From contig NZ_MVBD01000013.1 in the NCBI RefSeq assembly GCF_002000055.1, positions 1-64,000 of the forward strand: a DNA stretch of 64,000 nt. The letters run 5' to 3'. Of this stretch, positions 1 to 64,000 are shown piece by piece. Below the pieces are notes generated by a model. The model worked only from the letters and a program-made list of their open reading frames with translations, searched no databases and was not told the origin of the DNA. The stretch comes from Marinicella sediminis (GTDB lineage Bacteria > Pseudomonadota > Gammaproteobacteria > Xanthomonadales > Marinicellaceae). The stretch's first letter is position 1; the number at the start of each line of letters is the position of its first letter. The position numbers were made by a program, and so were the translations under genes.

Positions 1-80
1 CCTGCCCTTCACCCTAAAGGGTCCGCTTCGCGGGGCTCAGGTGTTCCTGACACCTGAGTCAGCCACTCGGCCAACTCTCC
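1..80 (-). tRNA. tRNA-Ser-like sequence, non-canonical, 3' end beyond window
   Basis: Read on the minus strand, the first 22 nt (GGAGAGTTGGCCGAGTGGCT then GA) match the acceptor strand and D-arm of a bacterial tRNA-Ser, and the last visible bases (GGGCAGG) look like the start of a T-stem. Between them there is no acceptable anticodon arm. Instead there are three hairpins: a 9-bp stem with loop CAGGA, CCGC-GAA-GCGG, and ACCC-TTTA-GGGT. A tRNA-Ser gene just downstream of csrA is common in gammaproteobacteria, so position supports a tRNA origin. It may be a decayed or rearranged tRNA-Ser, or an unusual tRNA. The 3' acceptor strand lies outside the window, so this cannot be settled here. A further hairpin (107-126) follows in the 81-281 spacer. 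Confidence 0.35.
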
Positions 81-281
81 ATATTCATGGTTGAAAGTTT
101 TTTTAGGGTTTGTCTTTCTACAAACCTATTCAGTCAGCGGCACAAGGTGCTGGCTGGCTGTTCTTTGAATCAAGCTTCTGCTTGGCTGATTACTTGTGGG
201 TAATTATGCTGACAGAACTTCATGTTCAAGGGGCGGATATTTTAATTTAATATCTGCAGAATGCAACTGCTTTTCGGCGAT

Positions 282-521
282 TTATTGATTACCAACGTTG
301 TCATCTACATCTGCTGCTGCAGAATCATCTGCCGGAGCAGCGTCCACATCCACACTTTGTTCGTTTTTGATGCGTTCGTAAATTTCCTCACGATGCACAG
401 CGATTTCTTTGGGAGCATTGATTCCAATCCTCACCTGATTGCCTTTGATACCCAATACGGTTACCGTGACATCGTCACCAATCATCAATGTTTCACCGAC
501 CCTTCTCGTCAAAATTAACAT
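282..521 (-). CDS. csrA: Carbon storage regulator CsrA (RsmA)
   Basis: Global post-transcriptional regulator that binds GGA motifs in mRNA leaders and controls carbon flux, motility and biofilm genes. The protein (79 aa) opens with [16 protein letters not shown] and continues with [18 protein letters not shown] and [10 protein letters not shown], the family core including the RNA-binding arginine of VHREE. After about residue 55 there is an acidic, Ala/Asp-rich tail longer than in E. coli CsrA (61 aa), probably disordered. A good Shine-Dalgarno (AAGGAGAAAG) sits 5' of the ATG. It lies downstream of alaS on the same strand, the usual gammaproteobacterial order. Confidence 0.97.
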
Positions 522-649
522 TTAACTTTCTCCTTTTTGTTAGCGCAGGCTTCGGGGAAAACCTGTTCCAATGATTGACTCATTTAGTTTGAATTATGTG
601 AGTCATTGTGTTGACAAATTAGACTATATTTCCTGCAAAATGAGAAGTC

Positions 650-3271
650 TTAATTTGATATATTACGCTCCAGATCAGTTAAAACCTGACTGATCACTTG
701 CTCAAGCTGGGTCATGGTGGCGCTGCCTCCGCCCTGTGCAAAATCCGGCCTACCGCCGCCCCTGCCATTAACTTGAGACAATATGTCTTTGATCACATCA
801 CCAGCCTTCACAGTTTTGGTCAATTTTTTGGTCACACCAACCAAAACCTGTGCTTTTTCTTCGACAATGTTGCCAAAAACCACCACGCCAGATTCGTATT
901 TACTTTTGAACCCATCTATGGAGTCACGCAGTACAGTAACATCTGTGTCGTCAAAAACGCGTGTTAAATAATGAATGCCATCCACTTCTTTCACATCATT
1001 AAAGACATCGCCCACAGAGGCACTGGCTTGTGCCTTATTGTACTCTTCCAGTTGTTTTTGTGCAGCCTTATTTTGCTCTATCAACGCCAAGGTATTGCTT
1101 TCAATTTGATCAACCGGGGTATTCATCAGCACGCTCAAACGTTGCAGTAAGGCTTCCTGTTGGCTGATCAACTGATATGCAGCCTCCCCGGTCACTGCCT
1201 CGATCCTTCTGATTCCAGAAGCCACAGAAGTTTCCTGGGTGATTTTGAACAACCCAATGTCACCTGTCGCATGCACATGCGTGCCACCACACAGCTCAAT
1301 TGAATAACCGCCAAAATCCATGACCCGTACTTCGTCACCATACTTTTCCCCAAATAAGGCCATGGCACCTGACGCAATGGCCTGGTCATAGCTCATCAGC
1401 TGGTCTTTTGCCTGGTGATTGGCCCTGATCACAGCATTTACCTGAGCCTCTATAGCAGCCAATGTCTGTTGGCCTATGGGTTGATTGTGTGAAAAGTCAA
1501 AACGCAATTTTTCTGCATTAACCAATGAACCTTTTTGTTGCACATGCTCACCCAATTCATCACGCAGAACTTTGTGTAACAAATGAGTGGCTGAATGGTT
1601 GAGGATAACCTTTTGCCGATACACCCGATCAATTTCAGCGTCTACGGTTTGCTTGACATTGACCGCGCCCTGTTCAATGGTTACGGCATGTAAATGAAAT
1701 TGTCCTGCCGCTTTTTGAGTGTCTGTCACCCGGGCTTTAAAACCACCCCGGCTGATCACTCCCTGATCACCCACTTGACCGCCTGATTCAGCATAAAAAG
1801 GCGTCTGATCGAGAATCAGGTGACCCGTTTGCCCTGCTTCCATATGTGCTACCGGTTGCCCATCAAGTAATATCATGACAACCCTTGCTTCTGTGGCACA
1901 CCGGTCATAGCCAAGGAACCTGGTGGGCTCGAGTGATTGCACCACATCAGCAGATATTTGGTTGGCTTGAGCAAACTGTTTATTGGATCTTGATCGGTCT
2001 TTCTGAGCAGCCATACTGGCATCAAAAGCAGCCACATCAACCACCCGGCCATCTTCACGGGCAACATCTTGGGTCAAATCCAAAGGAAAACCAAAGGTGT
2101 CATATAATTTAAAAGCCAACTCACCTGGAATTTGCTCACCTTTGGGTAGTTTTCCGGTGGCTTTCTGATATTCCTGCATACCCACTTCAAGGGTTTCAGC
2201 AAATTTAAGTTCTTCCTGCTTCAGCGCTTTGGCTATGGTTGATTGATGTGCAACCAGTTCCGGGTAATCCTCACCCATGACATCCACCAATGCACCCAAC
2301 ATGTCAGCAAAGAAAACCCCTTGCGCACCCAGTTTATGTCCATGCCTGGCAGCCCTGCGAATGATCCTTCGCAACACATAGCCCCGCCCTTCATTGGAGG
2401 GCAACACCCCATCTGCGATCAAAAATGCACAGGTTCTGATGTGGTCTGCAATCACTTTCAATGAAGGGTCCTGCAGATCTTTGGTCCCAGTCAGACTGGC
2501 TGCTTTTTTGATCAGGTGCTGGAACAGGTCGATGTCATAGTTATTGTGCTTACCTTGCATGATGGAAGCAATCCGCTCAAGTCCCATACCCGTATCCACA
2601 CAAGGGCTGGGTAAGGGAAGCAATGACCCATCAGCCTGTTTGTCATACTGCATGAATACCAGGTTCCAGATTTCAATGAACCGATCACCATCTTCTTCAG
2701 GTGTCCCGGGAGGCCCTCCAGCGATGTCCTCACCATGATCATAAAAAATCTCTGTGCACGGTCCGCAAGGGCCTGTGTCACCCATTTGCCAGAAGTTATC
2801 CTTGGCGCCAATCCGGGAAATTTTTTCTGCCGGAAAGCCAATCTCATCCCGCCATATTTGTTCAGCTTCATCATCTTCTTCAAAGACTGTGACCCATAAT
2901 TTTTCTTTCGGCAAACCCAATTCCTTGATTAAAAAATCCCAGGCAAACTGAATGGCTTCGCGCTTAAAGTAATCACCAAAACTGAAATTACCCAACATTT
3001 CAAAAAAAGTGTGGTGCCGTGCGGTGTATCCAACCTGATCAAGGTCGTTGTGTTTGCCACCTGCACGGACGCATCGCTGCGATGATGCGGCTCTTGTATA
3101 AGCCCGCTTTTCGGCACCTAAAAACACATCTTTGAATTGCACCATGCCGGCATTGACAAACAACAGTGTGGGATCATTTCCAGGAATCAGCGAACTGCTT
3201 TTCACTGTCTGATGTTGTTGTTCGGCAAAATAAGACAGAAATTTCGCTCTGATTTGTTGGGTGGTTAACAT
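650..3271 (-). CDS. alaS: Alanyl-tRNA synthetase
   Basis: Charges tRNA-Ala with alanine. About 873 aa, full length for the family. Visible: the class II catalytic domain (motif 2 region with RCVRAGGKHNDLDQVG; GRGYVLRRIIRRAARHG), the editing domain zinc ligands HSATHLLH and CGGTHVHATGDIG, and the C-terminal C-Ala domain ending near GGRPDFAQGGG. The start is chosen at the ATG giving MLTTQQIRAKFL, where homologues begin. An in-frame TTG six codons upstream (3289) is possible, and neither has a clear ribosome binding site. It is followed on the same strand by csrA. In many relatives recA/recX lie upstream; here kdsB does. Confidence 0.97.
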   Translation of the reverse strand: MLTTQQIRAKFLSYFAEQQHQTVKSSSLIPGNDPTLLFVNAGMVQFKDVFLGAEKRAYTRAASSQRCVRAGGKHNDLDQVGYTARHHTFFEMLGNFSFGDYFKREAIQFAWDFLIKELGLPKEKLWVTVFEEDDEAEQIWRDEIGFPAEKISRIGAKDNFWQMGDTGPCGPCTEIFYDHGEDIAGGPPGTPEEDGDRFIEIWNLVFMQYDKQADGSLLPLPSPCVDTGMGLERIASIMQGKHNNYDIDLFQHLIKKAASLTGTKDLQDPSLKVIADHIRTCAFLIADGVLPSNEGRGYVLRRIIRRAARHGHKLGAQGVFFADMLGALVDVMGEDYPELVAHQSTIAKALKQEELKFAETLEVGMQEYQKATGKLPKGEQIPGELAFKLYDTFGFPLDLTQDVAREDGRVVDVAAFDASMAAQKDRSRSNKQFAQANQISADVVQSLEPTRFLGYDRCATEARVVMILLDGQPVAHMEAGQTGHLILDQTPFYAESGGQVGDQGVISRGGFKARVTDTQKAAGQFHLHAVTIEQGAVNVKQTVDAEIDRVYRQKVILNHSATHLLHKVLRDELGEHVQQKGSLVNAEKLRFDFSHNQPIGQQTLAAIEAQVNAVIRANHQAKDQLMSYDQAIASGAMALFGEKYGDEVRVMDFGGYSIELCGGTHVHATGDIGLFKITQETSVASGIRRIEAVTGEAAYQLISQQEALLQRLSVLMNTPVDQIESNTLALIEQNKAAQKQLEEYNKAQASASVGDVFNDVKEVDGIHYLTRVFDDTDVTVLRDSIDGFKSKYESGVVVFGNIVEEKAQVLVGVTKKLTKTVKAGDVIKDILSQVNGRGGGRPDFAQGGGSATMTQLEQVISQVLTDLERNISN

Positions 3272-3402
3272 AATTAGCTGATCTGACAAAACAAGCAGGA
3301 AATTTTATTGAAGACCGCCCCAATATACAACCATTAAGTCAAAAAGCACCACAGCGTCAACACGGCAACCAGTAAGCAGCCAAACAGTGCTGGAACAGGT
3401 AT

Positions 3403-4164
3403 TCAGTCTGCTTGTCGCTCGAAAGCCGCCACATCCTCAGCCGTATCAATGCCTCTGGGCATAACTTGAGTAGCCCTGGCTGCAACAATCACCTCACCAT
3501 GGGCCAGCGCACGCAATTGTTCCAACGATTCCAGCAGCTCCATTTCACTGGGAGGCAATGCGGCAAATTTTTTCAGAAATGAAACCTTATACATGTACAG
3601 ACCAATGTGGTGTTTGTAGCTGGTTTCAGGCGGCATGGATGGTGGTTCACCAAACGTGGCCTGCGAATATGGAATCGGTGCCCGGCTGAAATACAGCGCC
3701 CTTCCCGTATGGTCGGTCACCAACTTCACACAATTGGGGTCCATCACTTGTTCAATGCGGGTGATCTCCTGATACAACGTTCCGATGCTGGCCTCTGGGT
3801 GTTGTTGAACCATGTCAATAACCTGCCTGACATTATCCACAGGTATCTGCGGTTCATCACCCTGGTAATTGAGCACCCAGGTGTCATCGGACCAGCCCAT
3901 CAAATGTGCACATTCTGCAATGCGATCGGTACCTGACTGATGTGTCGCACTGGTCATTACCACCTGATGACCAGCACCTGCCACCAAAGACTCAATACGC
4001 GCATCATCTGTGGCCACAACCACCTGACTGGCGCCCAGCGATTGGGCAGACTCAACAGCCCACAAAATCAGTTCTTTGCCTTTCAACTTGATCAGGGGCT
4101 TGCCTGGTAACCGAGACGAGGCATAGCGGGCCGGTACACACACCACGAATTGAAAATCACTCAT
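3403..4164 (-). CDS. kdsB: 3-deoxy-manno-octulosonate cytidylyltransferase
   Basis: Activates KDO with CTP to CMP-KDO for the lipopolysaccharide inner core, in the cytoplasm. 253 aa, normal size. The N-terminal nucleotide-binding motif CVPARYASSRLPGKPL and the later ALYFSRAPIPYSQ and HIGLYMYKVSFL segments are diagnostic. Its ATG overlaps the stop of lpxK by 4 nt (ATGA), indicating translational coupling in an exbB-exbD-msbA-lpxK-kdsB operon. Confidence 0.96.
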   Translation of the reverse strand: MSDFQFVVCVPARYASSRLPGKPLIKLKGKELILWAVESAQSLGASQVVVATDDARIESLVAGAGHQVVMTSATHQSGTDRIAECAHLMGWSDDTWVLNYQGDEPQIPVDNVRQVIDMVQQHPEASIGTLYQEITRIEQVMDPNCVKLVTDHTGRALYFSRAPIPYSQATFGEPPSMPPETSYKHHIGLYMYKVSFLKKFAALPPSEMELLESLEQLRALAHGEVIVAARATQVMPRGIDTAEDVAAFERQAD

Positions 4165-5144
4165 GATAATTTTTCCTCAAGCGCTTTGTTCAAGGCTTCC
4201 AGGGTCGGTGTTGGAACATCCACGCCCAGCTTAACCACCCATACATGCGGCAAGTCCAGATCCTGACATTTAACCGCGTCTTTTTCTGTGATGATAACCG
4301 GCATTTCACTGGCCTCAGGAAAATCAGAGGCTTGAATCTCATGATGGTCTGGCAATGGTTTTTTAACAATGGCAAAACCAGCCGATGACAACAGCCTGAA
4401 AAAACTTTCGGGGTTGGCAATGCCTGCCATGGCAAGGATTTTCTGACTGCGAAATTCCGCCAGTGGTCTGACCACACCAGGGTGGTTTAGCTGATAAATG
4501 CCATCAATTTTATAGTCATAGAAACACCCCTCTTCAACCGCTCCTTTATGGATCACCAGGTCGACCAGCTGCAACCGCTCAATGGGTTCCCGCAAGGGGC
4601 CGGCGGGTATCATTTGTCCATTGCCGGTTTTCCAGTTGGCATCCAGCATCACAAACTCAACATCCCTGCCCAATGCATAATGCTGCAGACCATCGTCACT
4701 GATGATCACATTACAGTGATATTGCTTAATTAGGGTTTGTGCTGCCTTAACCCGGTTTTTCCCAACAACCACTGGCAGTTTGGTTTTTTGCGCCATCAAT
4801 AAGGCTTCATCACCTGAAGCCACTGGGTTGGCGTTGGGCGTGACAAACATCGGCTCGACTTTGCGTTTACCACCGTATCCACGCGAAACAATGCCGGGCT
4901 TGAAGCCCTGAGATTGTAAATGAAGCGCCAGCCAAATCACAAAAGGGGTTTTACCACCACCACCTGCAGTGATGTTTCCCACCACCACAACCGGGACTTT
5001 CAGTTGATGGGTCTTGAGTATTTTCCAGCCAAACAAAGTACGCCTGAAGGCCACCAGCGAAGCAAATAACTTACTGACCAGTCTGGCAAACCAGCCCACG
5101 TGACCACCACCGTACCAGCGTTGACGGATTTTGGCTTCATTCAT
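4161..5144 (-). CDS. lpxK: Tetraacyldisaccharide 4'-kinase
   Basis: Phosphorylates the 4' position of the lipid A disaccharide precursor at the inner membrane. About 327 aa when started at MNEAKIRQRWYGG. An upstream in-frame extension to 5309 lies wholly inside msbA and has no family similarity, so it is rejected. The P-loop GNITAGGGGKTP and the following ROSSMANN-like GIVSRGYGGK are typical; ISDDGLQHYAL carries the conserved catalytic-site Asp pair. It overlaps the end of msbA by 8 nt and kdsB by 4 nt, consistent with one lipid A operon. Confidence 0.96.
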   Translation of the reverse strand: MNEAKIRQRWYGGGHVGWFARLVSKLFASLVAFRRTLFGWKILKTHQLKVPVVVVGNITAGGGGKTPFVIWLALHLQSQGFKPGIVSRGYGGKRKVEPMFVTPNANPVASGDEALLMAQKTKLPVVVGKNRVKAAQTLIKQYHCNVIISDDGLQHYALGRDVEFVMLDANWKTGNGQMIPAGPLREPIERLQLVDLVIHKGAVEEGCFYDYKIDGIYQLNHPGVVRPLAEFRSQKILAMAGIANPESFFRLLSSAGFAIVKKPLPDHHEIQASDFPEASEMPVIITEKDAVKCQDLDLPHVWVVKLGVDVPTPTLEALNKALEEKLS

Positions 5145-6888
5145 GACGGTCGGCAACTCCTTGTCTGACCAGCATCTGGCTTTGCTGAAGTTGTGCGTAA
5201 ATACCTGGCACTGCCAGCAATTCAGCATGGGTTCCCACCTGAGCAACCTGCCCATGGTTGAGTACCACCACCTGATCGACGTGTTCAATGGTGGATAACC
5301 GGTGTGCAATAACCAGCGTGGTGCGGTTTTTCATCAACCGTTGCAACGCTTCCTGGATGTGTTTTTCAGACTCAGTGTCCAGGGCTGAGGTGGCCTCATC
5401 AAGAATCAATAGCGGCGCATCTTTCAAAATGGCCCTGGCAATCGCAATGCGCTGCCGCTGACCACCTGACAACCGGGTTCCGTTGTCACCCAGTTCGGTG
5501 TCAAATCCCTGGGGCAACGCTTCAATGAATGCCAATGCATTGGCTTGCTCAGCAGCTTTGATGATGGCCTCATCATCACAATCAGTCTGTTGACCATAAG
5601 CAATGTTGTTTCGTACCGTGTCATTGAACAACACCACCTCCTGACTGACCATAGAAATGTGCTCCCGGAGGCTGTCCAATGTAAAATCCTGAATGTTCCG
5701 GCCATTGAGTCTGATTTCACCACCAGTGACATCGTAAAATCTGGGAACCAGATTCACCAAAGTGGTTTTACCTCCTCCTGAAGCACCCACAAAAGCCACG
5801 CTTTGGCCTTTACTGATCGACAAGCTGATGTCTCTGAGGGCCTGCACCTCCTCACTGTAGGAAAAATCCACATGCTGAAATGACAATTCAATCTGGTCGG
5901 CATCCAGGCGATCGGACCCCGTGTCTTTTTCCGGCTCCTGTTGCAGCACCGACATCACACTGTCAGCTGCTGCCATGGTGGTTTGAATGGTAGAAAACAC
6001 ATTGGAGAGGTTTTTGATGGTTGGCATTAACAGCAACATGGCGGTCATGAATGACATGAAATCATAAGGTCCCATACCTGAACTGGCCGCAATATACATG
6101 ATCACTGAAAGCGCAATGGCCACCAGCATCAGGTTGATGGAAGACATCACCTCCTGCGTGGCGACTATTTTCACCTGCAACTGCCTGTTTTTGCGAATGT
6201 TCAGCGCGAATTTTCGCTGCTCCTTATCCTGCCCTTTGAATATTTTAACAATTTTATGCCCTTTGACCACTTCCTCAACGGTCTGGGTGGTTTCCGCAAT
6301 GGATTGCTGTATACCGTGACCAATGCGACGAAATCTTTTGTTGATCAATCTGATGATCAGCGCAATAACCGGAAACACCACAAACGCCACCAGCGCCAGT
6401 TCCCAGGAGTAGTAAAACATCACCCCAAGATAAAACACAATCCCCAACATTTCGCGGATGATGATGACAAAGTTCTTTGATACACCATTGGCCATTTGCT
6501 CAATGTCATAAATGATTCTTGATATCAGACCACCAGATGAATGGGCGTCATAGAAACGTTGGGGCAACACCAGGTATTGATTAAAGACTTTTCTGCGCAG
6601 ATCATTGATGACTTTGCGTCCCACCCAGGTGAAGCCGTATGATGCAGCAAAGTTTCCCACACTTCTGATCAGAAAAACACCAATCACAAACAACGGTATG
6701 TACTTCACCCATACCGTGTCCTGCTCAGCAAATCCATTTTCCAAAATGGGTGACAGCATCCAGGTGAACAAGCCTTTCATGGCCGCATCAATCACAGCAC
6801 CCAGAATCGCAATGACAAACACCAGGCGATACGGTTTGACGTGGCGCAGCAAACCCAGGTAGGTCAACTGATTGTGCTCAGCAGTCAC
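5137..6888 (-). CDS. msbA: Lipid A export ATP-binding/permease protein MsbA
   Basis: ABC half-transporter that flips core-lipid A across the inner membrane; acts as a homodimer. 583 aa, as expected. An N-terminal membrane domain with six predicted helices (about residues 20-310) is followed by a nucleotide-binding domain with Walker A GASGGGKTT, signature LSGGQRQR, Walker B LLILDEATSAL and the switch His in VIAHRLST. Its ATG overlaps the exbD stop (ATGA), and lpxK overlaps its end. Confidence 0.96.
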   Translation of the reverse strand: MTAEHNQLTYLGLLRHVKPYRLVFVIAILGAVIDAAMKGLFTWMLSPILENGFAEQDTVWVKYIPLFVIGVFLIRSVGNFAASYGFTWVGRKVINDLRRKVFNQYLVLPQRFYDAHSSGGLISRIIYDIEQMANGVSKNFVIIIREMLGIVFYLGVMFYYSWELALVAFVVFPVIALIIRLINKRFRRIGHGIQQSIAETTQTVEEVVKGHKIVKIFKGQDKEQRKFALNIRKNRQLQVKIVATQEVMSSINLMLVAIALSVIMYIAASSGMGPYDFMSFMTAMLLLMPTIKNLSNVFSTIQTTMAAADSVMSVLQQEPEKDTGSDRLDADQIELSFQHVDFSYSEEVQALRDISLSISKGQSVAFVGASGGGKTTLVNLVPRFYDVTGGEIRLNGRNIQDFTLDSLREHISMVSQEVVLFNDTVRNNIAYGQQTDCDDEAIIKAAEQANALAFIEALPQGFDTELGDNGTRLSGGQRQRIAIARAILKDAPLLILDEATSALDTESEKHIQEALQRLMKNRTTLVIAHRLSTIEHVDQVVVLNHGQVAQVGTHAELLAVPGIYAQLQQSQMLVRQGVADRHE

Positions 6889-7307
6889 TGTGAATCTTTG
6901 GTTTGAGTGGTTGCCATAGCAACTTTTTCAAATCCCATGCCGCCCAGCACATCCATGGCCATAACCACATGTTTATGAGCCACATTGGCATCAGCCCGAA
7001 TGATCACTGGCATGTCCCGCTCATCACCGGTTATTTTTTGTAAGGCGTTACGCAGGGTTTTGGTCTGGGCGTTCACCAACTCGTTGTTGTTGACAAAAAA
7101 CACCCCTTTCTCACTGATGGAAATAATCAGTTCCTCTGCCGTGGTGGTGGTTGGTTGCTGGCTGGCTTCGGGCAGTTCTATTTTCAGTTTGGCTTGTTTT
7201 TCAAAGGTTGTACTGACCATAAAGAAAATCAACAACAAGAACACCACATCAATCAATGGCGTCAGATTGAGCTTGCGTTGATCATTTTCTGGGTTGGATA
7301 TCTTCAT
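6885..7307 (-). CDS. exbD: ExbD/TolR family biopolymer transport protein
   Basis: Part of a proton-motive-force-driven complex with ExbB that energises TonB-dependent receptors. 140 aa with one N-terminal transmembrane helix: the segment NLTPLIDVVFLLLIFFMVST carries the conserved channel Asp in PLID. A periplasmic domain follows. It lies 5 nt after exbB and overlaps msbA by 4 nt. ExbB/ExbD just before msbA is a common gammaproteobacterial arrangement. No tonB is beside it in this window. Confidence 0.93.
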   Translation of the reverse strand: MKISNPENDQRKLNLTPLIDVVFLLLIFFMVSTTFEKQAKLKIELPEASQQPTTTTAEELIISISEKGVFFVNNNELVNAQTKTLRNALQKITGDERDMPVIIRADANVAHKHVVMAMDVLGGMGFEKVAMATTQTKDSQ

Positions 7308-7312
7308 GGCGC

Positions 7313-7915
7313 TTATTTTTTACTGATCGCATCAATCAGTTGCATCACTTGTTGTTCCATTACGATGGTCTGATCGGCAATTTTATTTTTAAAATGCCGG
7401 TAGAACAGCACCGCCGGAATGGCCACAATCAGACCCGCTGCCGTGGTGGTCAGCGCCTGTGAAATACCACCTGCCAGCTGATTGGCGTTACCAACTCCGA
7501 ATTCCATGATGTTAGCAAATACCTTCATCATCCCAATCACCGTTCCTAACAAACCCAACAATGGTGAAACCTCACCAATGGCACTCAGCCAGTTAAGGGG
7601 TTTTTCCAGTTGATGTGAAATGTGCCTGCCGGCATCCTCAACTGATTCAATGATTTCTTCTCTGGGGTCATCCCTTTTGCGCAATGCGGCAGCCATCAGA
7701 TAGCCCAAAGGTGAATTTTCCGCCAGTTGATCAATGTGTTTGTGATCCAGGTTCTTTTTCCTCGACCATTCGATGACTTGTTCTGGTAATTGACCGGGAA
7801 TGATTTCCTTGTCGCGCAATGACCAAAAACGCTCTCCAACGATCATCATGGCCAACGCCATCAGAATCAACAGGAAAATCATCACCACGCCACCACTGCT
7901 GACTATTTCAAACAT
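7313..7915 (-). CDS. exbB: ExbB/MotA/TolQ family proton channel protein
   Basis: Forms the pentameric inner-membrane proton channel that works with ExbD. 200 aa with a first helix at about residues 10-28 (GGVVMIFLLILMALAMMIVG) and two helices in the C-terminal half (around LLGLLGTVIGMMKVFA and AAGLIVAIPAVLFYR), matching the MotA_ExbB domain. First gene of the exbB-exbD-msbA-lpxK-kdsB series on the minus strand; the 168-bp spacer upstream should hold the promoter. Confidence 0.93.
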   Translation of the reverse strand: MFEIVSSGGVVMIFLLILMALAMMIVGERFWSLRDKEIIPGQLPEQVIEWSRKKNLDHKHIDQLAENSPLGYLMAAALRKRDDPREEIIESVEDAGRHISHQLEKPLNWLSAIGEVSPLLGLLGTVIGMMKVFANIMEFGVGNANQLAGGISQALTTTAAGLIVAIPAVLFYRHFKNKIADQTIVMEQQVMQLIDAISKK

Positions 7916-8037
7916 GCATGCTCCAGATTAATTTTGCCGTATTGTAACGGCTGATTCATAAATTTTCTGTAAATAAATTGATCCACAAGCCTGATACCAG
8001 GGGATACCCGGCAATCCGGCTGACCGGACAAGGTTGC

Positions 8038-8066
8038 GGAACCACGGGTAACACCCACGTGGTTCC
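8038..8066. terminator. Strong hairpin between the acyl-CoA reductase gene and exbB
   Basis: GGAACCACG pairs perfectly with CGTGGTTCC, and an inner GGT/ACC extends the stem. It sits 18 bp after the reductase stop on the minus strand. No T-run follows on either strand, so it may be a weak or factor-assisted terminator or an mRNA-protecting structure rather than a classic intrinsic terminator. Confidence 0.5.
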
Positions 8067-8083
8067 AATGTTTCAGTGTCTGC

Positions 8084-10069
8084 TTACCAATGCACACCAC
8101 GCATCAGGCTGGCAAATGCCATTTGCTCAGGCGAGACTTCTCTGGGGGTACTGCTCGACTCTCCACGTGCCGCCGATGAATCCGGAAACATATTGAAAGC
8201 GGTGTTCATCATTACTTCCATGGACTTGGGAGCAACAGCATGCATCACTTGCGCAAAGATACCCAATCGGGTGGCGATGCGTTGCGGTCGGCGAATGATG
8301 GCGTCTTTGATGAACAAGGCCGCTTCTTCGGGTGAAATGGTTGGCACATTGTTATACATTTTAGTGGGGGCAATCATTGGTGTACGGACCAGAGGCATGT
8401 TGATGGTGGTGAATGCCACGTTGTGATCATTGTATTCCGATGCGGCACATCTGGAAAAGGCGTCCAGGGCTGCCTTGGATGCCACATAAGCTGAGAACCT
8501 TGGCGCATTGGTCAGCACCCCAATTGATGAAATATTGATCACCTGTCCATGCCGCCGCTCAGCCATTCCTGGCAGGAAACCCATGATCAGCCTCAAAGAA
8601 CCAAAATAATTCAGATCCATGGTCCGCTGAAAGTCATGAAAACGGTCATAGGACAAAGCAATGGAACGACGAATCGAACGGCCTGCATTGTTGATCAGAT
8701 AATCCACGCCGCCCAGGTCTTTGAGCACCACATCTACCAGGGTTTTGGCTGATTTTTCATCAGACAGGTCGGCGGTGTAGGCACTGACTTTGGCGCCGCG
8801 TTTCTTCAGGGCTTTGGCTGTTTCATTGAGTTTTTCTTCACCCCTGGCAACCACAATCAGGTGAGCGCCTGCATCAGCCAACATCTCCGCCACAGCCAGG
8901 CCGATGCCCGACGAGGCTCCGGTAACCATAACCCGTTTGTCCTTCACGCGACCGGACAATGAGCGGTCAATGAATAAGTCAGGATCCAGGTTGCGTTCCC
9001 AGTAATCCCATAAACGCCAGGCATATTTTTTCAGCTTCGGCAGTTTTATACCAGAGCCTTTCAGTGCCTTTTGGGTCTCACGGTCATCAAACCGTGTGGG
9101 GTAATTAATGAACTTCAGCACCCCAGGAGGAATGCCCAGGTCATTGAAAATTTGAGCCCTGATGCGTTTCACCGGAGACAACATCATCAAGCCTTGCTTG
9201 ACCGCGCCAGGAATGAAATTAAAAATCCGGGCATCAACCCGCATATTCATTTGTGGGGCATGAGCCGCATCTGCAAAGACATTCAAAACCGAACCAATGC
9301 GTCTTGGATTTGGGTCAGTGATGTGGAAACAACCACCGTCCAGACCCTTTTTATGGGAAATGTGATCCAGCACATCCACCACATAATCGACCGGCACCAT
9401 GTTCAGACGTCCGCCTTCAATACCCATCATTGGCATCCATTTGGGGAACGTATTGCGCAGTTTCTGAATCAGTTTAAAGAAATAGTATGGGCCATCAATT
9501 TTGTCAATCTGCCCGGTTTTGGAGTGACCCAAAACCATACCCGGGCGGTAAATCCGGAATGGAATCTGGCAGGTGTGTCTGACCACAGCTTCAGATTCGT
9601 GCTTGGTTTTAAAATAAGGATGATCCAGACCTTCGGCTTCTTCAAACATGTCCTCCCTGAAGACGCCGGGATACATACCCGCCGCGGCGATGGAAGACAC
9701 GTGGTGAAAACATTTGGCTTTGATGGCTTCCGCCAGATGAATGGCATGAGAAGTACCATCGACATTGGCAGCCATCTGTTCATCCAATCCGGCACTCATG
9801 TCATAAATAGCAGCCAGGTGATAAAAGTGTTTGATTTTACCGGTCATCAGTTCACGGTTTTTCTTGGTCACCCCCAGACTGTTTTTGGTCAGGTCACCTG
9901 TCACCAGGTCAATGCGCTTCATCGGGGCATCCATGTCCTCAAGCATTTTCTTCAGCTTGGTTTTGGAACCTGAGCGTACCAACAGATATATGTGCCCGGT
10001 TCTCGCAAATAGTTTTTCCAGCAAGTGACGACCAACAAAGCCTGTTGCACCCGTGATGAAATATGCCAT
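8084..10069 (-). CDS. Two-domain fatty acyl-CoA/aldehyde reductase-like SDR protein
   Basis: A 661-aa protein with two Rossmann modules. Residues about 1-350 are an extended SDR (start MAYFITGATGFVGRHLLEKL; catalytic-type Y-x3-K as YFKTKHE region) like the NAD-binding/male-sterility domain of fatty acyl reductases. Residues about 375-620 are a classical SDR (VMVTGASSGIGLAVAEMLAD; NNAG; YVASKAALDAF). This architecture and length are like the Marinobacter-type reductase that turns fatty acyl-CoA into alcohol, and also mycobacterial Acr-type proteins. The facing gene on the other strand is an acyl-CoA-binding protein, supporting an acyl-CoA substrate. The exact product (aldehyde, alcohol, wax-ester precursor) cannot be told from sequence. 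Confidence 0.8.
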   Translation of the reverse strand: MAYFITGATGFVGRHLLEKLFARTGHIYLLVRSGSKTKLKKMLEDMDAPMKRIDLVTGDLTKNSLGVTKKNRELMTGKIKHFYHLAAIYDMSAGLDEQMAANVDGTSHAIHLAEAIKAKCFHHVSSIAAAGMYPGVFREDMFEEAEGLDHPYFKTKHESEAVVRHTCQIPFRIYRPGMVLGHSKTGQIDKIDGPYYFFKLIQKLRNTFPKWMPMMGIEGGRLNMVPVDYVVDVLDHISHKKGLDGGCFHITDPNPRRIGSVLNVFADAAHAPQMNMRVDARIFNFIPGAVKQGLMMLSPVKRIRAQIFNDLGIPPGVLKFINYPTRFDDRETQKALKGSGIKLPKLKKYAWRLWDYWERNLDPDLFIDRSLSGRVKDKRVMVTGASSGIGLAVAEMLADAGAHLIVVARGEEKLNETAKALKKRGAKVSAYTADLSDEKSAKTLVDVVLKDLGGVDYLINNAGRSIRRSIALSYDRFHDFQRTMDLNYFGSLRLIMGFLPGMAERRHGQVINISSIGVLTNAPRFSAYVASKAALDAFSRCAASEYNDHNVAFTTINMPLVRTPMIAPTKMYNNVPTISPEEAALFIKDAIIRRPQRIATRLGIFAQVMHAVAPKSMEVMMNTAFNMFPDSSAARGESSSTPREVSPEQMAFASLMRGVHW

Positions 10070-10149
10070 TAATTTTCTCCCGTTATTTGATTGACCGTAG
10101 ATTTAAAATCGTGTCAAATGATGGTTATTCAATTTTTGATAATCATACC

Positions 10150-10407
10150 ATGACTGAATTAAATGATGCATTTGAGAATGCTCAGAAAGACGTAAAAAAA
10201 TTAACCAATCGCCCAGACGACGCGACTTTACTGAAACTCTATGCACTGTATAAACAAGGTTCTACCGGTGATGTTCAGGGTGATAAACCTGGCTTTTTTG
10301 ATTTTGTCGGCGCTGCCAAATACGAGGCCTGGGAACAACTCAAAGGCACCTCAGCAGAAGCCGCCCAACAGCAATACGTTGACTTAGTAGCCAAGCTGAG
10401 CGACTGA
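10150..10407 (+). CDS. Acyl-CoA-binding protein (ACBP)
   Basis: Small cytosolic carrier for medium/long-chain acyl-CoA. 85 aa from the ATG giving MTELNDAFENAQKDV. An in-frame ATG at 10063 would add 29 residues overlapping the neighbouring gene and is not favoured. The family signature is clear: LYALYKQGSTGDV, then KPGFFDFVGAAKYEAW, the acyl-CoA pocket residues of eukaryotic ACBPs. It is divergent from the acyl-CoA reductase gene (80 bp between starts) and runs directly into a TetR gene. Confidence 0.93.
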   Translation: MTELNDAFENAQKDVKKLTNRPDDATLLKLYALYKQGSTGDVQGDKPGFFDFVGAAKYEAWEQLKGTSAEAAQQQYVDLVAKLSD

Positions 10408-11034
10408 GTGAAAACCAAAGAACGCATACTGACCACTGCCCTCAGACTGTTCAATGAAGAGGGCGAACCAAATGTAACCACCAACCACATTGCCGATGAA
10501 ATGGACATCAGCCCCGGCAACCTGTATTACCACTACAAGAGCAAGGACGACATCATTTGGCAAATTTTTCTGCAATACGAGAAGCAAATCAAGGAAGTGT
10601 TGGACGCTCCGGACTTTAACCACGCCTCCATGAAGGACATGTGGCTGTACCTGAACATGGTATTTGATGTGATTGTTGAATACCGGTTCCTTTACCGGAA
10701 CCTGATTCAGCTGATGAATCGCATCGAATTTCTGAAAAGACATTTCAGACACATCCTCGCACTGAAGTCTGAAAAAGCCCTGTTGATTCTTGAACAATTG
10801 CGTCAGGAAGGCACCCTCAGTGCCGACCAGCGCACCACCGCTAACCTGGCAGACCAAATTGCCCTGACCTCAACATTCTGGCTGAACTACTCGGTGGCCA
10901 TTTTTGATGACAACTTCGATGAGCAAAAGAAATTGTCACACGGCATCTTTCATATCCTGCAAATGATCGCCCCTTTTCTGGACGAAAAACAAAGGACATT
11001 CCTGGACGAATTGTCCAAACAATTTTTATCCTGA
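10408..11034 (+). CDS. TetR/AcrR family transcriptional regulator
   Basis: 208-aa regulator. The N-terminal helix-turn-helix is visible (ILTTALRLFNEEGEPNVTTN, then MDISPGNLYYHYKSKDDII), the LYYHYKSK segment being the TetR hallmark. The start is a GTG immediately after the ACBP stop (TGAGTG), so the two are probably translated together. The effector is likely an acyl-CoA or fatty acid given the neighbours (inference). Confidence 0.88.
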   Translation: MKTKERILTTALRLFNEEGEPNVTTNHIADEMDISPGNLYYHYKSKDDIIWQIFLQYEKQIKEVLDAPDFNHASMKDMWLYLNMVFDVIVEYRFLYRNLIQLMNRIEFLKRHFRHILALKSEKALLILEQLRQEGTLSADQRTTANLADQIALTSTFWLNYSVAIFDDNFDEQKKLSHGIFHILQMIAPFLDEKQRTFLDELSKQFLS

Positions 11035-11075
11035 TAACCGGCAATCATCATCAACAACAATGGTTCACCGTCGCT

Positions 11076-12137
11076 TTATGGGCTAAGGACAGTTCCTGGT
11101 AGCTGTTCAACCAAACCGGCACCCATTAAGGTACTTGGTGTGTGATATCCAGAGGCACCGGCATGCTTGCCCATGAGCGCCTGAGCGACCAACAGAGAAC
11201 CGTCGGCCGTCACCTCATACCCGTTAGCCACCTGGATGCGATAAGTCTGTCGCTCACCGGCGGCGTTGGTGACCTCTCCCCAAACGTGGGTGGTGAGTTT
11301 TTCCCGGGTGGCCTGATCGGGTCCTCTGACTTTTTTATCGACCCGCTTTTTGAGGAAATTTTGCACCAGACCAAGCCCCAGAAGGGGTTTGAACCAATTC
11401 ATTCTTTTCAATTGCTTAACCATCCCTGGTGAGGCAGGAATGTACACTTCGATGTTGGGTATGCCGGTGTTGTGATAAGCCGTAGACACATCACCCCAGG
11501 GAATGGTCATGGCCAGTTTTTCACCCGCACCAAAATCGATTTTACGGGTTTTTGCAGCCAGCGGTACCGTGACAATCTGTCCACCTTTTCTGACCTTTCC
11601 GCCCTGCGGCAACGCCTCCACTGAGGTTTTGGCAGTGCCAGGTGAAAACCCAGAACGCGAATCAAAACCCAATGCCAGGTGAGTGGCATCCGGCATCATG
11701 GCTTTCAACCGCGCGGCCACACAATCGGTAGGTATCACATCAAAACCAACCCCCGGACACAATACCACGCCACGTTCTTTGGCTGCCTGGTTCAGACTGG
11801 CGGCCATTTCAAAAACGGCAATTTCCCCAGTGATGTCCAGGTAATGTGCCTGTTGTTTGAGACAGGCCTGCATCATCACTTCCGCGGTTTGTGAAAATGG
11901 TCCGGCACAATTCAATACCAGCGCAATGTTGCTGATCAAAGCATCAGATTTGGCCAGCGCATGGATGTCAAAAACCCGGTAATCCAGGCCATGTTGTTCA
12001 GCAAGGGCTTTGACTTTTTGTTCACTTCGGCCGGCCAGAACTGGGGCCAAGCCAGCTTTGACTGCGCGCTCGACAATCAATTTGCCTGAGTAACCTGTGG
12101 CCCCATAAATCATCCAGGACTGTTGTTTGTCATTCAT
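11076..12137 (-). CDS. Saccharopine dehydrogenase-like NAD(P)-binding oxidoreductase
   Basis: 353 aa from MNDKQQSWMIYGATGYSGKL; an upstream ATG would extend 19 residues into the preceding gene and is not preferred. GATGYSG is the dinucleotide-binding loop, followed by LAGRSEQKVKALAEQHGLDY and the CAGPFSQT motif typical of the saccharopine dehydrogenase/trans-acting enoyl reductase family. Family members act on lipids (for example polyketide or phthiocerol pathways) or are uncharacterised; true lysine-pathway function is unlikely. Its start overlaps the stop of the SDR gene at 12134 by 4 nt. Confidence 0.75.
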   Translation of the reverse strand: MNDKQQSWMIYGATGYSGKLIVERAVKAGLAPVLAGRSEQKVKALAEQHGLDYRVFDIHALAKSDALISNIALVLNCAGPFSQTAEVMMQACLKQQAHYLDITGEIAVFEMAASLNQAAKERGVVLCPGVGFDVIPTDCVAARLKAMMPDATHLALGFDSRSGFSPGTAKTSVEALPQGGKVRKGGQIVTVPLAAKTRKIDFGAGEKLAMTIPWGDVSTAYHNTGIPNIEVYIPASPGMVKQLKRMNWFKPLLGLGLVQNFLKKRVDKKVRGPDQATREKLTTHVWGEVTNAAGERQTYRIQVANGYEVTADGSLLVAQALMGKHAGASGYHTPSTLMGAGLVEQLPGTVLSP

Positions 12138-12934
12138 CGGAACATCCTCTTCATCATTTTGAGTTTTTGCTTGTAAAAGTAATTCGGAAACCAACGGGCA
12201 ATCCGGTATTGCCAGCGGGTTTGCTGGTCACACAAGACCATGAATTGTTTTTGTTTAACCGCGTCGAGAATCATGGTTGCCACATCTTCTGCTGTGTATT
12301 TCGAACGTTCCATCCAGCGGTTGATTTGTTGCTTAATCTGATCATCAGACTCCTGCATGGAATCCACCAGATTGGTTTTAAAAAACGCCGGACAAGCCAC
12401 TGCCACATGGACCCCATCAGCTGCCAGCTCACCTCTGAGGGTTTCGCTGAGCGCCAATACGCCGGCTTTGGCCACGTTATACGATGCCATGCCTGGTGCC
12501 AGGGCAAGGGCTGCAAATGAAGCCACATTGACCACGGCAGATCCGGACTGTTTCTTCAATTGAGGAATGAAAGCCTGACAGCCCCTGACCACACCCATGA
12601 CATTGATTTGCCACTGTCGCTGCCATTCTTCCTCGGTGGTGTCGGTCAACATACCTTGCGACCCCACACCAGCGTTATTGACCAGCACATCGACCTGTCC
12701 GAAGTGTTCAATCACCTGGTTTTTTAAAGTCAATAAGGCATCTGTCTGCGACACATCGCAGTGAAAAAACCGGGCATCAACACCACGACTTACCAGTTCC
12801 CGGGCTGCCAGTTCACCAGCCTCCTGTTGCACATCAGCCACTGCCACATCAAATCCGCGTTCAGCGGCTTTTTGCGCCAGTGCCAACCCCAATCCACTGG
12901 CAGCGCCAGTGATGACAATCACTCGTTTATTCAT
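12134..12934 (-). CDS. Short-chain dehydrogenase/reductase
   Basis: 266 aa from MNKRVIVITGAASGLGLALA. Classical SDR motifs: TGAASGLG cofactor loop, LVNNAGVG, catalytic Y-x3-K as SYNVAKAG, and the active-site Ser in VNVASFAAL. The C-terminal half (ACPAFFKTNLVDS; then about 60 residues rich in basic/aromatic residues ending KLKMMKRMFR) suggests membrane association. Substrate unknown; operon with the saccharopine-dehydrogenase-like gene suggests a lipid-modifying step. Confidence 0.85.
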   Translation of the reverse strand: MNKRVIVITGAASGLGLALAQKAAERGFDVAVADVQQEAGELAARELVSRGVDARFFHCDVSQTDALLTLKNQVIEHFGQVDVLVNNAGVGSQGMLTDTTEEEWQRQWQINVMGVVRGCQAFIPQLKKQSGSAVVNVASFAALALAPGMASYNVAKAGVLALSETLRGELAADGVHVAVACPAFFKTNLVDSMQESDDQIKQQINRWMERSKYTAEDVATMILDAVKQKQFMVLCDQQTRWQYRIARWFPNYFYKQKLKMMKRMFR

Positions 12935-12955
12935 GGGGTCATGATAACAGAAAAA

Positions 12956-12986
12956 AGCGAACATTCGCTCGTTTTTTTGTTATAAT
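12956..12986 (+). promoter_or_regulatory. Promoter with palindromic operator candidate before the acyl-CoA dehydrogenase
   Basis: The palindrome AGCGAA-CA-TTCGCT (12956-12969) has perfect 6-bp arms and lies where the -35 element should be relative to a perfect TATAAT at 12981-12986. A repressor bound there would block the +-strand gene at 13017 and may also affect the divergent SDR gene. Either TetR protein of this cluster could be the binder (inference). Confidence 0.5.
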
Positions 12987-13016
12987 CGATCAAAATAATT
13001 TCACCAGAGTAACCAC

Positions 13017-14198
13017 ATGACCCACACAGACTTCGAGTCAATCATTGAACGCATCCATTCCATCATGCATCAGCAGGTGATGCCACTGGAACCGTTGTTA
13101 CTCCAACAGCAATGGTCCCGGTTATTCAATGCCATGAACCAAATCAGGACACATGTCAAAGCACAGGGGTTGTGGGGACCTAACCTGCCTGCCGATGTGG
13201 GTGGCATGTCACTGTCCATTAAACAATTGGGACTGATTTCTGAAGTCACTGGTCAATCCCCACTGGGACATTATTGTTTTGGCTGTCAGGCACCAGATGC
13301 TGGCAATGCTGAGTTGTTACACATGTATGCCAATGACTTCATCAAACAAGCATTTCTGTTGCCTTTGGCAAGTGGTGAGATCCGCAGTTGTTTTGCCATG
13401 ACTGAACCACACACCGCAGGCTCCAACCCCACGCTACTGGACAGCACAGCTGAACTGATCGATGACCATTGGGTGATCAATGGTCGTAAATGGTTTACGA
13501 CTGCAGCAGATGGAGCCGCTTTCACCATTGTCATGGCAGTTACAGATCCACAAGCGCCAAAACACCAAAGAGCCAGCATGATCATCGTCCCGCTGGACAA
13601 CCCAGGCTACCAGAACCTGCGAAACATTCCGGTCATGGGCCATGCTGGCAGCGGATACTACTCGCACAGCGAAGTTGAATTCACCAACTGCCGGGTGCCA
13701 GCCAGCCACTTGATTGGACAGCGTGGTGCAGGATTTAAAATGGCACAGCAGAGACTCGGGCCCGGCCGCATTCAGCACTGCATGCGCTGGATTGGCATCG
13801 CCAACCGTTGTTTTGAACTGATGTGCAAACACATCAACTCACGGCAAATCACCCCCACCAGCACCCTGGCAGATCAGCCACTGATGCAAGCCAAAGTGGC
13901 AGAGTCCTATGCCGCCTTAAACGCCTCAAGGGCATTGGTTCTGGAAACGGCTGACATCATTGACAGTGCCGGTTTTGAAGCCGCCAAACACCACATTTCA
14001 ATGATTAAATTCGAATGTGCTGGCATGTTACAATTGGTGGTGGACAATGCACTGCAGTCCATGGGAGCTCTGGGGATGACTGATGACAGCATCGTGGCCT
14101 TCTTTTACCGGGAAGAGCGCGCGGCTAGAATCTATGATGGCCCGGATGAAGTACACAAATTATCACTGGCAAAAAGTCTGCTGAAAAAACATCAATGA
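13017..14198 (+). CDS. Acyl-CoA dehydrogenase (ACAD10/11-like)
   Basis: 393-aa FAD enzyme that introduces a double bond, or in the ACAD10/11/LvaC branch processes 4-phosphoacyl-CoA. Visible: CFAMTEPHTAGSNPT (substrate/FAD contact), WVINGRKWFTTAADGA, and the C-terminal FFYREERAARIYDGPDEVHK; the base Glu region is in the last segment. Its stop overlaps the start of the next TetR gene by 4 nt, and an APH-fold kinase follows. The kinase/dehydrogenase pair is the bacterial equivalent of the fused human ACAD10/ACAD11. Confidence 0.9.
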   Translation: MTHTDFESIIERIHSIMHQQVMPLEPLLLQQQWSRLFNAMNQIRTHVKAQGLWGPNLPADVGGMSLSIKQLGLISEVTGQSPLGHYCFGCQAPDAGNAELLHMYANDFIKQAFLLPLASGEIRSCFAMTEPHTAGSNPTLLDSTAELIDDHWVINGRKWFTTAADGAAFTIVMAVTDPQAPKHQRASMIIVPLDNPGYQNLRNIPVMGHAGSGYYSHSEVEFTNCRVPASHLIGQRGAGFKMAQQRLGPGRIQHCMRWIGIANRCFELMCKHINSRQITPTSTLADQPLMQAKVAESYAALNASRALVLETADIIDSAGFEAAKHHISMIKFECAGMLQLVVDNALQSMGALGMTDDSIVAFFYREERAARIYDGPDEVHKLSLAKSLLKKHQ

Positions 14199-14884
14199 AT
14201 CTGAGTTACGAAACCTTCCTGCAAGAGTTTGAAGCCCTGGTGGAAGACGAATGGTCCTGCCTGTTTGATCTTTATCATGAAAAGCTGAATCTGAAAAACC
14301 GCAAGATCGCCACCAAAAAATTTCAAACCATTATTGAATGCGTTTTTAAATTATCACAAACCAAGGGCTTTCAAGCCATGACCTTACGCGACCTCAGCCA
14401 GGAATCTGGTATCAGCATGGGCGGTTTGTATAAATATTTTTCCAATAAAAATCAGATCGCGGAAATGATTCATGCAGCCATGATTCAAATGGCTGAAACT
14501 TGTCTAAAGATTCGTCAATACCGCCATCAGGACCCGGTTTTCGAGTTGAACGAGCTGTTGGCCAGACACGTTTTCCTCAGTGAACGCTTAAAAAAATGGT
14601 TTTACTTCGTGTTCATGGAATGCAAAAGTTTGGACAAGGACCTGATGGAAACCATCATTGCATCTGAACGGTTCATGGAAAACGCCATCCACCAGCGCAT
14701 TGTGGATGCCAATCAACAAGGTCTGAGCCAATGCACCAACCCGGATTTTGTTTCCGCCATGCTCAAAGTCATGTTACAGGAATGGTATCTGAAATCCTGG
14801 AAATACCAACAAAAAAACATCAATGCTGATCAGTATGTGGCCAACCTGTTGCTCAGCGTCTATCAACTGATACAGGTAAAGTAA
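14195..14884 (+). CDS. TetR/AcrR family transcriptional regulator
   Basis: 229 aa. The helix-turn-helix is preceded by an unusual 45-residue N-terminal extension (MNLSYETFLQEFEALVEDEW onward). The DNA-binding part is FKLSQTKGFQAMTLRDLSQ then GISMGGLYKYFSNKNQIAE. It overlaps both neighbours (acyl-CoA dehydrogenase by 4 nt, kinase gene by 1 nt), so it is expressed with the catabolic genes it probably controls. Confidence 0.88.
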   Translation: MNLSYETFLQEFEALVEDEWSCLFDLYHEKLNLKNRKIATKKFQTIIECVFKLSQTKGFQAMTLRDLSQESGISMGGLYKYFSNKNQIAEMIHAAMIQMAETCLKIRQYRHQDPVFELNELLARHVFLSERLKKWFYFVFMECKSLDKDLMETIIASERFMENAIHQRIVDANQQGLSQCTNPDFVSAMLKVMLQEWYLKSWKYQQKNINADQYVANLLLSVYQLIQVK

Positions 14885-15885
14885 TGACCCCGGAACAACA
14901 ACAAAACATCAGCCAATACCTGTCCACACAGCTGCAATCCACCGGTCCTTTTACATTCACCGCTTTCACTGGCGGGGCCTCCAACCTCACCTATTCTGTG
15001 AAAGATGAGAAGCAGGAATGGATCATGCGCACTTCACCTCCCGGCACCAAAGCCAAAGGCGCCCATGACATGAAAAGGGAGTATGATCTGCTGTCCCAAC
15101 TTCACCCGGCTTTTCCCTTGTGCCCTGAAGTGGTGTTGATGTGTCAGGACGAAGCGGTTTTTGACCGGGATTTTTACCTGATGAAACCAATCAATGGCAT
15201 CATCATTCGCCAACAACTGCCTGACATATACCAGGGCACTGACCTCAGCTTGCTGTGCCAGGAATTGGTGAATGTACAAAGTCGTCTGCACCAGGCGCCC
15301 ACCGGGCAACTCCAGCGGTTTAACAAGGGTCCGGGCTACATAGAACGACAGATTTCAGGTTGGATTCACCGCTACCTGCGGGTGGCACCGGAACAAGACC
15401 TGGCTCCACCAGTGATCAGTTGGCTACAAAAGCATCAGCCGGCAGACAAGCGGACCTACACCCTGATTCACAATGATTACAAGTTTGACAATGTGGTTTT
15501 TGACCCGCAGGACAACACCCGGATCATCGGCGTCCTGGATTGGGAAATGACCACCATCGGAGATCCTTTGATGGACCTGGGTTGTTCATTGGCTTACTGG
15601 TTTGAAGCCGGTGATAATGAGCACCTCAAAGCCATCAGCATGATGCCTACCTACCTGGATGGCATGCTGACCAGAGATGAGCTGGTTCAGGCTTATGCCG
15701 AACACAGCGGTCTGCAGATTGATGATTACCACTATTATTATGTTTACGGCCTGTTCAGACTTGCCGTCATCCTGCAGCAAATTTACTATCGATATGAACA
15801 AGGCCAGACCGATAATCCGGCCTTTAAGCCATTGGGTCAGGTCAGAGATCTGATCCTGCAACAGGCACTCGGCCAGATTGCCTGA
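14884..15885 (+). CDS. APH-family phosphotransferase (acyl-CoA-linked kinase, LvaA/ACAD11-like)
   Basis: 333 aa with the aminoglycoside-phosphotransferase/choline-kinase fold: glycine-rich FTGGASNLTYSV, ATP Lys in WIMRTSPPG region, catalytic HNDYKFDNVVFD (Brenner motif H-x-D-x4-N) and metal-binding VLDWEMTTIGDPLMDLG. This subfamily neighbours acyl-CoA dehydrogenases. In P. putida LvaA it phosphorylates the 4-hydroxyl of hydroxyvaleryl-CoA. Its position between the dehydrogenase and an SDR supports hydroxyacyl-CoA catabolism here, not antibiotic resistance. Confidence 0.85.
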   Translation: MTPEQQQNISQYLSTQLQSTGPFTFTAFTGGASNLTYSVKDEKQEWIMRTSPPGTKAKGAHDMKREYDLLSQLHPAFPLCPEVVLMCQDEAVFDRDFYLMKPINGIIIRQQLPDIYQGTDLSLLCQELVNVQSRLHQAPTGQLQRFNKGPGYIERQISGWIHRYLRVAPEQDLAPPVISWLQKHQPADKRTYTLIHNDYKFDNVVFDPQDNTRIIGVLDWEMTTIGDPLMDLGCSLAYWFEAGDNEHLKAISMMPTYLDGMLTRDELVQAYAEHSGLQIDDYHYYYVYGLFRLAVILQQIYYRYEQGQTDNPAFKPLGQVRDLILQQALGQIA

Positions 15886-15912
15886 GCCTTAACCCATTTA
15901 CCGAGAGAAAAC

Positions 15913-16665
15913 ATGAGCCAATTCAAAGACCAAGTTGTTCTGATTACCGGAGCCAGCCGAGGAATCGGCGAGGCCATCGCCCACCAGTTTGCCGCCGAAG
16001 GCGCCCAGGTCATCGTCAGCTCCAGATCCCAGGAAGGGGTGGATGCTGTGGCCAACGCCATCAATGAACAAGGCGGTAAAGCCGCCGCCATCACCTGCCA
16101 CAATGGCGACCGTGAATCCCGCGAGCAACTGATTGCCCGGACTGTTGAGCAATTTGGCCAACTTGACGTGATGATTAACAACGCCGCAGCCAACCCCTAT
16201 TTTGGCAATGTGCTGGATATGGGCTTTGAAGCCATTATGAAAACCATTGAAGTCAACATTGAAGGGTATTTTCACATGAGTCAACTGGCCGGTCAGCAGA
16301 TGCGTAAACAAGGCAGTGGCGTGATCCTTAATACCTCTTCGGTCAACGGCCGTACCACAGGCTACAATCAATCGTTGTATTCGGCATCCAAAGCCGCCAT
16401 CATTTCCATGACCGAAAGCTTTGCCAAAGAATGCGCACCATTTGGTATCCGCGTGAACGCCATTCTGCCAGGCCTGACCGACACCAAATTTGCGTCAGCC
16501 CTGACTCAGAATGAAGCCATGCTGAAAATGATCCTGCCACAAATTCCCCTGGGTCGGGTGGCACAACCTGAAGAAATCGCACCAGCCTATCTGTTCCTGG
16601 CTTCCGAAGCAGCCAAATACATCACTGGAGTGAGTTTACCCGTCGATGGTGGATACCTGGCATGA
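15913..16665 (+). CDS. Short-chain dehydrogenase/reductase (FabG-like)
   Basis: 250 aa classical SDR: VVLITGASRGIGEAIAHQFA, the NNAA motif, NTSSVNGRTTG with catalytic Ser, YSASKAAIISM with Tyr/Lys, and the C-terminal YITGVSLPVDGGYLA. Last gene of the acyl-CoA dehydrogenase-TetR-kinase operon, with RBS GAGAGAAA before the ATG. In a Lva-like pathway it would interconvert a ketoacyl- and hydroxyacyl-CoA (inference). Confidence 0.9.
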   Translation: MSQFKDQVVLITGASRGIGEAIAHQFAAEGAQVIVSSRSQEGVDAVANAINEQGGKAAAITCHNGDRESREQLIARTVEQFGQLDVMINNAAANPYFGNVLDMGFEAIMKTIEVNIEGYFHMSQLAGQQMRKQGSGVILNTSSVNGRTTGYNQSLYSASKAAIISMTESFAKECAPFGIRVNAILPGLTDTKFASALTQNEAMLKMILPQIPLGRVAQPEEIAPAYLFLASEAAKYITGVSLPVDGGYLA

Positions 16666-16730
16666 TGACATGGATCAGAACACCAGTGACATGACCCTGA
16701 GACCTGTGATGAGTTAAGCAAGGACAAAAG

Positions 16731-16758
16731 ACCAACCTGAACCGGTTGGTTTTTTTTT
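16731..16758 (+). terminator. Rho-independent terminator after the SDR gene
   Basis: ACCAACC pairs with GGTTGGT around a short loop and is followed by nine T residues, 66 bp downstream of the SDR stop. Closes the acyl-CoA catabolic operon. Confidence 0.85.
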
Positions 16759-17093
16759 GACAGCCTGTTCTGAGACAATCAATCGTTGTGTGCCAGCTCC
16801 ACAGCCTGAATTGTTGAATCGGGTTATTCTGAGCCCCTCCTCTGCTTTCAGCGATCTGATCTGAATTGGTTGAGGTTGCTGGTAATTTCCGGATAATGGC
16901 GTTCCAGGCTGTACAAACTGGCTTATAACTGTGCCAGCCTCAGACGCTAATAAGGTAAGAACAAATCATCGCTTCTGATGGTTACAGCCGCCTGTTCCAG
17001 TAAAGCTTCAGGCAGTTGGGGAGCACAGGGGTCATCGATTGAATCAATGACTCCCCTTATCTTTTTTTGATAACAATAAATCCCCCAAACTGT
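16759..17093. other. Intergenic stretch, no gene seen
   Basis: About 335 bp between the terminator and the convergent beta-barrel gene. Reading both strands I find no ORF with family similarity, no tRNA and no repeat. It is A/T-rich near 17060-17090 (ATCTTTTTTTGATAAC), possibly terminating the minus-strand operon that ends at 17094. Confidence 0.5.
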
Positions 17094-18374
17094 TCAGTAT
17101 TGAAACCTGAGACGAACATAGGCCTGGCTGGCGTCTTCAAACTGGCCAAAAAAAGTATTGGCTTGCTGACCGGTAAACACACTGCCCCCCAGGGTCATTT
17201 GCCACTGATCATTGTGTCGGTAATTCACAGATGGTCGCCAATAACTGTCATCATCAGTGGGCGAATAGAACACAAACAGGGACCAGGTGAGCTTCTCCTG
17301 CATGGCCCGATAAGTGAACCGACTGGTCATGACGTGCCGGTTTTCTGCTGGTTCAAATTCAGGGGCCAGGGAATGGTCCATTAATTGTTGATAATCTGTG
17401 GTTTTTTCCAGGTAATATTGCATGCCCCAGTTGAGGTTTTTAACCAATTCCCGCTCATAGCCGAGCAACAGCCGCCATTGACCATTGGCAATCAATGGCT
17501 GGTTGCCTGTAGAGTCATCCAGGGCCACATGCCTGCCCAATTCAAGGTTAACCAGACCAGCGCCCACAGTGGATTGCCAGCTGGCACCCCAGACATTTTT
17601 ACGAGGAAAAAAAGGCTCACCGGCGGCATTGATGCCATTGGGGGACTTCTCAATGCCATGGTAACCATACAGGGCCAACTGATGACCCTGGATGTTTTTA
17701 AACAAACGCACCGCATACTCAGGCTGTCTGGGGTTCACCGGATTGATCACTTCACGACCACCCACCTGAGAACCGGCCAGTGGAAAAAACAGAGAAAAAC
17801 GTTCTCCATTGATGAATCGGTCGGGTTCAGCAGTGGGGGTCAGCACCCAGTCGATGTTCAGCGCCTCAAAGTAGCTGGTGATGCGTATGGCATCTGCCGG
17901 GGCTTTGAGGTAATTGTCATCCCGCCCGGCAAAAAATGATTGCCAGTCCTTGGGAAACTGATCGTTGATGAACAACAGGTCACCGGTTCCCCAGGTGGTG
18001 ATTTGTCTGCCCAATACCACATCGGTCTGACCAAACAAAGAAAATTGAAAATTCAATTCCCGTAGATCCAACTGCAAACCACCCAACACATCATCCAGGT
18101 AGACATCATGGCTCCAATTAAAATCAAAGTCCTCATGCTCATAATCAAAGGCGTGATGCCAACGACCCTCACTCAGTACCCGTTGATCAGAGAATATGTC
18201 ATCAGTGGATATCCGATGGGCTTGTGCCCACTCCAGAAATCCGGAATGCGAAACCGGAGAGGCCTCCCCCCAGTCATCGCCCCAGTCATCATCCCAATCA
18301 TCTTCAGCTGTTGATGACTGCCCCCAGACAGGTTGGGCCAACCACAGCATCAACCATAAACCGGTCCTGATCAT
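17094..18374 (-). CDS. Outer-membrane beta-barrel protein of RND lipid-export operon
   Basis: 426 aa with a signal peptide (MIRTGLWLMLWLAQPVWGQ), then an acidic stretch with Asp-Asp-Trp repeats (residues about 25-36), then alternating amphipathic strands ending in an aromatic residue (RLRFQY), the signature for BAM-dependent outer-membrane insertion. Conserved-looking GRQITTWGTGDLLFINDQFP resembles DUF1302-type barrels found beside MMPL/RND pumps. Start overlaps the stop of the upstream LolA-like gene by 4 nt. Probably the outer-membrane part of an envelope lipid or hydrophobic-compound export system (inference). Confidence 0.65.
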   Translation of the reverse strand: MIRTGLWLMLWLAQPVWGQSSTAEDDWDDDWGDDWGEASPVSHSGFLEWAQAHRISTDDIFSDQRVLSEGRWHHAFDYEHEDFDFNWSHDVYLDDVLGGLQLDLRELNFQFSLFGQTDVVLGRQITTWGTGDLLFINDQFPKDWQSFFAGRDDNYLKAPADAIRITSYFEALNIDWVLTPTAEPDRFINGERFSLFFPLAGSQVGGREVINPVNPRQPEYAVRLFKNIQGHQLALYGYHGIEKSPNGINAAGEPFFPRKNVWGASWQSTVGAGLVNLELGRHVALDDSTGNQPLIANGQWRLLLGYERELVKNLNWGMQYYLEKTTDYQQLMDHSLAPEFEPAENRHVMTSRFTYRAMQEKLTWSLFVFYSPTDDDSYWRPSVNYRHNDQWQMTLGGSVFTGQQANTFFGQFEDASQAYVRLRFQY

Positions 18375-19156
18375 TGGGCATTCAGCCAGTTTTTAGGCGG
18401 GTTTCGCAGCGAACGAATGGTGAACACATCATCTTCCATGCCCAGGTCATAAGCAGGTCTCCTGAATTCAAGCAAAGTATAGCCACCGGTCTTCAGATTG
18501 GACACTTTGGACTTCATCACTGTGGCATGTCCCTGCACATCTGCCACTTCTACCACCTCTACCCGGCGGTAAACATCACCCTGCTGATCGCGGTATTCGA
18601 TCAACATCGGTAAAAACGTGGCCTTATCAATGTGCATGCTGTATTCAGCAAACTCGACGCTGTCTGGGTCTTTAGGAGTGCTGGTCAGGTAAAAGTACTG
18701 TTCATCTTCTTTGACCAGTTGATGCTCATCATAGCCAGTGTTTCGACCAGAAACATCTTCATAGAAGAAATCCGAACCCACAAAACTGGTGCGGTTGTCA
18801 CTGGCTGAAATCCTTTTCTCCAGGTCCAATGCCGGCAGATACAACCAACGGTCATCTTCTTCAGCCACTTTCTTGTGCACCAGAAAGACCGTATTTTTGA
18901 CATCAGAAGGACGGCTGAAAACCACCAGAAACCGCTGATCACCGCCATCTTCCAAATCTTTACGCAAAATCACAAACTGGCGCATTTGTTTGTTATCCTT
19001 GGCATCCACAATGATCATCCGCGCATCACTGCGACCATCGTCTCCTGCATAAAATGAAGCCAGATTGGCCCGTTCTATGATCATCGCCACATCAGTACCG
19101 GATGCGGCATTCGACATGGCAGACACAAACATCAAAATCATCAATATTGTTTTCAT
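18371..19156 (-). CDS. Outer-membrane lipoprotein-sorting (LolA-like) periplasmic protein
   Basis: 261 aa with signal peptide ending near MSNAASG. The middle (FLVHKKVAEEDDRWLYLPAL, then RISASDNRTSFVGSDFFYED) is the hallmark of the LolA-like family encoded next to MMPL pumps. Such proteins have a hydrophobic cavity and probably shuttle lipids from the pump across the periplasm. It follows the MMPL gene by 4 bp and overlaps the barrel gene. Confidence 0.82.
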   Translation of the reverse strand: MKTILMILMFVSAMSNAASGTDVAMIIERANLASFYAGDDGRSDARMIIVDAKDNKQMRQFVILRKDLEDGGDQRFLVVFSRPSDVKNTVFLVHKKVAEEDDRWLYLPALDLEKRISASDNRTSFVGSDFFYEDVSGRNTGYDEHQLVKEDEQYFYLTSTPKDPDSVEFAEYSMHIDKATFLPMLIEYRDQQGDVYRRVEVVEVADVQGHATVMKSKVSNLKTGGYTLLEFRRPAYDLGMEDDVFTIRSLRNPPKNWLNAQ

Positions 19157-19160
19157 CGTT

Positions 19161-21671
19161 TCACCTCAAAGTCCACTTGTTTAAAATTTTCAGCATGGCC
19201 GGCAACATCATCAGGGTGACCAGCGCTGAGACCGCCATGATGGTGGCCAAAAAGAAACCCACGGTGATGTATGGCACCAATGGCGCAAATAACAGCGGTG
19301 TAAAGCCAATGGCAATGACCACCGCATTTTTACTGATCGCCGCAGCCGGCTCGGCAAACATCAGTTTCATGGTAACAGCAAAGTCCTGATGTTCGGCAAA
19401 CAAGTCTCTGGCCCGCTGAATAAAATGAATCGCAAAATCAACTGACAAACCCAAGGTCAGTGCCGACAGCACGGCAATGGGCATGTCATAATCCTTACCC
19501 AACCAACCGATCAGACCATAAATAAATGAGATGGTCAGGGTCAATGGCAACATGGCCAACAAACCAAACAGCAGGCTTCTGAACAACAACACCATCATCA
19601 CAAAAACCACCACAAAAGCGCTGAGCAGACTCATGCCCATTCCGGCCACCATTTCTTCCTGCCAGACTTTATTGAGGAATGTTTTACCGGCCCAGTTGAT
19701 GTCCAGCTCAGCCAGTACCGGTTCATTGGCGATGTGTTCATCCAGATAGTCAACCACTGCTGTCATGTCCTGGTTATCACCGCTGGTCAGTTGTACCCAA
19801 ATCACTGTTTCACTGTAATCCTGAGTCACAAAATGCCACAGATCATGCGGCCGGTGTGATGACTGATACTGCAACAAGGTTTGTGCCACACCCGCCTGGG
19901 TGGCTGGCAGGCGGAACTGCTCAGCATCCCCACCCTGCAATTCCCGGTTAACGGTTCTGACCACATCAGCCAGGGAATTGGATTTACCCACCAAGCCTGA
20001 GTCAGCCAATGCCTGTTGTAAATCTATCAATTGCTGTAATCCGCTCGGCGATTTGAAATAAGCCAGCTGTTGCTGGGCCACTTCCAGCTGCCCGATCAAA
20101 TCTTCCAGCTGACTGATCTGCTCATCACTGGTGGCATCAAACAATTCATCCTCTGCCCGGTTCATCCAGTCATCCAGCTGTTCTTTGAAGCCCAATGATG
20201 GGTCCGCACCGGCAGACCATTGACTGAGCCTGTCACTCTGAACAGCGGTCAGTTGTTGTTCAAAATCAGTTTGAACATCCTGCTGATTGCTGCTGAGCAC
20301 CAGATAGGCATCATAGGTGCCGGCAAAATGTTCATTCAAAACCTGATCGGCCACCCGGATTGGATGGTCCTGTTTAAACCAGCGGACCGGATTGTCATTG
20401 ATCTGAATCTTCATAATGCCCCACACACTGATGGCCATGACCACCACAAAGAAAGCCGTCACCGCCCATGAATTGGCGACACTGAACTGGCCCAGTTTTT
20501 TGATGGCGCCGGACAACCTGGAACGACTGTGATGTATGTCCTGTAGTGAGCTCAAAGATGATTCTTTAAGTACAATCAGGTATGCCGGGATAAAGACGAT
20601 GGTCAGCACAAATGCCAGAATGATGCCAAAACCCACAAAAGCACCGAACACCTGTACCGGCGGAATCGGGGTCAGCATCAACGAGAAAAAACCCACTGAT
20701 GAGGTGATACTGGTGAACAGCATGGGTTTGAATAAATCAGCGATGACTTCTTTGATCACCGATCTGCGATTGGCGCCGGGCTGATACTTTTCTACAAATT
20801 CTGACATGATGTGAATCGAATCCACCACCGCGATTGGCATCAGGAAAATGGCAATCATAGAACTCATGATGTGCACGGTATAGCCCATACCTATCATGGC
20901 CCCCATGACCACGATGACGGTTGACATGGCAACGATCATTGGCGCTGCAATGAATTTCAGGTTTTTAAAGAAGTACCACATCAGCAAAAAAATCATCAGC
21001 CCGGCCAGGGGCGCCGAAATCCCCATCTGCACAAACATCTGATAGCCAAAGGTGTCTTCTGCCACCGGCAATCCGGTGATGTGATAATCATCCGGCGATT
21101 TGACACTGTCAATGATGCGTTGAATATCCTGAGAAATCCGGTGCGACTCATTTTTATCGGCAATGGGCACATAAATACTGGTGGCTTTGTGATCAGCAGA
21201 AACCAGGGTGTTATTCAGCAACGGCAGACGATCCACATAAGAGGCCAACAAATCGGCGCTTTCCTGATCTTGCGGTGGTTTTTTCATCAACCATTCAAAC
21301 CGGATCGTTCCAGGTCCTTCCTGCACAATGTTATCGACATGTGACAATGCCATCAGATCATAGTCAATCACGCCCTTAATCTGTTCAATCTGATTGGCAA
21401 CCGACAACAGTGCCTGCAGAGATTCAGGGTTATAAATCCCCTGAGCTGAACCATTAACCGCACCAACCACAATCATGTCATGCAAATTGAAGCGTTGTTT
21501 CACGGTATTATGGAATACCCTTTCAGACTGAGACTCAGGTAACATGTTCTCAGGATCGGTGTCTATTTGTATCAGTGGAATCAGGGCCGCTGTGGCCAAG
21601 GTTAGCAGCAACACCACCAGAAAAATCAGGCGGGGATGATCCAGTACAAAGTCTGTGGTTTTTTGATTCAT
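19161..21671 (-). CDS. MMPL/RND family transporter (HpnN-like)
   Basis: 836-aa inner-membrane transporter with two repeats, each a periplasmic loop plus a sterol-sensing-domain-like helix bundle: first helix near residues 15-33, bundle at about 225-410, second bundle at about 680-830. SVDFAIHFIQRARDLF and VVDSIHIMSEFVEKY are typical MMPL helix-4 segments with the proton-relay Asp. The large loop (about 430-640) is Gln/Asp rich. It lacks adaptor proteins and pairs with a LolA-like protein and a barrel, as in hopanoid or other lipid export. Cargo unknown. Confidence 0.85.
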   Translation of the reverse strand: MNQKTTDFVLDHPRLIFLVVLLLTLATAALIPLIQIDTDPENMLPESQSERVFHNTVKQRFNLHDMIVVGAVNGSAQGIYNPESLQALLSVANQIEQIKGVIDYDLMALSHVDNIVQEGPGTIRFEWLMKKPPQDQESADLLASYVDRLPLLNNTLVSADHKATSIYVPIADKNESHRISQDIQRIIDSVKSPDDYHITGLPVAEDTFGYQMFVQMGISAPLAGLMIFLLMWYFFKNLKFIAAPMIVAMSTVIVVMGAMIGMGYTVHIMSSMIAIFLMPIAVVDSIHIMSEFVEKYQPGANRRSVIKEVIADLFKPMLFTSITSSVGFFSLMLTPIPPVQVFGAFVGFGIILAFVLTIVFIPAYLIVLKESSLSSLQDIHHSRSRLSGAIKKLGQFSVANSWAVTAFFVVVMAISVWGIMKIQINDNPVRWFKQDHPIRVADQVLNEHFAGTYDAYLVLSSNQQDVQTDFEQQLTAVQSDRLSQWSAGADPSLGFKEQLDDWMNRAEDELFDATSDEQISQLEDLIGQLEVAQQQLAYFKSPSGLQQLIDLQQALADSGLVGKSNSLADVVRTVNRELQGGDAEQFRLPATQAGVAQTLLQYQSSHRPHDLWHFVTQDYSETVIWVQLTSGDNQDMTAVVDYLDEHIANEPVLAELDINWAGKTFLNKVWQEEMVAGMGMSLLSAFVVVFVMMVLLFRSLLFGLLAMLPLTLTISFIYGLIGWLGKDYDMPIAVLSALTLGLSVDFAIHFIQRARDLFAEHQDFAVTMKLMFAEPAAAISKNAVVIAIGFTPLLFAPLVPYITVGFFLATIMAVSALVTLMMLPAMLKILNKWTLR

Positions 21672-21703
21672 TGGCTCAATGTCTAATTAATTGTTGGCAT
21701 TAT

Positions 21704-21723
21704 ATATTAGTTTATTCTAATAT
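21704..21723. promoter_or_regulatory. Inverted repeat, likely ArsR operator between pump operon and regulator
   Basis: ATATTAG-TTTATT-CTAATAT, perfect 7-bp arms with a 6-bp spacer, in the 119-bp gap between the divergent MMPL and ArsR genes. Well placed to control both. A/T-rich dyads of this form are typical for ArsR-family dimers. Confidence 0.6.
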
Positions 21724-21790
21724 TCAAATGGTTGTGTCAAAAACAGATTTCAGGCACAATAGCATGGTTTTTCATTACTGACCACCTCAC

Positions 21791-22105
21791 ATGACACCAT
21801 CAATGGACGACATGATCACCCATTCTGGCTCTGCCTCAGAATTGCTTAAACTGATTTCGAATCAGAAAAGGTTACTGATCCTGTGTCTGTTGCATGAACA
21901 AGAGATGTCGGTTTCAGAACTGAACGAGACCCTGCCACAATTGTCTCAGTCAGCCCTCTCACAACACCTGGCGCAATTGAGGGATGCCAACCTGGTTAAA
22001 ATAAGAAGAGAAGCACAAACCATCTTTTATTCACTGACCGACAGCAAAGCAGTCCGCATCATCCACCTGTTACACGAGCTTTATTGCCAGGACGATTGTC
22101 CCTGA
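21791..22105 (+). CDS. ArsR-family repressor, BigR/YgaV-like
   Basis: 104-aa winged-helix regulator. SNQKRLLILCLLHEQEMSV and SQSALSQHLAQLRDANLVK form the wHTH. One Cys lies in the LLILC helix and another in the C-terminal LYCQDDCP. The same pair (RLLILC and YCP) occurs in E. coli YgaV and in BigR/SqrR, which sense sulfane sulfur by forming a tetrasulfide bridge, whereas classic ArsR metal-site cysteines (ELCVCDL) are absent. Likely represses the divergent MMPL operon (inference). Confidence 0.85.
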   Translation: MTPSMDDMITHSGSASELLKLISNQKRLLILCLLHEQEMSVSELNETLPQLSQSALSQHLAQLRDANLVKIRREAQTIFYSLTDSKAVRIIHLLHELYCQDDCP

Positions 22106-22241
22106 ATCCGGGACCTGAGAACCGGCTTCTGACAGCCATTCACAAATACTGAAAAAAATCCGTTACCTTTGGGGGATTGGATGCGTTTATACCCCTCAAT
22201 TACAATCCATTTTCAATTAGGACGAACTTCGTAGGGGTAAC

Positions 22242-24443
22242 ATGCTCAGATTTTTAGGCCTGCTATTGGTGGCAGTAACTGTCAGCGCGCAATCACCAGA
22301 AAAACACGTACCATTGACCACAGCAACATTCAACATCGATGGTGTGATGGACGAAACCGCCTGGCAGAACGCCTTGATGATTCCCCTGTTGTACGAAAAT
22401 TCACCCGGTGAAAACCTACCGGCTCAAGTGAAGACCGAAGCCTTCCTGATCGATACCGGCAACACCCTGGTCATTGGTTTCAGGGCAGAAGATCCTGAAC
22501 CGGAAAAAATCCGCGCTTTCCTTCGTGACCGTGACGCCTCGTACAACGATGATTTTGTTGGGGTCATTCTCGACACTTACAACGATGAACGACGGGCCCT
22601 GGAGTTTTTCTCCAACCCATTGGGGGCACAGATGGACCTCATCATCACCAGCAACAGCGAAGATGATTCCTGGGATGCCATCTGGAATTCAGCCGGCCAG
22701 ATCACCGAATTTGGTTATGTGGTGGAAATGGAAATTCCATACAACGAAATTCAAATGCCAGATACCGTGGGCGAAAAAACATGGGGACTGTATGTGCAAA
22801 GAACGCACCCCAGAGATGACCGGCGCCAGTACCGCAACGTCGTGGTGGCCCGCGACAATGATTGCTTCTTGTGCCAGACTGAAAAAGTCAGGGGGTTCAC
22901 CAATGCCGATCGTGGCATGGATCTGGAAATCACCCCCACCCTCACTGGACTTGCTGCCAAAAGCCGTGATGCTGAAGATGCCGGGTTTGGACCGTCAGAT
23001 ACCCAAGTGGATGCCGGCATTGACATCAACTGGGGGATCAATTCCAACCTCACCCTGAACGCCACCATCAACCCAGATTTTTCACAAGTGGAATCAGATT
23101 CAGCACAATTGAACGTCAATCAAAACTTTGCTCTGTTTTTCCCGGAGCGGCGTTCATTTTTCCTGGAAAATGCCGATTACTTCGATTCCAACATGAATCT
23201 GGTTTATACCCGCAACATCGCAGACCCTGATTACGGTCTGCGACTGGTGGGCAAAAAAGGCGATCATGCCTATGGCTTCTTTTATGCCAAAGACACCCTG
23301 ACCAATCTACTGATCCCCGGCACGCTGGGATCAGATTTCACCACCTTAGAACAGGATTCAGACAACCTGGTGGGTCGTTATCGCAAGGATTTCGGCCAAT
23401 ATGCTTCAACTTTTGGTGCCACCATCACCCGCCGTGATGGCGTGAGATACAGCAACACCCTGCTGTCTGCTGATCTGAACTTCAAACCCACCAGTACCGA
23501 TGAAATCCGCATCCAATTGGCCGACTCTTCCACTGAGTACCCCGATGACATCGCTGAAGAATTTGACCAACAAACCGGCAGTTTTGATGGCCAGTCATAC
23601 CTCGCACAATACCGGCACAATGGCCGCAACTGGCGTTTCAATGCCTTTCACCAAAATAAAGACGATGGTTTTCGCGCTGATTCCGGCTTCATCGGCCAGG
23701 TAGGTACCAGGCGCTCCGTTATTGGTGGCGGTTACGCCTGGATTGGTGAAGAAGACAACTGGTGGAATCGCATGGATGTCTACTCTGACTGGGACATCAC
23801 CCATGATCAGCAAGGCACTGTTCTGGAGAAAGAATTTGAAGGCAGTTTTGGTATCAATGGTCCTTTACAATCATTCTATCGCGTGGGTTTGGGTGTCCGC
23901 GACCGGTTCTGGGAAGATCAGTTATACCGCGAAAATTTTCGGTTCTTTGATTTTGACATGCGGCCCATATCTGGCCTGGGCTTTGGGGTATTCATCAACC
24001 TCGGCCATGCGGTTGATTTCAGCAACAACCGGTTGGCAGATTCCACCCGTGGTGGGATCTATGTGAATGCCGACTGGGGTAAGCATTTCAATATCCGCAT
24101 CAATCACAATTACCGTAACCTGTCGGTGGATGCTGGTAACATTTTCACAGCCAACCAGACTGACATCCGCTTGTCCTACCAATTCAACATCCGCCAACGC
24201 TTGCGACTGGCCCTGATTCACACCGACATCAACCGCGACCTGTCCTTGTACAATGAACCAGAAGATTTCAACCTGAACAGCGAGAACATGGCCACGCAAT
24301 TGATTTATTCTTATAAGGTGAACCCCAGAACCCTGTTGTTTCTGGGCTATTCAGATGCCGGCACCGAATTCGATGACCTCGACAATTTTGTCAAAACCGA
24401 CAAAAGTGTGTTTGCAAAATTCAGTTATGCCTGGAAACGCTGA
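22242..24443 (+). CDS. DUF5916 outer-membrane protein with family 9 carbohydrate-binding-like domain
   Basis: 733 aa. Signal peptide (MLRFLGLLLVAVTVSAQ), then a CBM9-like sandwich (about residues 25-210: FNIDGVMDETAWQNAL, LVIGFRAEDPEPEK) and a long beta-barrel ending SYAWKR-like strands (AKFSYAWKR). ALFFPERRSFFLENADYF and NPDFSQVESDSAQLNVNQNF are characteristic of the DUF5916 family. Function unknown; likely an outer-membrane barrel. It stands alone after the ArsR gene and is preceded by RBS-like GTAGGGGTAAC. Confidence 0.85.
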   Translation: MLRFLGLLLVAVTVSAQSPEKHVPLTTATFNIDGVMDETAWQNALMIPLLYENSPGENLPAQVKTEAFLIDTGNTLVIGFRAEDPEPEKIRAFLRDRDASYNDDFVGVILDTYNDERRALEFFSNPLGAQMDLIITSNSEDDSWDAIWNSAGQITEFGYVVEMEIPYNEIQMPDTVGEKTWGLYVQRTHPRDDRRQYRNVVVARDNDCFLCQTEKVRGFTNADRGMDLEITPTLTGLAAKSRDAEDAGFGPSDTQVDAGIDINWGINSNLTLNATINPDFSQVESDSAQLNVNQNFALFFPERRSFFLENADYFDSNMNLVYTRNIADPDYGLRLVGKKGDHAYGFFYAKDTLTNLLIPGTLGSDFTTLEQDSDNLVGRYRKDFGQYASTFGATITRRDGVRYSNTLLSADLNFKPTSTDEIRIQLADSSTEYPDDIAEEFDQQTGSFDGQSYLAQYRHNGRNWRFNAFHQNKDDGFRADSGFIGQVGTRRSVIGGGYAWIGEEDNWWNRMDVYSDWDITHDQQGTVLEKEFEGSFGINGPLQSFYRVGLGVRDRFWEDQLYRENFRFFDFDMRPISGLGFGVFINLGHAVDFSNNRLADSTRGGIYVNADWGKHFNIRINHNYRNLSVDAGNIFTANQTDIRLSYQFNIRQRLRLALIHTDINRDLSLYNEPEDFNLNSENMATQLIYSYKVNPRTLLFLGYSDAGTEFDDLDNFVKTDKSVFAKFSYAWKR

Positions 24444-24456
24444 AGCTGCTCCGAAG

Positions 24457-24660
24457 TCAACAACATTCATGCCTGTTGGCTTTGTTGTAACCGGCCTTTT
24501 TACTCAAGAGCAATTCAGCATCATATAAATCATCATAGAAATCATCATATAAATCATCATATAAATCATCATACAAAGCACCAAATAACTGCCCCATTGG
24601 CACCTCTACGCTGGCCAGCGCCACCCCAGCGTTGAGGGCTTTCGTTTTCTGACCAGGCAT
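24457..24660 (-). CDS. Small ORF with LYDD repeats, doubtful gene
   Basis: 67-residue reading frame (MPGQKTKALNAGVALASVEV then repeats of LYDD/FYDD, ending KANRHECC). The repeats come from a 12-bp tandem repeat. I see no family similarity, no signal peptide and no strong RBS. It could be a real repeat peptide, a fragment of a decayed gene, or chance. Confidence 0.25.
   Translation of the reverse strand: MPGQKTKALNAGVALASVEVPMGQLFGALYDDLYDDLYDDFYDDLYDAELLLSKKAGYNKANRHECC
24517..24576. repeat. 12-bp tandem repeat (ATCATCATATAA), about five units
   Basis: Consecutive units with single-base changes: (GC)ATCATATAA, ATCATCATAGAA, ATCATCATATAA twice, ATCATCATACAA. The unit is a multiple of three, so it stays in frame in the minus-strand ORF where each copy reads LYDD or FYDD. 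Confidence 0.9.
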
Positions 24661-25052
24661 GTCAAAAAAGTGGCTGCGCTCACTGAGCGCATCAATGGCG
24701 TGGCGTGGCTTGTCCCATCCGGTAAATCAGCCAATAACCCAAACCATGGAAATCCACCACTGAAACCAAGAAAACGGTTAACGTCATCATGCTGTCTTTG
24801 GGGGGAGCATTGTCATCTCATTAATCTTGAACACCAACAAACCGCCTGACAATGCGGATGGTTACAAGTGGCTGATGTTTTGTGAAAGTGAGAATGACGA
24901 CAGCATTCGCCACCTGTGTACTGCTTACCTCGTTGTCGATTCAGGCTCAGCTGTTGATTGTGCGCTGGCCCCACCGCGATGAGCCACGATAAGAGCAATG
25001 AAAAAACCATCAGATTGATGGCCACTTCATAAACCCCGCTTCAGAAAATCAA
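24661..25052. other. Intergenic stretch, probably decayed coding sequence
   Basis: Nearly 400 bp without a convincing gene. Two short minus-strand frames with membrane-like beginnings (one starting MMTLTVFLVSVVDFHG near 24790, one starting MAINLMVFSLLLSWLIAVG at 25025) break off quickly into low-quality sequence. They look like remnants of small membrane-protein genes rather than intact ones. Confidence 0.35.
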
Positions 25053-25544
25053 TCAGAACATCGGGGTTTTGTTTTTGGGATCTTCAGGAACTGGCTGACC
25101 CACCCCCCAATGCTCCACAATCAGCCCGTCTTTCATTCGGAAAATATGCATCAGCGCAGCACCACGAGAATCCGGGGTGCGCTTTACATGAAGGTGTAAC
25201 CAAACCAGATCTCCTTCAGATGCGCTTCGCTTTATCGACATCGAAAGCTTTGGATACGCTTTGTATCGTCCCAGAAACAGCTTGAACAACCCTTCACGTC
25301 CACCGCTTATGTGCGGCGAATGTTCAACAAAATGCTCGGAATAACACTCGTTACGCAAAATCTCAATCCTTTGTGATGGTTGCAAATCGTTCCTGCTTTC
25401 CAGCACTTCCATGCAGTAGATGGCCTTTTTAAGATTTGATCGCTCCAATGGACTGTGTGAATTTTCATTTGCCAGACATACAGAGCTCAATGACACAGCC
25501 ATAAAGCCCGAAATTATAAAACCAATAGTTTTTTGAACACTCAT
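25053..25544 (-). CDS. Exported SnoaL-like (NTF2-fold) protein
   Basis: 163 aa. Signal peptide (about residues 1-25, cleavage near VCLANE). The mature part has the pattern of SnoaL-like/predicted ester-cyclase proteins: YSEHFVEHSPHISGGREGLF, then VWLHLHVKRTPDSRGAALMH and FRMKDGLIVEHWGVGQPVPE. The His and Asp-Gly segments line the NTF2-fold pocket. Substrate unknown; single gene with flanking spacers. Confidence 0.75.
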   Translation of the reverse strand: MSVQKTIGFIISGFMAVSLSSVCLANENSHSPLERSNLKKAIYCMEVLESRNDLQPSQRIEILRNECYSEHFVEHSPHISGGREGLFKLFLGRYKAYPKLSMSIKRSASEGDLVWLHLHVKRTPDSRGAALMHIFRMKDGLIVEHWGVGQPVPEDPKNKTPMF

Positions 25545-25672
25545 CGATCACCTCTTCATGAAACAGACATCAAATAAAAAAATCAGCATCAAAACACGCC
25601 TGCTCAGCGACTTCATGCGCAGCAGGCCAATGAACAGTTGCTGCTGTTATGTAGCAGCTCCTATGTACTGAC

Positions 25673-26203
25673 TCAATGAGCATGCCCATCTTGGTGGCTT
25701 CCGTTTGAGTAGCCCCTGAGCGTGTCATACATCATTATTTGATGATGATTCAGAACCTTTTTCATTTCCAGATGCGCGTGCAGATGAGCACCCCGCAATT
25801 GCGCCCTTGTTTTTCCAATTAACAGCAGCAAAGAATCAAGTTCTGCCGCAGCCACTTGACCAGAAGCAAAAAGTGAATCCAGTTTTGTCTCATAACTGAC
25901 AAGCTGTTCACCGAGAACAACTGCATGCTCGCGCATGTTGTCGAATATGCGATTTGTTTGGGCAATTTGCTGACTGGAAAGTTGCAATTGATCGGCCATA
26001 TCAAGCACATGTCGTGGGCCAGGATAATGATTGAGCTCTGCCACTTTCGCAAAGCCCATACCCTTGCCTTGCATTAATCCATTGATCTCAACAGGATTCA
26101 GAGATTTTATCAGGTTCGCTTCCTCTCCCGTGTATGGCGATTGAGTGGCAGGAATTGCTGAGTGGCCCCCAGCAATTAACAGTGCGACGATGGTAAATAT
26201 CAT
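25673..26203 (-). CDS. Periplasmic Spy/CpxP-like protein
   Basis: 176 aa. Short signal sequence (MIFTIVALLIAGGHSA). The helical body has the repeated pattern of Spy/CpxP/heavy-metal-resistance family proteins: DMADQLQLSSQQIAQTNRIF, then LFASGQVAAAELDSLLLLIG and LRGAHLHAHLEMKKVLNHHQ. The His-rich parts (HLHAHLE, HQDGHAH) may bind metal. Periplasmic chaperone or metal-stress protein by family; no sensor kinase is adjacent. Confidence 0.75.
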   Translation of the reverse strand: MIFTIVALLIAGGHSAIPATQSPYTGEEANLIKSLNPVEINGLMQGKGMGFAKVAELNHYPGPRHVLDMADQLQLSSQQIAQTNRIFDNMREHAVVLGEQLVSYETKLDSLFASGQVAAAELDSLLLLIGKTRAQLRGAHLHAHLEMKKVLNHHQIMMYDTLRGYSNGSHQDGHAH

Positions 26204-26436
26204 TTGCTACTCCTCAGCGCCCAAACGCTGTAATTAATGCTGCGATGCATCCGCAGACTGACCTGGTTTGGTGTTTACTCAAGCCAATAAACACCGCCTA
26301 GTATTCCACTTGGTTTTTATGCACTGATGCCCAATGATCACGACTGCTCAAACCAACAAACAGAGTCAGCACATACAATGAATGCAGTGAAAACAGCCCA
26401 CTGATTGTTTTTGCTTGAAGCGTTTGTGATGTCGCA

Positions 26437-27186
26437 CTACTGTTGCTTGAGAATGATCATTTCTTTGGCAACCAGAGCTGCTGAAGGCAAAAACATTGTT
26501 GAGACAATACGTTGATCCGCGATCACTGCAGTTTTATCTTTCAGTGTTTCCTTATTCTGGGCCATCGCCCCATTTTTATTCAATTGTGTTTCAATCAGAA
26601 AAGGCAACAGCGTGCCTTGTTTTGCCCATGGCTTGGATTGTTCAGTGGCGTTGGGAAATCCAGCTATTTTTTTCCCTTTTACCATAAACTCCCCATTGGA
26701 TAACGTCACATTTGCAATACCTGCAGCACCATGACCACCCACACCGACAACACCACCTGACTCATACACACGACTGATAATGGATTGGATGGATTGATCA
26801 TCTGCAACATCAAACATGACCCCGTATCCACCACCAATGAATACCCCCCAATAGTCATCAGGGTCAATTTGAGAAGGGATGAATGAACTGTTGGCTTTTT
26901 CTAAGAAACCTTCGTATTTGATGGTGTAACTACTGATGCCTAAAGGGTCCATCATAAATTCAACTTCTCCGCCTTGAGGTGATACAAAGTCAACTTCAAA
27001 GCCATGGCTCACAAAAACATGATAAGGCGGAGCATATTCCCATAAATTATTTCTGGCATCATGTTTTTCCGGATCTCCCATATCCACCATATTCGATACC
27101 ACGATGAGCACTTTCCTGGGTGGTTCTGCCAGTGCGTTGGTAGCGGTCAGCAGAATTATGAGTAACACAGAAGTTAGAAATTTCAT
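26437..27186 (-). CDS. Exported DJ-1/PfpI-like protein lacking the catalytic cysteine
   Basis: 249 aa with a clear signal peptide (MKFLTSVLLIILLTATNALA). The DJ-1/PfpI/Hsp31 fold is recognisable: KVLIVVSNM, GFEVDFVSPQGGEVEFMMDP, DYWGVFIGGGYG, and AVIADQRIVST near the C-terminus. The nucleophile elbow, normally A-x-C-H-G, reads VGGHGAAG: Cys is replaced by Gly while the adjacent His remains. So it should not act as a Cys-dependent glyoxalase/deglycase or amidotransferase. It may be a binding protein or a decayed enzyme. Confidence 0.8.
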   Translation of the reverse strand: MKFLTSVLLIILLTATNALAEPPRKVLIVVSNMVDMGDPEKHDARNNLWEYAPPYHVFVSHGFEVDFVSPQGGEVEFMMDPLGISSYTIKYEGFLEKANSSFIPSQIDPDDYWGVFIGGGYGVMFDVADDQSIQSIISRVYESGGVVGVGGHGAAGIANVTLSNGEFMVKGKKIAGFPNATEQSKPWAKQGTLLPFLIETQLNKNGAMAQNKETLKDKTAVIADQRIVSTMFLPSAALVAKEMIILKQQ

Positions 27187-27343
27187 TGTTTTCCCTTGTC
27201 AATCAATCGCTTTTTTTGACGATTTCAGTGAATAAAAACATATTGTTGGGTCATAAAAAAAACAGACCATTCATGTTCATGATGAGCCAGGACATCAGCA
27301 GGTGGCGTCATCACCAGTATCTGGTTGTGGCCAATTATCCCAG

Positions 27344-27712
27344 CTATCCAATCCACCGTCCAAATAATTCTAACCCCATCTTCTGGTTGAGTGAATTGAA
27401 TATGATGACTATGCACGTAAAAAGACATGGAATGAGTAACAAGCAGGCAACCTTGGACTTAAAGAACCTGATGGCACAATAAACGATACAAAATGCCGTA
27501 AGGGCGTGAATAAGTCCCAATATACTTAAATGTTTGATGTCTTCGGACATGCCCAGTGCCACCACTGAGATATAAACAGACGCCAGAGCGACCGAATGCT
27601 TTACCTTATGTTTATCAGCATATACAAGCATGCCTAAGGCGGCCAGAATCAATCCCCCAAGGATTAACACGGTAGCCACAGGAACATAATATTCAAATAT
27701 CAAGTTATTCAT
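27344..27712 (-). CDS. Small membrane protein of unknown function
   Basis: 122 aa with about four hydrophobic segments (VATVLILGGLILAALGMLVY; VALASVYISVVALG; ILGLIHALTAFCIVYCAI; ACLLLIPCLFTCIVIIF). No family recognised. It lies on the same strand as the integron cassettes just left of the attC-like sequence at 27871, so it could be a cassette gene, but I see no attC after it. Confidence 0.5.
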   Translation of the reverse strand: MNNLIFEYYVPVATVLILGGLILAALGMLVYADKHKVKHSVALASVYISVVALGMSEDIKHLSILGLIHALTAFCIVYCAIRFFKSKVACLLLIPCLFTCIVIIFNSLNQKMGLELFGRWIG

Positions 27713-27870
27713 TCTCTGCGTTTAAAAAAACTCGGTTGGTGACGTTGATGACATTATTTGCAGAAAAAAGGTGACAGCTTTATCAGGCCAGCGGGAATTG
27801 ACTTGTTAACTGCTGGCACCTACCTGCTTTTACTGACAAACCCCTCCTCCAAATTTGGATTAAATTTTCA

Positions 27871-28068
27871 CCATAACGCACTGTTATATCGTGGATTTCG
27901 AACCTCCAATGCAACCAATGCAATGATGATCTGACACCCAGCGAATCAGAACGACAGTTCTGGCGTGAATCTAAAACCGTGGCCAAAATCACTTGATCAC
28001 ACCTCGCATCAGTGGTCAAAATGAGGGCGAAGCGAACATTTTGACCCGGCTGCATGTACTTGTTATGC
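27871..28068 (-). other. attC-like site (degenerate or expanded) after ankyrin cassette
   Basis: On the minus strand GCATAAC (28062-28068) follows the ankyrin stop by 8 bp, as an attC R'' box does. A strong hairpin follows (28014-28046; GGTCAAAATG pairs with CATTTTGACC around a GCGAAGCG loop), and GCGTTATGG (27869-27877) resembles an R' box. The site is about 198 bp and its L boxes do not pair well, so it is probably a degraded or insertion-bearing attC. Confidence 0.4.
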
Positions 28069-28075
28069 GGAACAT

Positions 28076-28735
28076 TCATGACTCATTGGCGTACCGGATC
28101 AAGAGCTCGTACATCTCATTCGAGTCAGCCTGCTGCGAGCACTTAATTGCAGATATTCCCTGATTGTTAGTGGTGTCCACGCTTGCGCCGGCGTCGAGCA
28201 ACACTTTCGCTGATCCAACAGTATCTGTTTTTTTATTTGGGCCATGCGGCCCAAAACCAAATACTGCCCAATAGAGAGGTGTCGCTCCAAACTCCATACA
28301 CTTTACTTCAAGTTCGGCTCCGCATTGAATCAACAGTTCAACTGTCGACGTCAGGCCCATTAATGCCGCCCAATGCAATGGACGCGCTCCAAAGACCGCA
28401 GTCGCTTCCAGGTTGGCTCCAGAATCAATTAGCAACTTTGCTACTGTCTCAGTACCTAGTGAGGTGGCCGCTATTAACGGACTCTCTCTTCCTTCCGTCC
28501 CTTCGATAAGCGCGCCGTTCTCGATGAGCAACGCTACAATCTCGGCTGCCCGGGCGTCGTCCAGCCAATTATTGAATACGCAGTCACAGACATAATGCAG
28601 TGGATCGGATTCATTTTTCTGGTTGAGAGACCATACGACGCTCTGATTGGCTAATTCAGGACAGGAGGCCAGAGCACCTTTCAATCCCTGCAAGTTCCCG
28701 GCTTCAATCATTTGCCGAAAATTCTCATCGCTCAT
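28076..28735 (-). CDS. Ankyrin-repeat protein
   Basis: 219 aa of ankyrin repeats: GTEGRESPLIAATSLGTETV, then LLIDSGANLEATAVFGARPLHWAAL, LLIQCGAELEVKCMEFGATPLYWAVF and LLDAGASVDTTNNQGISAIK. No signal peptide; likely cytosolic and protein-binding. It has the integron-cassette orientation and is followed at once by an attC-like sequence, so it was probably acquired as a cassette. Ankyrin proteins are common in bacterial cassette arrays and phage/toxin-linked loci. Confidence 0.8.
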   Translation of the reverse strand: MSDENFRQMIEAGNLQGLKGALASCPELANQSVVWSLNQKNESDPLHYVCDCVFNNWLDDARAAEIVALLIENGALIEGTEGRESPLIAATSLGTETVAKLLIDSGANLEATAVFGARPLHWAALMGLTSTVELLIQCGAELEVKCMEFGATPLYWAVFGFGPHGPNKKTDTVGSAKVLLDAGASVDTTNNQGISAIKCSQQADSNEMYELLIRYANES

Positions 28736-28843
28736 ATTTCAATAATTTTCCGATATCGAAGGTTAGGAATCGACATGCTACTTGCATTCCATAATGCCCT
28801 GCTGATGCAATATCAATATTAAAATATTAAGTAAAATATTGAA

Positions 28844-28906
28844 AAATATTAAGGACAGGCACTTCATAATGAAAAATATAAAATATTAAGGACAGGCACT
28901 TCATAA
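28844..28906. repeat. Two direct copies of a REP-like repeat upstream of the RAYT transposase
   Basis: The 26-bp unit AAATATTAAGGACAGGCACT followed by TCATAA occurs at 28844-28869 and again at 28881-28906. The core GGACAGGCA reappears in inverted orientation (TGCCTGTCC) at 30114 and 33544. Such repeats flanking a RAYT gene are probably its substrate. Confidence 0.85.
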
Positions 28907-28991
28907 GAAATATCATACAGACAATTCATACATTTGCCACAGCTGGTTACAACTGATTTTGTGAAAATCATGGTTTTGAATGGAGAAAACC

Positions 28992-29927
28992 ATGGGATTG
29001 GCAAGGAAATACCAGATTTGTGTCTCTGAGACACCCTATTACCACATTGTTTCCAGATGCGTCCGCAGAGCCTTCCTTTGTGGCAATGATCATGCCTCAG
29101 GCAGAACGTTTGAGCACCGGCGTCAATGGGTTGTTGAACGCATGAAGTTCCTGGCTAAATTGTTCAGTATAGACATTTGCGCCTATGCAGTGATGAGCAA
29201 TCATTTTCACATCGTCCTCAAGATCAACAACAATGCTGATTGGTCAGACAAAAGAGTGCTCATGACCTGGGCAGGTTTATTCGATTTACCAGGCCCTTGT
29301 GAGTCGTACATTCGAGGTGAACATTTAAGCAAACCACAACTCGATTTCGTGATTCAAAAAGCAGATATCTATCGAAAGCGACTGAGATCCATCAGTTGGT
29401 TCATGAAGTGCTTGAATGAATACATTGCCAGGCGGGCCAATATCGAAGATGGTTGCACAGGACATTTCTGGGAATCGCGCTTCAAGAGCCAGGCATTGCT
29501 TGATGAACGTGCTTTACTTACCTGTATGGCTTACGTTGATTTAAATCCCATTCGTGCCGCGATGTGTAAAACTCCCGAGCAATCAGACTACACATCAATA
29601 CAGGAAAGAATCAAAGATCAAAACACCAGATTGATCAGTTTTGGAAACGTTGAGAATGGCCTACCATTCTCGCTATCTGGATACCTGGACTTGGTTGACT
29701 ATTCTGGCAGAGCAGTTTTAGAAACCAAACGCGGATACATTCCTGAAAACCTGCCTCCAATCCTTGACAGACTGAACCTCGAGCCAGGCACCTGGCTCGA
29801 AGAACTTAAGGGGTTTAAGTCAGTCGGGTTTTCAGCAGTCGGCACTGTTGATCAGCTCAAACAGTTCTGTAAGAAAGTAGGCAAAAAATTTGCAGCTGCT
29901 CATAGGCTGAAACCAGTCCTGGAATAG
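28992..29927 (+). mobile_element. REP-associated tyrosine transposase (RAYT, Y1_Tnp/IS200-like)
   Basis: About 311 aa from MGLARKYQICVSE; GGAG lies 7 nt before this ATG, which favours it over the ATG at 28980. It carries the IS200/IS605-type HUH motif (YAVMSNHFHIVLKI), the early YYHIVSRCVRRAFLCG segment and a later NEYIARR with the likely catalytic Tyr, then GHFWESRFKSQALLDE and YVDLNPIRAAM. RAYTs nick single-stranded REP hairpins and spread them. REP-like GGACAGGCA repeats lie on both sides here, in opposite orientation, and it sits inside the integron array. Confidence 0.9.
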
Positions 29928-30110
29928 CCAACCATCCACTATAGCTTGTCAGCAGATTCTATCTGCCACCGTCCTGCTCATTTTAAATCAGGCCATTTCA
30001 GCCTATATCATCACATACCAGATTTCCGGACTTATAATCGCCCCTTTACCCTGTCGAATCGGTACTGTTCCATGAAAAAACCAGATTGATCACTCAAGCT
30101 GGTTTCTTTA

Positions 30111-30130
30111 ACTAATGCCTGTCCTTGTAT
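30111..30130. repeat. REP-like repeat, inverted copy, downstream of RAYT
   Basis: CTAATGCCTGTCCTTGTA here is almost identical to the sequence at 33541 and carries the inverted core of the 28844/28881 repeats. The ATG inside it is the only apparent start codon of the FG-GAP gene that follows. Confidence 0.8.
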
Positions 30131-31032
30131 TTCTTTGTATTTCTATGGGTGGCAATGATGGCATCCTTGATCCAGGTGATGATCAATTATGGACTCAAGC
30201 ATCTTTGTTTATCGATGGCACCGTCTCATCAGGTGATCAATTTGGCTGGTCTTTGGCAGTCGGTGATTTCGATGACGATGGCAAATATGATTTGGCCATA
30301 GGCGTACCAGGTGATGTGGTAGATGGACTAGATAATGCTGGTAGTGTCAACGTTATTTATGGTGGCAGTGATGGTTTAGGTGCAACCGGTAATCAGTTGT
30401 GGAACCAAAACACATCCGGAATCGGTGGCGTAGCTGAAGTTGACGATCAGTTTGGTTACAGTTTGGAGGTTGCGGATTTCAATTTTGATGGTGTCGATGA
30501 TTTAGCCATTGGTATACCTTATGAGGACATAGGATCTGAAGAAGATGCTGGTGCTGTACAAATCATTTACGGCGAAGCTGATGAAGGGCTCGTTTCAACT
30601 GGTAGTTTGTTCATTTCCCAAGATGAGCCAGGCTTTCTGGGATTATCTGAAGCTGGCGACTTGTTTGGATTTTCACTGGCATCAGGCAGGCTGAATAACG
30701 ATAATCACTATGATTTATCCATTGGTGCACCTTCCGAGGACTTTGACGATGCCACTAATGCTGGTGCGGTTTATGTGGTTCATGGTTCATCAGGTGGACT
30801 CCAATTCAATGATGAATACAGCATTTCTGAAAGTAATTTATCTGTGCCCGGAGGTCGCAGAGCGAATCGCAGATTTGGCTATGCCCAAACCAGCAGCGAT
30901 TTTGACAATGACAACAAACATGATTTAGCCATCAATGCCTGGCCGCCTTTTCAAAGTTCAGACAATGTCAGTGCTGTGATCGTCGCCTACCGCGTCAATC
31001 ACGACTTTATTTTTAGCGATGGTTTTGAATAG
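30115..31032 (+). CDS. FG-GAP (integrin-alpha-like) repeat protein, secreted type, N-terminus doubtful
   Basis: 305 aa. Four FG-GAP blades with calcium-binding D-x-D-x-D-G loops: DFDDDGKYDLAIGVPGD, DFNFDGVDDLAIGIPYED, NDNHYDLSIGAPSED, DFDNDNKHDLAIN. Extracellular or surface protein by family. The C-terminus (FIFSDGFE) resembles a short tail found on many secreted proteins of Marinicella/Xanthomonadales-like bacteria. The start codon lies inside a REP repeat and the first 18 residues are not a good signal peptide, so the 5' end has probably been replaced or lost. It points opposite to the cassette genes. Confidence 0.7.
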   Translation: MPVLVFLCISMGGNDGILDPGDDQLWTQASLFIDGTVSSGDQFGWSLAVGDFDDDGKYDLAIGVPGDVVDGLDNAGSVNVIYGGSDGLGATGNQLWNQNTSGIGGVAEVDDQFGYSLEVADFNFDGVDDLAIGIPYEDIGSEEDAGAVQIIYGEADEGLVSTGSLFISQDEPGFLGLSEAGDLFGFSLASGRLNNDNHYDLSIGAPSEDFDDATNAGAVYVVHGSSGGLQFNDEYSISESNLSVPGGRRANRRFGYAQTSSDFDNDNKHDLAINAWPPFQSSDNVSAVIVAYRVNHDFIFSDGFE

Positions 31033-31060
31033 AACGACACCAGATTCAGTAGACAGTGAC

Positions 31061-31086
31061 AATTAAGGGGGTCTGACCCTTTAATT
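31061..31086. repeat. Palindromic REP-like element (GGGTC-T-GACCC core)
   Basis: AATTAAGGGGGTCTGACCCT followed by TTAATT is a near-perfect palindrome centred on GGGTCTGACCC. It is a second repeat type, distinct from GGACAGGCA, and is inserted directly next to the attC R'' box of the last right-hand cassette. Confidence 0.8.
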
Positions 31087-31090
31087 CCTT

Positions 31091-31097
31091 GTTATAC
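31091..31097 (-). other. attC R''-like box, site truncated by repeat insertion
   Basis: On the minus strand GTATAAC lies 4 bp after the cassette stop, as R'' boxes do here. The rest of the attC is missing: the palindromic repeat begins 5 bp further on, followed by the FG-GAP gene. Confidence 0.4.
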
Positions 31098-31100
31098 AGT

Positions 31101-31517
31101 CTACTGTTCGATTGCATTCACTATGTCTCTGTATCTAGATGGATATACTTTCATAAGATCTTTGGCCTTATTCAACATGCGACTCCTGTAATAAGAATGG
31201 ACACTACTCCAATCAAAATTATCCATATACTGAATAATTAAATCTGCTTCTGTTACTCTTTTGCAGTTTAGCGCTTGCTCAATAATAAACTCTTGGGCTT
31301 TACCGAAATATCCACCATCAACAAAGCTATGGGCAAGAAAAACTCTCCACATATCCGGTTTATCGATTTGAGTCGACTAAATGAAACAATTCCATTCTTT
31401 ATCATTAAAATCTTGAGCAATTTTAAAAACTTGATCACAGGGGCCGTATAACCATGAATCCATTTCTTCAACATGGTATTTATTTGCTATTATATGGATT
31501 ATCAGAATACGATTCAC
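31101..31517 (-). pseudogene. Cassette gene interrupted by an in-frame amber codon
   Basis: From a GTG at 31515-31517 the frame reads VNRILIIHIIANKYHVEEMD, continues to EWNCFI, then meets TAG at 31377-31379, and goes on in the same frame with STQIDKPDMWRVFLAHSFVD to the end (NAIEQ). The uninterrupted protein would be 138 aa, filling the space between two attC sites. Either a nonsense mutation has broken it, or only the 83-residue part from MWRVFLAHS (31352) is made. No family recognised; similar in style to small cassette-encoded helical proteins. Confidence 0.5.
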
Positions 31518-31526
31518 AATTCTTTA

Positions 31527-31620
31527 ATATAACGCCTAAAGCAGCGGCCGTAGTGTAGGCGCGAAGCGCCGAAACGGAGGTCCAGCCCCGCAGGGGCGAA
31601 GCTGGCTTTATTTGTTATGC
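31527..31620 (-). other. attC recombination site of integron cassette
   Basis: Outer arms match as an attC requires. On the plus strand ATAAC-GCC-TAAAGC (31529-31542) mirrors GCTTTA-TTT-GTTAT (31605-31618): identical R and L boxes separated by 3-nt spacers. The middle holds further inverted repeats (GGCGCGAAGCGCC; CCCCGCAGGGG). The R'' side is GCATAAC, the R' side GTTATAT. The stop codon of the 31608 gene lies inside it. Confidence 0.85.
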
Positions 31621-32093
31621 TTTTTGTTAATTTCACTAAGATAGCCATGAGGATCACTTACAAATTTCGCTGCATTCGACTGCCGTATATATTGAATTAG
31701 CGCAACGAAATCTGGCTTACAGATAACTTTTAAGCCAGGGATAAATAGATAGCAATTGAGCTCATTAGCCGCTTCGATAAACTGTTTAACTAAATCTCTT
31801 ATATCTTCTCTTAGATCCAATCTAAATCCCATACACTCAATCAGTCCGTTTTCCCGCCATACTCTAATATCATGAACTGGGCTTTCACCCCAAAGTTCCA
31901 ACTCCTCATCCCATGAATCTGCTTGAGGAAGTATTGAGCTAAATATACGCCTATATTCCTTAGAGGGCTGGCAGTTTTCCCACGCAGGTGTGCAATCATA
32001 TCCATCCTCATCATACAAAAGTTCTGTATTGAAACTATTTTCCTCAGCCCAGCTATAAGGAATAAATTCAATTGGTACTTGCCAGATTGCCAT
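31608..32093 (-). CDS. Integron cassette protein, unknown function
   Basis: 161 aa, acidic and Trp-rich at the N-terminus (MAIWQVPIEFIPYSWAEENS), then PVHDIRVWRENGLIECMGFR and FIPGLKVICKPDFVALIQYI. No family recognised. The length, lack of signal peptide and pattern resemble small immunity- or stress-type proteins common in cassettes, but this is only an impression. It is bounded by attC sites on both sides and its stop codon is part of the downstream attC. Confidence 0.75.
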   Translation of the reverse strand: MAIWQVPIEFIPYSWAEENSFNTELLYDEDGYDCTPAWENCQPSKEYRRIFSSILPQADSWDEELELWGESPVHDIRVWRENGLIECMGFRLDLREDIRDLVKQFIEAANELNCYLFIPGLKVICKPDFVALIQYIRQSNAAKFVSDPHGYLSEINKKHNK

Positions 32094-32107
32094 TTAATCT
32101 CCATGAA

Positions 32108-32179
32108 GCATAACGCCGCGCTCTGCGGCAAATTTGGAGCGCAGCGGAAAATTTGTCCGACAGCAGCGCCTTGTTAGGG
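32108..32179 (-). other. attC recombination site of integron cassette
   Basis: 72 bp, textbook form. On the minus strand it begins CCCTAAC-AAG-GCGCTGCTG and ends CGCGGCGTTATGC. Paired internal segments GACAAATTTTCCGCTGCGCTCC and AAATTTGCCGCAGAGCGC give the long imperfect hairpin. The stop codon of the 32174 gene lies in its R'' box. Confidence 0.9.
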
Positions 32180-32623
32180 CGAGAACGATGATATGTTTGG
32201 ACCAACATAGCCTTTTCTCAACCACTCATTAACTTGGGGAAATAGCATAACTACACGGTTTACCAAGGCTTCGCATTCCTCCCTATTATCTGAAATCTTT
32301 TCATAGCGAAAAAAGTCTTCATAACATCCTTGACCTCGCTCAGTCCGAACTAGTCGAGCTCTGATGCTTGGTGATGTGTAAGCAATATCAATTTCCTCTT
32401 CTGGTACAACTGTGCCCCATGAGGTGTGAAGTGTGCCAGCAGGATGGTGCGCAAACTCCAAAACAAAGCCACCTCCCCATTTATCGTAGATCACTGAAAG
32501 AAGCTGAATATCACCCATTTCCTTTCTCTGAAAATGTGGGTACTTCCCAGTGAACCCTTCATTTGCAAGGAACGGTTCAAACAGTTTCTTCATTGCCGCG
32601 CGAATTTTTCGAGAACCTGCCAT
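32174..32623 (-). CDS. Integron cassette protein, DUF4304-like
   Basis: 149 aa from MAGSRKIRAAMKKLFEPFLA; a TTG five codons upstream lies within the attI/attC core site and is less likely. The order of motifs (LFEPFLANEGFTGKYPHFQR, then GDIQLLSVIYDKWGGGFVLE) resembles DUF4304 proteins, a family of unknown function often seen beside toxin or defence genes. First cassette after attI, so the one expected to be best expressed from an integron promoter. Confidence 0.7.
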   Translation of the reverse strand: MAGSRKIRAAMKKLFEPFLANEGFTGKYPHFQRKEMGDIQLLSVIYDKWGGGFVLEFAHHPAGTLHTSWGTVVPEEEIDIAYTSPSIRARLVRTERGQGCYEDFFRYEKISDNREECEALVNRVVMLFPQVNEWLRKGYVGPNISSFSP

Positions 32624-32628
32624 CTGTA

Positions 32629-32740
32629 GCCCTAACAATTTATTAATGGTGCATCAGTGCCATCTATCAAGATATTGGCGTAAATTCGTGCACACTTTAT
32701 TCAATAGACTGATTGTAAGTCATTGATTTCTGACTTTGAA
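32629..32740 (-). other. Probable attI site and integron leader
   Basis: On the minus strand GTTAGGGC (32629-32636) is the cassette insertion point directly before the first cassette gene. The spacer up to the integrase start has no ORF with similarity. Its position between a divergent intI and the first cassette defines attI by organisation; its internal binding sites cannot be recognised by eye. Confidence 0.6.
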
Positions 32741-32833
32741 GTAATTTATTGACTGCTCCATTATCAGTAATTGGACAGATAGATGTGCATGAATGCGTTA
32801 ATTTATGTCTATTACTGGTTAAATGTGCAAAAA

Positions 32834-33544
32834 ATGAAGTTATTGGATCGTGTGGCCGCCAAATTAAGGGTTTTGCAGTACAGCAGAAAAACAGAAATCA
32901 ACTACGTTTCATGGGTCAAGAGGTACATTTTATATCACAACAAAAAACACCCTGAAAACATGGGTAAAATAGAAATTGAAGCGTTTTTAAGCCATTTGGC
33001 TTCGCAGAGGAACGTGGCTGCAAGCACGCAAAATCAAGCGTTCAATGCCCTTTTGTTTTTATATCATCGGGTGCTGGAAATTTCTTTAGAAGGTGAGCAA
33101 ATCAATGCCCTCAGAGCCAAACAACGTGTTCGGATACCTGTGGTGTTGAATACCGATGAAGTGAACCAAATATTCGACCAAATGAATGATGGTATCTACT
33201 TGTGGATACTACAAACCATTTATGGCTGTGGGCTGCGCCTGTCTGAAGTACACAAATTGCGTGTCAAGGACATCGATTTTGCATACAACCGAATCATTAT
33301 TTGGGACAGTAAATCCCTGTCAGACAGAACAGTACCTTTGCCAATTAAGTTGATCCCAGTTTATCAAAAACTCATCAAAACCAATCGGATACAACACCAA
33401 CAGGACCTGGCCAAGGGTTTCGGTTCCGTTGACATGCCAACTGCGCTTTCCAGAAAATACCCCAGAGCTCAAACAGAATTCAAATGGCAATTCTTATTCA
33501 CCATGAGTCGGCTTTCAAAAGACCCCATTTCAGGGATTAGCTAA
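32834..33544 (+). pseudogene. intI: Integron integrase IntI, C-terminally truncated
   Basis: Site-specific tyrosine recombinase that inserts and excises cassettes. From MKLLDRVAAKLRVLQYS (an ATG at 32783 adds 17 residues) it matches IntI closely: YVSWVKRYILYHNKKHPENM, VAASTQNQAFNALLFLYHRV, GCGLRLSEVHKLRVKDIDF (box I Arg), and the IntI-specific patch with ALSRKYPRAQTEFKWQFLF. It stops after RLSKDPISGIS, just before the conserved HHLHE region, so the box II H-x-x-R and the nucleophilic Tyr are missing, about 80 residues. The stop codon lies in a REP-like repeat. It cannot be catalytically active as it stands. Confidence 0.9.
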
Positions 33545-33560
33545 TGCCTGTCCTTGTAAT
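33541..33560. repeat. REP-like repeat at the broken end of intI
   Basis: CTAATGCCTGTCCTTGTAAT, nearly identical to 30111-30130 and the inverse of the GGACAGGCA repeats before the RAYT gene. Its first bases provide the stop codon of the truncated integrase. Confidence 0.8.
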
Positions 33561-33665
33561 TCCTTGTCCTGTATTTTTCTTGTAATTCTATTGGACAGTG
33601 TGTGGATAAACAACATCATGTGCCCATGTCAGAATGAAAAGAATGGATCAATCGCTGATGGCCAG

Positions 33666-33923
33666 TCATTTCTCTTTTTCATCATACAGCCTTTTCTTTC
33701 GCACCTGAATTTCTTTCAATGCCAGAAAGCCAAAAATAATTTCCAGGAATATATGTCCAGTGATTGTCAGCGTGACCAAAAACATTATGATTTGAAAATG
33801 CCACAAAATCACGTAAACAGGTATCAATATCAGAGCAAACCACAGATTTAACATGGTGTTTTTTCTGAGTTTTGACTCATGCTTTTCCCAATATTCAATG
33901 GGTTTACGCTTGAAAAACTTCAC
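33666..33923 (-). CDS. Small two-helix membrane protein
   Basis: 85 aa with two hydrophobic segments (LNLWFALILIPVYVILW; IMFLVTLTITGHIFLEIIFG) flanked by very basic ends (MKFFKRKPIEYWEKHESKLR; KEIQVRKKRLYDEKEK). No family recognised. It is 28 bp upstream of radA on the same strand and is a plausible gene. Confidence 0.55.
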   Translation of the reverse strand: MKFFKRKPIEYWEKHESKLRKNTMLNLWFALILIPVYVILWHFQIIMFLVTLTITGHIFLEIIFGFLALKEIQVRKKRLYDEKEK

Positions 33924-33951
33924 ATCAGCGTCTTTTACCTAAATCCCACAA

Positions 33952-35319
33952 TCACACCAAATCCACCACTTCACTGACCTGCTCGACGGTGATGATTTTG
34001 ATGTTGAGGTTTTGTACCCATTTGCCGGCGTTGCCCTTGGGGATGATGGCGGTTTTGAAGCCGTGGTTGGCGGCTTCTTTGAGGCGGTCTTCGCCATTAT
34101 GCACCGGGCGGACTTCACCGGTCAGGCCCACCTCTCCAAAGACGATGGTGCCGGCTGGTAAATAGCGGTTCTTGAAGCTGGAGATGATGGCCATGATGAT
34201 CGCCAGATCAGCGGCTGTTTCGGTGATTTTCATGCCACCCACGGCATTGAGGAACACGTCGTGGTCATGAATGGCCAGCTGACACATGCGGTGCAGCACC
34301 GCCAGCAACATCGCCAGGCGGTTGTGTTCCAGGCCGACAGACAATCGTCTGGGGTTACCCAGCGGGCTTTGATCGACCAGGGCCTGAATTTCGACCAGTA
34401 ATGGCCGGGTCCCTTCGCGGGTACACATCACCACAGAACCGGCTTTATCGGCCTGTCGCTCGCTGAGGAAGATCGCTGAAGGATTCTCGACTTCTTTCAC
34501 CCCGGTTTCAGTCATCGCAAACACGCCGATTTCATTGACTGCACCAAAGCGGTTTTTCAATGCACGCAAGACCCGATAACGGCTGTTGCCGTCCGATTCG
34601 AAATACAACACCGTATCCACCATGTGTTCGAGCATCCGCGGCCCGGCAATGGCACCATCTTTGGTCACGTGACCGACCAGAATAACGGTGATTTTACTTT
34701 GTTTGGCCATCCTGACCAATTGCGCTGCAGCCTCTTTGACTTGCGAGACTGAACCCGGGATGGCCGTTAATTGTTCACTGAATAAAGTTTGAATCGAATC
34801 GATCACCACCAGATCAGGCTTTTTCTGCAAGGTGGTGGCAATGATGGCTTCCACTGAGGTTTCGGCCATACAATCCAAGTCATCGGCCTGCAGACCCAGG
34901 CGATTGGCGCGCATGGCGATTTGTGACAGGGACTCCTCACCGGTGACATACAATGGAGTAATGACTTCACCAATTTGTGCCGAAACCTGGAGCATCAGGG
35001 TGGATTTACCAATGCCTGGGTCACCACCCAGCAAGATCACCGAGCCAGGGACAATGCCGCCACCCAGCACCCGGTCCAATTCTTTGATGTTGGAGGATGT
35101 GCGCTGTTGTTGCTTGGTGCTGATTTTACCCAGCTTTTGGATCGCATTGTCACCGGAATAATTGGCGTATCGGTTGACCTTACCACTGGTGTTGGTGGTG
35201 GCCTGGATTTTGATTTCATCGATGCAGTTCCACTCTTTACAGGCCCCACACTGACCTGACCACTTGCTGCTGGTGTTGCCGCACTGGTTACAGACAAACT
35301 GGGTTTTGGCTTTAGCCAT
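33952..35319 (-). CDS. radA: DNA repair protein RadA (Sms)
   Basis: Branch-migration helicase of recombinational repair. 455 aa from MAKAKTQFVCNQCG; the in-frame upstream extension overlaps the glutaredoxin gene and is not family-like. N-terminal zinc finger C-x2-C...C-x2-C (CNQCG, CGACKEW), Walker A GGDPGIGKST, the RadA-specific LKNRFGAVNEIG, Walker B VVIDSIQTL, and the C-terminal Lon-like domain (GGMKITETAADLAIIMAIIS; FGEVGLTGEVRPV). Overlaps the 35312 gene by 8 nt. Confidence 0.97.
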   Translation of the reverse strand: MAKAKTQFVCNQCGNTSSKWSGQCGACKEWNCIDEIKIQATTNTSGKVNRYANYSGDNAIQKLGKISTKQQQRTSSNIKELDRVLGGGIVPGSVILLGGDPGIGKSTLMLQVSAQIGEVITPLYVTGEESLSQIAMRANRLGLQADDLDCMAETSVEAIIATTLQKKPDLVVIDSIQTLFSEQLTAIPGSVSQVKEAAAQLVRMAKQSKITVILVGHVTKDGAIAGPRMLEHMVDTVLYFESDGNSRYRVLRALKNRFGAVNEIGVFAMTETGVKEVENPSAIFLSERQADKAGSVVMCTREGTRPLLVEIQALVDQSPLGNPRRLSVGLEHNRLAMLLAVLHRMCQLAIHDHDVFLNAVGGMKITETAADLAIIMAIISSFKNRYLPAGTIVFGEVGLTGEVRPVHNGEDRLKEAANHGFKTAIIPKGNAGKWVQNLNIKIITVEQVSEVVDLV

Positions 35320-35533
35320 TGAGCAGCTCCTTTGCTGACTGTGCATCAAACGGCCAATTAAGCTCGGTTTCACCATTCGACAAAACCGGTATTCTGACGT
35401 GGTATTGTTGGATCAATGCTTCATCATCATCGATATCTACCACTTCGTATGGGACCTCACCAGCTTGCAATAACTCTTCGGCATACTCACACAACGGGCA
35501 TTCGATTCTGCTGTATAATTTCAGTTTTTTCAT
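35312..35533 (-). CDS. Glutaredoxin-like protein (DUF836)
   Basis: 73 aa thioredoxin-fold protein. MKKLKLYSRIECPLCEYAEE contains the C-x-x-C (CPLC) active site; RIPVLSNGETELNWPFD carries the cis-Pro. Small redox protein of unknown partner, upstream of and overlapping radA, an arrangement seen in several gammaproteobacteria. It is divergent from sdaA with only 14 bp between starts. Confidence 0.85.
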   Translation of the reverse strand: MKKLKLYSRIECPLCEYAEELLQAGEVPYEVVDIDDDEALIQQYHVRIPVLSNGETELNWPFDAQSAKELLNG

Positions 35534-35547
35534 GCGTGTAGTTTATC

Positions 35548-36927
35548 ATGGCAGTCAGCGTTTTTGACCTCTTTAAAATCGGCATTGGACCATCCAGTTC
35601 ACACACCGTAGGACCCATGCGGGCGGCCAACATGTTCATCGCTCAGGTCATGTCTCACAACCTGCAGGACCGCACCCACAGTGTGGTTACCGAACTGTAT
35701 GGCTCGCTCAGTCACACCGGTCGGGGGCATGGCACCGATAAAGCCATCATACTGGGGCTGTTGGGCGAGGAACCGGACACCGTCGACCCTGATCAGATCC
35801 CTGGCATGCTTGATGCCGTTGAACAAACCCAGCTGATCAAGGCCAATGAAGAACTGACCCTGGTGTTCAATAACAAAAAACACCTGGTTTGGCACAAACG
35901 CAAAAAACTGCCCCTGCACTCCAACGGCATGCAATTCACCGCGCTGGACGCCGATGGCAATGAACTGCTGCGTAAAGCCTATTATTCAGTCGGTGGTGGC
36001 TTTATCCTGGCCCACACCCATATGGCCAAACAACACATCATGGAAGACGACTCCAAACTTCCTTACCACTTCACTTCCGGGGATGAGTTGATCGAATTGT
36101 GCCATGAACACCAAATGACCATTGCTGAGATCATGTATGCCAATGAATCCAGCTGGCGCACACGTGGTGAAATTGATGAGCAGCTTGATGAGATCTGGGA
36201 AGCCATGGCTTCTTGCGTACAACGGGGCATTCAATCTGATGGGGTTTTACCCGGTGGTTTGAAAGTCGCCAGACGGGCGCCAAAGATATTCAAAGACCTG
36301 GACAAGCGCTCTGAAAAAGACCTGGCAGATCCACTGACCATCCTTGATTGGGTGAATATGTATGCCCTGGCCGTCAGTGAAGAAAACGCCGCCGGTGGAC
36401 GGGTGGTAACCGCCCCCACCAATGGCGCTGCCGGCATCATTCCTGCGGTCTTGCATTACTACAAAGAATTTGTTCCCGGCAGCAACCAGCAAGGCATCAG
36501 AAATTTCCTGATGACCGCTGCTGCAGTGGGTATTCTATACAAAACCAAAGCCTCCATCTCCGGTGCCGAAGTCGGCTGTCAGGGTGAAGTTGGCGTGGCT
36601 TCCTCGATGGCAGCGGCGGGTCTGGCAGCAGCTTTTGAGCTGACCCCTGATGAGATTGAAAATGCCGCAGAAATTGCCATGGAACACAACCTGGGTTTGA
36701 CCTGTGATCCGATTGGCGGACTGGTGCAAATCCCTTGCATTGAACGCAATGCCATGGGTTCCATCAAATCCATCAATGCCGTACGCATGGCCGACCGCAA
36801 CGACGGCACCCACACCGTGTCTTTGGACAAGGTCATCAAAACCATGAAAGAAACCGGGGATGACATGAAGGAACACTACAAAGAGACTTCCCGGGGTGGG
36901 CTGGCTGTTAACATCATTGAATGCTGA
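35548..36927 (+). CDS. sdaA: L-serine ammonia-lyase, iron-sulfur dependent
   Basis: Converts L-serine to pyruvate and ammonia. 459 aa single-chain type. N-terminal FKIGIGPSSSHTVGPMRAAN is diagnostic. The [4Fe-4S] cysteines are in VGCQGEVGVASSM, LTCDPIGG and QIPCIERNAMG. The start codon ATGGCAGTCAGC lies in the short divergent gap with the glutaredoxin-like gene. Confidence 0.96.
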   Translation: MAVSVFDLFKIGIGPSSSHTVGPMRAANMFIAQVMSHNLQDRTHSVVTELYGSLSHTGRGHGTDKAIILGLLGEEPDTVDPDQIPGMLDAVEQTQLIKANEELTLVFNNKKHLVWHKRKKLPLHSNGMQFTALDADGNELLRKAYYSVGGGFILAHTHMAKQHIMEDDSKLPYHFTSGDELIELCHEHQMTIAEIMYANESSWRTRGEIDEQLDEIWEAMASCVQRGIQSDGVLPGGLKVARRAPKIFKDLDKRSEKDLADPLTILDWVNMYALAVSEENAAGGRVVTAPTNGAAGIIPAVLHYYKEFVPGSNQQGIRNFLMTAAAVGILYKTKASISGAEVGCQGEVGVASSMAAAGLAAAFELTPDEIENAAEIAMEHNLGLTCDPIGGLVQIPCIERNAMGSIKSINAVRMADRNDGTHTVSLDKVIKTMKETGDDMKEHYKETSRGGLAVNIIEC

Positions 36928-36930
36928 TAA

Positions 36931-36955
36931 AAAAAAGGGCAATGTAAGATTGCCC
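36931..36955 (-). terminator. Rho-independent terminator for the minus-strand SIMPL gene
   Basis: GGGCAAT-CTTAC-ATTGCCC hairpin followed on the minus strand by eight T residues. It also sits just after the sdaA stop, but the plus-strand side has no T-run, so it works mainly on the minus strand. Confidence 0.85.
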
Positions 36956-37000
36956 TAAAGAAGAGAGAGGTGACGTTTTTCTTTTTTGGGTTGTGGACGT

Positions 37001-37693
37001 TTACTCGCTCAATTGATAAGTGATGAGGACGGTTTCCCGATAGGTGTTGGTTCCCGGCACAATGGGTGCTGGGCCACTGGACAGTGAGACATCACCAACA
37101 GCCGCTTCATGCAGGGCATTGGCAGACACCAGTTTGACCTGAATCACCGAACCCAGGTTCACACCATTGGCAGCGGCCAGGATGCTGGCTTTGCTTCTGG
37201 CATCTTCGCTGGCCCGTTGCAGGGCCTGGGTGCGGACCTCAGTCAGTGATGAAGCGCCAAAACCCACTGAATTGATGCGGGTGGCACCTGAGTCCACCAA
37301 TAGATTCAGTATGGCACCTATTGTTGAAACTTCTCTGACCACTATATTTAAACCATTGGTCACGCTGTAACCCTGAAAAATCTGCTGACCATCATTCCAG
37401 TCATATTGGGGATGGAAGTCAAAGCGACTGGTGCTGATGTCGGCGGTGTCGATGCCCACACCATTGAGTTCACTGATGATGTTGGCCACCAGCATTGAGT
37501 TGCGGTTCAGTGCAGCGTCGGCATCCGGATCCAGTGTGGTGACACTGGTTTGGATCCGGCCTTCGGTGTTCTCCAGGGCCACTTCACCGACGCCCTGAAC
37601 GGAAATGATGTGCTCAGTGGTTTCTGCACAGACCATCAAGACATTGAATAAGGCCAGGATAACCACCAGCTTGTGGGGGGATTTGATCATCAT
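37001..37693 (-). CDS. SIMPL domain (DUF541) periplasmic protein
   Basis: 230 aa with a signal peptide (about residues 1-23, ending MVCAET). SVQGVGEVALENTEGRIQTS starts the SIMPL domain; YDWNDGQQIFQGYSVTNGLN and INSVGFGASSLTEVRTQALQ with DARSKASILAAANGV are the usual conserved blocks. Family members are envelope proteins linked to stress responses; the function is unclear. Confidence 0.9.
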   Translation of the reverse strand: MMIKSPHKLVVILALFNVLMVCAETTEHIISVQGVGEVALENTEGRIQTSVTTLDPDADAALNRNSMLVANIISELNGVGIDTADISTSRFDFHPQYDWNDGQQIFQGYSVTNGLNIVVREVSTIGAILNLLVDSGATRINSVGFGASSLTEVRTQALQRASEDARSKASILAAANGVNLGSVIQVKLVSANALHEAAVGDVSLSSGPAPIVPGTNTYRETVLITYQLSE

Positions 37694-37800
37694 GAAGCTC
37701 CTGTGATAACCGATTAAAAGTGTGTGTATTAACCAGTATAGACAGGCAGCAGTCCGATTGCTGTTTAGGCTTTGTTTGAAAATGTAACCAAATGTATCAG

Positions 37801-39108
37801 TCAGACCAGCGGCAGTGTGAAGCGGAAGCAGGCACCTGACATGGTGCCCTTGACCACGCTCAGCTCACCGTGGTGTTTGTGGGCAATCTTCCTGGCGATG
37901 GACAAGCCCAGGCCGTAGCCGGCTTTGCGGTGCTGGTTTTTGACGGTGTAAAACGGTTCAAACAGCCGTTGGGCATGCAAGGCATCCAGGCCCAGACCAT
38001 CATCTGCCACATCCACCAACAGTTGACCATCCTGTATGAGTGCGCTGAGCTGACACTGTTCCCTGGCAAAGCTGAGGGCATTGCGCAACACATTGGACAG
38101 CGCCCTGCTGAGCTGAATTTCATCACACAAAATCACCTGACCGGCGCTGATGGAGGCATCCAAACCCAACCGCACCTCAAGCTGATCTGTGGCGTGTTGG
38201 CTGGTCAGCTCAGTCAACCAGTCACGGATGTTCAGCGGCTGTTTCTCAAAGGCATCGGTTTGATTCACTTCAGCATAGCGCAACATCTCATCAATCAGGG
38301 TTTCCAGTTCCCTGACATCCGTGCGCATGGCTGCCACCGTATCAGTCAGTGGCTCGGTGCCGGTCTGAGTTTCCAGCGCCTCAAAGGCAAACTTCAGGCG
38401 CGCCAGTGGGGTTCTGAGCTCATGGGACACCGCGTTCACCAGATCACGCTGAGTCAGCATCAATTGTTCGATTTCCCGGATCATGGTATTGAAGGCATCG
38501 GCGATGGGTGCCAGCGTGGTACTGGCTGGTACCTCAACCCGGGCAGTAAAATCACCCTGCCCCAGGTCTGCAGCGGCCTGTTTGAGTTGTAGCAATTGCC
38601 TGGCAAAAGGCCTGATCAGCACATACAAGCCCAATGCCAACAGTGAATAAAACACCGGCAAAACCCACAACCTTTGCTCCTGACTGAGCCTGGTTTGCGG
38701 CGTGATGCCCAGCACCTGTTCACTGCCATCCAACCGCTGATAAAGGGTCAGTTGATCATCCACATCAAACAAAGCCAGCATGTCACCATTACTGAGTTGT
38801 TCGAGGGTATCCCTGTCGGCGGTAAAATCGGCCAATGACATCAACCACAAGCCGGTTTCGGTACGCTGCTGAATGTCATTCAACAGCTGGTCCCATTGTG
38901 CGGGCTCATGCACTGACAACACCTGAGAAATACTGGCAAATAACGGTTGATGTACCAGTTTGATGTCACGGATCAGCTGCGCCTCATCCATGCGGTTCAG
39001 CACATATTGCAGCCCAGAACCCAAAAACAACAACAACAACACCAGCACCACATAAAACCGGGTGAACAGGCGGTTGGAGAACTGATTGGCTTGTTGGTTT
39101 CGGGTCAT
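37801..39108 (-). CDS. Sensor histidine kinase (RstB-like, HAMP)
   Basis: 435 aa inner-membrane sensor. Helix 1 at about residues 16-35 (FYVVLVLLLLFLGSGLQYVL), periplasmic domain to about 148, helix 2 (VFYSLLALGLYVLI), HAMP, then the phospho-acceptor box VSHELRTPLARLKF and the ATPase N/G boxes (SNVLRNALSFA, VADDGLGLD, GYGLGLSIARKIAHKH). It abuts the response-regulator gene with a 1-nt overlap and belongs to the MipA-DUF3019-regulator operon, so it probably senses an envelope or cation signal. Confidence 0.93.
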   Translation of the reverse strand: MTRNQQANQFSNRLFTRFYVVLVLLLLFLGSGLQYVLNRMDEAQLIRDIKLVHQPLFASISQVLSVHEPAQWDQLLNDIQQRTETGLWLMSLADFTADRDTLEQLSNGDMLALFDVDDQLTLYQRLDGSEQVLGITPQTRLSQEQRLWVLPVFYSLLALGLYVLIRPFARQLLQLKQAAADLGQGDFTARVEVPASTTLAPIADAFNTMIREIEQLMLTQRDLVNAVSHELRTPLARLKFAFEALETQTGTEPLTDTVAAMRTDVRELETLIDEMLRYAEVNQTDAFEKQPLNIRDWLTELTSQHATDQLEVRLGLDASISAGQVILCDEIQLSRALSNVLRNALSFAREQCQLSALIQDGQLLVDVADDGLGLDALHAQRLFEPFYTVKNQHRKAGYGLGLSIARKIAHKHHGELSVVKGTMSGACFRFTLPLV

Positions 39109-39812
39109 CAGCCGGACCAGGCAGTGGGCACAAACAGATAACCCTTACCCCAGATGGTTTTGATGCGTTGCGGCTCGGTGGCATCATCACCCAGTTTTTT
39201 CCGCAAGCGGGAAATTTTGATGTCCACTGCCCGGTCGGCTCCATCATAATCCAGCCCTCGCAAGCTGGCATAGATTTGATCCCGGGTCAGTACCTTGCCG
39301 GCATTCCGGGCGAGTAAAAACAACAGTTCAAACTCATGGGTGGTGAGGTTAATCGGATGACCTGACAGCTCCACGGTTTTGGCATGGTTGTTGATCGTCA
39401 TGTTGCCGAACACCAGCATTTGGTCATCTTGTAGTTGATCAATGGCCCGTCGTTTGAGTAAGGAATTCACCCGGGCCAGCAACACCCTGGGTTCTGCCGG
39501 TTTGATCACATAGTCATCAGCCCCGGATTCCAGTCCCATCACCTGATCAACATCACTGCCAGAGGCTGTTAACATCAGAATTTTACCACGGTATTGCTGA
39601 CGAATCTGACGCAACACAGTGATGCCATCCATGTCAGGTAACATCAAATCAAGGATGATCAAATCAGTCTGCTGGTCACGACAAAAATCAATGGCTTGCT
39701 GGCCAAGCTCTACCCAGTTGGTGAGGAAACCGGCTCGCTCGAAATACGTTTTAACCAACCCAGCCAGGCGCTGGTCATCTTCCACTATCAACAGATGAGG
39801 AATGGCCGTCAT
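39108..39812 (-). CDS. OmpR-family response regulator
   Basis: 234 aa from MTAIPHLLIVEDDQRLAGLV; an upstream in-frame extension lies in the DUF3019 gene. Receiver Asp in LIILDLMLPDMDG, acidic pair VEDD, Lys in YVIKPAEPR; C-terminal winged helix (LTTHEFELLFLLARNAGKVL; AVDIKISRLRKKLGD). Overlaps DUF3019 by 4 nt and the kinase by 1 nt. Confidence 0.94.
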   Translation of the reverse strand: MTAIPHLLIVEDDQRLAGLVKTYFERAGFLTNWVELGQQAIDFCRDQQTDLIILDLMLPDMDGITVLRQIRQQYRGKILMLTASGSDVDQVMGLESGADDYVIKPAEPRVLLARVNSLLKRRAIDQLQDDQMLVFGNMTINNHAKTVELSGHPINLTTHEFELLFLLARNAGKVLTRDQIYASLRGLDYDGADRAVDIKISRLRKKLGDDATEPQRIKTIWGKGYLFVPTAWSG

Positions 39813-40255
39813 GGGTTTTGAAAACTCCAGGGCAATGCATTGCGACGGCGGTTGTGTTTGCGGTGTGGTTGCAAGGCGGCAAATTTTACGGTAGATCTGG
39901 CCAACAGGGTGTTGTTCTGAATGGAGGCCAGCCAAAAATCCAGGTTATTGATCAGGGTCACATGGTGACGGTGGGAACCGGCCAGTTGTTGTTGCCAACA
40001 CTTCAGAGACTGATCCTGTTCACTGACGTACAGACACAAATCAGTGGCTTGATCGCTTTCCCAGAACACATCGATCCAGGAAATGCAGCTGGATTCACCC
40101 CGGGGGGCGACACAAATGTGTGGCTTGATGATCAGCTTAACTCCCTGGTCTGCTGTATCCGGTTGTTGAGCCCACAAGAGTGGCTGCCACAACACCCCAC
40201 TGATCAGCAGACAGCAAATGAGTTTCCAATTTGTTCGGGGACATGTCAGCATCAT
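39809..40255 (-). CDS. DUF3019 exported protein
   Basis: 148 aa. Signal peptide (MMLTCPRTNWKLICCLLISGVLWQPLLWA). KLIIKPHICVAPRGESSCIS, with paired cysteines in the mature part (CVAP, SSC, LCLY, LKCW), matches the DUF3019 family, whose genes typically lie between mipA and an rstAB-like two-component pair. Probably periplasmic and disulfide-bonded; role unknown. The start overlaps the mipA stop by 1 nt (TAATG). Confidence 0.82.
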   Translation of the reverse strand: MMLTCPRTNWKLICCLLISGVLWQPLLWAQQPDTADQGVKLIIKPHICVAPRGESSCISWIDVFWESDQATDLCLYVSEQDQSLKCWQQQLAGSHRHHVTLINNLDFWLASIQNNTLLARSTVKFAALQPHRKHNRRRNALPWSFQNP

Positions 40256-41136
40256 TAAAAGCGGTAAAACAGACCGGAAAAATAAGCCTGGGTATGATCG
40301 GCATCAATCAACGGGCTGTTGCGCACCGCTGAACCCAGTTGGGTGTGACTGAAGCGGGTGACATAACTGAGGCGGTTGTTGATCCGGTAACTGACCAACA
40401 TCCCCACGGTAACATGGGTGGTGGCCTCACCTGCATAGACCAGTTCAAACAACTGGTCGCGGTTGTTCACTCCATAGTAGTAGTCGACCAGTTTGGCAGA
40501 CTGCCAGCTGATGCCAACACTGGGTTTAAACGCCCAGCGACCTGAATGCCAGCTTTTGCTGAAGGTCAGATCGGTTTCCAGACCCTGATGGGCCCCGGAC
40601 ACATCCTGTAGCACCTGCCATTGTAACTGGCCCCATGACCAGTTCCACAATAACTCCACCCCCAAATTGAGGGCAAAACTCCGATCCGGCAATTCCAAAA
40701 TACCGAATTGTCCTGGAGGACCGGTACTGACTCCGGCAGCCGGTAATTGCTCAGCTGGAACCACCACCACTTCATCTGAACCAGGACGAAAACCCAGACC
40801 TGAGTTCCTGAACAGGCCCAATTCATTGAAGTAGGAATAATAGATGCGTTCGCTGCTGTAGGTGGCCAGCAGGTTGACCCCGAAATCTGGTCGATCCATC
40901 AGCGTGTAACCCAACTCACCATTGTCAAAGAAAAACCTGTCACCATAAATGGCCAGATCAAGGGTCACGAGTCCTGGCACATCATCTGCGGCAATGAAAG
41001 GGTTACTTTGTTCACCATAGCCGATGCCAATGCCGAAATCCCAGGAACGACTGAGCTGCCGGGTCACATCTGCTTCACCGGCACCCACCTGAAACAGGGG
41101 CATCAACAACAAACTGATCAACCAAACACGCATCAC
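40255..41136 (-). CDS. MipA/OmpV family outer-membrane protein
   Basis: 293 aa with signal peptide (MMRVWLISLLLMPLFQVGA). Barrel strands such as WDFGIGIGYGEQSNPFIAAD and LDLAIYGDRFFFDNGELGYT match MipA/OmpV, and the protein ends in FSGLFYRF, the C-terminal aromatic needed for outer-membrane assembly. First gene of a four-gene operon with DUF3019, regulator and kinase, implying it is a target as well as a neighbour of the two-component system. Confidence 0.85.
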   Translation of the reverse strand: MMRVWLISLLLMPLFQVGAGEADVTRQLSRSWDFGIGIGYGEQSNPFIAADDVPGLVTLDLAIYGDRFFFDNGELGYTLMDRPDFGVNLLATYSSERIYYSYFNELGLFRNSGLGFRPGSDEVVVVPAEQLPAAGVSTGPPGQFGILELPDRSFALNLGVELLWNWSWGQLQWQVLQDVSGAHQGLETDLTFSKSWHSGRWAFKPSVGISWQSAKLVDYYYGVNNRDQLFELVYAGEATTHVTVGMLVSYRINNRLSYVTRFSHTQLGSAVRNSPLIDADHTQAYFSGLFYRF

Positions 41137-41227
41137 TGATCAACAGTTAAAAAACACTCAGTATAGCCAGTTCATTCAGCCATTACCATTTTGTAACTAA
41201 ATGTAACTGATCATTTCGGCTGAGCTG

Positions 41228-41557
41228 CTATTGTTTGGTCAGTTCATAGACAAAACCGGCCATATCCGCTTTCATGTATTTGCCGTCAAACTCGATGACT
41301 GTGAAGTGGTAACCGTCCAGGTCGACTTTTTTACCCATGACCGTGTATTTATCAGGGGCGATGCGACGACCGCCCAGGTTTTGATAAAACAAACCTTTTT
41401 CAAATTCCCACAGGTCACCTTCGTCATCTTCCATCCCGGCCATACTGGTGATCAACCACGCACCTTCCAGGGCTTCGGCGTCCAACTCAACGGCAAAATC
41501 TGCTGACCATAAGACAGCACTGAACAGCAAGCCCCAAACAACACATAAATATCTCAT
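41228..41557 (-). CDS. Small secreted protein, unknown
   Basis: 109 aa. Signal peptide (MRYLCVVWGLLFSAVLWSADF), then an acidic lipocalin-like or DUF-type small domain with LEGAWLITSMAGMEDDEGDL and ending VIEFDGKYMKADMAGFVYEL. Resembles short periplasmic beta-rich proteins; no family named with confidence. Monocistronic. Confidence 0.65.
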   Translation of the reverse strand: MRYLCVVWGLLFSAVLWSADFAVELDAEALEGAWLITSMAGMEDDEGDLWEFEKGLFYQNLGGRRIAPDKYTVMGKKVDLDGYHFTVIEFDGKYMKADMAGFVYELTKQ

Positions 41558-41676
41558 CTTAATTCCACATTAAAAAACGCCATCTTATCGACAGATGCGT
41601 TCTTTGTCATTGACATTTTTCACCAGATCAATGGTCACCATGGCGGTCCAGCCTCCTGACCAGTGACCACAGCCAA

Positions 41677-41690
41677 TTGATGTAGATCAA
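41677..41690. promoter_or_regulatory. FNR/DNR box upstream of the porin gene
   Basis: TTGATGTAGATCAA, a perfect TTGAT-N4-ATCAA. A -10-like TATCAT follows at 41712-41717, placing the box centre about 41 bp before the expected start site, the class II activator position. Confidence 0.85.
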
Positions 41691-41747
41691 TGTCTTTAAC
41701 TTTCAACTGATTATCATGACCAACATACCTTCCATTGGAGAGCTGAG

Positions 41748-42962
41748 ATGAAAAATACCAAACCACATGTGCCATCCCTCATGTGCTTGTGTGCCCTGAC
41801 ATTGCCCGCTATGGGAGCTGACTCGTTGTCTGCCGCCCTCACAGAAGGCGATGCCAGTTTATCCTTCAGGTACCGCTTTGAACTGGTTGACCAGGATGGC
41901 TTCAGCCGTGATGCCAATGCCTCCACCCTCAGATCACGTTTGAATTACCTGACCGCCCCATATCAGGGCTTCAGCTTTTTTATTGAGGCAGACAATGTGA
42001 TGGAAGTATTTGGTGACAATTACAACGCCGGTGCCGGTAACACACCAAACAATGGACATTATCCGGTGGTGGCGGACCCAACCGGCACAGAAATCAACCA
42101 GGCCTGGTTCAATTATGCATTCAATGAAAACCACAGCATTAAATTGGGCCGCCAGCGGATTCTGCTGGACAATCAACGCTTTGTTGGTGGCGTGGGCTGG
42201 CGGCAGAATGAACAAACTTATGACGCCATTTCACTGTCATCTGAACTGGCAGGCAGTCAGTTGTTCACTTCTTACATCGAAAATGTGAATCGAATATTTG
42301 GTGATGATGTGGCCGCAGGAGATCATGACAACCAGACCTTTCTGGCCAACTGGTCCAATACCTGGCAGGACCGGCATCAACTGACGGCTTACTATTACAA
42401 CATCGACAACCAAGATACCGCCGCATTTTCCACGGCCACCCTGGGTGCGGCGTTTAAAACCCATTGGCAGGTTGGGGAACATAAAATGATCTTTGGGGCT
42501 GAATTTGCCTCGCAGTCTGATGCCCACAACAATCCGGTCAACTATGACGCCAATTACCTGCGGCTGGATGTGGGCCTGGTCCTGGAACACCTGACCTTCT
42601 TTGGGGGTTATGAGGTGTTGGAAGGTGATGATACGCGCGACGGTACCGCGTTCCGTACCCCCCTAGCCACCCTGCATGCGTTCAATGGCTGGGCCGATCA
42701 GTTTCTGACCACTCCCAATGCCGGACTGAAAGATACATTTATCGGCGCCAAAGGCGACATCGAAGGCTTCAAGTGGCAAGTCATTTATCATGATTTTTCG
42801 GCCGACAGCGGGTCTGGTGATTTCGGTCAGGAGCTGGATTTTGCGGTGGCAAAAAAACTCACCAGCAATGTCACTGCTTTGCTCAAAGCCGCCCAATACG
42901 ATGCAGAAGACATCAAAGCCGATACCCACAAATACTGGATCATGCTCAGCGCGAACTTTTAA
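41748..42962 (+). CDS. Outer-membrane porin, alginate-export (Alg_export)-like
   Basis: 404 aa with a signal peptide (to about residue 22, LPAMGADS). Barrel: ASLSFRYRFELVDQDGFSRD, TEINQAWFNYAFNENHSIKL then GRQRILLDNQRFVGGVGWRQ, ending HKYWIMLSANF with the terminal Phe. GRQRI(L)LDNQRFVG is characteristic of porins of this type in gammaproteobacteria. The DNR box before it suggests it is made under low oxygen with the nor and nir genes, perhaps for substrate entry (inference). Confidence 0.8.
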   Translation: MKNTKPHVPSLMCLCALTLPAMGADSLSAALTEGDASLSFRYRFELVDQDGFSRDANASTLRSRLNYLTAPYQGFSFFIEADNVMEVFGDNYNAGAGNTPNNGHYPVVADPTGTEINQAWFNYAFNENHSIKLGRQRILLDNQRFVGGVGWRQNEQTYDAISLSSELAGSQLFTSYIENVNRIFGDDVAAGDHDNQTFLANWSNTWQDRHQLTAYYYNIDNQDTAAFSTATLGAAFKTHWQVGEHKMIFGAEFASQSDAHNNPVNYDANYLRLDVGLVLEHLTFFGGYEVLEGDDTRDGTAFRTPLATLHAFNGWADQFLTTPNAGLKDTFIGAKGDIEGFKWQVIYHDFSADSGSGDFGQELDFAVAKKLTSNVTALLKAAQYDAEDIKADTHKYWIMLSANF

Positions 42963-43059
42963 ACGAACCGATCGGTTTGTACCCTGCCGGGCTGTGGTGA
43001 ATTCCATCACAGCCCTTTTTATGAGCTGTTCAGAACCACCGTTAAAAACCTGAAACCGG

Positions 43060-43073
43060 TTGACTTACATCAA
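43060..43073. promoter_or_regulatory. FNR/DNR box upstream of norC
   Basis: TTGACTTACATCAA. TATCAT at 43096-43101 is at the same distance as in the porin promoter. Start of the nor operon. Confidence 0.85.
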
Positions 43074-43171
43074 GGCGGATGACCACCAGGCTCACTATCA
43101 TGGACTCATCCTGAACAACACGGCCGGACCGGCCAGTGTCGCTGGATCAACATCCAATTAACGAGGTCATT

Positions 43172-43606
43172 ATGAAAGAAGCATTCACCAAAAGCATGGC
43201 CAGGAACATCTACTACGGAGGCTCGCTGTTCTTCGTCTTACTGTTTCTGGGCTTGACTATGGACACACACAGAAAGCTGCCAAAAACAGACAACAGTGGG
43301 GCCATCACTGAACAGGTGTCACATGGCAAGCGTTTGTGGGAGGAAAATAATTGCATCGGTTGCCATACCCTGTTGGGTGAAGGCGCGTACTTTGCGCCTG
43401 AACTGGGGAATGTTTATTCCCGTTATGGCAACAGCACCGAAGCAATCAAGGCCTTCATCAAAAGTCGTCCACCAGGCGGCATCCCGGGTCGCCGCAGCAT
43501 GCCACAATTCAACTTCACTGAAGAAGAGCTGGATGCGATTGCGGAATTCCTCAAATACACCGATGGCATCGATACCCAGGATTGGCCACCGAACATTCAA
43601 GGTTAA
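43172..43606 (+). CDS. norC: Nitric oxide reductase cytochrome c subunit NorC
   Basis: 144 aa from MKEAFTKSMARNIYYGG; the upstream ATG at 43136 is not family-like. One N-terminal anchor helix (IYYGGSLFFVLLFLGLTM), then haem c site CIGCH (NCIGCHTLLGEGAYFAPELG) and distal Met in RRSMPQFNFTEEE. Donates electrons to NorB in 2 NO to N2O. RBS region CGAGGTCATT before the ATG. Confidence 0.97.
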   Translation: MKEAFTKSMARNIYYGGSLFFVLLFLGLTMDTHRKLPKTDNSGAITEQVSHGKRLWEENNCIGCHTLLGEGAYFAPELGNVYSRYGNSTEAIKAFIKSRPPGGIPGRRSMPQFNFTEEELDAIAEFLKYTDGIDTQDWPPNIQG

Positions 43607-45025
<1,419 letters not shown>

Positions 45026-45079
45026 ACCAACTCACATCAGCGCAGCCTAGGGTTGCGCTGATGGTAATCGGAGAAAACC

Positions 45080-45898
45080 ATGGAAAACATTCATCCCATT
45101 GAACAACAAAACAACCTGTTCTACCAACCCCAGGGACAGGAAGTTCAACTGTTTACCCATGCCTTTGAACAGCACTTGCCGGTGTTGCTGAAAGGCCCCA
45201 CCGGCTGTGGTAAAACCCGTTTCATCGAGCACATGGCAGCGCAACTGGGACGACCGTTGTACACCATAGCCTGTCATGATGACTTGAGTGCGGCTGACCT
45301 GATCGGCCGACACCTGATCGGTAAAGATGGCACTTACTGGCAGGATGGCCCACTGACACGGGCTGTAAGAGAAGGCGCCATATGCTACCTTGATGAAGTG
45401 GTGGAAGCCCGCAAGGACACCACCGTGGTGATCCACCCACTGACCGATAACCGACGGATGTTGCCCATTGACCGTACCGGCGAACTGCTCAGTGCAGCAC
45501 CTGGTTTTATGCTGGTGGTCTCATACAACCCGGGCTATCAAAACCTGCTCAAAGGCATGAAACCCTCCACCAGACAACGCTTTGTGGCACTGCGCTTTGA
45601 TTATCCTGAACCAGCTGCCGAAGTCAAAGTGGTGAGCCATGAAAGTGGCTGTGATATGTGCCTGGCCACAGATTTGGTCAATCTGGCCCATCACCTGCGG
45701 AAACTCAAAGACCATGACCTGGAAGATTCAGTATCAACCCGGTTATTGATCTACACCGCCCAATTGATCACCCAGGGATTATCCAGAGCAGGTGCCTGTC
45801 GGGCAGCCCTGGTTGAACCACTGACAGATGATGCCGAGACCGTTGCAGCATTGATGCAGGTGGTGGCAGCCAAATTTCCCGTCGATGGTGAACCCTGA
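45080..45898 (+). CDS. norQ: NorQ, MoxR-type AAA+ ATPase for nitric oxide reductase assembly
   Basis: 272 aa. Walker A LKGPTGCGKTRFIEHMA, Walker B ICYLDEVVEARKDTT, sensor VVSYNPGYQNLLKGMKPSTR. CbbQ/NorQ family, acting with NorD to insert the non-haem iron of NorB. Its ATG lies 55 bp after norB. Confidence 0.96.
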   Translation: MENIHPIEQQNNLFYQPQGQEVQLFTHAFEQHLPVLLKGPTGCGKTRFIEHMAAQLGRPLYTIACHDDLSAADLIGRHLIGKDGTYWQDGPLTRAVREGAICYLDEVVEARKDTTVVIHPLTDNRRMLPIDRTGELLSAAPGFMLVVSYNPGYQNLLKGMKPSTRQRFVALRFDYPEPAAEVKVVSHESGCDMCLATDLVNLAHHLRKLKDHDLEDSVSTRLLIYTAQLITQGLSRAGACRAALVEPLTDDAETVAALMQVVAAKFPVDGEP

Positions 45899-45909
45899 AA
45901 AACCTGCCC

Positions 45910-46302
45910 ATGAATCACTCCGAGTATAACCAAGTTCACCCAATTGGAGTTATTTCATATGGGCTGATGTTATTAAACCTGTTGTTTCCTGTGCTCATAT
46001 GGATGCTGTTACTGGTTTACTGGCTGCGGCATCGACACAGTGACGATCACAAAACCTATGTGGCCATCAATCAATCATTCATTGCCGGCTCCCTGTCAAC
46101 AACACTGTTTGTGTTTGCTCATCTGCTGATCATCACTGTGGCGCAATATAAAAGTACTTTTGCGCTGATTACTTTTGAGCTGTACTTCATTGTGGTGGTA
46201 CCGGTTTTTCTCATCCCAGGTTTAATGGGATTGATCAAAAGCAACGCTGGTCAGGTGTATTACGCTCCCTTGTTAGGCCGCAGATTCCGGACAGGCCGAT
46301 GA
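45910..46302 (+). CDS. Membrane protein of unknown function in the nor operon
   Basis: 130 aa with three or four helices (GLMLLNLLFPVLIWMLLLVY; LSTTLFVFAHLLIITVAQ; LITFELYFIVVVPVFLIPGL). The overall pattern resembles DUF4870-type proteins, but I am not sure of the family. It sits between norQ and an Fe-S protein gene, overlapping the latter by 4 nt, so it is co-expressed with the reductase and may have an assembly role (inference). Confidence 0.75.
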   Translation: MNHSEYNQVHPIGVISYGLMLLNLLFPVLIWMLLLVYWLRHRHSDDHKTYVAINQSFIAGSLSTTLFVFAHLLIITVAQYKSTFALITFELYFIVVVPVFLIPGLMGLIKSNAGQVYYAPLLGRRFRTGR

Positions 46303-47261
46303 TACGGCACAACCCAAAAGCATGCGTCAGTCAAAGACGTTTTTGGCAATTGGGGTTTTTACTTCTGTTCATCATCACACCACTGCTGGACTGGTTCAGA
46401 CTGGACCTTAACCTGGGCCATTTCATTCTCTTTGGTCAGGACTGGAAACTCAACCTGACGGCCTTACAAAATGCCTCAACAGTTCAACTGATCTGGCGAC
46501 TGCTGTGGGTTGCCCTTCTGCCTTTGTTATTGACAGTGGTGGTGTTTTTATTCATTGCCTGGCGCTGGGGACGGCTTTATTGTGGCTGGCTGTGCCCTCA
46601 TTTTCTGGCCGTGGAAAGCATCAATCAACTGATGAAAAGAGCCACCGGCAAGCTCAGCCTGTGGGACCGTAAAACAATACCGCAACAGCAGATGGATGGC
46701 ACACATTACCGTCAGCATCCATTTTGGTGGTTGCCAACATTCATGGCCATCATGTTGTTTGCATTTGCCTGGGCATTGATTGCCATCACCTATTTGTTGC
46801 CACCTGATGAGGTTTATCACAACCTGATCAATGGACAACTGACCCGCCATCAAATGCTGTTTCTCAGTGTGGTCAGTGGTGTTTTCATGATCGAATTTAC
46901 TTTCGCCCGACATTTGTTTTGCCGTTATGCCTGTGCTGTTGGGGTTTTCCAATCATTGGCATGGATGGCTAACAAACGGGCCCTGGTGGTGGGTTTCAAT
47001 GGCAGCCGGGCAAAAGCCTGTGCCAGTTGTGACAAATCCTGCGAACATGCCTGTCCGATGCGACTCAAACCACGAACCATCAAACGCAACATGTTCACCT
47101 GCACCCAATGCACCGCTTGTGTGGATGCCTGTACTCAGGTTCAATTGAACCTTCATCAGCCTGGCTTACTTAACATGTTGGATGGTGATTGCGCGCTGGA
47201 TAAATCACAACGGGATTTTGGCCGTAAGGCACAAATACCCCCGAGTTGTTTCGAGCAATAA
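46299..47261 (+). CDS. NapH/CcoG-like polytopic 4Fe-4S protein in the nor operon
   Basis: 320 aa. Helices near the N-terminus (FWQLGFLLLFIITPLLDWF) and two further pairs, a CGWLCP motif after helix 3 (YCGWLCPHFLAVE), a RYACAVGVF motif, then two ferredoxin-type sites: CASCDKSCEHACPMR and CTQCTACVDACTQ. This matches the NapH/CcoG/NosR C-terminal layout of electron-transfer or metal-handling proteins (possible copper or haem oxidation step). Not part of a standard norCBQD set. Overlaps the previous gene by 4 nt; norD starts 1 nt after its stop. Confidence 0.85.
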   Translation: MIRHNPKACVSQRRFWQLGFLLLFIITPLLDWFRLDLNLGHFILFGQDWKLNLTALQNASTVQLIWRLLWVALLPLLLTVVVFLFIAWRWGRLYCGWLCPHFLAVESINQLMKRATGKLSLWDRKTIPQQQMDGTHYRQHPFWWLPTFMAIMLFAFAWALIAITYLLPPDEVYHNLINGQLTRHQMLFLSVVSGVFMIEFTFARHLFCRYACAVGVFQSLAWMANKRALVVGFNGSRAKACASCDKSCEHACPMRLKPRTIKRNMFTCTQCTACVDACTQVQLNLHQPGLLNMLDGDCALDKSQRDFGRKAQIPPSCFEQ

Positions 47262-47262
47262 C

Positions 47263-49086
47263 ATGGAAGAATGGGTTGGCGAAAAGTGGCACCATTTCAT
47301 CACTGGTAAGACCCAGCGCCGATATCCTCAGGCAGCCATCAGACTGGAAGACGTACAGACACAACTGGCGGTTTATTTCCGGGCATTGGGTGGTGATGCC
47401 GGGGTGAGCTTGGGTCACACATCAGCCAAAGTGGTTCAGGCACACCGCAACTGGTTACACATAATCGCCGGGACTGGCAAAAAAGCAGAACTGGCACATT
47501 TCAGCAGAGACCACCTGTACCTGCCGGAAGTGCTCGAATGCCATCCCACCCGGGCATTGAATCAATCCTTGTATTTTTGGTTGGCTGCTCTGGCCAGCTT
47601 GAATCAATCTCCACATGCCAAACACCTCATTGAACACAATCAATACCTGACCCGGCAGGTCCTGGCACGGTGGCCGGGATTGACAAACATTTATACCTCC
47701 CTCAGCCAGGCCGAACTGAACAACCGACCAGCCCTGAGCTCTTTACCCCATCAGTGGCAACACACCGAACGCCTGCTCAGACTGGTATTGACAGATCCTC
47801 ATGGCAACCATACACGAAAGGGGGAAACCGCACAACTGAGCCAACCGGTCATCATGTGGCTACAGTCAACCGACCAGGCCCTGGCCACCAAGGGCCGGCA
47901 AGATCAAGCCGGTCACACACCTCAACATTCGGCTGATCAGGTACACACAGCCAGTCACAAAAGACACCAGGCAGAACACACAGATACCCAGGAGGAAGAA
48001 GGCGGCTTTATGTCATTCCGACTGGAAAGCTTGTTCTCCTGGTCTGAGTTCATCAATCTGGAGCGCTCTGAAGATGACAGCGGGGATGAAGATGTGATGC
48101 GGGTGGCTGAAGACCTGGATCACCTCAGCATCAATCAGGGAGAAGCGGGACACACAATCAAACTGGATCTGGATTTGCCTGGCAGTGATTACGATGATGT
48201 GCAGTTATCAGAAGGCATTTTGTTACCGGAATGGGATCACCGCAAACAACGGCTGCAAAAGGACCACTGCGCCTTACAACTGATGGCACTCAGACTGACT
48301 GAAACCCACCATTGGCCGACAGAATTAAAACCACAGGCTAACCGCCTCAGGCGACAATTTGAAGCCCTTAAACCGATCAGTTATTGGCAGAACAAGCAAG
48401 CCGATGGTGATGAAATTGATTTTCATGCGGTGTTGGAACACCGCTCCAGCCAACAACAGCAAGCCACCGATGCCAATCTATTCCGGCGCCGGGCGCCGGT
48501 GAACCGAGATCTGGCCACCTTAATCCTCACGGATCTGTCGCTGTCTACTGATGCCCATGTCAACAATGACAAGAAAGTCATCGATGTCATCAAAGAATCT
48601 TTGTTCCTGCTGAGTGCAGGATTATCGGCAGCTGATGAACGTTTTGCAATTGCCGGTTTTACTTCAAGAAAGCGCAATCACGTCCGCTATTACCCCATCA
48701 AATCGTTTGAGCAGCCATTTGATCAACGTTGTGAAGAACAGATACAGGCAATCAGACCTGCCTATTATACCCGCATGGGTGCTGCCATCAGGTATGCCAC
48801 CAGGCAGTTAAACACCCAAAACAACAACCAGAAATTGTTGCTTATCCTGACCGATGGCAAACCCAATGACCTGGATATCTATGAAGGTCGCTATGGTTTG
48901 GAAGATACCCGTCAGGCGATCACCGAAGCCAGGCAACAGGGGCTGACTCCTTTTTGTGTGTCGATTGATTACCAGGCTGCCGATTACCTGCCCTACCTGT
49001 TTGGTAACCAGGGTTTCATTCACCTGAACAATGCCCTGGACTTACCCCGAAAATTGCCCAGACTGTTTGTGCAACTGACCCAATAG
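47263..49086 (+). CDS. norD: NorD, VWA-domain nitric oxide reductase activation protein
   Basis: 607 aa from MEEWVGEKWHHFITG; an upstream in-frame ATG lies in the previous gene and is rejected. Acidic, Gln/His-rich middle (about residues 215-260). The C-terminal von Willebrand A domain carries the MIDAS: TDLSLSTDAHV (D-x-S-x-S), YTRMGAAIRYATRQL (Thr) and LLILTDGKPND (Asp). Works with NorQ in NorB maturation. Closes the nor operon. Confidence 0.95.
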   Translation: MEEWVGEKWHHFITGKTQRRYPQAAIRLEDVQTQLAVYFRALGGDAGVSLGHTSAKVVQAHRNWLHIIAGTGKKAELAHFSRDHLYLPEVLECHPTRALNQSLYFWLAALASLNQSPHAKHLIEHNQYLTRQVLARWPGLTNIYTSLSQAELNNRPALSSLPHQWQHTERLLRLVLTDPHGNHTRKGETAQLSQPVIMWLQSTDQALATKGRQDQAGHTPQHSADQVHTASHKRHQAEHTDTQEEEGGFMSFRLESLFSWSEFINLERSEDDSGDEDVMRVAEDLDHLSINQGEAGHTIKLDLDLPGSDYDDVQLSEGILLPEWDHRKQRLQKDHCALQLMALRLTETHHWPTELKPQANRLRRQFEALKPISYWQNKQADGDEIDFHAVLEHRSSQQQQATDANLFRRRAPVNRDLATLILTDLSLSTDAHVNNDKKVIDVIKESLFLLSAGLSAADERFAIAGFTSRKRNHVRYYPIKSFEQPFDQRCEEQIQAIRPAYYTRMGAAIRYATRQLNTQNNNQKLLLILTDGKPNDLDIYEGRYGLEDTRQAITEARQQGLTPFCVSIDYQAADYLPYLFGNQGFIHLNNALDLPRKLPRLFVQLTQ

Positions 49087-49087
49087 T

Positions 49088-49149
49088 TTGACCCAGATCA
49101 ATATTCATTGCTTTTGGTGACGCACAGCAGCCCACTTGATCCAGATCAA
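49088..49149. promoter_or_regulatory. Two FNR/DNR boxes upstream of the TonB receptor gene
   Basis: TTGACCCAGATCAA at 49088-49101 and TTGATCCAGATCAA at 49136-49149, centres 48 bp apart. The nearer box lies about 20 bp before CATAAA (49170-49175), a -10 candidate. Two boxes suggest stronger or more graded control than for nirS or norC. Confidence 0.85.
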
Positions 49150-49208
49150 TGACCCCAAGCCCAGCGGTTCATAAACTGCTCACATCCTTTGAGAAAAGAG
49201 CATAAAGT

Positions 49209-51395
49209 ATGAAACCAAAACCAACCATTGGCGCCCTGTTGGCGCTCTGTGGCCTGTCGCTGAATATCAGTCAGGCCAACGATCAATCGCAGCAAACCAC
49301 TGACCTGGACAACCTGGTAGTGGTTGCTTATAAACAAGCCAGACCCATTCAGGAGGTGGTCGGAGACGTCTCCGTCATCCAGGCCAGTCAGCTCGAAGAA
49401 TCAATGGCTCAGGACATGGCTGGTGCAATCAAGTATGAAGCCAACATCCACCTGGAAGATGGCGGTACTCGGTTCGGCACCTCAGGCATCAATATTCGCG
49501 GGATCGGTGGCAACCGGGTGGCCATTGAAATAGATGGCATACCCAATGCCAAAGCCTTTGAACTGGGTTCTTACTCATTGGCCACTGCCGGATTTCCTGA
49601 AATTGACCTGATCCAAAACATAGAAATCCTCAAAGGCCCCGCCTCAACGCTTTATGGGTCAGATGCTCTGGGTGGCGTTGTGACCATCAACACCTGGGAT
49701 CCTGATGTGTTGCTGGCCGGCCATGAAGATGACAACTGGACCCGCCTGCGCCTGGGCTTTGATGGCAAACGACATGGCAGATTCATCACCCTCAGTTCGG
49801 CATGGGATGGTGATCAGCAAGGCCTGTTATTGTCAGCCACTCAACGTGATGGCAAGGGCGTGATCAATGAATTGTCAAATCTGACCAAAGACACCGCCGA
49901 CTGGGATGCTCAATCATTGTTTGCTAAATGGAACACAGAGTTATCGGGAGGGACCACATTGAGCCTGGGGTTGCATGCCAATCAAAAAGATCAGCACACG
50001 CAGATCAATTCTTTCATTGGTCAGGGTCGCTTCAGTCGCACCACTGCCTTGTCAGGAGATGATCAGTCAAAGGATCACAAAATCCATCTGAACATCGACT
50101 TTCTGGTCAATGGCCAATGGGCTGACGAAGGACATGTGCTGTTGTATCATGCCAACACCCGGTTCGTTCAGGACACCTTTGAAAACCGTTCATCCCGGCG
50201 GGGAACACCTTTGTTTCAGTACCGCCGGTTTGACTTTGACAGCAGCCGCGATGGTCTGGAATTGAATTTCACCCGTTCCTGGTACAGCAACAACACACAA
50301 CACCAGCTGATATATGGTGTTGAGTACACCCTTTCTGCTGTGGAAGAGAGCAGAAATGCGGAAGAGACGAACCTGCTCACCGGACTGACCACTCAGAATC
50401 TGTTGGGTGAACAATTTCCCCTGCGGGATTTTCCACGCACCGATGTCAGAGAACTGGGAATCTTCATACATGATGAAATCAGTTTTGCCGACAGTCGCTT
50501 GACCCTGGTTCCCGCTGTGCGGTTTGACCACTATAAGCTGTCTCCGGATCGCGATGCGGTTTTTGATAATGGCGCCGGCGACGCCACTGTTGTGAGCATC
50601 AGTGAAGCCGATTTTTCACCCAAACTGGGGGTGTTGTATGACCTCAGTGATGAAATAAATCTGTATGCCCAATATGTGCGTGGCTTCAGGGCTCCACCTT
50701 ACGATGATGTCAACATAGGCTTTAATCTGGCCTTATTCAATTACCGGGCCATTCCCAATCCTGAACTCAAATCTGAACACTCAAATGGCTTTGAAGCCGG
50801 ATTTCGATTCGCCGGAAACCAGCACCAAGTTGAATTCAATGTGTTCCATAACACATACCGTGACCTGATCATCAGTCGGGACCTGATTGGTCGTGACCCG
50901 GACACCGATGCCCTGATTTTTCAATCCCGCAATGTGCAAGATGCCACCATTTACGGTGCTGAACTGGACCTTCACTGGCAGATCAATGACCAATGGCGGA
51001 CAGACTGGTCACTGGCCTGGACCCGGGGCCAGGACGATGTTTCTGATCAGCCATTGAATCACCTTTCACCACCCAAGGCCACCGGCCTCTTGCAATGGCA
51101 GTCCAGCAAGAAAAAGTGGCTGGTAAATCTCTATGGTGTGTTCAGCCAGGCCCAGAATCGGCAAGATGATCCGGATGATGAATTGTTCAACGCCCCAGGC
51201 TATGTCACTTTTGACCTCACCATCGGCCATCAACTCACGCCCAACGGCCACCTGTCCGTTGGGGTATTCAATCTGACCGACCAGAAATACTGGTTGTGGC
51301 AACAGGTCAGAAATTTTGACAACAACGAAGCCTTGATCGAGGCCCTGGCGCAGGCCTCAAGGCATGCCCGTATCAGTTATGTTCATGAGTGGTGA
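49209..51395 (+). CDS. TonB-dependent receptor, haem/hemoglobin type
   Basis: 728-aa outer-membrane receptor. Signal peptide (to about residue 23, SQAND), TonB box-like DNLVVVAYK, plug with INIRGIGGNRVAIEIDGIPN and ILKGPASTLYGSDALGGVVT, then a 22-strand barrel. It has FRAPPYDDVN and, 21 residues later, NPELK, which correspond to the FRAP and NPNL boxes that mark haem receptors (HemR/HmuR/TdhA type). The last residues (RISYVHEW) end in an aromatic. Under two DNR boxes and next to nirS, so probably supplies haem or a related tetrapyrrole to denitrification enzymes (inference). Confidence 0.85.
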   Translation: MKPKPTIGALLALCGLSLNISQANDQSQQTTDLDNLVVVAYKQARPIQEVVGDVSVIQASQLEESMAQDMAGAIKYEANIHLEDGGTRFGTSGINIRGIGGNRVAIEIDGIPNAKAFELGSYSLATAGFPEIDLIQNIEILKGPASTLYGSDALGGVVTINTWDPDVLLAGHEDDNWTRLRLGFDGKRHGRFITLSSAWDGDQQGLLLSATQRDGKGVINELSNLTKDTADWDAQSLFAKWNTELSGGTTLSLGLHANQKDQHTQINSFIGQGRFSRTTALSGDDQSKDHKIHLNIDFLVNGQWADEGHVLLYHANTRFVQDTFENRSSRRGTPLFQYRRFDFDSSRDGLELNFTRSWYSNNTQHQLIYGVEYTLSAVEESRNAEETNLLTGLTTQNLLGEQFPLRDFPRTDVRELGIFIHDEISFADSRLTLVPAVRFDHYKLSPDRDAVFDNGAGDATVVSISEADFSPKLGVLYDLSDEINLYAQYVRGFRAPPYDDVNIGFNLALFNYRAIPNPELKSEHSNGFEAGFRFAGNQHQVEFNVFHNTYRDLIISRDLIGRDPDTDALIFQSRNVQDATIYGAELDLHWQINDQWRTDWSLAWTRGQDDVSDQPLNHLSPPKATGLLQWQSSKKKWLVNLYGVFSQAQNRQDDPDDELFNAPGYVTFDLTIGHQLTPNGHLSVGVFNLTDQKYWLWQQVRNFDNNEALIEALAQASRHARISYVHEW

Positions 51396-51424
51396 TGGAT
51401 GATGACTCACCACTCAAAAACCGA

Positions 51425-51438
51425 ATTGACCTATATCA
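51425..51438. promoter_or_regulatory. FNR/DNR box upstream of nirS
   Basis: TTGACCTATATCAA, followed by TATAGT at 51462-51467. Centre about 41-42 bp before the inferred start site. Confidence 0.85.
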
Positions 51439-51526
51439 ATTACAAACCACAAGCCGCCAATTATAGTGAACAAAGTGGCCTCAGGGTCTTGTATGACCCG
51501 GCCCCAAACATGATCATCAATCATAG

Positions 51527-53677
<2,151 letters not shown>

Positions 53678-53746
53678 GACGGACATTTGACCTGAATGAC
53701 CCAGGGACGGGAGGGGTCAGGTCAACCGTCAATAAACAGCAAAGCG

Positions 53747-53783
53747 AAAGCGCTGCACTTCCTCCGGGGGGCAGCGCTTTTTT
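53747..53783. terminator. Rho-independent terminator between nirS and the regulator
   Basis: AAAGCGCTGC pairs with GCAGCGCTTT around a C/G-rich loop and is followed by six T residues on the plus strand; the minus strand has only a short A/T-rich end. It terminates nirS and separates it from the convergent dnr-like gene. Confidence 0.88.
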
Positions 53784-53792
53784 ATGACTTGT

Positions 53793-54503
53793 CTATAACG
53801 CCTCGGTCTCCAGCAGTGAACGTAATTGAGCCACGTGGTTAAGAATGATTTTTTTCTCTTTAACCTCAATCAATGACCTTTTCTCCAGGGCTTTCAAGGC
53901 GCGGGAGAAGGTTTCAGGCTTGATGGACAACCGAGAAGCGATGTCCCTTTTGGGCACCGCCAGTTTGAGTTGGTATGAGGCTGTGATGTCTGCTGAAACC
54001 TGTGACAAAAAATAATCAATCACCCTGAATGAAGCGTTGTGCAGGGTTTGTTTGTCCAGTTCATTGACCATCCAGTGCAGCCTGACCGAAAGGTGGCCAA
54101 GCATATTGATACACAAGTCAGCGGAACTTTTCAGTAATTGCAAGAAGGGTTTTGCCTGTATGCCGACAATCACCGAGGCTTTCAGTGCCGTTGCAGTGAC
54201 CGGATATTTGGGTGCACCGGCAAACAACACCCCTTCTGCGAAGGTATTACCGGCAAATACCACATCAATGATTTTTTCATCACCTTTGAGGGTACCTCTG
54301 CCCAGCTTTACAGCCCCGTCATAAACATAATAAATGTGCGTCAAGTCCATTCCCTGTTGAAAAATCATCTGATCGGCTTGCTTTTGGATCAATTCTGACA
54401 TACTCAGCACCCTGGCAAACTGATGCTCATCCATGGCAGAAAACAACACACACGAACGCAACGCATCAACCACTTGTTTATTCAAATCTTTGTGTAACAT
54501 CAT
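53793..54503 (-). CDS. dnr: CRP/FNR-family regulator, DNR-like
   Basis: 236 aa: cyclic-nucleotide-fold N-terminal domain, long dimer helix (VRLHWMVNELDKQTLHNASF) and HTH. The four Fe-S cysteines of FNR are absent (only two Cys), so oxygen sensing by a cluster is unlikely; DNR proteins use haem to sense NO. The recognition helix has PETFSRAL, the E-x-x-S-R contact that reads TTGAT...ATCAA, matching the five boxes in this island. No box of this type is seen upstream of its own start. Confidence 0.85.
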   Translation of the reverse strand: MMLHKDLNKQVVDALRSCVLFSAMDEHQFARVLSMSELIQKQADQMIFQQGMDLTHIYYVYDGAVKLGRGTLKGDEKIIDVVFAGNTFAEGVLFAGAPKYPVTATALKASVIVGIQAKPFLQLLKSSADLCINMLGHLSVRLHWMVNELDKQTLHNASFRVIDYFLSQVSADITASYQLKLAVPKRDIASRLSIKPETFSRALKALEKRSLIEVKEKKIILNHVAQLRSLLETEAL

Positions 54504-54679
54504 TCACGCTTTTTTAACCTTTCGTTATTGTACATGGGAATCACACTTGGGCCAGGGAATATGACCACAACAAAATGATGTGTGCGTCACATTCCGGGTG
54601 CAAGCCATCACAACAACAGGCAGAAACTGAGCGATTCTGCCTGAATTTGTTTACAATGATTCATTTACCTTTCGCCAAA

Positions 54680-55267
54680 ATGCAGATCAACCTCGACAAC
54701 GTGACCCAGTTCATCAATCAGGCCAACCTGGAAGATCAAAAGGTACTCAATGATTTATTCGATCTGCTGTACGACAAAGTCAAACAACTGGCCAGTATTC
54801 AACTGAATAAGCTCAACCCCAATGAAAGCATCAGTGCCACCCAGTTGGTGCATGAGTGTTACCTGAAACTCAATAACTCAAAAAGCCTGTCCATTAAAAA
54901 CCGGAATCACTTTTATTCCTTGTCTGCCCGGTGCATGCGGTTTTATCTGGTCGACCTGGTCAGACAGGCTCACAATCAGAAAAACGAAGGCATCCACACC
55001 GAATTGAAAGTCACCCAACTCATTCAGCAGGATGACCTGGATTTTAAATTACTTGAACTTGATCGCTTGCTGGAACAACTTGAGCAGATCGATGAAGAAC
55101 TGGCCAGCATCACCGAGTTGAAATTTTTTGGGGGATTTACTTTTGATGAAATCGCTGACATCAAGGGACAGCCCAAAAGCACTGTATTCAAACGCTGGAC
55201 CATGGCCAAATCTTACCTCATCAACTTGATTGAAGAAGGACAGAATCAAACAGATGACAACCCTTAA
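54680..55267 (+). CDS. ECF-like RNA polymerase sigma factor (TIGR02999 type)
   Basis: About 195 aa from MQINLDNVTQFINQANLEDQ (other in-frame ATGs at 54575 and 54656 are possible). Region 2: LFDLLYDKVKQLASIQLN, SATQLVHECYLKLNN, RCMRFYLVDLVRQAHN; region 4: ELKFFGGFTFDEIADIKGQP and STVFKRWTMAKSYL. This sub-type is commonly paired with Ser/Thr kinase-TPR proteins. The partner gene here converges on it. Confidence 0.85.
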   Translation: MQINLDNVTQFINQANLEDQKVLNDLFDLLYDKVKQLASIQLNKLNPNESISATQLVHECYLKLNNSKSLSIKNRNHFYSLSARCMRFYLVDLVRQAHNQKNEGIHTELKVTQLIQQDDLDFKLLELDRLLEQLEQIDEELASITELKFFGGFTFDEIADIKGQPKSTVFKRWTMAKSYLINLIEEGQNQTDDNP

Positions 55268-58158
55268 TGCACCGCATCAGGAGGCCTGCCATTTGCTGAC
55301 AGGGACGCCAGAATGGCGCGTGTTTGCTGCCTGATATCCTGCCGGGACTGATGGTTGAATGCTGCCACTGCATCGGCCAATTGCCCCTGGGTCCTGAGCA
55401 ACTCATCCGGACTGCTGCGACCAGCTCGTTGGTAAGCCTGTTCACAAGCTGTCAAAAACAGTTGCTTCATTTCAATCTGACGAAAACGAACGAATGCCCG
55501 GTCCACAACACACAACTGATCCAGTTGCTGATCATTCACCGTTTCACTGCTGTCAGACTGATTGAGTCTTTGCAGTAACCTGACCCGGTTGATGAAGCTG
55601 TGTTTGATGTCTTCTTCACTGAAGTATTGTGCCACAGTAAAACTGTGTAGTTCGTCACCGCTGACCAGGTAATCAAGCAACTGATAAAGCGAGGCGTCCG
55701 GTTTTTTATTGTATTCATGCAGGTAGGCCTGTGTTGTGAGCGCCTGATCAATTCCGCCATCCACCCAGTTACTGATGGCTCCGTATGCCAGATAGGCCAT
55801 CAGGTTGGCTTGCTGACTCTCCATCAGACCAACATCAGCCTGTAACGCCACCATCACCTGATTGGCCAGATCGTTTTCATCAGCGGCATGGAGCATCATC
55901 ATCAGATGACCAAGGCTGGCGGTGACAACGGGACTGCCGGGGCCGGCAGACTTCAGCAGATCAGGAATGAACCTCAATTGATCCATCAGCCCAGGCAGGT
56001 AATTGAATAACTCAAAATGATACATGGCCCGTTTAGACAGCGCATAATACAAGCCATTGTGATTATCAGATTCTTCGAAAATCCGGGTGGCCTGATCCAG
56101 AGCCTTGATCGCCTGTTGCGGACGATCTGTTCTGAGCAGCAACGACGAATAGGTTTCCCAGGTTCTGCCCAGCAGTGAATTGAGCGGATCAATGGCTCCG
56201 ATGTCCGCGATGATTTGCAACAGCATGTCTTCTGCTTGTTGATGCTGTTTCTGGCGAATTTTGGCAATGGCATAATCATGAAAAATCAACTGATAATCAA
56301 AATTCAGTTTGCCTTCGGTTTCCTCCAGCAATGCCAGTGATTCAGTGAAATACCGTTCAGCACGATCATAATCCTGCGTTTTCTGAACTTCAATGGCTAA
56401 CCTCGACATCACATTGACTTTGACATCAATGTCGGTGAGTAACTGTTCATCTGCGGCATCAATCAACTCTGGCAACAATTGCTCAAACCGAGCCTGATCA
56501 TGAATGTTCCGACCAGCGAAGCTGCCATATGCCTGCAACAGATTCATCTTCGCCTCAGCCACCACATTGTCATCTTGCAGTCCGGCTGCCTGATGAGCTG
56601 ACAACACCGCATCTGAAGTCACAATGGCTGCATCTACCCGGCCCAGTGCCAGGTAAATACTGGCCAGTACATTTCGGGTTTTGAGGGTCAGCTGATCGGT
56701 TTCGGGGTACAGTGATTGCTGCATGGCAACGGCTTGTTCAAACTGAACCAACGCTTCATCCAGTAGCCCCAGTTTGATGTATATTTCACCCAGTTTCCGA
56801 TGCAGCTCTTCTTTCAGGGTAAGGTCTCCATTGACTTGCTCCAACGGAATGTCATGATTTGCATCCAGGACTTCTTTGATGGTCACCTGGCCGTTTCTGG
56901 CCATGAACGGATCAGCCTGATTCAGGATATTGGTCACAAATGCCAGCGAAGCATCAGCCCTGTTGGCTGCCTGATATGCGTTGTGGGCGAAATTGCTGAC
57001 CATCACCAGGCTGACCAGTAACACCAGCAGTGCCAGCGCGGCAAAGGCTGTCACCAGTCGGTTGCGGCTGACCAGCTTTTTGACCAAATAAGTTCTGGAA
57101 TCACTGAGCAATGAAATCGGTTTGTTGTGCAGCCAGTAGTCCAGATCTTCAGCAAAATGATCCATGGACTCATAGCGGTCTGCAGGGTCAATCGCCAATG
57201 CCTGACGGAAAATAAGTTTCAGTTCATGGGACATTGAAGCTTCTTGCAACAATTGATCAATGTGGTCACGATCAACCTGAGGATCATAATTCTGCGGGTC
57301 AATATTGGGCAATGCAGGGGTTTGCAACAATTGTGTCAGGGTGGTGGCTGCCAGTGAAAACACATCGGTTACCACAGAGATATCCTGCCCAAGGATCTGT
57401 TCGGGTGAAGCAATTTCCGGCGTGTAAACCCTCAGGCCAGCATCCTCGTGCTGATGTTCAGAAGAAGCAATACCAAAATCAACCACCACCACATGATGAT
57501 TGTCGTCGATCAGGATGTTACTGGCTTTCAGGTCACGGTGTATCACCAGATTGCCATGAGCATAACTGATGGCTCTGGCCACCTTTAGACACAACAGAAT
57601 AATTTCCCGCTGAGACAGCCCTTGTTGTTTCACATACTGATCAAATGGAACCCCATTGGCCACATAATCCATCACCATGTAAAACAATCCATCATCACTG
57701 ACTCCACCGTGGTGCATGGTGATGATGTTGGGATGCCGCAACCTGGAGAGGATGGTTTGTTCGTGGTTAAACAATTCTTTGCTGGCATCTGACACCTGCC
57801 AGCCTGCCATCACTTTGATCGCCACTTTTTTCTGGATCGAACCATCCGTTCGCTCTGCCAGGTAAATTGATGACATGCCTCCCCGGGAGATGAGTTTCAA
57901 CAAATGGTATTCACCCAGCTGTTCTCCTGACAGGTCATTGCCCTGTTGAAGGTGTTGTTTGAACAAGTCCTGAGCATTGGTGTCCATAAGCGTGTCTTTC
58001 GTGTGAACCCCGAACAACAGCCGGCGAACGGCAGATTGCTCCTCTTCGGAAAGGTCCGTCATGGCATGCAGCTTTTTCAGTGCAACCGGTAGCGGGTAAT
58101 CAAACAATGATTCAAAGATGGGTTTGACTTTTTTCCATTTGGCGATGTCGGTGATCAT
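55264..58158 (-). CDS. Membrane Ser/Thr protein kinase with TPR periplasmic domain
   Basis: 964 aa. Cytosolic N-terminal segment, kinase domain (about residues 80-345: glycine loop ISRGGMSSIY, catalytic Lys AIKVMAG, HRDLKASNILID, DFGIASS), one membrane helix at about 368-388 (LVTAFAALALLVLLVSLVMV), then a large TPR region (for example EALVQFEQAVAMQQSLYPET, RYFTESLALLEETEG). The glycine loop has Arg-Gly-Gly-Met-Ser where G-x-G-x-x-G is usual, as in many bacterial PknB-like kinases. Its TAA shares TTAA with the TAA of the sigma gene, so they converge with overlapping stops. Likely signal-transduction partner of the sigma factor (inference). Confidence 0.88.
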   Translation of the reverse strand: MITDIAKWKKVKPIFESLFDYPLPVALKKLHAMTDLSEEEQSAVRRLLFGVHTKDTLMDTNAQDLFKQHLQQGNDLSGEQLGEYHLLKLISRGGMSSIYLAERTDGSIQKKVAIKVMAGWQVSDASKELFNHEQTILSRLRHPNIITMHHGGVSDDGLFYMVMDYVANGVPFDQYVKQQGLSQREIILLCLKVARAISYAHGNLVIHRDLKASNILIDDNHHVVVVDFGIASSEHQHEDAGLRVYTPEIASPEQILGQDISVVTDVFSLAATTLTQLLQTPALPNIDPQNYDPQVDRDHIDQLLQEASMSHELKLIFRQALAIDPADRYESMDHFAEDLDYWLHNKPISLLSDSRTYLVKKLVSRNRLVTAFAALALLVLLVSLVMVSNFAHNAYQAANRADASLAFVTNILNQADPFMARNGQVTIKEVLDANHDIPLEQVNGDLTLKEELHRKLGEIYIKLGLLDEALVQFEQAVAMQQSLYPETDQLTLKTRNVLASIYLALGRVDAAIVTSDAVLSAHQAAGLQDDNVVAEAKMNLLQAYGSFAGRNIHDQARFEQLLPELIDAADEQLLTDIDVKVNVMSRLAIEVQKTQDYDRAERYFTESLALLEETEGKLNFDYQLIFHDYAIAKIRQKQHQQAEDMLLQIIADIGAIDPLNSLLGRTWETYSSLLLRTDRPQQAIKALDQATRIFEESDNHNGLYYALSKRAMYHFELFNYLPGLMDQLRFIPDLLKSAGPGSPVVTASLGHLMMMLHAADENDLANQVMVALQADVGLMESQQANLMAYLAYGAISNWVDGGIDQALTTQAYLHEYNKKPDASLYQLLDYLVSGDELHSFTVAQYFSEEDIKHSFINRVRLLQRLNQSDSSETVNDQQLDQLCVVDRAFVRFRQIEMKQLFLTACEQAYQRAGRSSPDELLRTQGQLADAVAAFNHQSRQDIRQQTRAILASLSANGRPPDAVH

Positions 58159-58672
58159 TGGCTTTTTGCACTGTTTTTACCGGGTTATTTATCATCACTG
58201 ATTCAGGTTAACCTGGTCAATATAAAAATTGGCTTCATCAAGCCAATCCCAGCAACCTGGTCAATCAGATCGAGCCACCGGCTGGAAATTTCAAAAAGGG
58301 GGGCTAAAAACAATTCCATTCAATTCCGGTGACTCTGGGCTCAAGCCGGACATAATTGTGTGTGCGATCAATGAACCGGCATTTTTAAGATGCTTATATT
58401 CAGTATTCGAAATTGTCAGAAAAAAATTCACTCCCCGGTAAAAATAATTGAACCCAAGCGATGATTTGAACGCAATGACTGGGTTGACGGTGTCTTTTAT
58501 CCAACCGCATGGCTTCATCTACTCTTCTATCAGGAATAAATACAATGGCATCCAGCAACTGAATCCTCAATGATCACTGACAGTTACCCATGTATGCACA
58601 AGTTTCATTGATTGGTGACCATCGGATTCATTATAATCAATCATTCATCTTCACGCTGACAATCAAAAAACA
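58159..58672. other. Intergenic stretch, no convincing gene
   Basis: 514 bp between the kinase start and the hydroxylase gene. A 75-residue minus-strand frame (58291-58518) with hydrophobic and Pro/Ser-rich parts has no family similarity and no RBS I can support. No tRNA, hairpin with T-run or repeat stands out; the end (about 58620-58670) is A/T-rich and probably holds the promoter of the next gene. Confidence 0.5.
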
Positions 58673-59350
58673 ATGAATTTTGGTGGTAATTTCAAACACT
58701 TGTGTGATGCCGATGTGTCACCGGTGATACAACTGGTCGAACACTTAACCAGCAAACACTGGTCACTGGATGTGACCCGGCAACAACGCTATGACGTTCA
58801 CGAACACACTGAAACCATTAACCTGGTACATGACCCCGATTTTCGTCACATGAATCCCACCAAACATCCGGCACTGGACGTATTTGGTCCGATTATCCAG
58901 CCCATACTGAGTTACATTGCTCAGTATTATGAGCAACAAGCAGCCAATCAATCATTGATCAGTCAATACGGGCTGGGTTACTTCATCAGGGCCAACATCA
59001 TTAAACTCAAAGCCGGTGGAATCATTGAAGCCCATCAGGACAAAAACTTTTCTCTGGCTCATTCCCACCGCATCCATATCCCGATCATCACCCACGAAGA
59101 TGTGGATTTCACCGTTGGTGATGAGACCGTTCATATTCCAGTTGGAGAAGTGGTGGAGATCAATAATCGGCGCATGCATTCCGTACACAACAACAGTCCA
59201 GTCGACCGGGTGCACTTGATCGTAGATTTTGTCATTCCCGGAGAACCTTGTTGTTGTGCTGACAAGACCCATCCCGGCGAACTGTGCACACCGCAGGCCT
59301 GTATGGCAACCGACCGATTGCAGGTGCCCTGTTATTGTTTTCCCCAATGA
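58673..59350 (+). CDS. Aspartyl/asparaginyl beta-hydroxylase-like 2-oxoglutarate oxygenase with Cys-rich tail
   Basis: 225 aa. The double-stranded beta-helix with iron ligands: HQDKNFS (H-x-D), HRIHIPIITHEDVDF, and RRMHSVHNNSPVDRVHLIVD with distal His and the Arg that binds 2-oxoglutarate. Family substrate range includes protein Asp/Asn, free amino acids and lipids. The last 36 residues hold seven cysteines (PCCCADKTHP, ELCTPQAC, VPCYCF), unusual for the family and possibly metal-binding. The stop overlaps the start of the sulfotransferase gene (ATGA). Confidence 0.85.
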   Translation: MNFGGNFKHLCDADVSPVIQLVEHLTSKHWSLDVTRQQRYDVHEHTETINLVHDPDFRHMNPTKHPALDVFGPIIQPILSYIAQYYEQQAANQSLISQYGLGYFIRANIIKLKAGGIIEAHQDKNFSLAHSHRIHIPIITHEDVDFTVGDETVHIPVGEVVEINNRRMHSVHNNSPVDRVHLIVDFVIPGEPCCCADKTHPGELCTPQACMATDRLQVPCYCFPQ

Positions 59351-60267
59351 ATCCCCAACAAATGCTGCAGATGGCCAGCCACGCCACGGCTCACCTCAGT
59401 GATGAGCAACTGGCGGCGTGTTTCAAACACATACACATCATCGTATCTGCACCACGGTCAGGCAGTACCTTGTTGTTTGAACAGTTGTGTAAACAACAGG
59501 ACATCTGGAGCATTGGTTTTGAAACCCATGTGATTTTCAACCTGTTCCCTCACCTCAGGTTTAATAACACCAATCAGGAATCCGGTGCACTGGATCAATC
59601 CCATGCCGATGCGAAAACCATCCGGCTGATCAGATCGGCGATGTTGTTTTTACTACAAAACCATCGGGGTCAACGCTATCTGGACCCTGCTGTTGATGCT
59701 CCTGCTCAACCACTGATGGTGGAAAAAACCCCACGCAATGCGCTGAACATTCAATTTTTGCGCCAACTGTTTCCCCAGGCGCGATTCATCTACATGCACC
59801 GTCAGCCGCAACCTGCCATCGCCAGCCTGATTGAAGCCTGGCAGGTGGGCCTGCAAACCGGCAGGTTTGTGACCTATCCCAATTTACCAGGCTGGCATTT
59901 ACCGGCCTGGTGTTTTCTGTTGCCTTCTGGCTGGCAAGATCTGATTGGCCATGAGTTGGCTGAAATAGCCTGTTTCCAGTGGATAAGAAGTAATCAAACC
60001 ATTCAGCAGGATCTCGCCAAACTGCCTGCTGACAGTCATTGTGACATCAGTTACGAGGCCTTGAGGCAATCACCGGAACAAGCGATCCTGGCTTTATTGC
60101 AGTTTATCCAACCCGGTCTGAACCATCAGCCTGAGGTTGATATGGTGCTGTCAAGAAGCACCCTGACACCACCTGATCCAAACAAATGGCGCCGACACGA
60201 ACACGCCATCAATACTTTGCGCTCACAGTGGCAGGATGTACTTAAAGGTTATCAAAAAACTGACTGA
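59347..60267 (+). CDS. Sulfotransferase family protein
   Basis: 306 aa from MNPQQMLQMASHATAHL (an in-frame ATG at 59284 lies inside the hydroxylase gene). The PAPS-binding 5' loop is VSAPRSGSTLLFEQL; FIYMHRQPQPAIAS is the 3'-phosphate (PSB) region. Cytosolic by lack of signal peptide. Translationally coupled to the hydroxylase gene, suggesting a two-step modification (hydroxylate then sulfate) of one substrate; this is inference. Confidence 0.85.
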   Translation: MNPQQMLQMASHATAHLSDEQLAACFKHIHIIVSAPRSGSTLLFEQLCKQQDIWSIGFETHVIFNLFPHLRFNNTNQESGALDQSHADAKTIRLIRSAMLFLLQNHRGQRYLDPAVDAPAQPLMVEKTPRNALNIQFLRQLFPQARFIYMHRQPQPAIASLIEAWQVGLQTGRFVTYPNLPGWHLPAWCFLLPSGWQDLIGHELAEIACFQWIRSNQTIQQDLAKLPADSHCDISYEALRQSPEQAILALLQFIQPGLNHQPEVDMVLSRSTLTPPDPNKWRRHEHAINTLRSQWQDVLKGYQKTD

Positions 60268-60937
60268 CCACTTCACTGGCCCGGCCATGAAGTGAGGTTT
60301 GAAAGGCGTTGGCCTGATCTCCAGGTTCAAGATTCAATTCAACCGTGTGTGCACCTGCCTGATTGGCGAGCTCGACGAAACCGGCTGCCGGATAAACGGT
60401 ACCCGAGGTACCAATGGAAACAAACAAATCACAACGCAACAGGGACTGCATGATCTCATCCATCAACAACGGCATTTCACCAAACCACACAATGTGCGGC
60501 CTGAGTGTGCCCGCTCGCTGACAAGACTGACACACCGATTCGACAGTGAGGTCTTCATCTGTGGCACTGACCTGATGGCATTGTATACAACGTTGTTTCA
60601 GTAACTCACCATGCATGTGTATCAATTGCTTGCTGCCGGCACGTTCGTGAAGATCATCCACATTTTGAGTCACCAGCAAAAATGATTCAAAATCTGTCTC
60701 AATGTCAGCCAGTATTTGATGGGCTGCATTGGGGTAAACTGTTTTCAGTGCTGCCCGTCTCATGTTATAAAACCGATGCACCAAATGAGGATCCCGATCA
60801 AAAGCCTCAGGCGTGGCCACCTCTTCAATGCGGTGGTTGTCCCATAATCCATTGTTGTCGCGAAAGGTAGACAGCCCGCTTTCTGCAGATATGCCTGCTC
60901 CGGTGAGCACCACCACGTGGTTAAATGATTGATTCAT
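60242..60937 (-). CDS. cobB: NAD-dependent protein deacylase, sirtuin class III (CobB-like)
   Basis: 231 aa. NAD-binding GAGISAESGLSTFRDNNGLW, TQNVDDLHERAGS with catalytic His nearby (LIHMHGEL), zinc Cys in CIQCHQ and CQSCQ, and VWFGEMP. The YNMR segment gives the Tyr-x-x-Arg pair that in CobB/SIRT5 binds succinyl or malonyl lysine, so desuccinylase activity is likely in addition to deacetylation. Convergent with the sulfotransferase: the last 26 bp overlap on opposite strands. Confidence 0.93.
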   Translation of the reverse strand: MNQSFNHVVVLTGAGISAESGLSTFRDNNGLWDNHRIEEVATPEAFDRDPHLVHRFYNMRRAALKTVYPNAAHQILADIETDFESFLLVTQNVDDLHERAGSKQLIHMHGELLKQRCIQCHQVSATDEDLTVESVCQSCQRAGTLRPHIVWFGEMPLLMDEIMQSLLRCDLFVSIGTSGTVYPAAGFVELANQAGAHTVELNLEPGDQANAFQTSLHGRASEVVSQFFDNL

Positions 60938-60963
60938 GGACGCATTATATCAGCCCGCAGTGG

Positions 60964-61314
60964 TCACTCATCCGGAACGTTCAACACTTGTGGGTCACAA
61001 CTGATGTATGCACCTGTGGTGGTGTCCTGGACCAACACAGAAACCATGGTCAACTGACTGTGGGTGTTTTTGTTCATCACCCTGATGGAACGTTTGCCCT
61101 GTTCCAGTAAAGCTGGTTCAAATTGCTGGTTGGCATCGGTGCTCACCAGTTGGTTAATGATGAACCGTTCATCGGTGGCATCTGAAAGCACAAAATTCAT
61201 TTTGGTGTCTTTTTCAGTTACCTGGATGATGTCCGGTGAATAACTATAAAAATACGCTCCTTGTCCGGTGTTGCCACCAAATGCCACATAGGCAACGGTT
61301 AGTTGAATGTTCAT
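60964..61314 (-). CDS. Small beta-rich protein of unknown function, beside STAND gene
   Basis: 116 aa without signal peptide. MNIQLTVAYVAFGGNTGQGA then a beta-rich body ending YISCDPQVLNVPDE; the ending recalls small DP-EP-type proteins, a weak resemblance. It is 12 bp after the STAND-TPR gene on the same strand, so probably its partner. Confidence 0.6.
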   Translation of the reverse strand: MNIQLTVAYVAFGGNTGQGAYFYSYSPDIIQVTEKDTKMNFVLSDATDERFIINQLVSTDANQQFEPALLEQGKRSIRVMNKNTHSQLTMVSVLVQDTTTGAYISCDPQVLNVPDE

Positions 61315-61326
61315 ATAAGCCTCTTT

Positions 61327-64000
61327 TTAGTGAAATGTGATTAGTTGTTCTTCAATCAGGGGTTGATAGAATTCCGGGTTCCGGTATTCAGAGTCCTTCA
61401 GCAAGCGAACAAATTCGTGATGACTGATGTCCCCCTTGCGTGCATGGCTGAGTGCCAGATAAATGGCCATCAATTGCTGACTTTGCGGGTTGTCCTCAAG
61501 CATGGCCGTAATTTGAGCCCAGGCATGATCCAGCTGAATCCGGCTGCCCACTTGTCTGACAGTCTGCTCAACCTGGTCCAGTATTTTTAATTGATTCAGA
61601 CACAGCATCACATAAGCCAATTGTGCAGAACGTTGCGCTGCCACTGCCTGATCATTCCATAATTGCATACCCTCTTCAATGGCTTGCAATGCAGATTCAG
61701 GTTGCTCATGGTCATAAAACAGCAAGGCCTGTTCCAGTTTGAGCCGCATTTTCATTGCTGAGATTCTCGGCGACATACGTAAATTCAGTTTAAAAAATTC
61801 AATCAACTGGCTGGCTTGCTGAATGTGCTGCAAAGCCGCATCGGGATCGCCGGCATGGCGGTCTATGGTGGCATTCAATAAGTGCAGGCCAAGCAATTCT
61901 TTTTTGTGGTTATGTTGTTCAGGCGCCAGTAAATTCAGCTGCTGACTTTTGCCAATGGCTTCAGTTGCCAATGTTTGTGCCTGATCAATGAATCCCAGAT
62001 CAAAAGTCACGCTGGCCATGCGATGCAGTGCCAGGGACTCCCGGTGCAGTTTCATTTGTCTGGCTGATGCATCATCAACCAAACTGGCCGTCAAAACCCT
62101 GGAATCCTCATAGGCCTTCAGCGCCTCGCCCAGCGCCCCTTTTTTGCGCAGCACATTACCCTGCCAGGACCAGCTGTCAGCCAGATCGGCAATCAACAAC
62201 TGATCATCCGGTTTGCGGCTGAGCAATGCCGTTTTTAAGGCGATGGATTGTGAAAAATAGCGTTCAGCACTGTCCAATTGATCTGACTTTTCAGCAAGAC
62301 TGCCCAGGTTATTCAATGCATAGGAATGTTCCAGAACCCATTGATCCTGATCAGGCTCGAGATCCCGCAATTGTCTGGCCAACGCCAAATAGGCTTGCCA
62401 ATGGGTGTTGGCCACACTGAATTCCTGATGATTGAATGCCAGGTGTCCGAGCCAGTAATGGCTGAGCATTTTTTGATTCAATACACCAGGATGATCAATG
62501 ATGGCAGACTGTCCGGCCAATGCGATACCAGCAGTAAAGAAATCAGCGGCCTGTTCGTCTTCCCGCTGATTAACACTCAATGTTCCCAGTTGGTTATAAG
62601 TGGCCATGTATTGTGCCCACTGCTTGGCAGTCAATGCGTTTTGTTGACTGGCATAGACCCCGATCACCTCCTGATTGATTCGTTGCATCAGTTCCAGGGC
62701 TCCTGCCTGCTTTAACTGTGGACTGATTTGTTCTGTCAATACGGTGCTGAGCCCCATTAACTGGGCCTGGGTTTGTTGCCATTGATGTTCAGTTTTTTGC
62801 TCCTGATACCAAAACCAAACCATCCCCAGGGCACAGGCAACACCCAGCATGATGGCAGACAGTTTACTGGCTTGATGGCGCCTGATGTGGGTTTTGGAGT
62901 GAGCGATGAACTCTTGCACAGAATCGGACTGGTCACTGGTTGGGACAGGTGGGGTTGTCACCAACCTCTGAAAATCTGGCACATTTAAACAAGCCGCCGG
63001 ATGTTTCCCGGCATTCACCCAACGAATGGCCATCAGCTTAAGTTCAACCTGTTTGATCAGTAGGTTTTGATGAGCTTCGATCCAATCGCCCAGTCTGGGC
63101 CACAGGTAAACCATGTTTTTTTCATTGAAACTGAGTTGAATTTGCGCGCCCCGCAGATTGCTCTTCAAAATCCGCAAATCAAGCAGCCGGGTCAAAATCG
63201 ACTGATCCACTTCTCTTTGTATCACCACCCAGTCAGGATACTTCAATACCGGTCGTTGGTGCTCAATCGATTCAAAACCAATCAATGCGGGAAATTGACT
63301 GGAAACCTGTGCCTGTTGTTCAGGTGTCAACTGTTTAAACACGTGTTCATGATGGGTGCCCATGATGCCCTCAATCCCACCCATGTCCTGGTAATCCTTG
63401 AATGACAATTCACTGCTGTTGTGTCCCTCACACAACCTTTGAAACAGCACCTGCAATGTACTCAGGCTGAGGTGATAACGATTCACCAATTGACTGATCT
63501 GGTCCAGCAAGGTTGTTTGTCTGGCTGCATTGACAGCAAAAAACAGACCGGCTGCCTGAAAGGTCTTTTTTAACCACTGCATTTTCTCACTGCCGGACAT
63601 CTCGGGCAGTCTGTATGGCAACAACTGTCCATCATGGCATACCCGTTCCAGTCGTTGGGTCAGTTCCTGACTGGCTTCATCACGGGCACTTAACACCAGC
63701 AGACATTTCCCTGAGCGGTACAAAGTATCAATCAACTGCATCAAGTCATCAATCCGGGATGGTGACCCATCTTCGGTACGCGGATCAAACATCCAATGTT
63801 CAATCTGATCAATGAATACGATGAGCCGTTGTTCGCTGCCGGTCAGCTGCTCCTCATCTGCCTGAACTGTGCGTGGCTTTTCAGCGTCATCCTGAGGCAA
63901 TTGCTCAGCACCAAAGACGTCTGAAAAAAAGGCTTGTTGTTGCAATGAAGAGCGCAAAGTTTCAGTGCCTGAGTGAATGGCCAAATCCCAACACAACGCC
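61327..64000 (-). CDS. STAND-type ATPase with TPR repeats, N-terminus beyond window
   Basis: At least 889 residues; the frame is open at the right edge, so the N-terminus (P-loop and any effector or DNA-binding domain) is not seen. What remains: Walker B-like RLIVFIDQIEHWMFDP, the sensor segment CLLVLSARDEASQELTQRLE and LSTLQVLFQRLCEG, features of nSTAND1 ATPases. There is a membrane helix at about residue 380 (KLSAIMLGVACALGMVWFWY), then TPR repeats (for example ALNNLGSLAEKSDQLDSAER). STAND proteins are signalling switches; bacterial ones occur in regulation and in antiphage defence. Confidence 0.75.
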   Translation of the reverse strand, partial: ALCWDLAIHSGTETLRSSLQQQAFFSDVFGAEQLPQDDAEKPRTVQADEEQLTGSEQRLIVFIDQIEHWMFDPRTEDGSPSRIDDLMQLIDTLYRSGKCLLVLSARDEASQELTQRLERVCHDGQLLPYRLPEMSGSEKMQWLKKTFQAAGLFFAVNAARQTTLLDQISQLVNRYHLSLSTLQVLFQRLCEGHNSSELSFKDYQDMGGIEGIMGTHHEHVFKQLTPEQQAQVSSQFPALIGFESIEHQRPVLKYPDWVVIQREVDQSILTRLLDLRILKSNLRGAQIQLSFNEKNMVYLWPRLGDWIEAHQNLLIKQVELKLMAIRWVNAGKHPAACLNVPDFQRLVTTPPVPTSDQSDSVQEFIAHSKTHIRRHQASKLSAIMLGVACALGMVWFWYQEQKTEHQWQQTQAQLMGLSTVLTEQISPQLKQAGALELMQRINQEVIGVYASQQNALTAKQWAQYMATYNQLGTLSVNQREDEQAADFFTAGIALAGQSAIIDHPGVLNQKMLSHYWLGHLAFNHQEFSVANTHWQAYLALARQLRDLEPDQDQWVLEHSYALNNLGSLAEKSDQLDSAERYFSQSIALKTALLSRKPDDQLLIADLADSWSWQGNVLRKKGALGEALKAYEDSRVLTASLVDDASARQMKLHRESLALHRMASVTFDLGFIDQAQTLATEAIGKSQQLNLLAPEQHNHKKELLGLHLLNATIDRHAGDPDAALQHIQQASQLIEFFKLNLRMSPRISAMKMRLKLEQALLFYDHEQPESALQAIEEGMQLWNDQAVAAQRSAQLAYVMLCLNQLKILDQVEQTVRQVGSRIQLDHAWAQITAMLEDNPQSQQLMAIYLALSHARKGDISHHEFVRLLKDSEYRNPEFYQPLIEEQLITFH

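Follow-up and report, generated by a model that had tools for sequence, protein, structure and literature searches.

Background

The NO reductase cNor makes N2O in denitrifying bacteria. The consulted portions of published descriptions of its gene cluster name six genes only, in the order norCBQDEF or norEFCBQD (PMC9976466, PMC13036017, PMC8139620); as a preliminary description of the DNA studied here had said, the iron-sulfur protein considered below is not among them. Insertion of FeB, the non-haem iron of cNor, requires NorQD and depends as well on acidic residues of NorB that face the cytoplasm (excerpts of PMC9976466 and PMC13036017). This insertion is only partly understood: the NorQD motor has structures, and the excerpted text of the nor papers names neither the iron source nor a redox control.

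Iron-sulfur proteins of a comparable kind have been described. According to the excerpted text of PMC7558416, CcoG contains two 4Fe-4S clusters, supports the cbb3 oxidase and its CuB subunit, has an Ig-like domain as its long C-terminal part, and in vitro reduced Cu(II) and not Fe(III); YccM is presented there as CcoG-like without the Ig-like domain.

The DNA analysed here, called the window, is a 64,000-nucleotide stretch of Marinicella sediminis (contig NZ_MVBD01000013.1, positions 1 to 64,000). Between norQ and norD it encodes a 130 amino acid membrane protein, TM130, and a 320 amino acid Fe-S protein for which we coin the label NorFeS. From its sequence NorFeS appears to represent a new, cNor-dedicated subfamily of a known kind of protein, with a putative function. 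Plasmid records already annotate it as '4Fe-4S binding protein'. No description of it was found in the open-access literature, subscription papers lying mostly outside the search. In the excerpted text of PMC10390337 the locus tags given for norQ and norD in either genome are separated by a single tag that is not listed, and our guess is that this tag is NorFeS.

Organization of the nor locus

NorC, NorB, NorQ and NorD are all present and collinear, and six genes lie on one strand in the order norC-norB-norQ-TM130-NorFeS-norD:

43060..43073, + strand: FNR/DNR-like box 5' of norC, with one mismatch to TTGATN4ATCAA (mismatched matches often arise by chance)
43172..43606, + strand: norC, cytochrome c subunit of cNor, directly 5' of norB; Cytochrom_C match, 6.2e-13; start placed at the first ATG of the frame
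43619..45025, + strand: norB, catalytic subunit of cNor; COX1 match, 9.2e-78
45080..45898, + strand: norQ, MoxR-type AAA+ ATPase; AAA_5 match, 4.5e-37, and CbbQ_C match, 5.2e-30
45910..46302, + strand: TM130, small helical membrane protein of 130 amino acids, divergent DUF4870-like
46299..47261, + strand: NorFeS, membrane 4Fe-4S protein of 320 amino acids, NapH/CcoG-like, without an Ig-like tail; Fer4_5 match, 1.9e-8
47263..49086, + strand: norD, VWA-domain partner of NorQ; VWA match, 8.8e-9

The two open reading frames that the preliminary description placed between norQ and norD are thus at exactly the positions it gave, and one of them, the 4Fe-4S membrane protein, matches Fer4_5. NorFeS is no chance reading frame: it represents a conserved family with 12 invariant Cys (see below) and turns up repeatedly in nor clusters across the phylum. 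Its wording that they are stitched in by short overlaps holds for the joint of TM130 and NorFeS, which share 4 nt (ATGA, 46299-46302), and fails for the outer joints, where gaps of 11 nt (norQ to TM130) and 1 nt (NorFeS to norD) were found. The NorB of the window is 71-79% identical to NorB from the nor clusters of Thiothrix, Amphritea and Sphaerotilus, and its NorD is 37-42% identical to those of Amphritea and Sphaerotilus.

A motif search with TTGATN4ATCAA gave no exact FNR/DNR-like box inside the nor operon; three further matches with one mismatch fall within its coding sequence, at 46231, 46776 and 47630. An exact box (41677-41690, + strand) is located upstream of a gene for an alginate-export-like outer-membrane protein (41748-42962), itself just 5' of norC. 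Between nor and nirS lies a TonB-dependent receptor gene (49209-51395, + strand) preceded by two boxes, one exact (49136-49149) and one with a single mismatch (49088-49101); judging from these sites, a TonB-dependent outer-membrane receptor possibly belongs to the denitrification regulon. The cd1 nitrite reductase NirS usually has one N-terminal cytochrome c domain. The 713 amino acid NirS-like protein of the window (51536-53677, + strand) has two (residues 54-140 and 212-281), followed by the D1 domain.

Sequence features and family placement of NorFeS

Twelve Cys residues, together with H101 and H205, are invariant across 55 aligned NorFeS sequences, an alignment which excludes the split copy of genome G038, where Tyr occupies position 205. 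The residues fall in these motifs:

46581..46601, + strand: CGWLCPH (C95, C99 and H101), located where the second hydrophobic segment ends; all three invariant in the 55
46905..46934, + strand: ARHLFCRYAC (H205, C208 and C212), with no Pro after the second Cys; all three invariant in the 55
47019..47132, + strand: two 4Fe-4S motifs, C241-x2-C-x3-C-x3-CP and C268-x2-C-x2-C-x3-C278

The best NCBIfam matches of NorFeS are the NapH models, NapH (NF007013) at 58.7 bits and NapH/MauN (TIGR02163) at 57.8 bits, which lie far under their cut-offs of 234 and 213. The CcoG model (TIGR02745) gave 53.1 bits, likewise far below its cut-off of 316.7, and NosR (NF046105) matched over the C-terminal part of the model only, at 25.8 of 1000 bits, short of a full-length score. 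By E-value the NapH, NapH/MauN and CcoG models match all 11 rows of the first NorFeS alignment. Applied to the 41 NorFeS proteins of the class sample (see below), the CcoG model registered 39, the top score being 59.5 bits; the broken or contig-edge copies in G180 and G360 did not register.

CcoG/RdxA/FixG (TIGR02745) and NorFeS have in common the paired CxxxC near the membrane, two C-terminal 4Fe-4S motifs, the GR-x-x-CG-x-x-CP and FQS stretches and an apparent tie to the building of a haem-copper-superfamily enzyme, in the case of CcoG the cbb3 oxidase. In the CcoG rows, however, Gln stands where NorFeS has H101 and Glu where it has H205, the second pair reads REQVCxxxCP whereas NorFeS lacks Pro after C212, the first 4Fe-4S motif lacks one residue that NorFeS has in addition, and the chain continues for more than 150 residues past the region, a long C-terminal part that the 320 amino acid NorFeS does without. 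NorFeS also coexists with CcoG in the same genomes, unlike a replacement.

NapH/MauN proteins have the same overall layout and two 4Fe-4S motifs but form a separate clade; the second motif of NorFeS has no CP, and NorFeS lies among nor genes. In a survey that covered the nor and NnrS families its neighbours are mostly nor genes. The Sphaerotilus locus has a nap cluster with its own napH upstream of norC. YccM of E. coli is short and has His at the 205 position, as NorFeS does, so that H205 alone does not signal a cNor role; it differs in its very long branch elsewhere in the tree, in having no CPH motif and in keeping CP after the second Cys pair. The marks that set NorFeS apart from CcoG and NapH are therefore CGWLCPH, ARHxFC-x3-C without Pro, C-x2-C-x3-C-x3-CP in nearly all rows (the Sphaerotilus protein has a longer loop in this motif) and the missing long tail. 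NorFeS ends 42 residues past the last 4Fe-4S Cys, and no Pfam family matched this C-terminal stretch.

In a tree of 31 rows the 21 NorFeS rows split off with support of 100/99, the seven CcoG rows group at 97/93 and NapH at 100/100; the tree omits three long-branch rows, with which the NorFeS split stands at 97/95. Judged by these alignments, NorFeS is a clade of its own apart from CcoG and NapH.

Hydropathy analysis revealed hydrophobic segments at about residues 15-39, 59-95, 141-170 and 184-204, followed by a Cys-rich, basic C-terminal region, from which we infer that NorFeS crosses the membrane with four helices and carries its clusters at the cytoplasmic face. The AlphaFold2 model has a middling mean pLDDT of 74, with values below 50 at residues 93-97 and 255-270. 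Neither Foldseek nor VIA-align found a significant structure match for it (best Z 4.3), and a PDB sequence search with the NorFeS family profile gave a best E of only 0.047.

Co-occurrence with one cNor lineage

In a class sample of 369 genomes NorFeS was found in 41 of the 57 with a NorB at least 66% identical to that of the window, versus 1 of the 312 others; that one, G266, has a norF-norQ-TM-FeS-norD stretch on a contig that stops before norB. It occurs in none of five class genomes with a NorB 50-66% identical and in none of 16 with only a lower NorB. The phylum sample agrees: 16 of 26 genomes with this NorB versus 1 of 372 others (G615, where NorFeS lies beside norQ and norD on a 3.4-kb contig), and 0/24 and 0/15 for NorB 54-59% identical and lower, respectively. 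Some genomes, such as G000, belong to both samples, and since related genomes are not independent these counts overstate the number of events. The genome searches scored part of the first-look candidates (six per genome in the class search), so that misses may have occurred; in the class search, hits of 105 bits or less were counted as other, CcoG-like families, except for an 81-bit end piece in G126, and broken or contig-edge copies in G180, G157 and G360 were scored as present.

NorFeS and norB lie less than 5 kb apart in all 32 class genomes that have both on one contig (31 of them with both on the same strand), and on different contigs in nine. Named carriers include plasmids of Thiothrix fructosivorans, Amphritea japonica and Sphaerotilus sulfidivorans; among the best 80 of 538 matches in the genome_contigs collection there are, besides, many metagenome-assembled genomes and some isolates of Sulfuricella, Thiodiazotropha, Sedimenticola, Chromatiales, Gallionellaceae and a Solemya symbiont. 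NorFeS hardly occurs outside genomes with one cNor lineage, which upholds the link to cNor drawn in the preliminary description. A genome-specific insertion was ruled out, as NorFeS spans the cNor clade.

Gene order and copies away from nor

NorFeS is immediately followed by norD at 36 of 40 loci in the class sample, at 15 of 16 in the phylum sample and at 51 of the 80 from genome_contigs (best 80 of 538 matches). Directly upstream lies TM130 or norQ, at 30/40, 14/16 and 50/80 of them, respectively, the last again for the best 80 of 538. The 40 class loci are the 42 carrier genomes less the window itself and G360, whose copy is at a contig end; part of the remaining flanks are contig ends as well.

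At 19 of the 80 genome_contigs loci (best 80 of 538 matches) the fetched stretch holds no nor gene. This is what would be expected of a general reductase of copper or another metal, YccM/CcoG-like, that lies in the nor operon by chance and serves other enzymes, and NorFeS is indeed the same kind of protein as CcoG and YccM. We consider this explanation unlikely, because 18 of the 19 genomes have nor genes elsewhere (norB in 12, and norD in six of the other seven), because CcoG is kept in 38 of 41 carriers and because NorFeS is nearly absent from genomes without this cNor. Only G428, one of the seven NorFeS genomes without a NorB match, shows neither norB nor norD. The idea of NorFeS genomes lacking cNor was dropped, six of those seven having a full-length norD.

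Five such genomes (G425, G427, G436, G439 and G440, loci L243-L247, several of them Thiodiazotropha-type) have the order norE-norF-norQ-(TM)-norD, with no norCB found; the contigs of G436 and G439 stop shortly past norE. Since norB occurs twice, about 24 kb apart, in two relatives, it is plausible that the missing norCB is a repeated contig lost in binning. Among the COX1 matches in the seven genomes without a NorB match, nine score 384-529 bits, and one is a fragment of 312 bases at a contig end in G431. The weak or odd COX1 matches L174-L179 were rejected as NorB on reading of the sequences. Four of these, L176-L179, are divergent haem-copper-like proteins of about 460 amino acids (COX1, 43-56 bits) from Thiodiazotropha-type genomes, and the adjacent gene is COX15-like by sequence reading.

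Pfam searches on nine neighbours of unlinked NorFeS copies gave mostly unrelated genes. In Thiomargarita/Thiotrichaceae (L056:2647-5293, L060:5368-8939 and L065:1039-3633) NorFeS directly follows genes for a conserved membrane protein of 317-322 amino acids and for cytochromes c, which are diheme by Pfam in L060 and by sequence reading elsewhere; the L056 copy of the membrane protein had no Pfam match. L053:7012-8948 holds two NorFeS genes in tandem away from nor. At L082:8001-8957, in the symbiont genome G440 without a detected norB, NorFeS is interrupted by a stop codon and was left out of alignment A4. In G256 and G359 (L135:7662-8971 and L142:2761-4104) a second norE-norF pair occupies the place between TM130 and norD where NorFeS stands elsewhere; NorFeS was found in neither genome.

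Gain or loss

In a quickly built tree of 79 NorB rows, of which 50 have NorFeS, presence and absence require 16 changes, against an average of 24 for shuffled labels, and at least eight changes are forced by well supported branches. L124 and L126, two loci at contig edges, are not in the tree; for Roseibium and Sulfuricurvum the absence of NorFeS was scored on the plasmid stretch alone, and L134, L140 and L145, which locally lack part of the cluster, were scored after a search of the whole genomes for NorFeS.

The same pattern is seen within the genus of the window, where norB is found in 11 of 17 relatives. At the norQ-norD joint of these 11, both genes are present in two, TM130 alone in two and neither in seven. 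The neighbourhood survey that the preliminary description had proposed therefore shows the pair between norQ and norD in 2 of 11 close relatives, not absent from all of them. Two of the three nearest NorB relatives, G003 and G004 (91-93%), have TM130 without NorFeS; the third, G017 (92%), has both. In G015, a genome additional to the 11, NorFeS is followed by norD at the contig edge.

Because carriers of NorFeS are scattered across the cNor clade and eight or more changes are forced, ancestral presence with repeated loss fits better than insertion, and the term 'inserted' in the preliminary description had the polarity wrong. Ancestral NorFeS in this cNor lineage, lost repeatedly even within a genus, looks like the simplest reading of the sequence data. 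Transfer of the accessory block is a possible alternative. Repeated loss is also what a neutral hitchhiker without function would show, an explanation we hold to be most improbable given that 12 Cys and other residues are invariant over 55 sequences and that the gene keeps its place before norD in three samples.

Covariation with the accessory genes

Pairwise distances of NorFeS at 64 thinned loci, calculated with length limits which exclude partial sequences, correlate with those of NorD (0.75), NorQ (0.70), NorB (0.61) and NorC (0.47). With NorB partialled out the values are 0.61 for NorD, 0.50 for NorQ and 0.18 for NorC; the known pair NorQ-NorD reaches 0.85 on the same set. NorE and TM130 behave alike, and the accessory genes for NorE, NorQ, TM130, NorFeS and NorD co-vary as a block. 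That the divergence of NorFeS follows NorQ and NorD is suggestive only of work with NorQD; since these genes vary jointly and adjacent genes may be exchanged in one piece, the correlation is no proof of contact. A search for fusions gave no open reading frame with two nor domains. The genes norQ, norD, norE and norF belong to the same operon type as NorFeS and encode other protein families; Q, D and E have the pattern of divergence in common with it.

The preliminary description saw in the extra genes a co-evolved module for assembly of cNor or for its electron supply. Divergence that tracks norQ and norD more than norB and norC agrees with the first half. For the second half, NorFeS might act as a NapH-like protein, taking electrons from quinol or ferredoxin and feeding NorC/NorB in turnover. 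Its best NCBIfam match, though weak, is NapH (58.7 bits), and in a few Thiotrichaceae/Thiomargarita loci it follows diheme cytochrome c genes. Nevertheless, cytochrome b of bc1 is found in 39 of 41 NorFeS carriers and 15 of 16 non-carriers, the divergence of NorFeS tracks NorC least, and no napG is annotated beside NorFeS in three plasmid records; we regard such a role as fairly unlikely. Electron supply in place of bc1 is disfavoured because bc1 is present with or without NorFeS, and a replacement of bc1 was rejected on the same 39/41. CcoG scores above its cut-off in 38 of the 41 carriers and in 14 of the 16 non-carriers, and NorFeS as a CcoG replacement was likewise rejected.

Alternatively, NorFeS may be a redox or NO sensor, or an activator, of NorQD, its clusters sensing the redox state or NO and reducing an inhibitory disulphide of NorQ. 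A Cys in the Walker A motif is present in nearly all NorQ proteins here, and under oxidising conditions NorQ has an inhibitory disulphide in the ATP site, according to the excerpts of PMC13036017; that the Walker A Cys is one of the two Cys of that disulphide is our assumption. This role seems quite unlikely, as the Walker A Cys is equally common at class loci with NorFeS (31/34) and without it (13/14), and NorFeS therefore does not track the need.

Proposed role of NorFeS

Our preferred reading, which we put forward tentatively and short of calling it probable, is that NorFeS is a maturation factor dedicated to cNor that works with NorQ and NorD and has a redox role in the loading of FeB. Its clusters would deliver electrons to a site at the membrane edge formed by C95, C99, H101, H205, C208 and C212, and the protein would act as CcoG does for CuB of the cbb3 oxidase. 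It might keep or make iron ferrous, or reduce the apo-site, while the NorQD motor would open NorB from the cytoplasmic side for insertion of FeB. Since clusters have lost NorFeS many times, it would improve or protect loading and not be absolutely required.

In a more specific and doubtful form of this proposal, metal insertion would be the work of a machine with three parts, NorFeS being its redox arm. As a membrane-bound 4Fe-4S metal reductase NorFeS would pass ferrous iron, or the electron that fixes the iron, to apo-NorB while the AAA+/VWA motor NorQ/NorD forces NorB open. It would be the cNor-specific counterpart of CcoG, retargeted from copper at CuB to iron at FeB with the aid of the His ligands H101 and H205. 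Because CcoG reduced Cu(II) and not Fe(III), ferric reduction would be a change of substrate that is absent from CcoG, and this counts against the simplest form of a redox role in FeB loading. Also counting against the proposed role, NorFeS is absent from 16 of 57 class genomes with this NorB and from 9 of 11 same-genus relatives with norB, and an active P. denitrificans cNor was made from norCBQDEF, a list in the excerpted text of PMC9976466 that has no NorFeS-type gene.

For the iron source and redox control of FeB insertion, a conserved norD-adjacent gene that many cNor clusters share, in gammaproteobacteria, betaproteobacteria and other proteobacteria, outside the norCBQDEF scheme, is a concrete candidate, and natural comparisons are provided by close relatives whose operons are the same except for its presence or absence. 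The gene further suggests that, within the haem-copper superfamily, adaptation of CcoG-like proteins was not limited to a single metal site.

The small membrane protein TM130

The preliminary description treated the two genes as one module, a view which did not survive the survey: TM130 occurs in 6 of 13 class stretches that have norQ and norD without NorFeS, and is missing from 10 of 33 with NorFeS. This independent occurrence rules out a two-gene module and makes TM130 an accessory in its own right, optional in cNor clusters and with no obligate NorFeS partner.

Relatives of TM130 outside the genus are 23-37% identical over the rows aligned. It resembles DUF4870 (PF09685), possibly with a Tic20 fold, by weak Pfam matches and by a predicted fold near that of TIC-complex chains. 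With E values up to 0.1 allowed, DUF4870 matches 10 of 17 members of the TM130 family, the best at 3.8e-6, but the TM130 of the window scores 12.3 against 25 bits, below the Pfam cut-off. Foldseek returned E values of 0.9 or more for the AlphaFold2 model, which has a mean pLDDT of 92 and four long helices. Its best VIA-align matches include three chains of TOC-TIC/TIC complexes, which we take to be Tic20, at Z 7.9-8.2 over 116-119 residues, tied with helices of unrelated ion channels.
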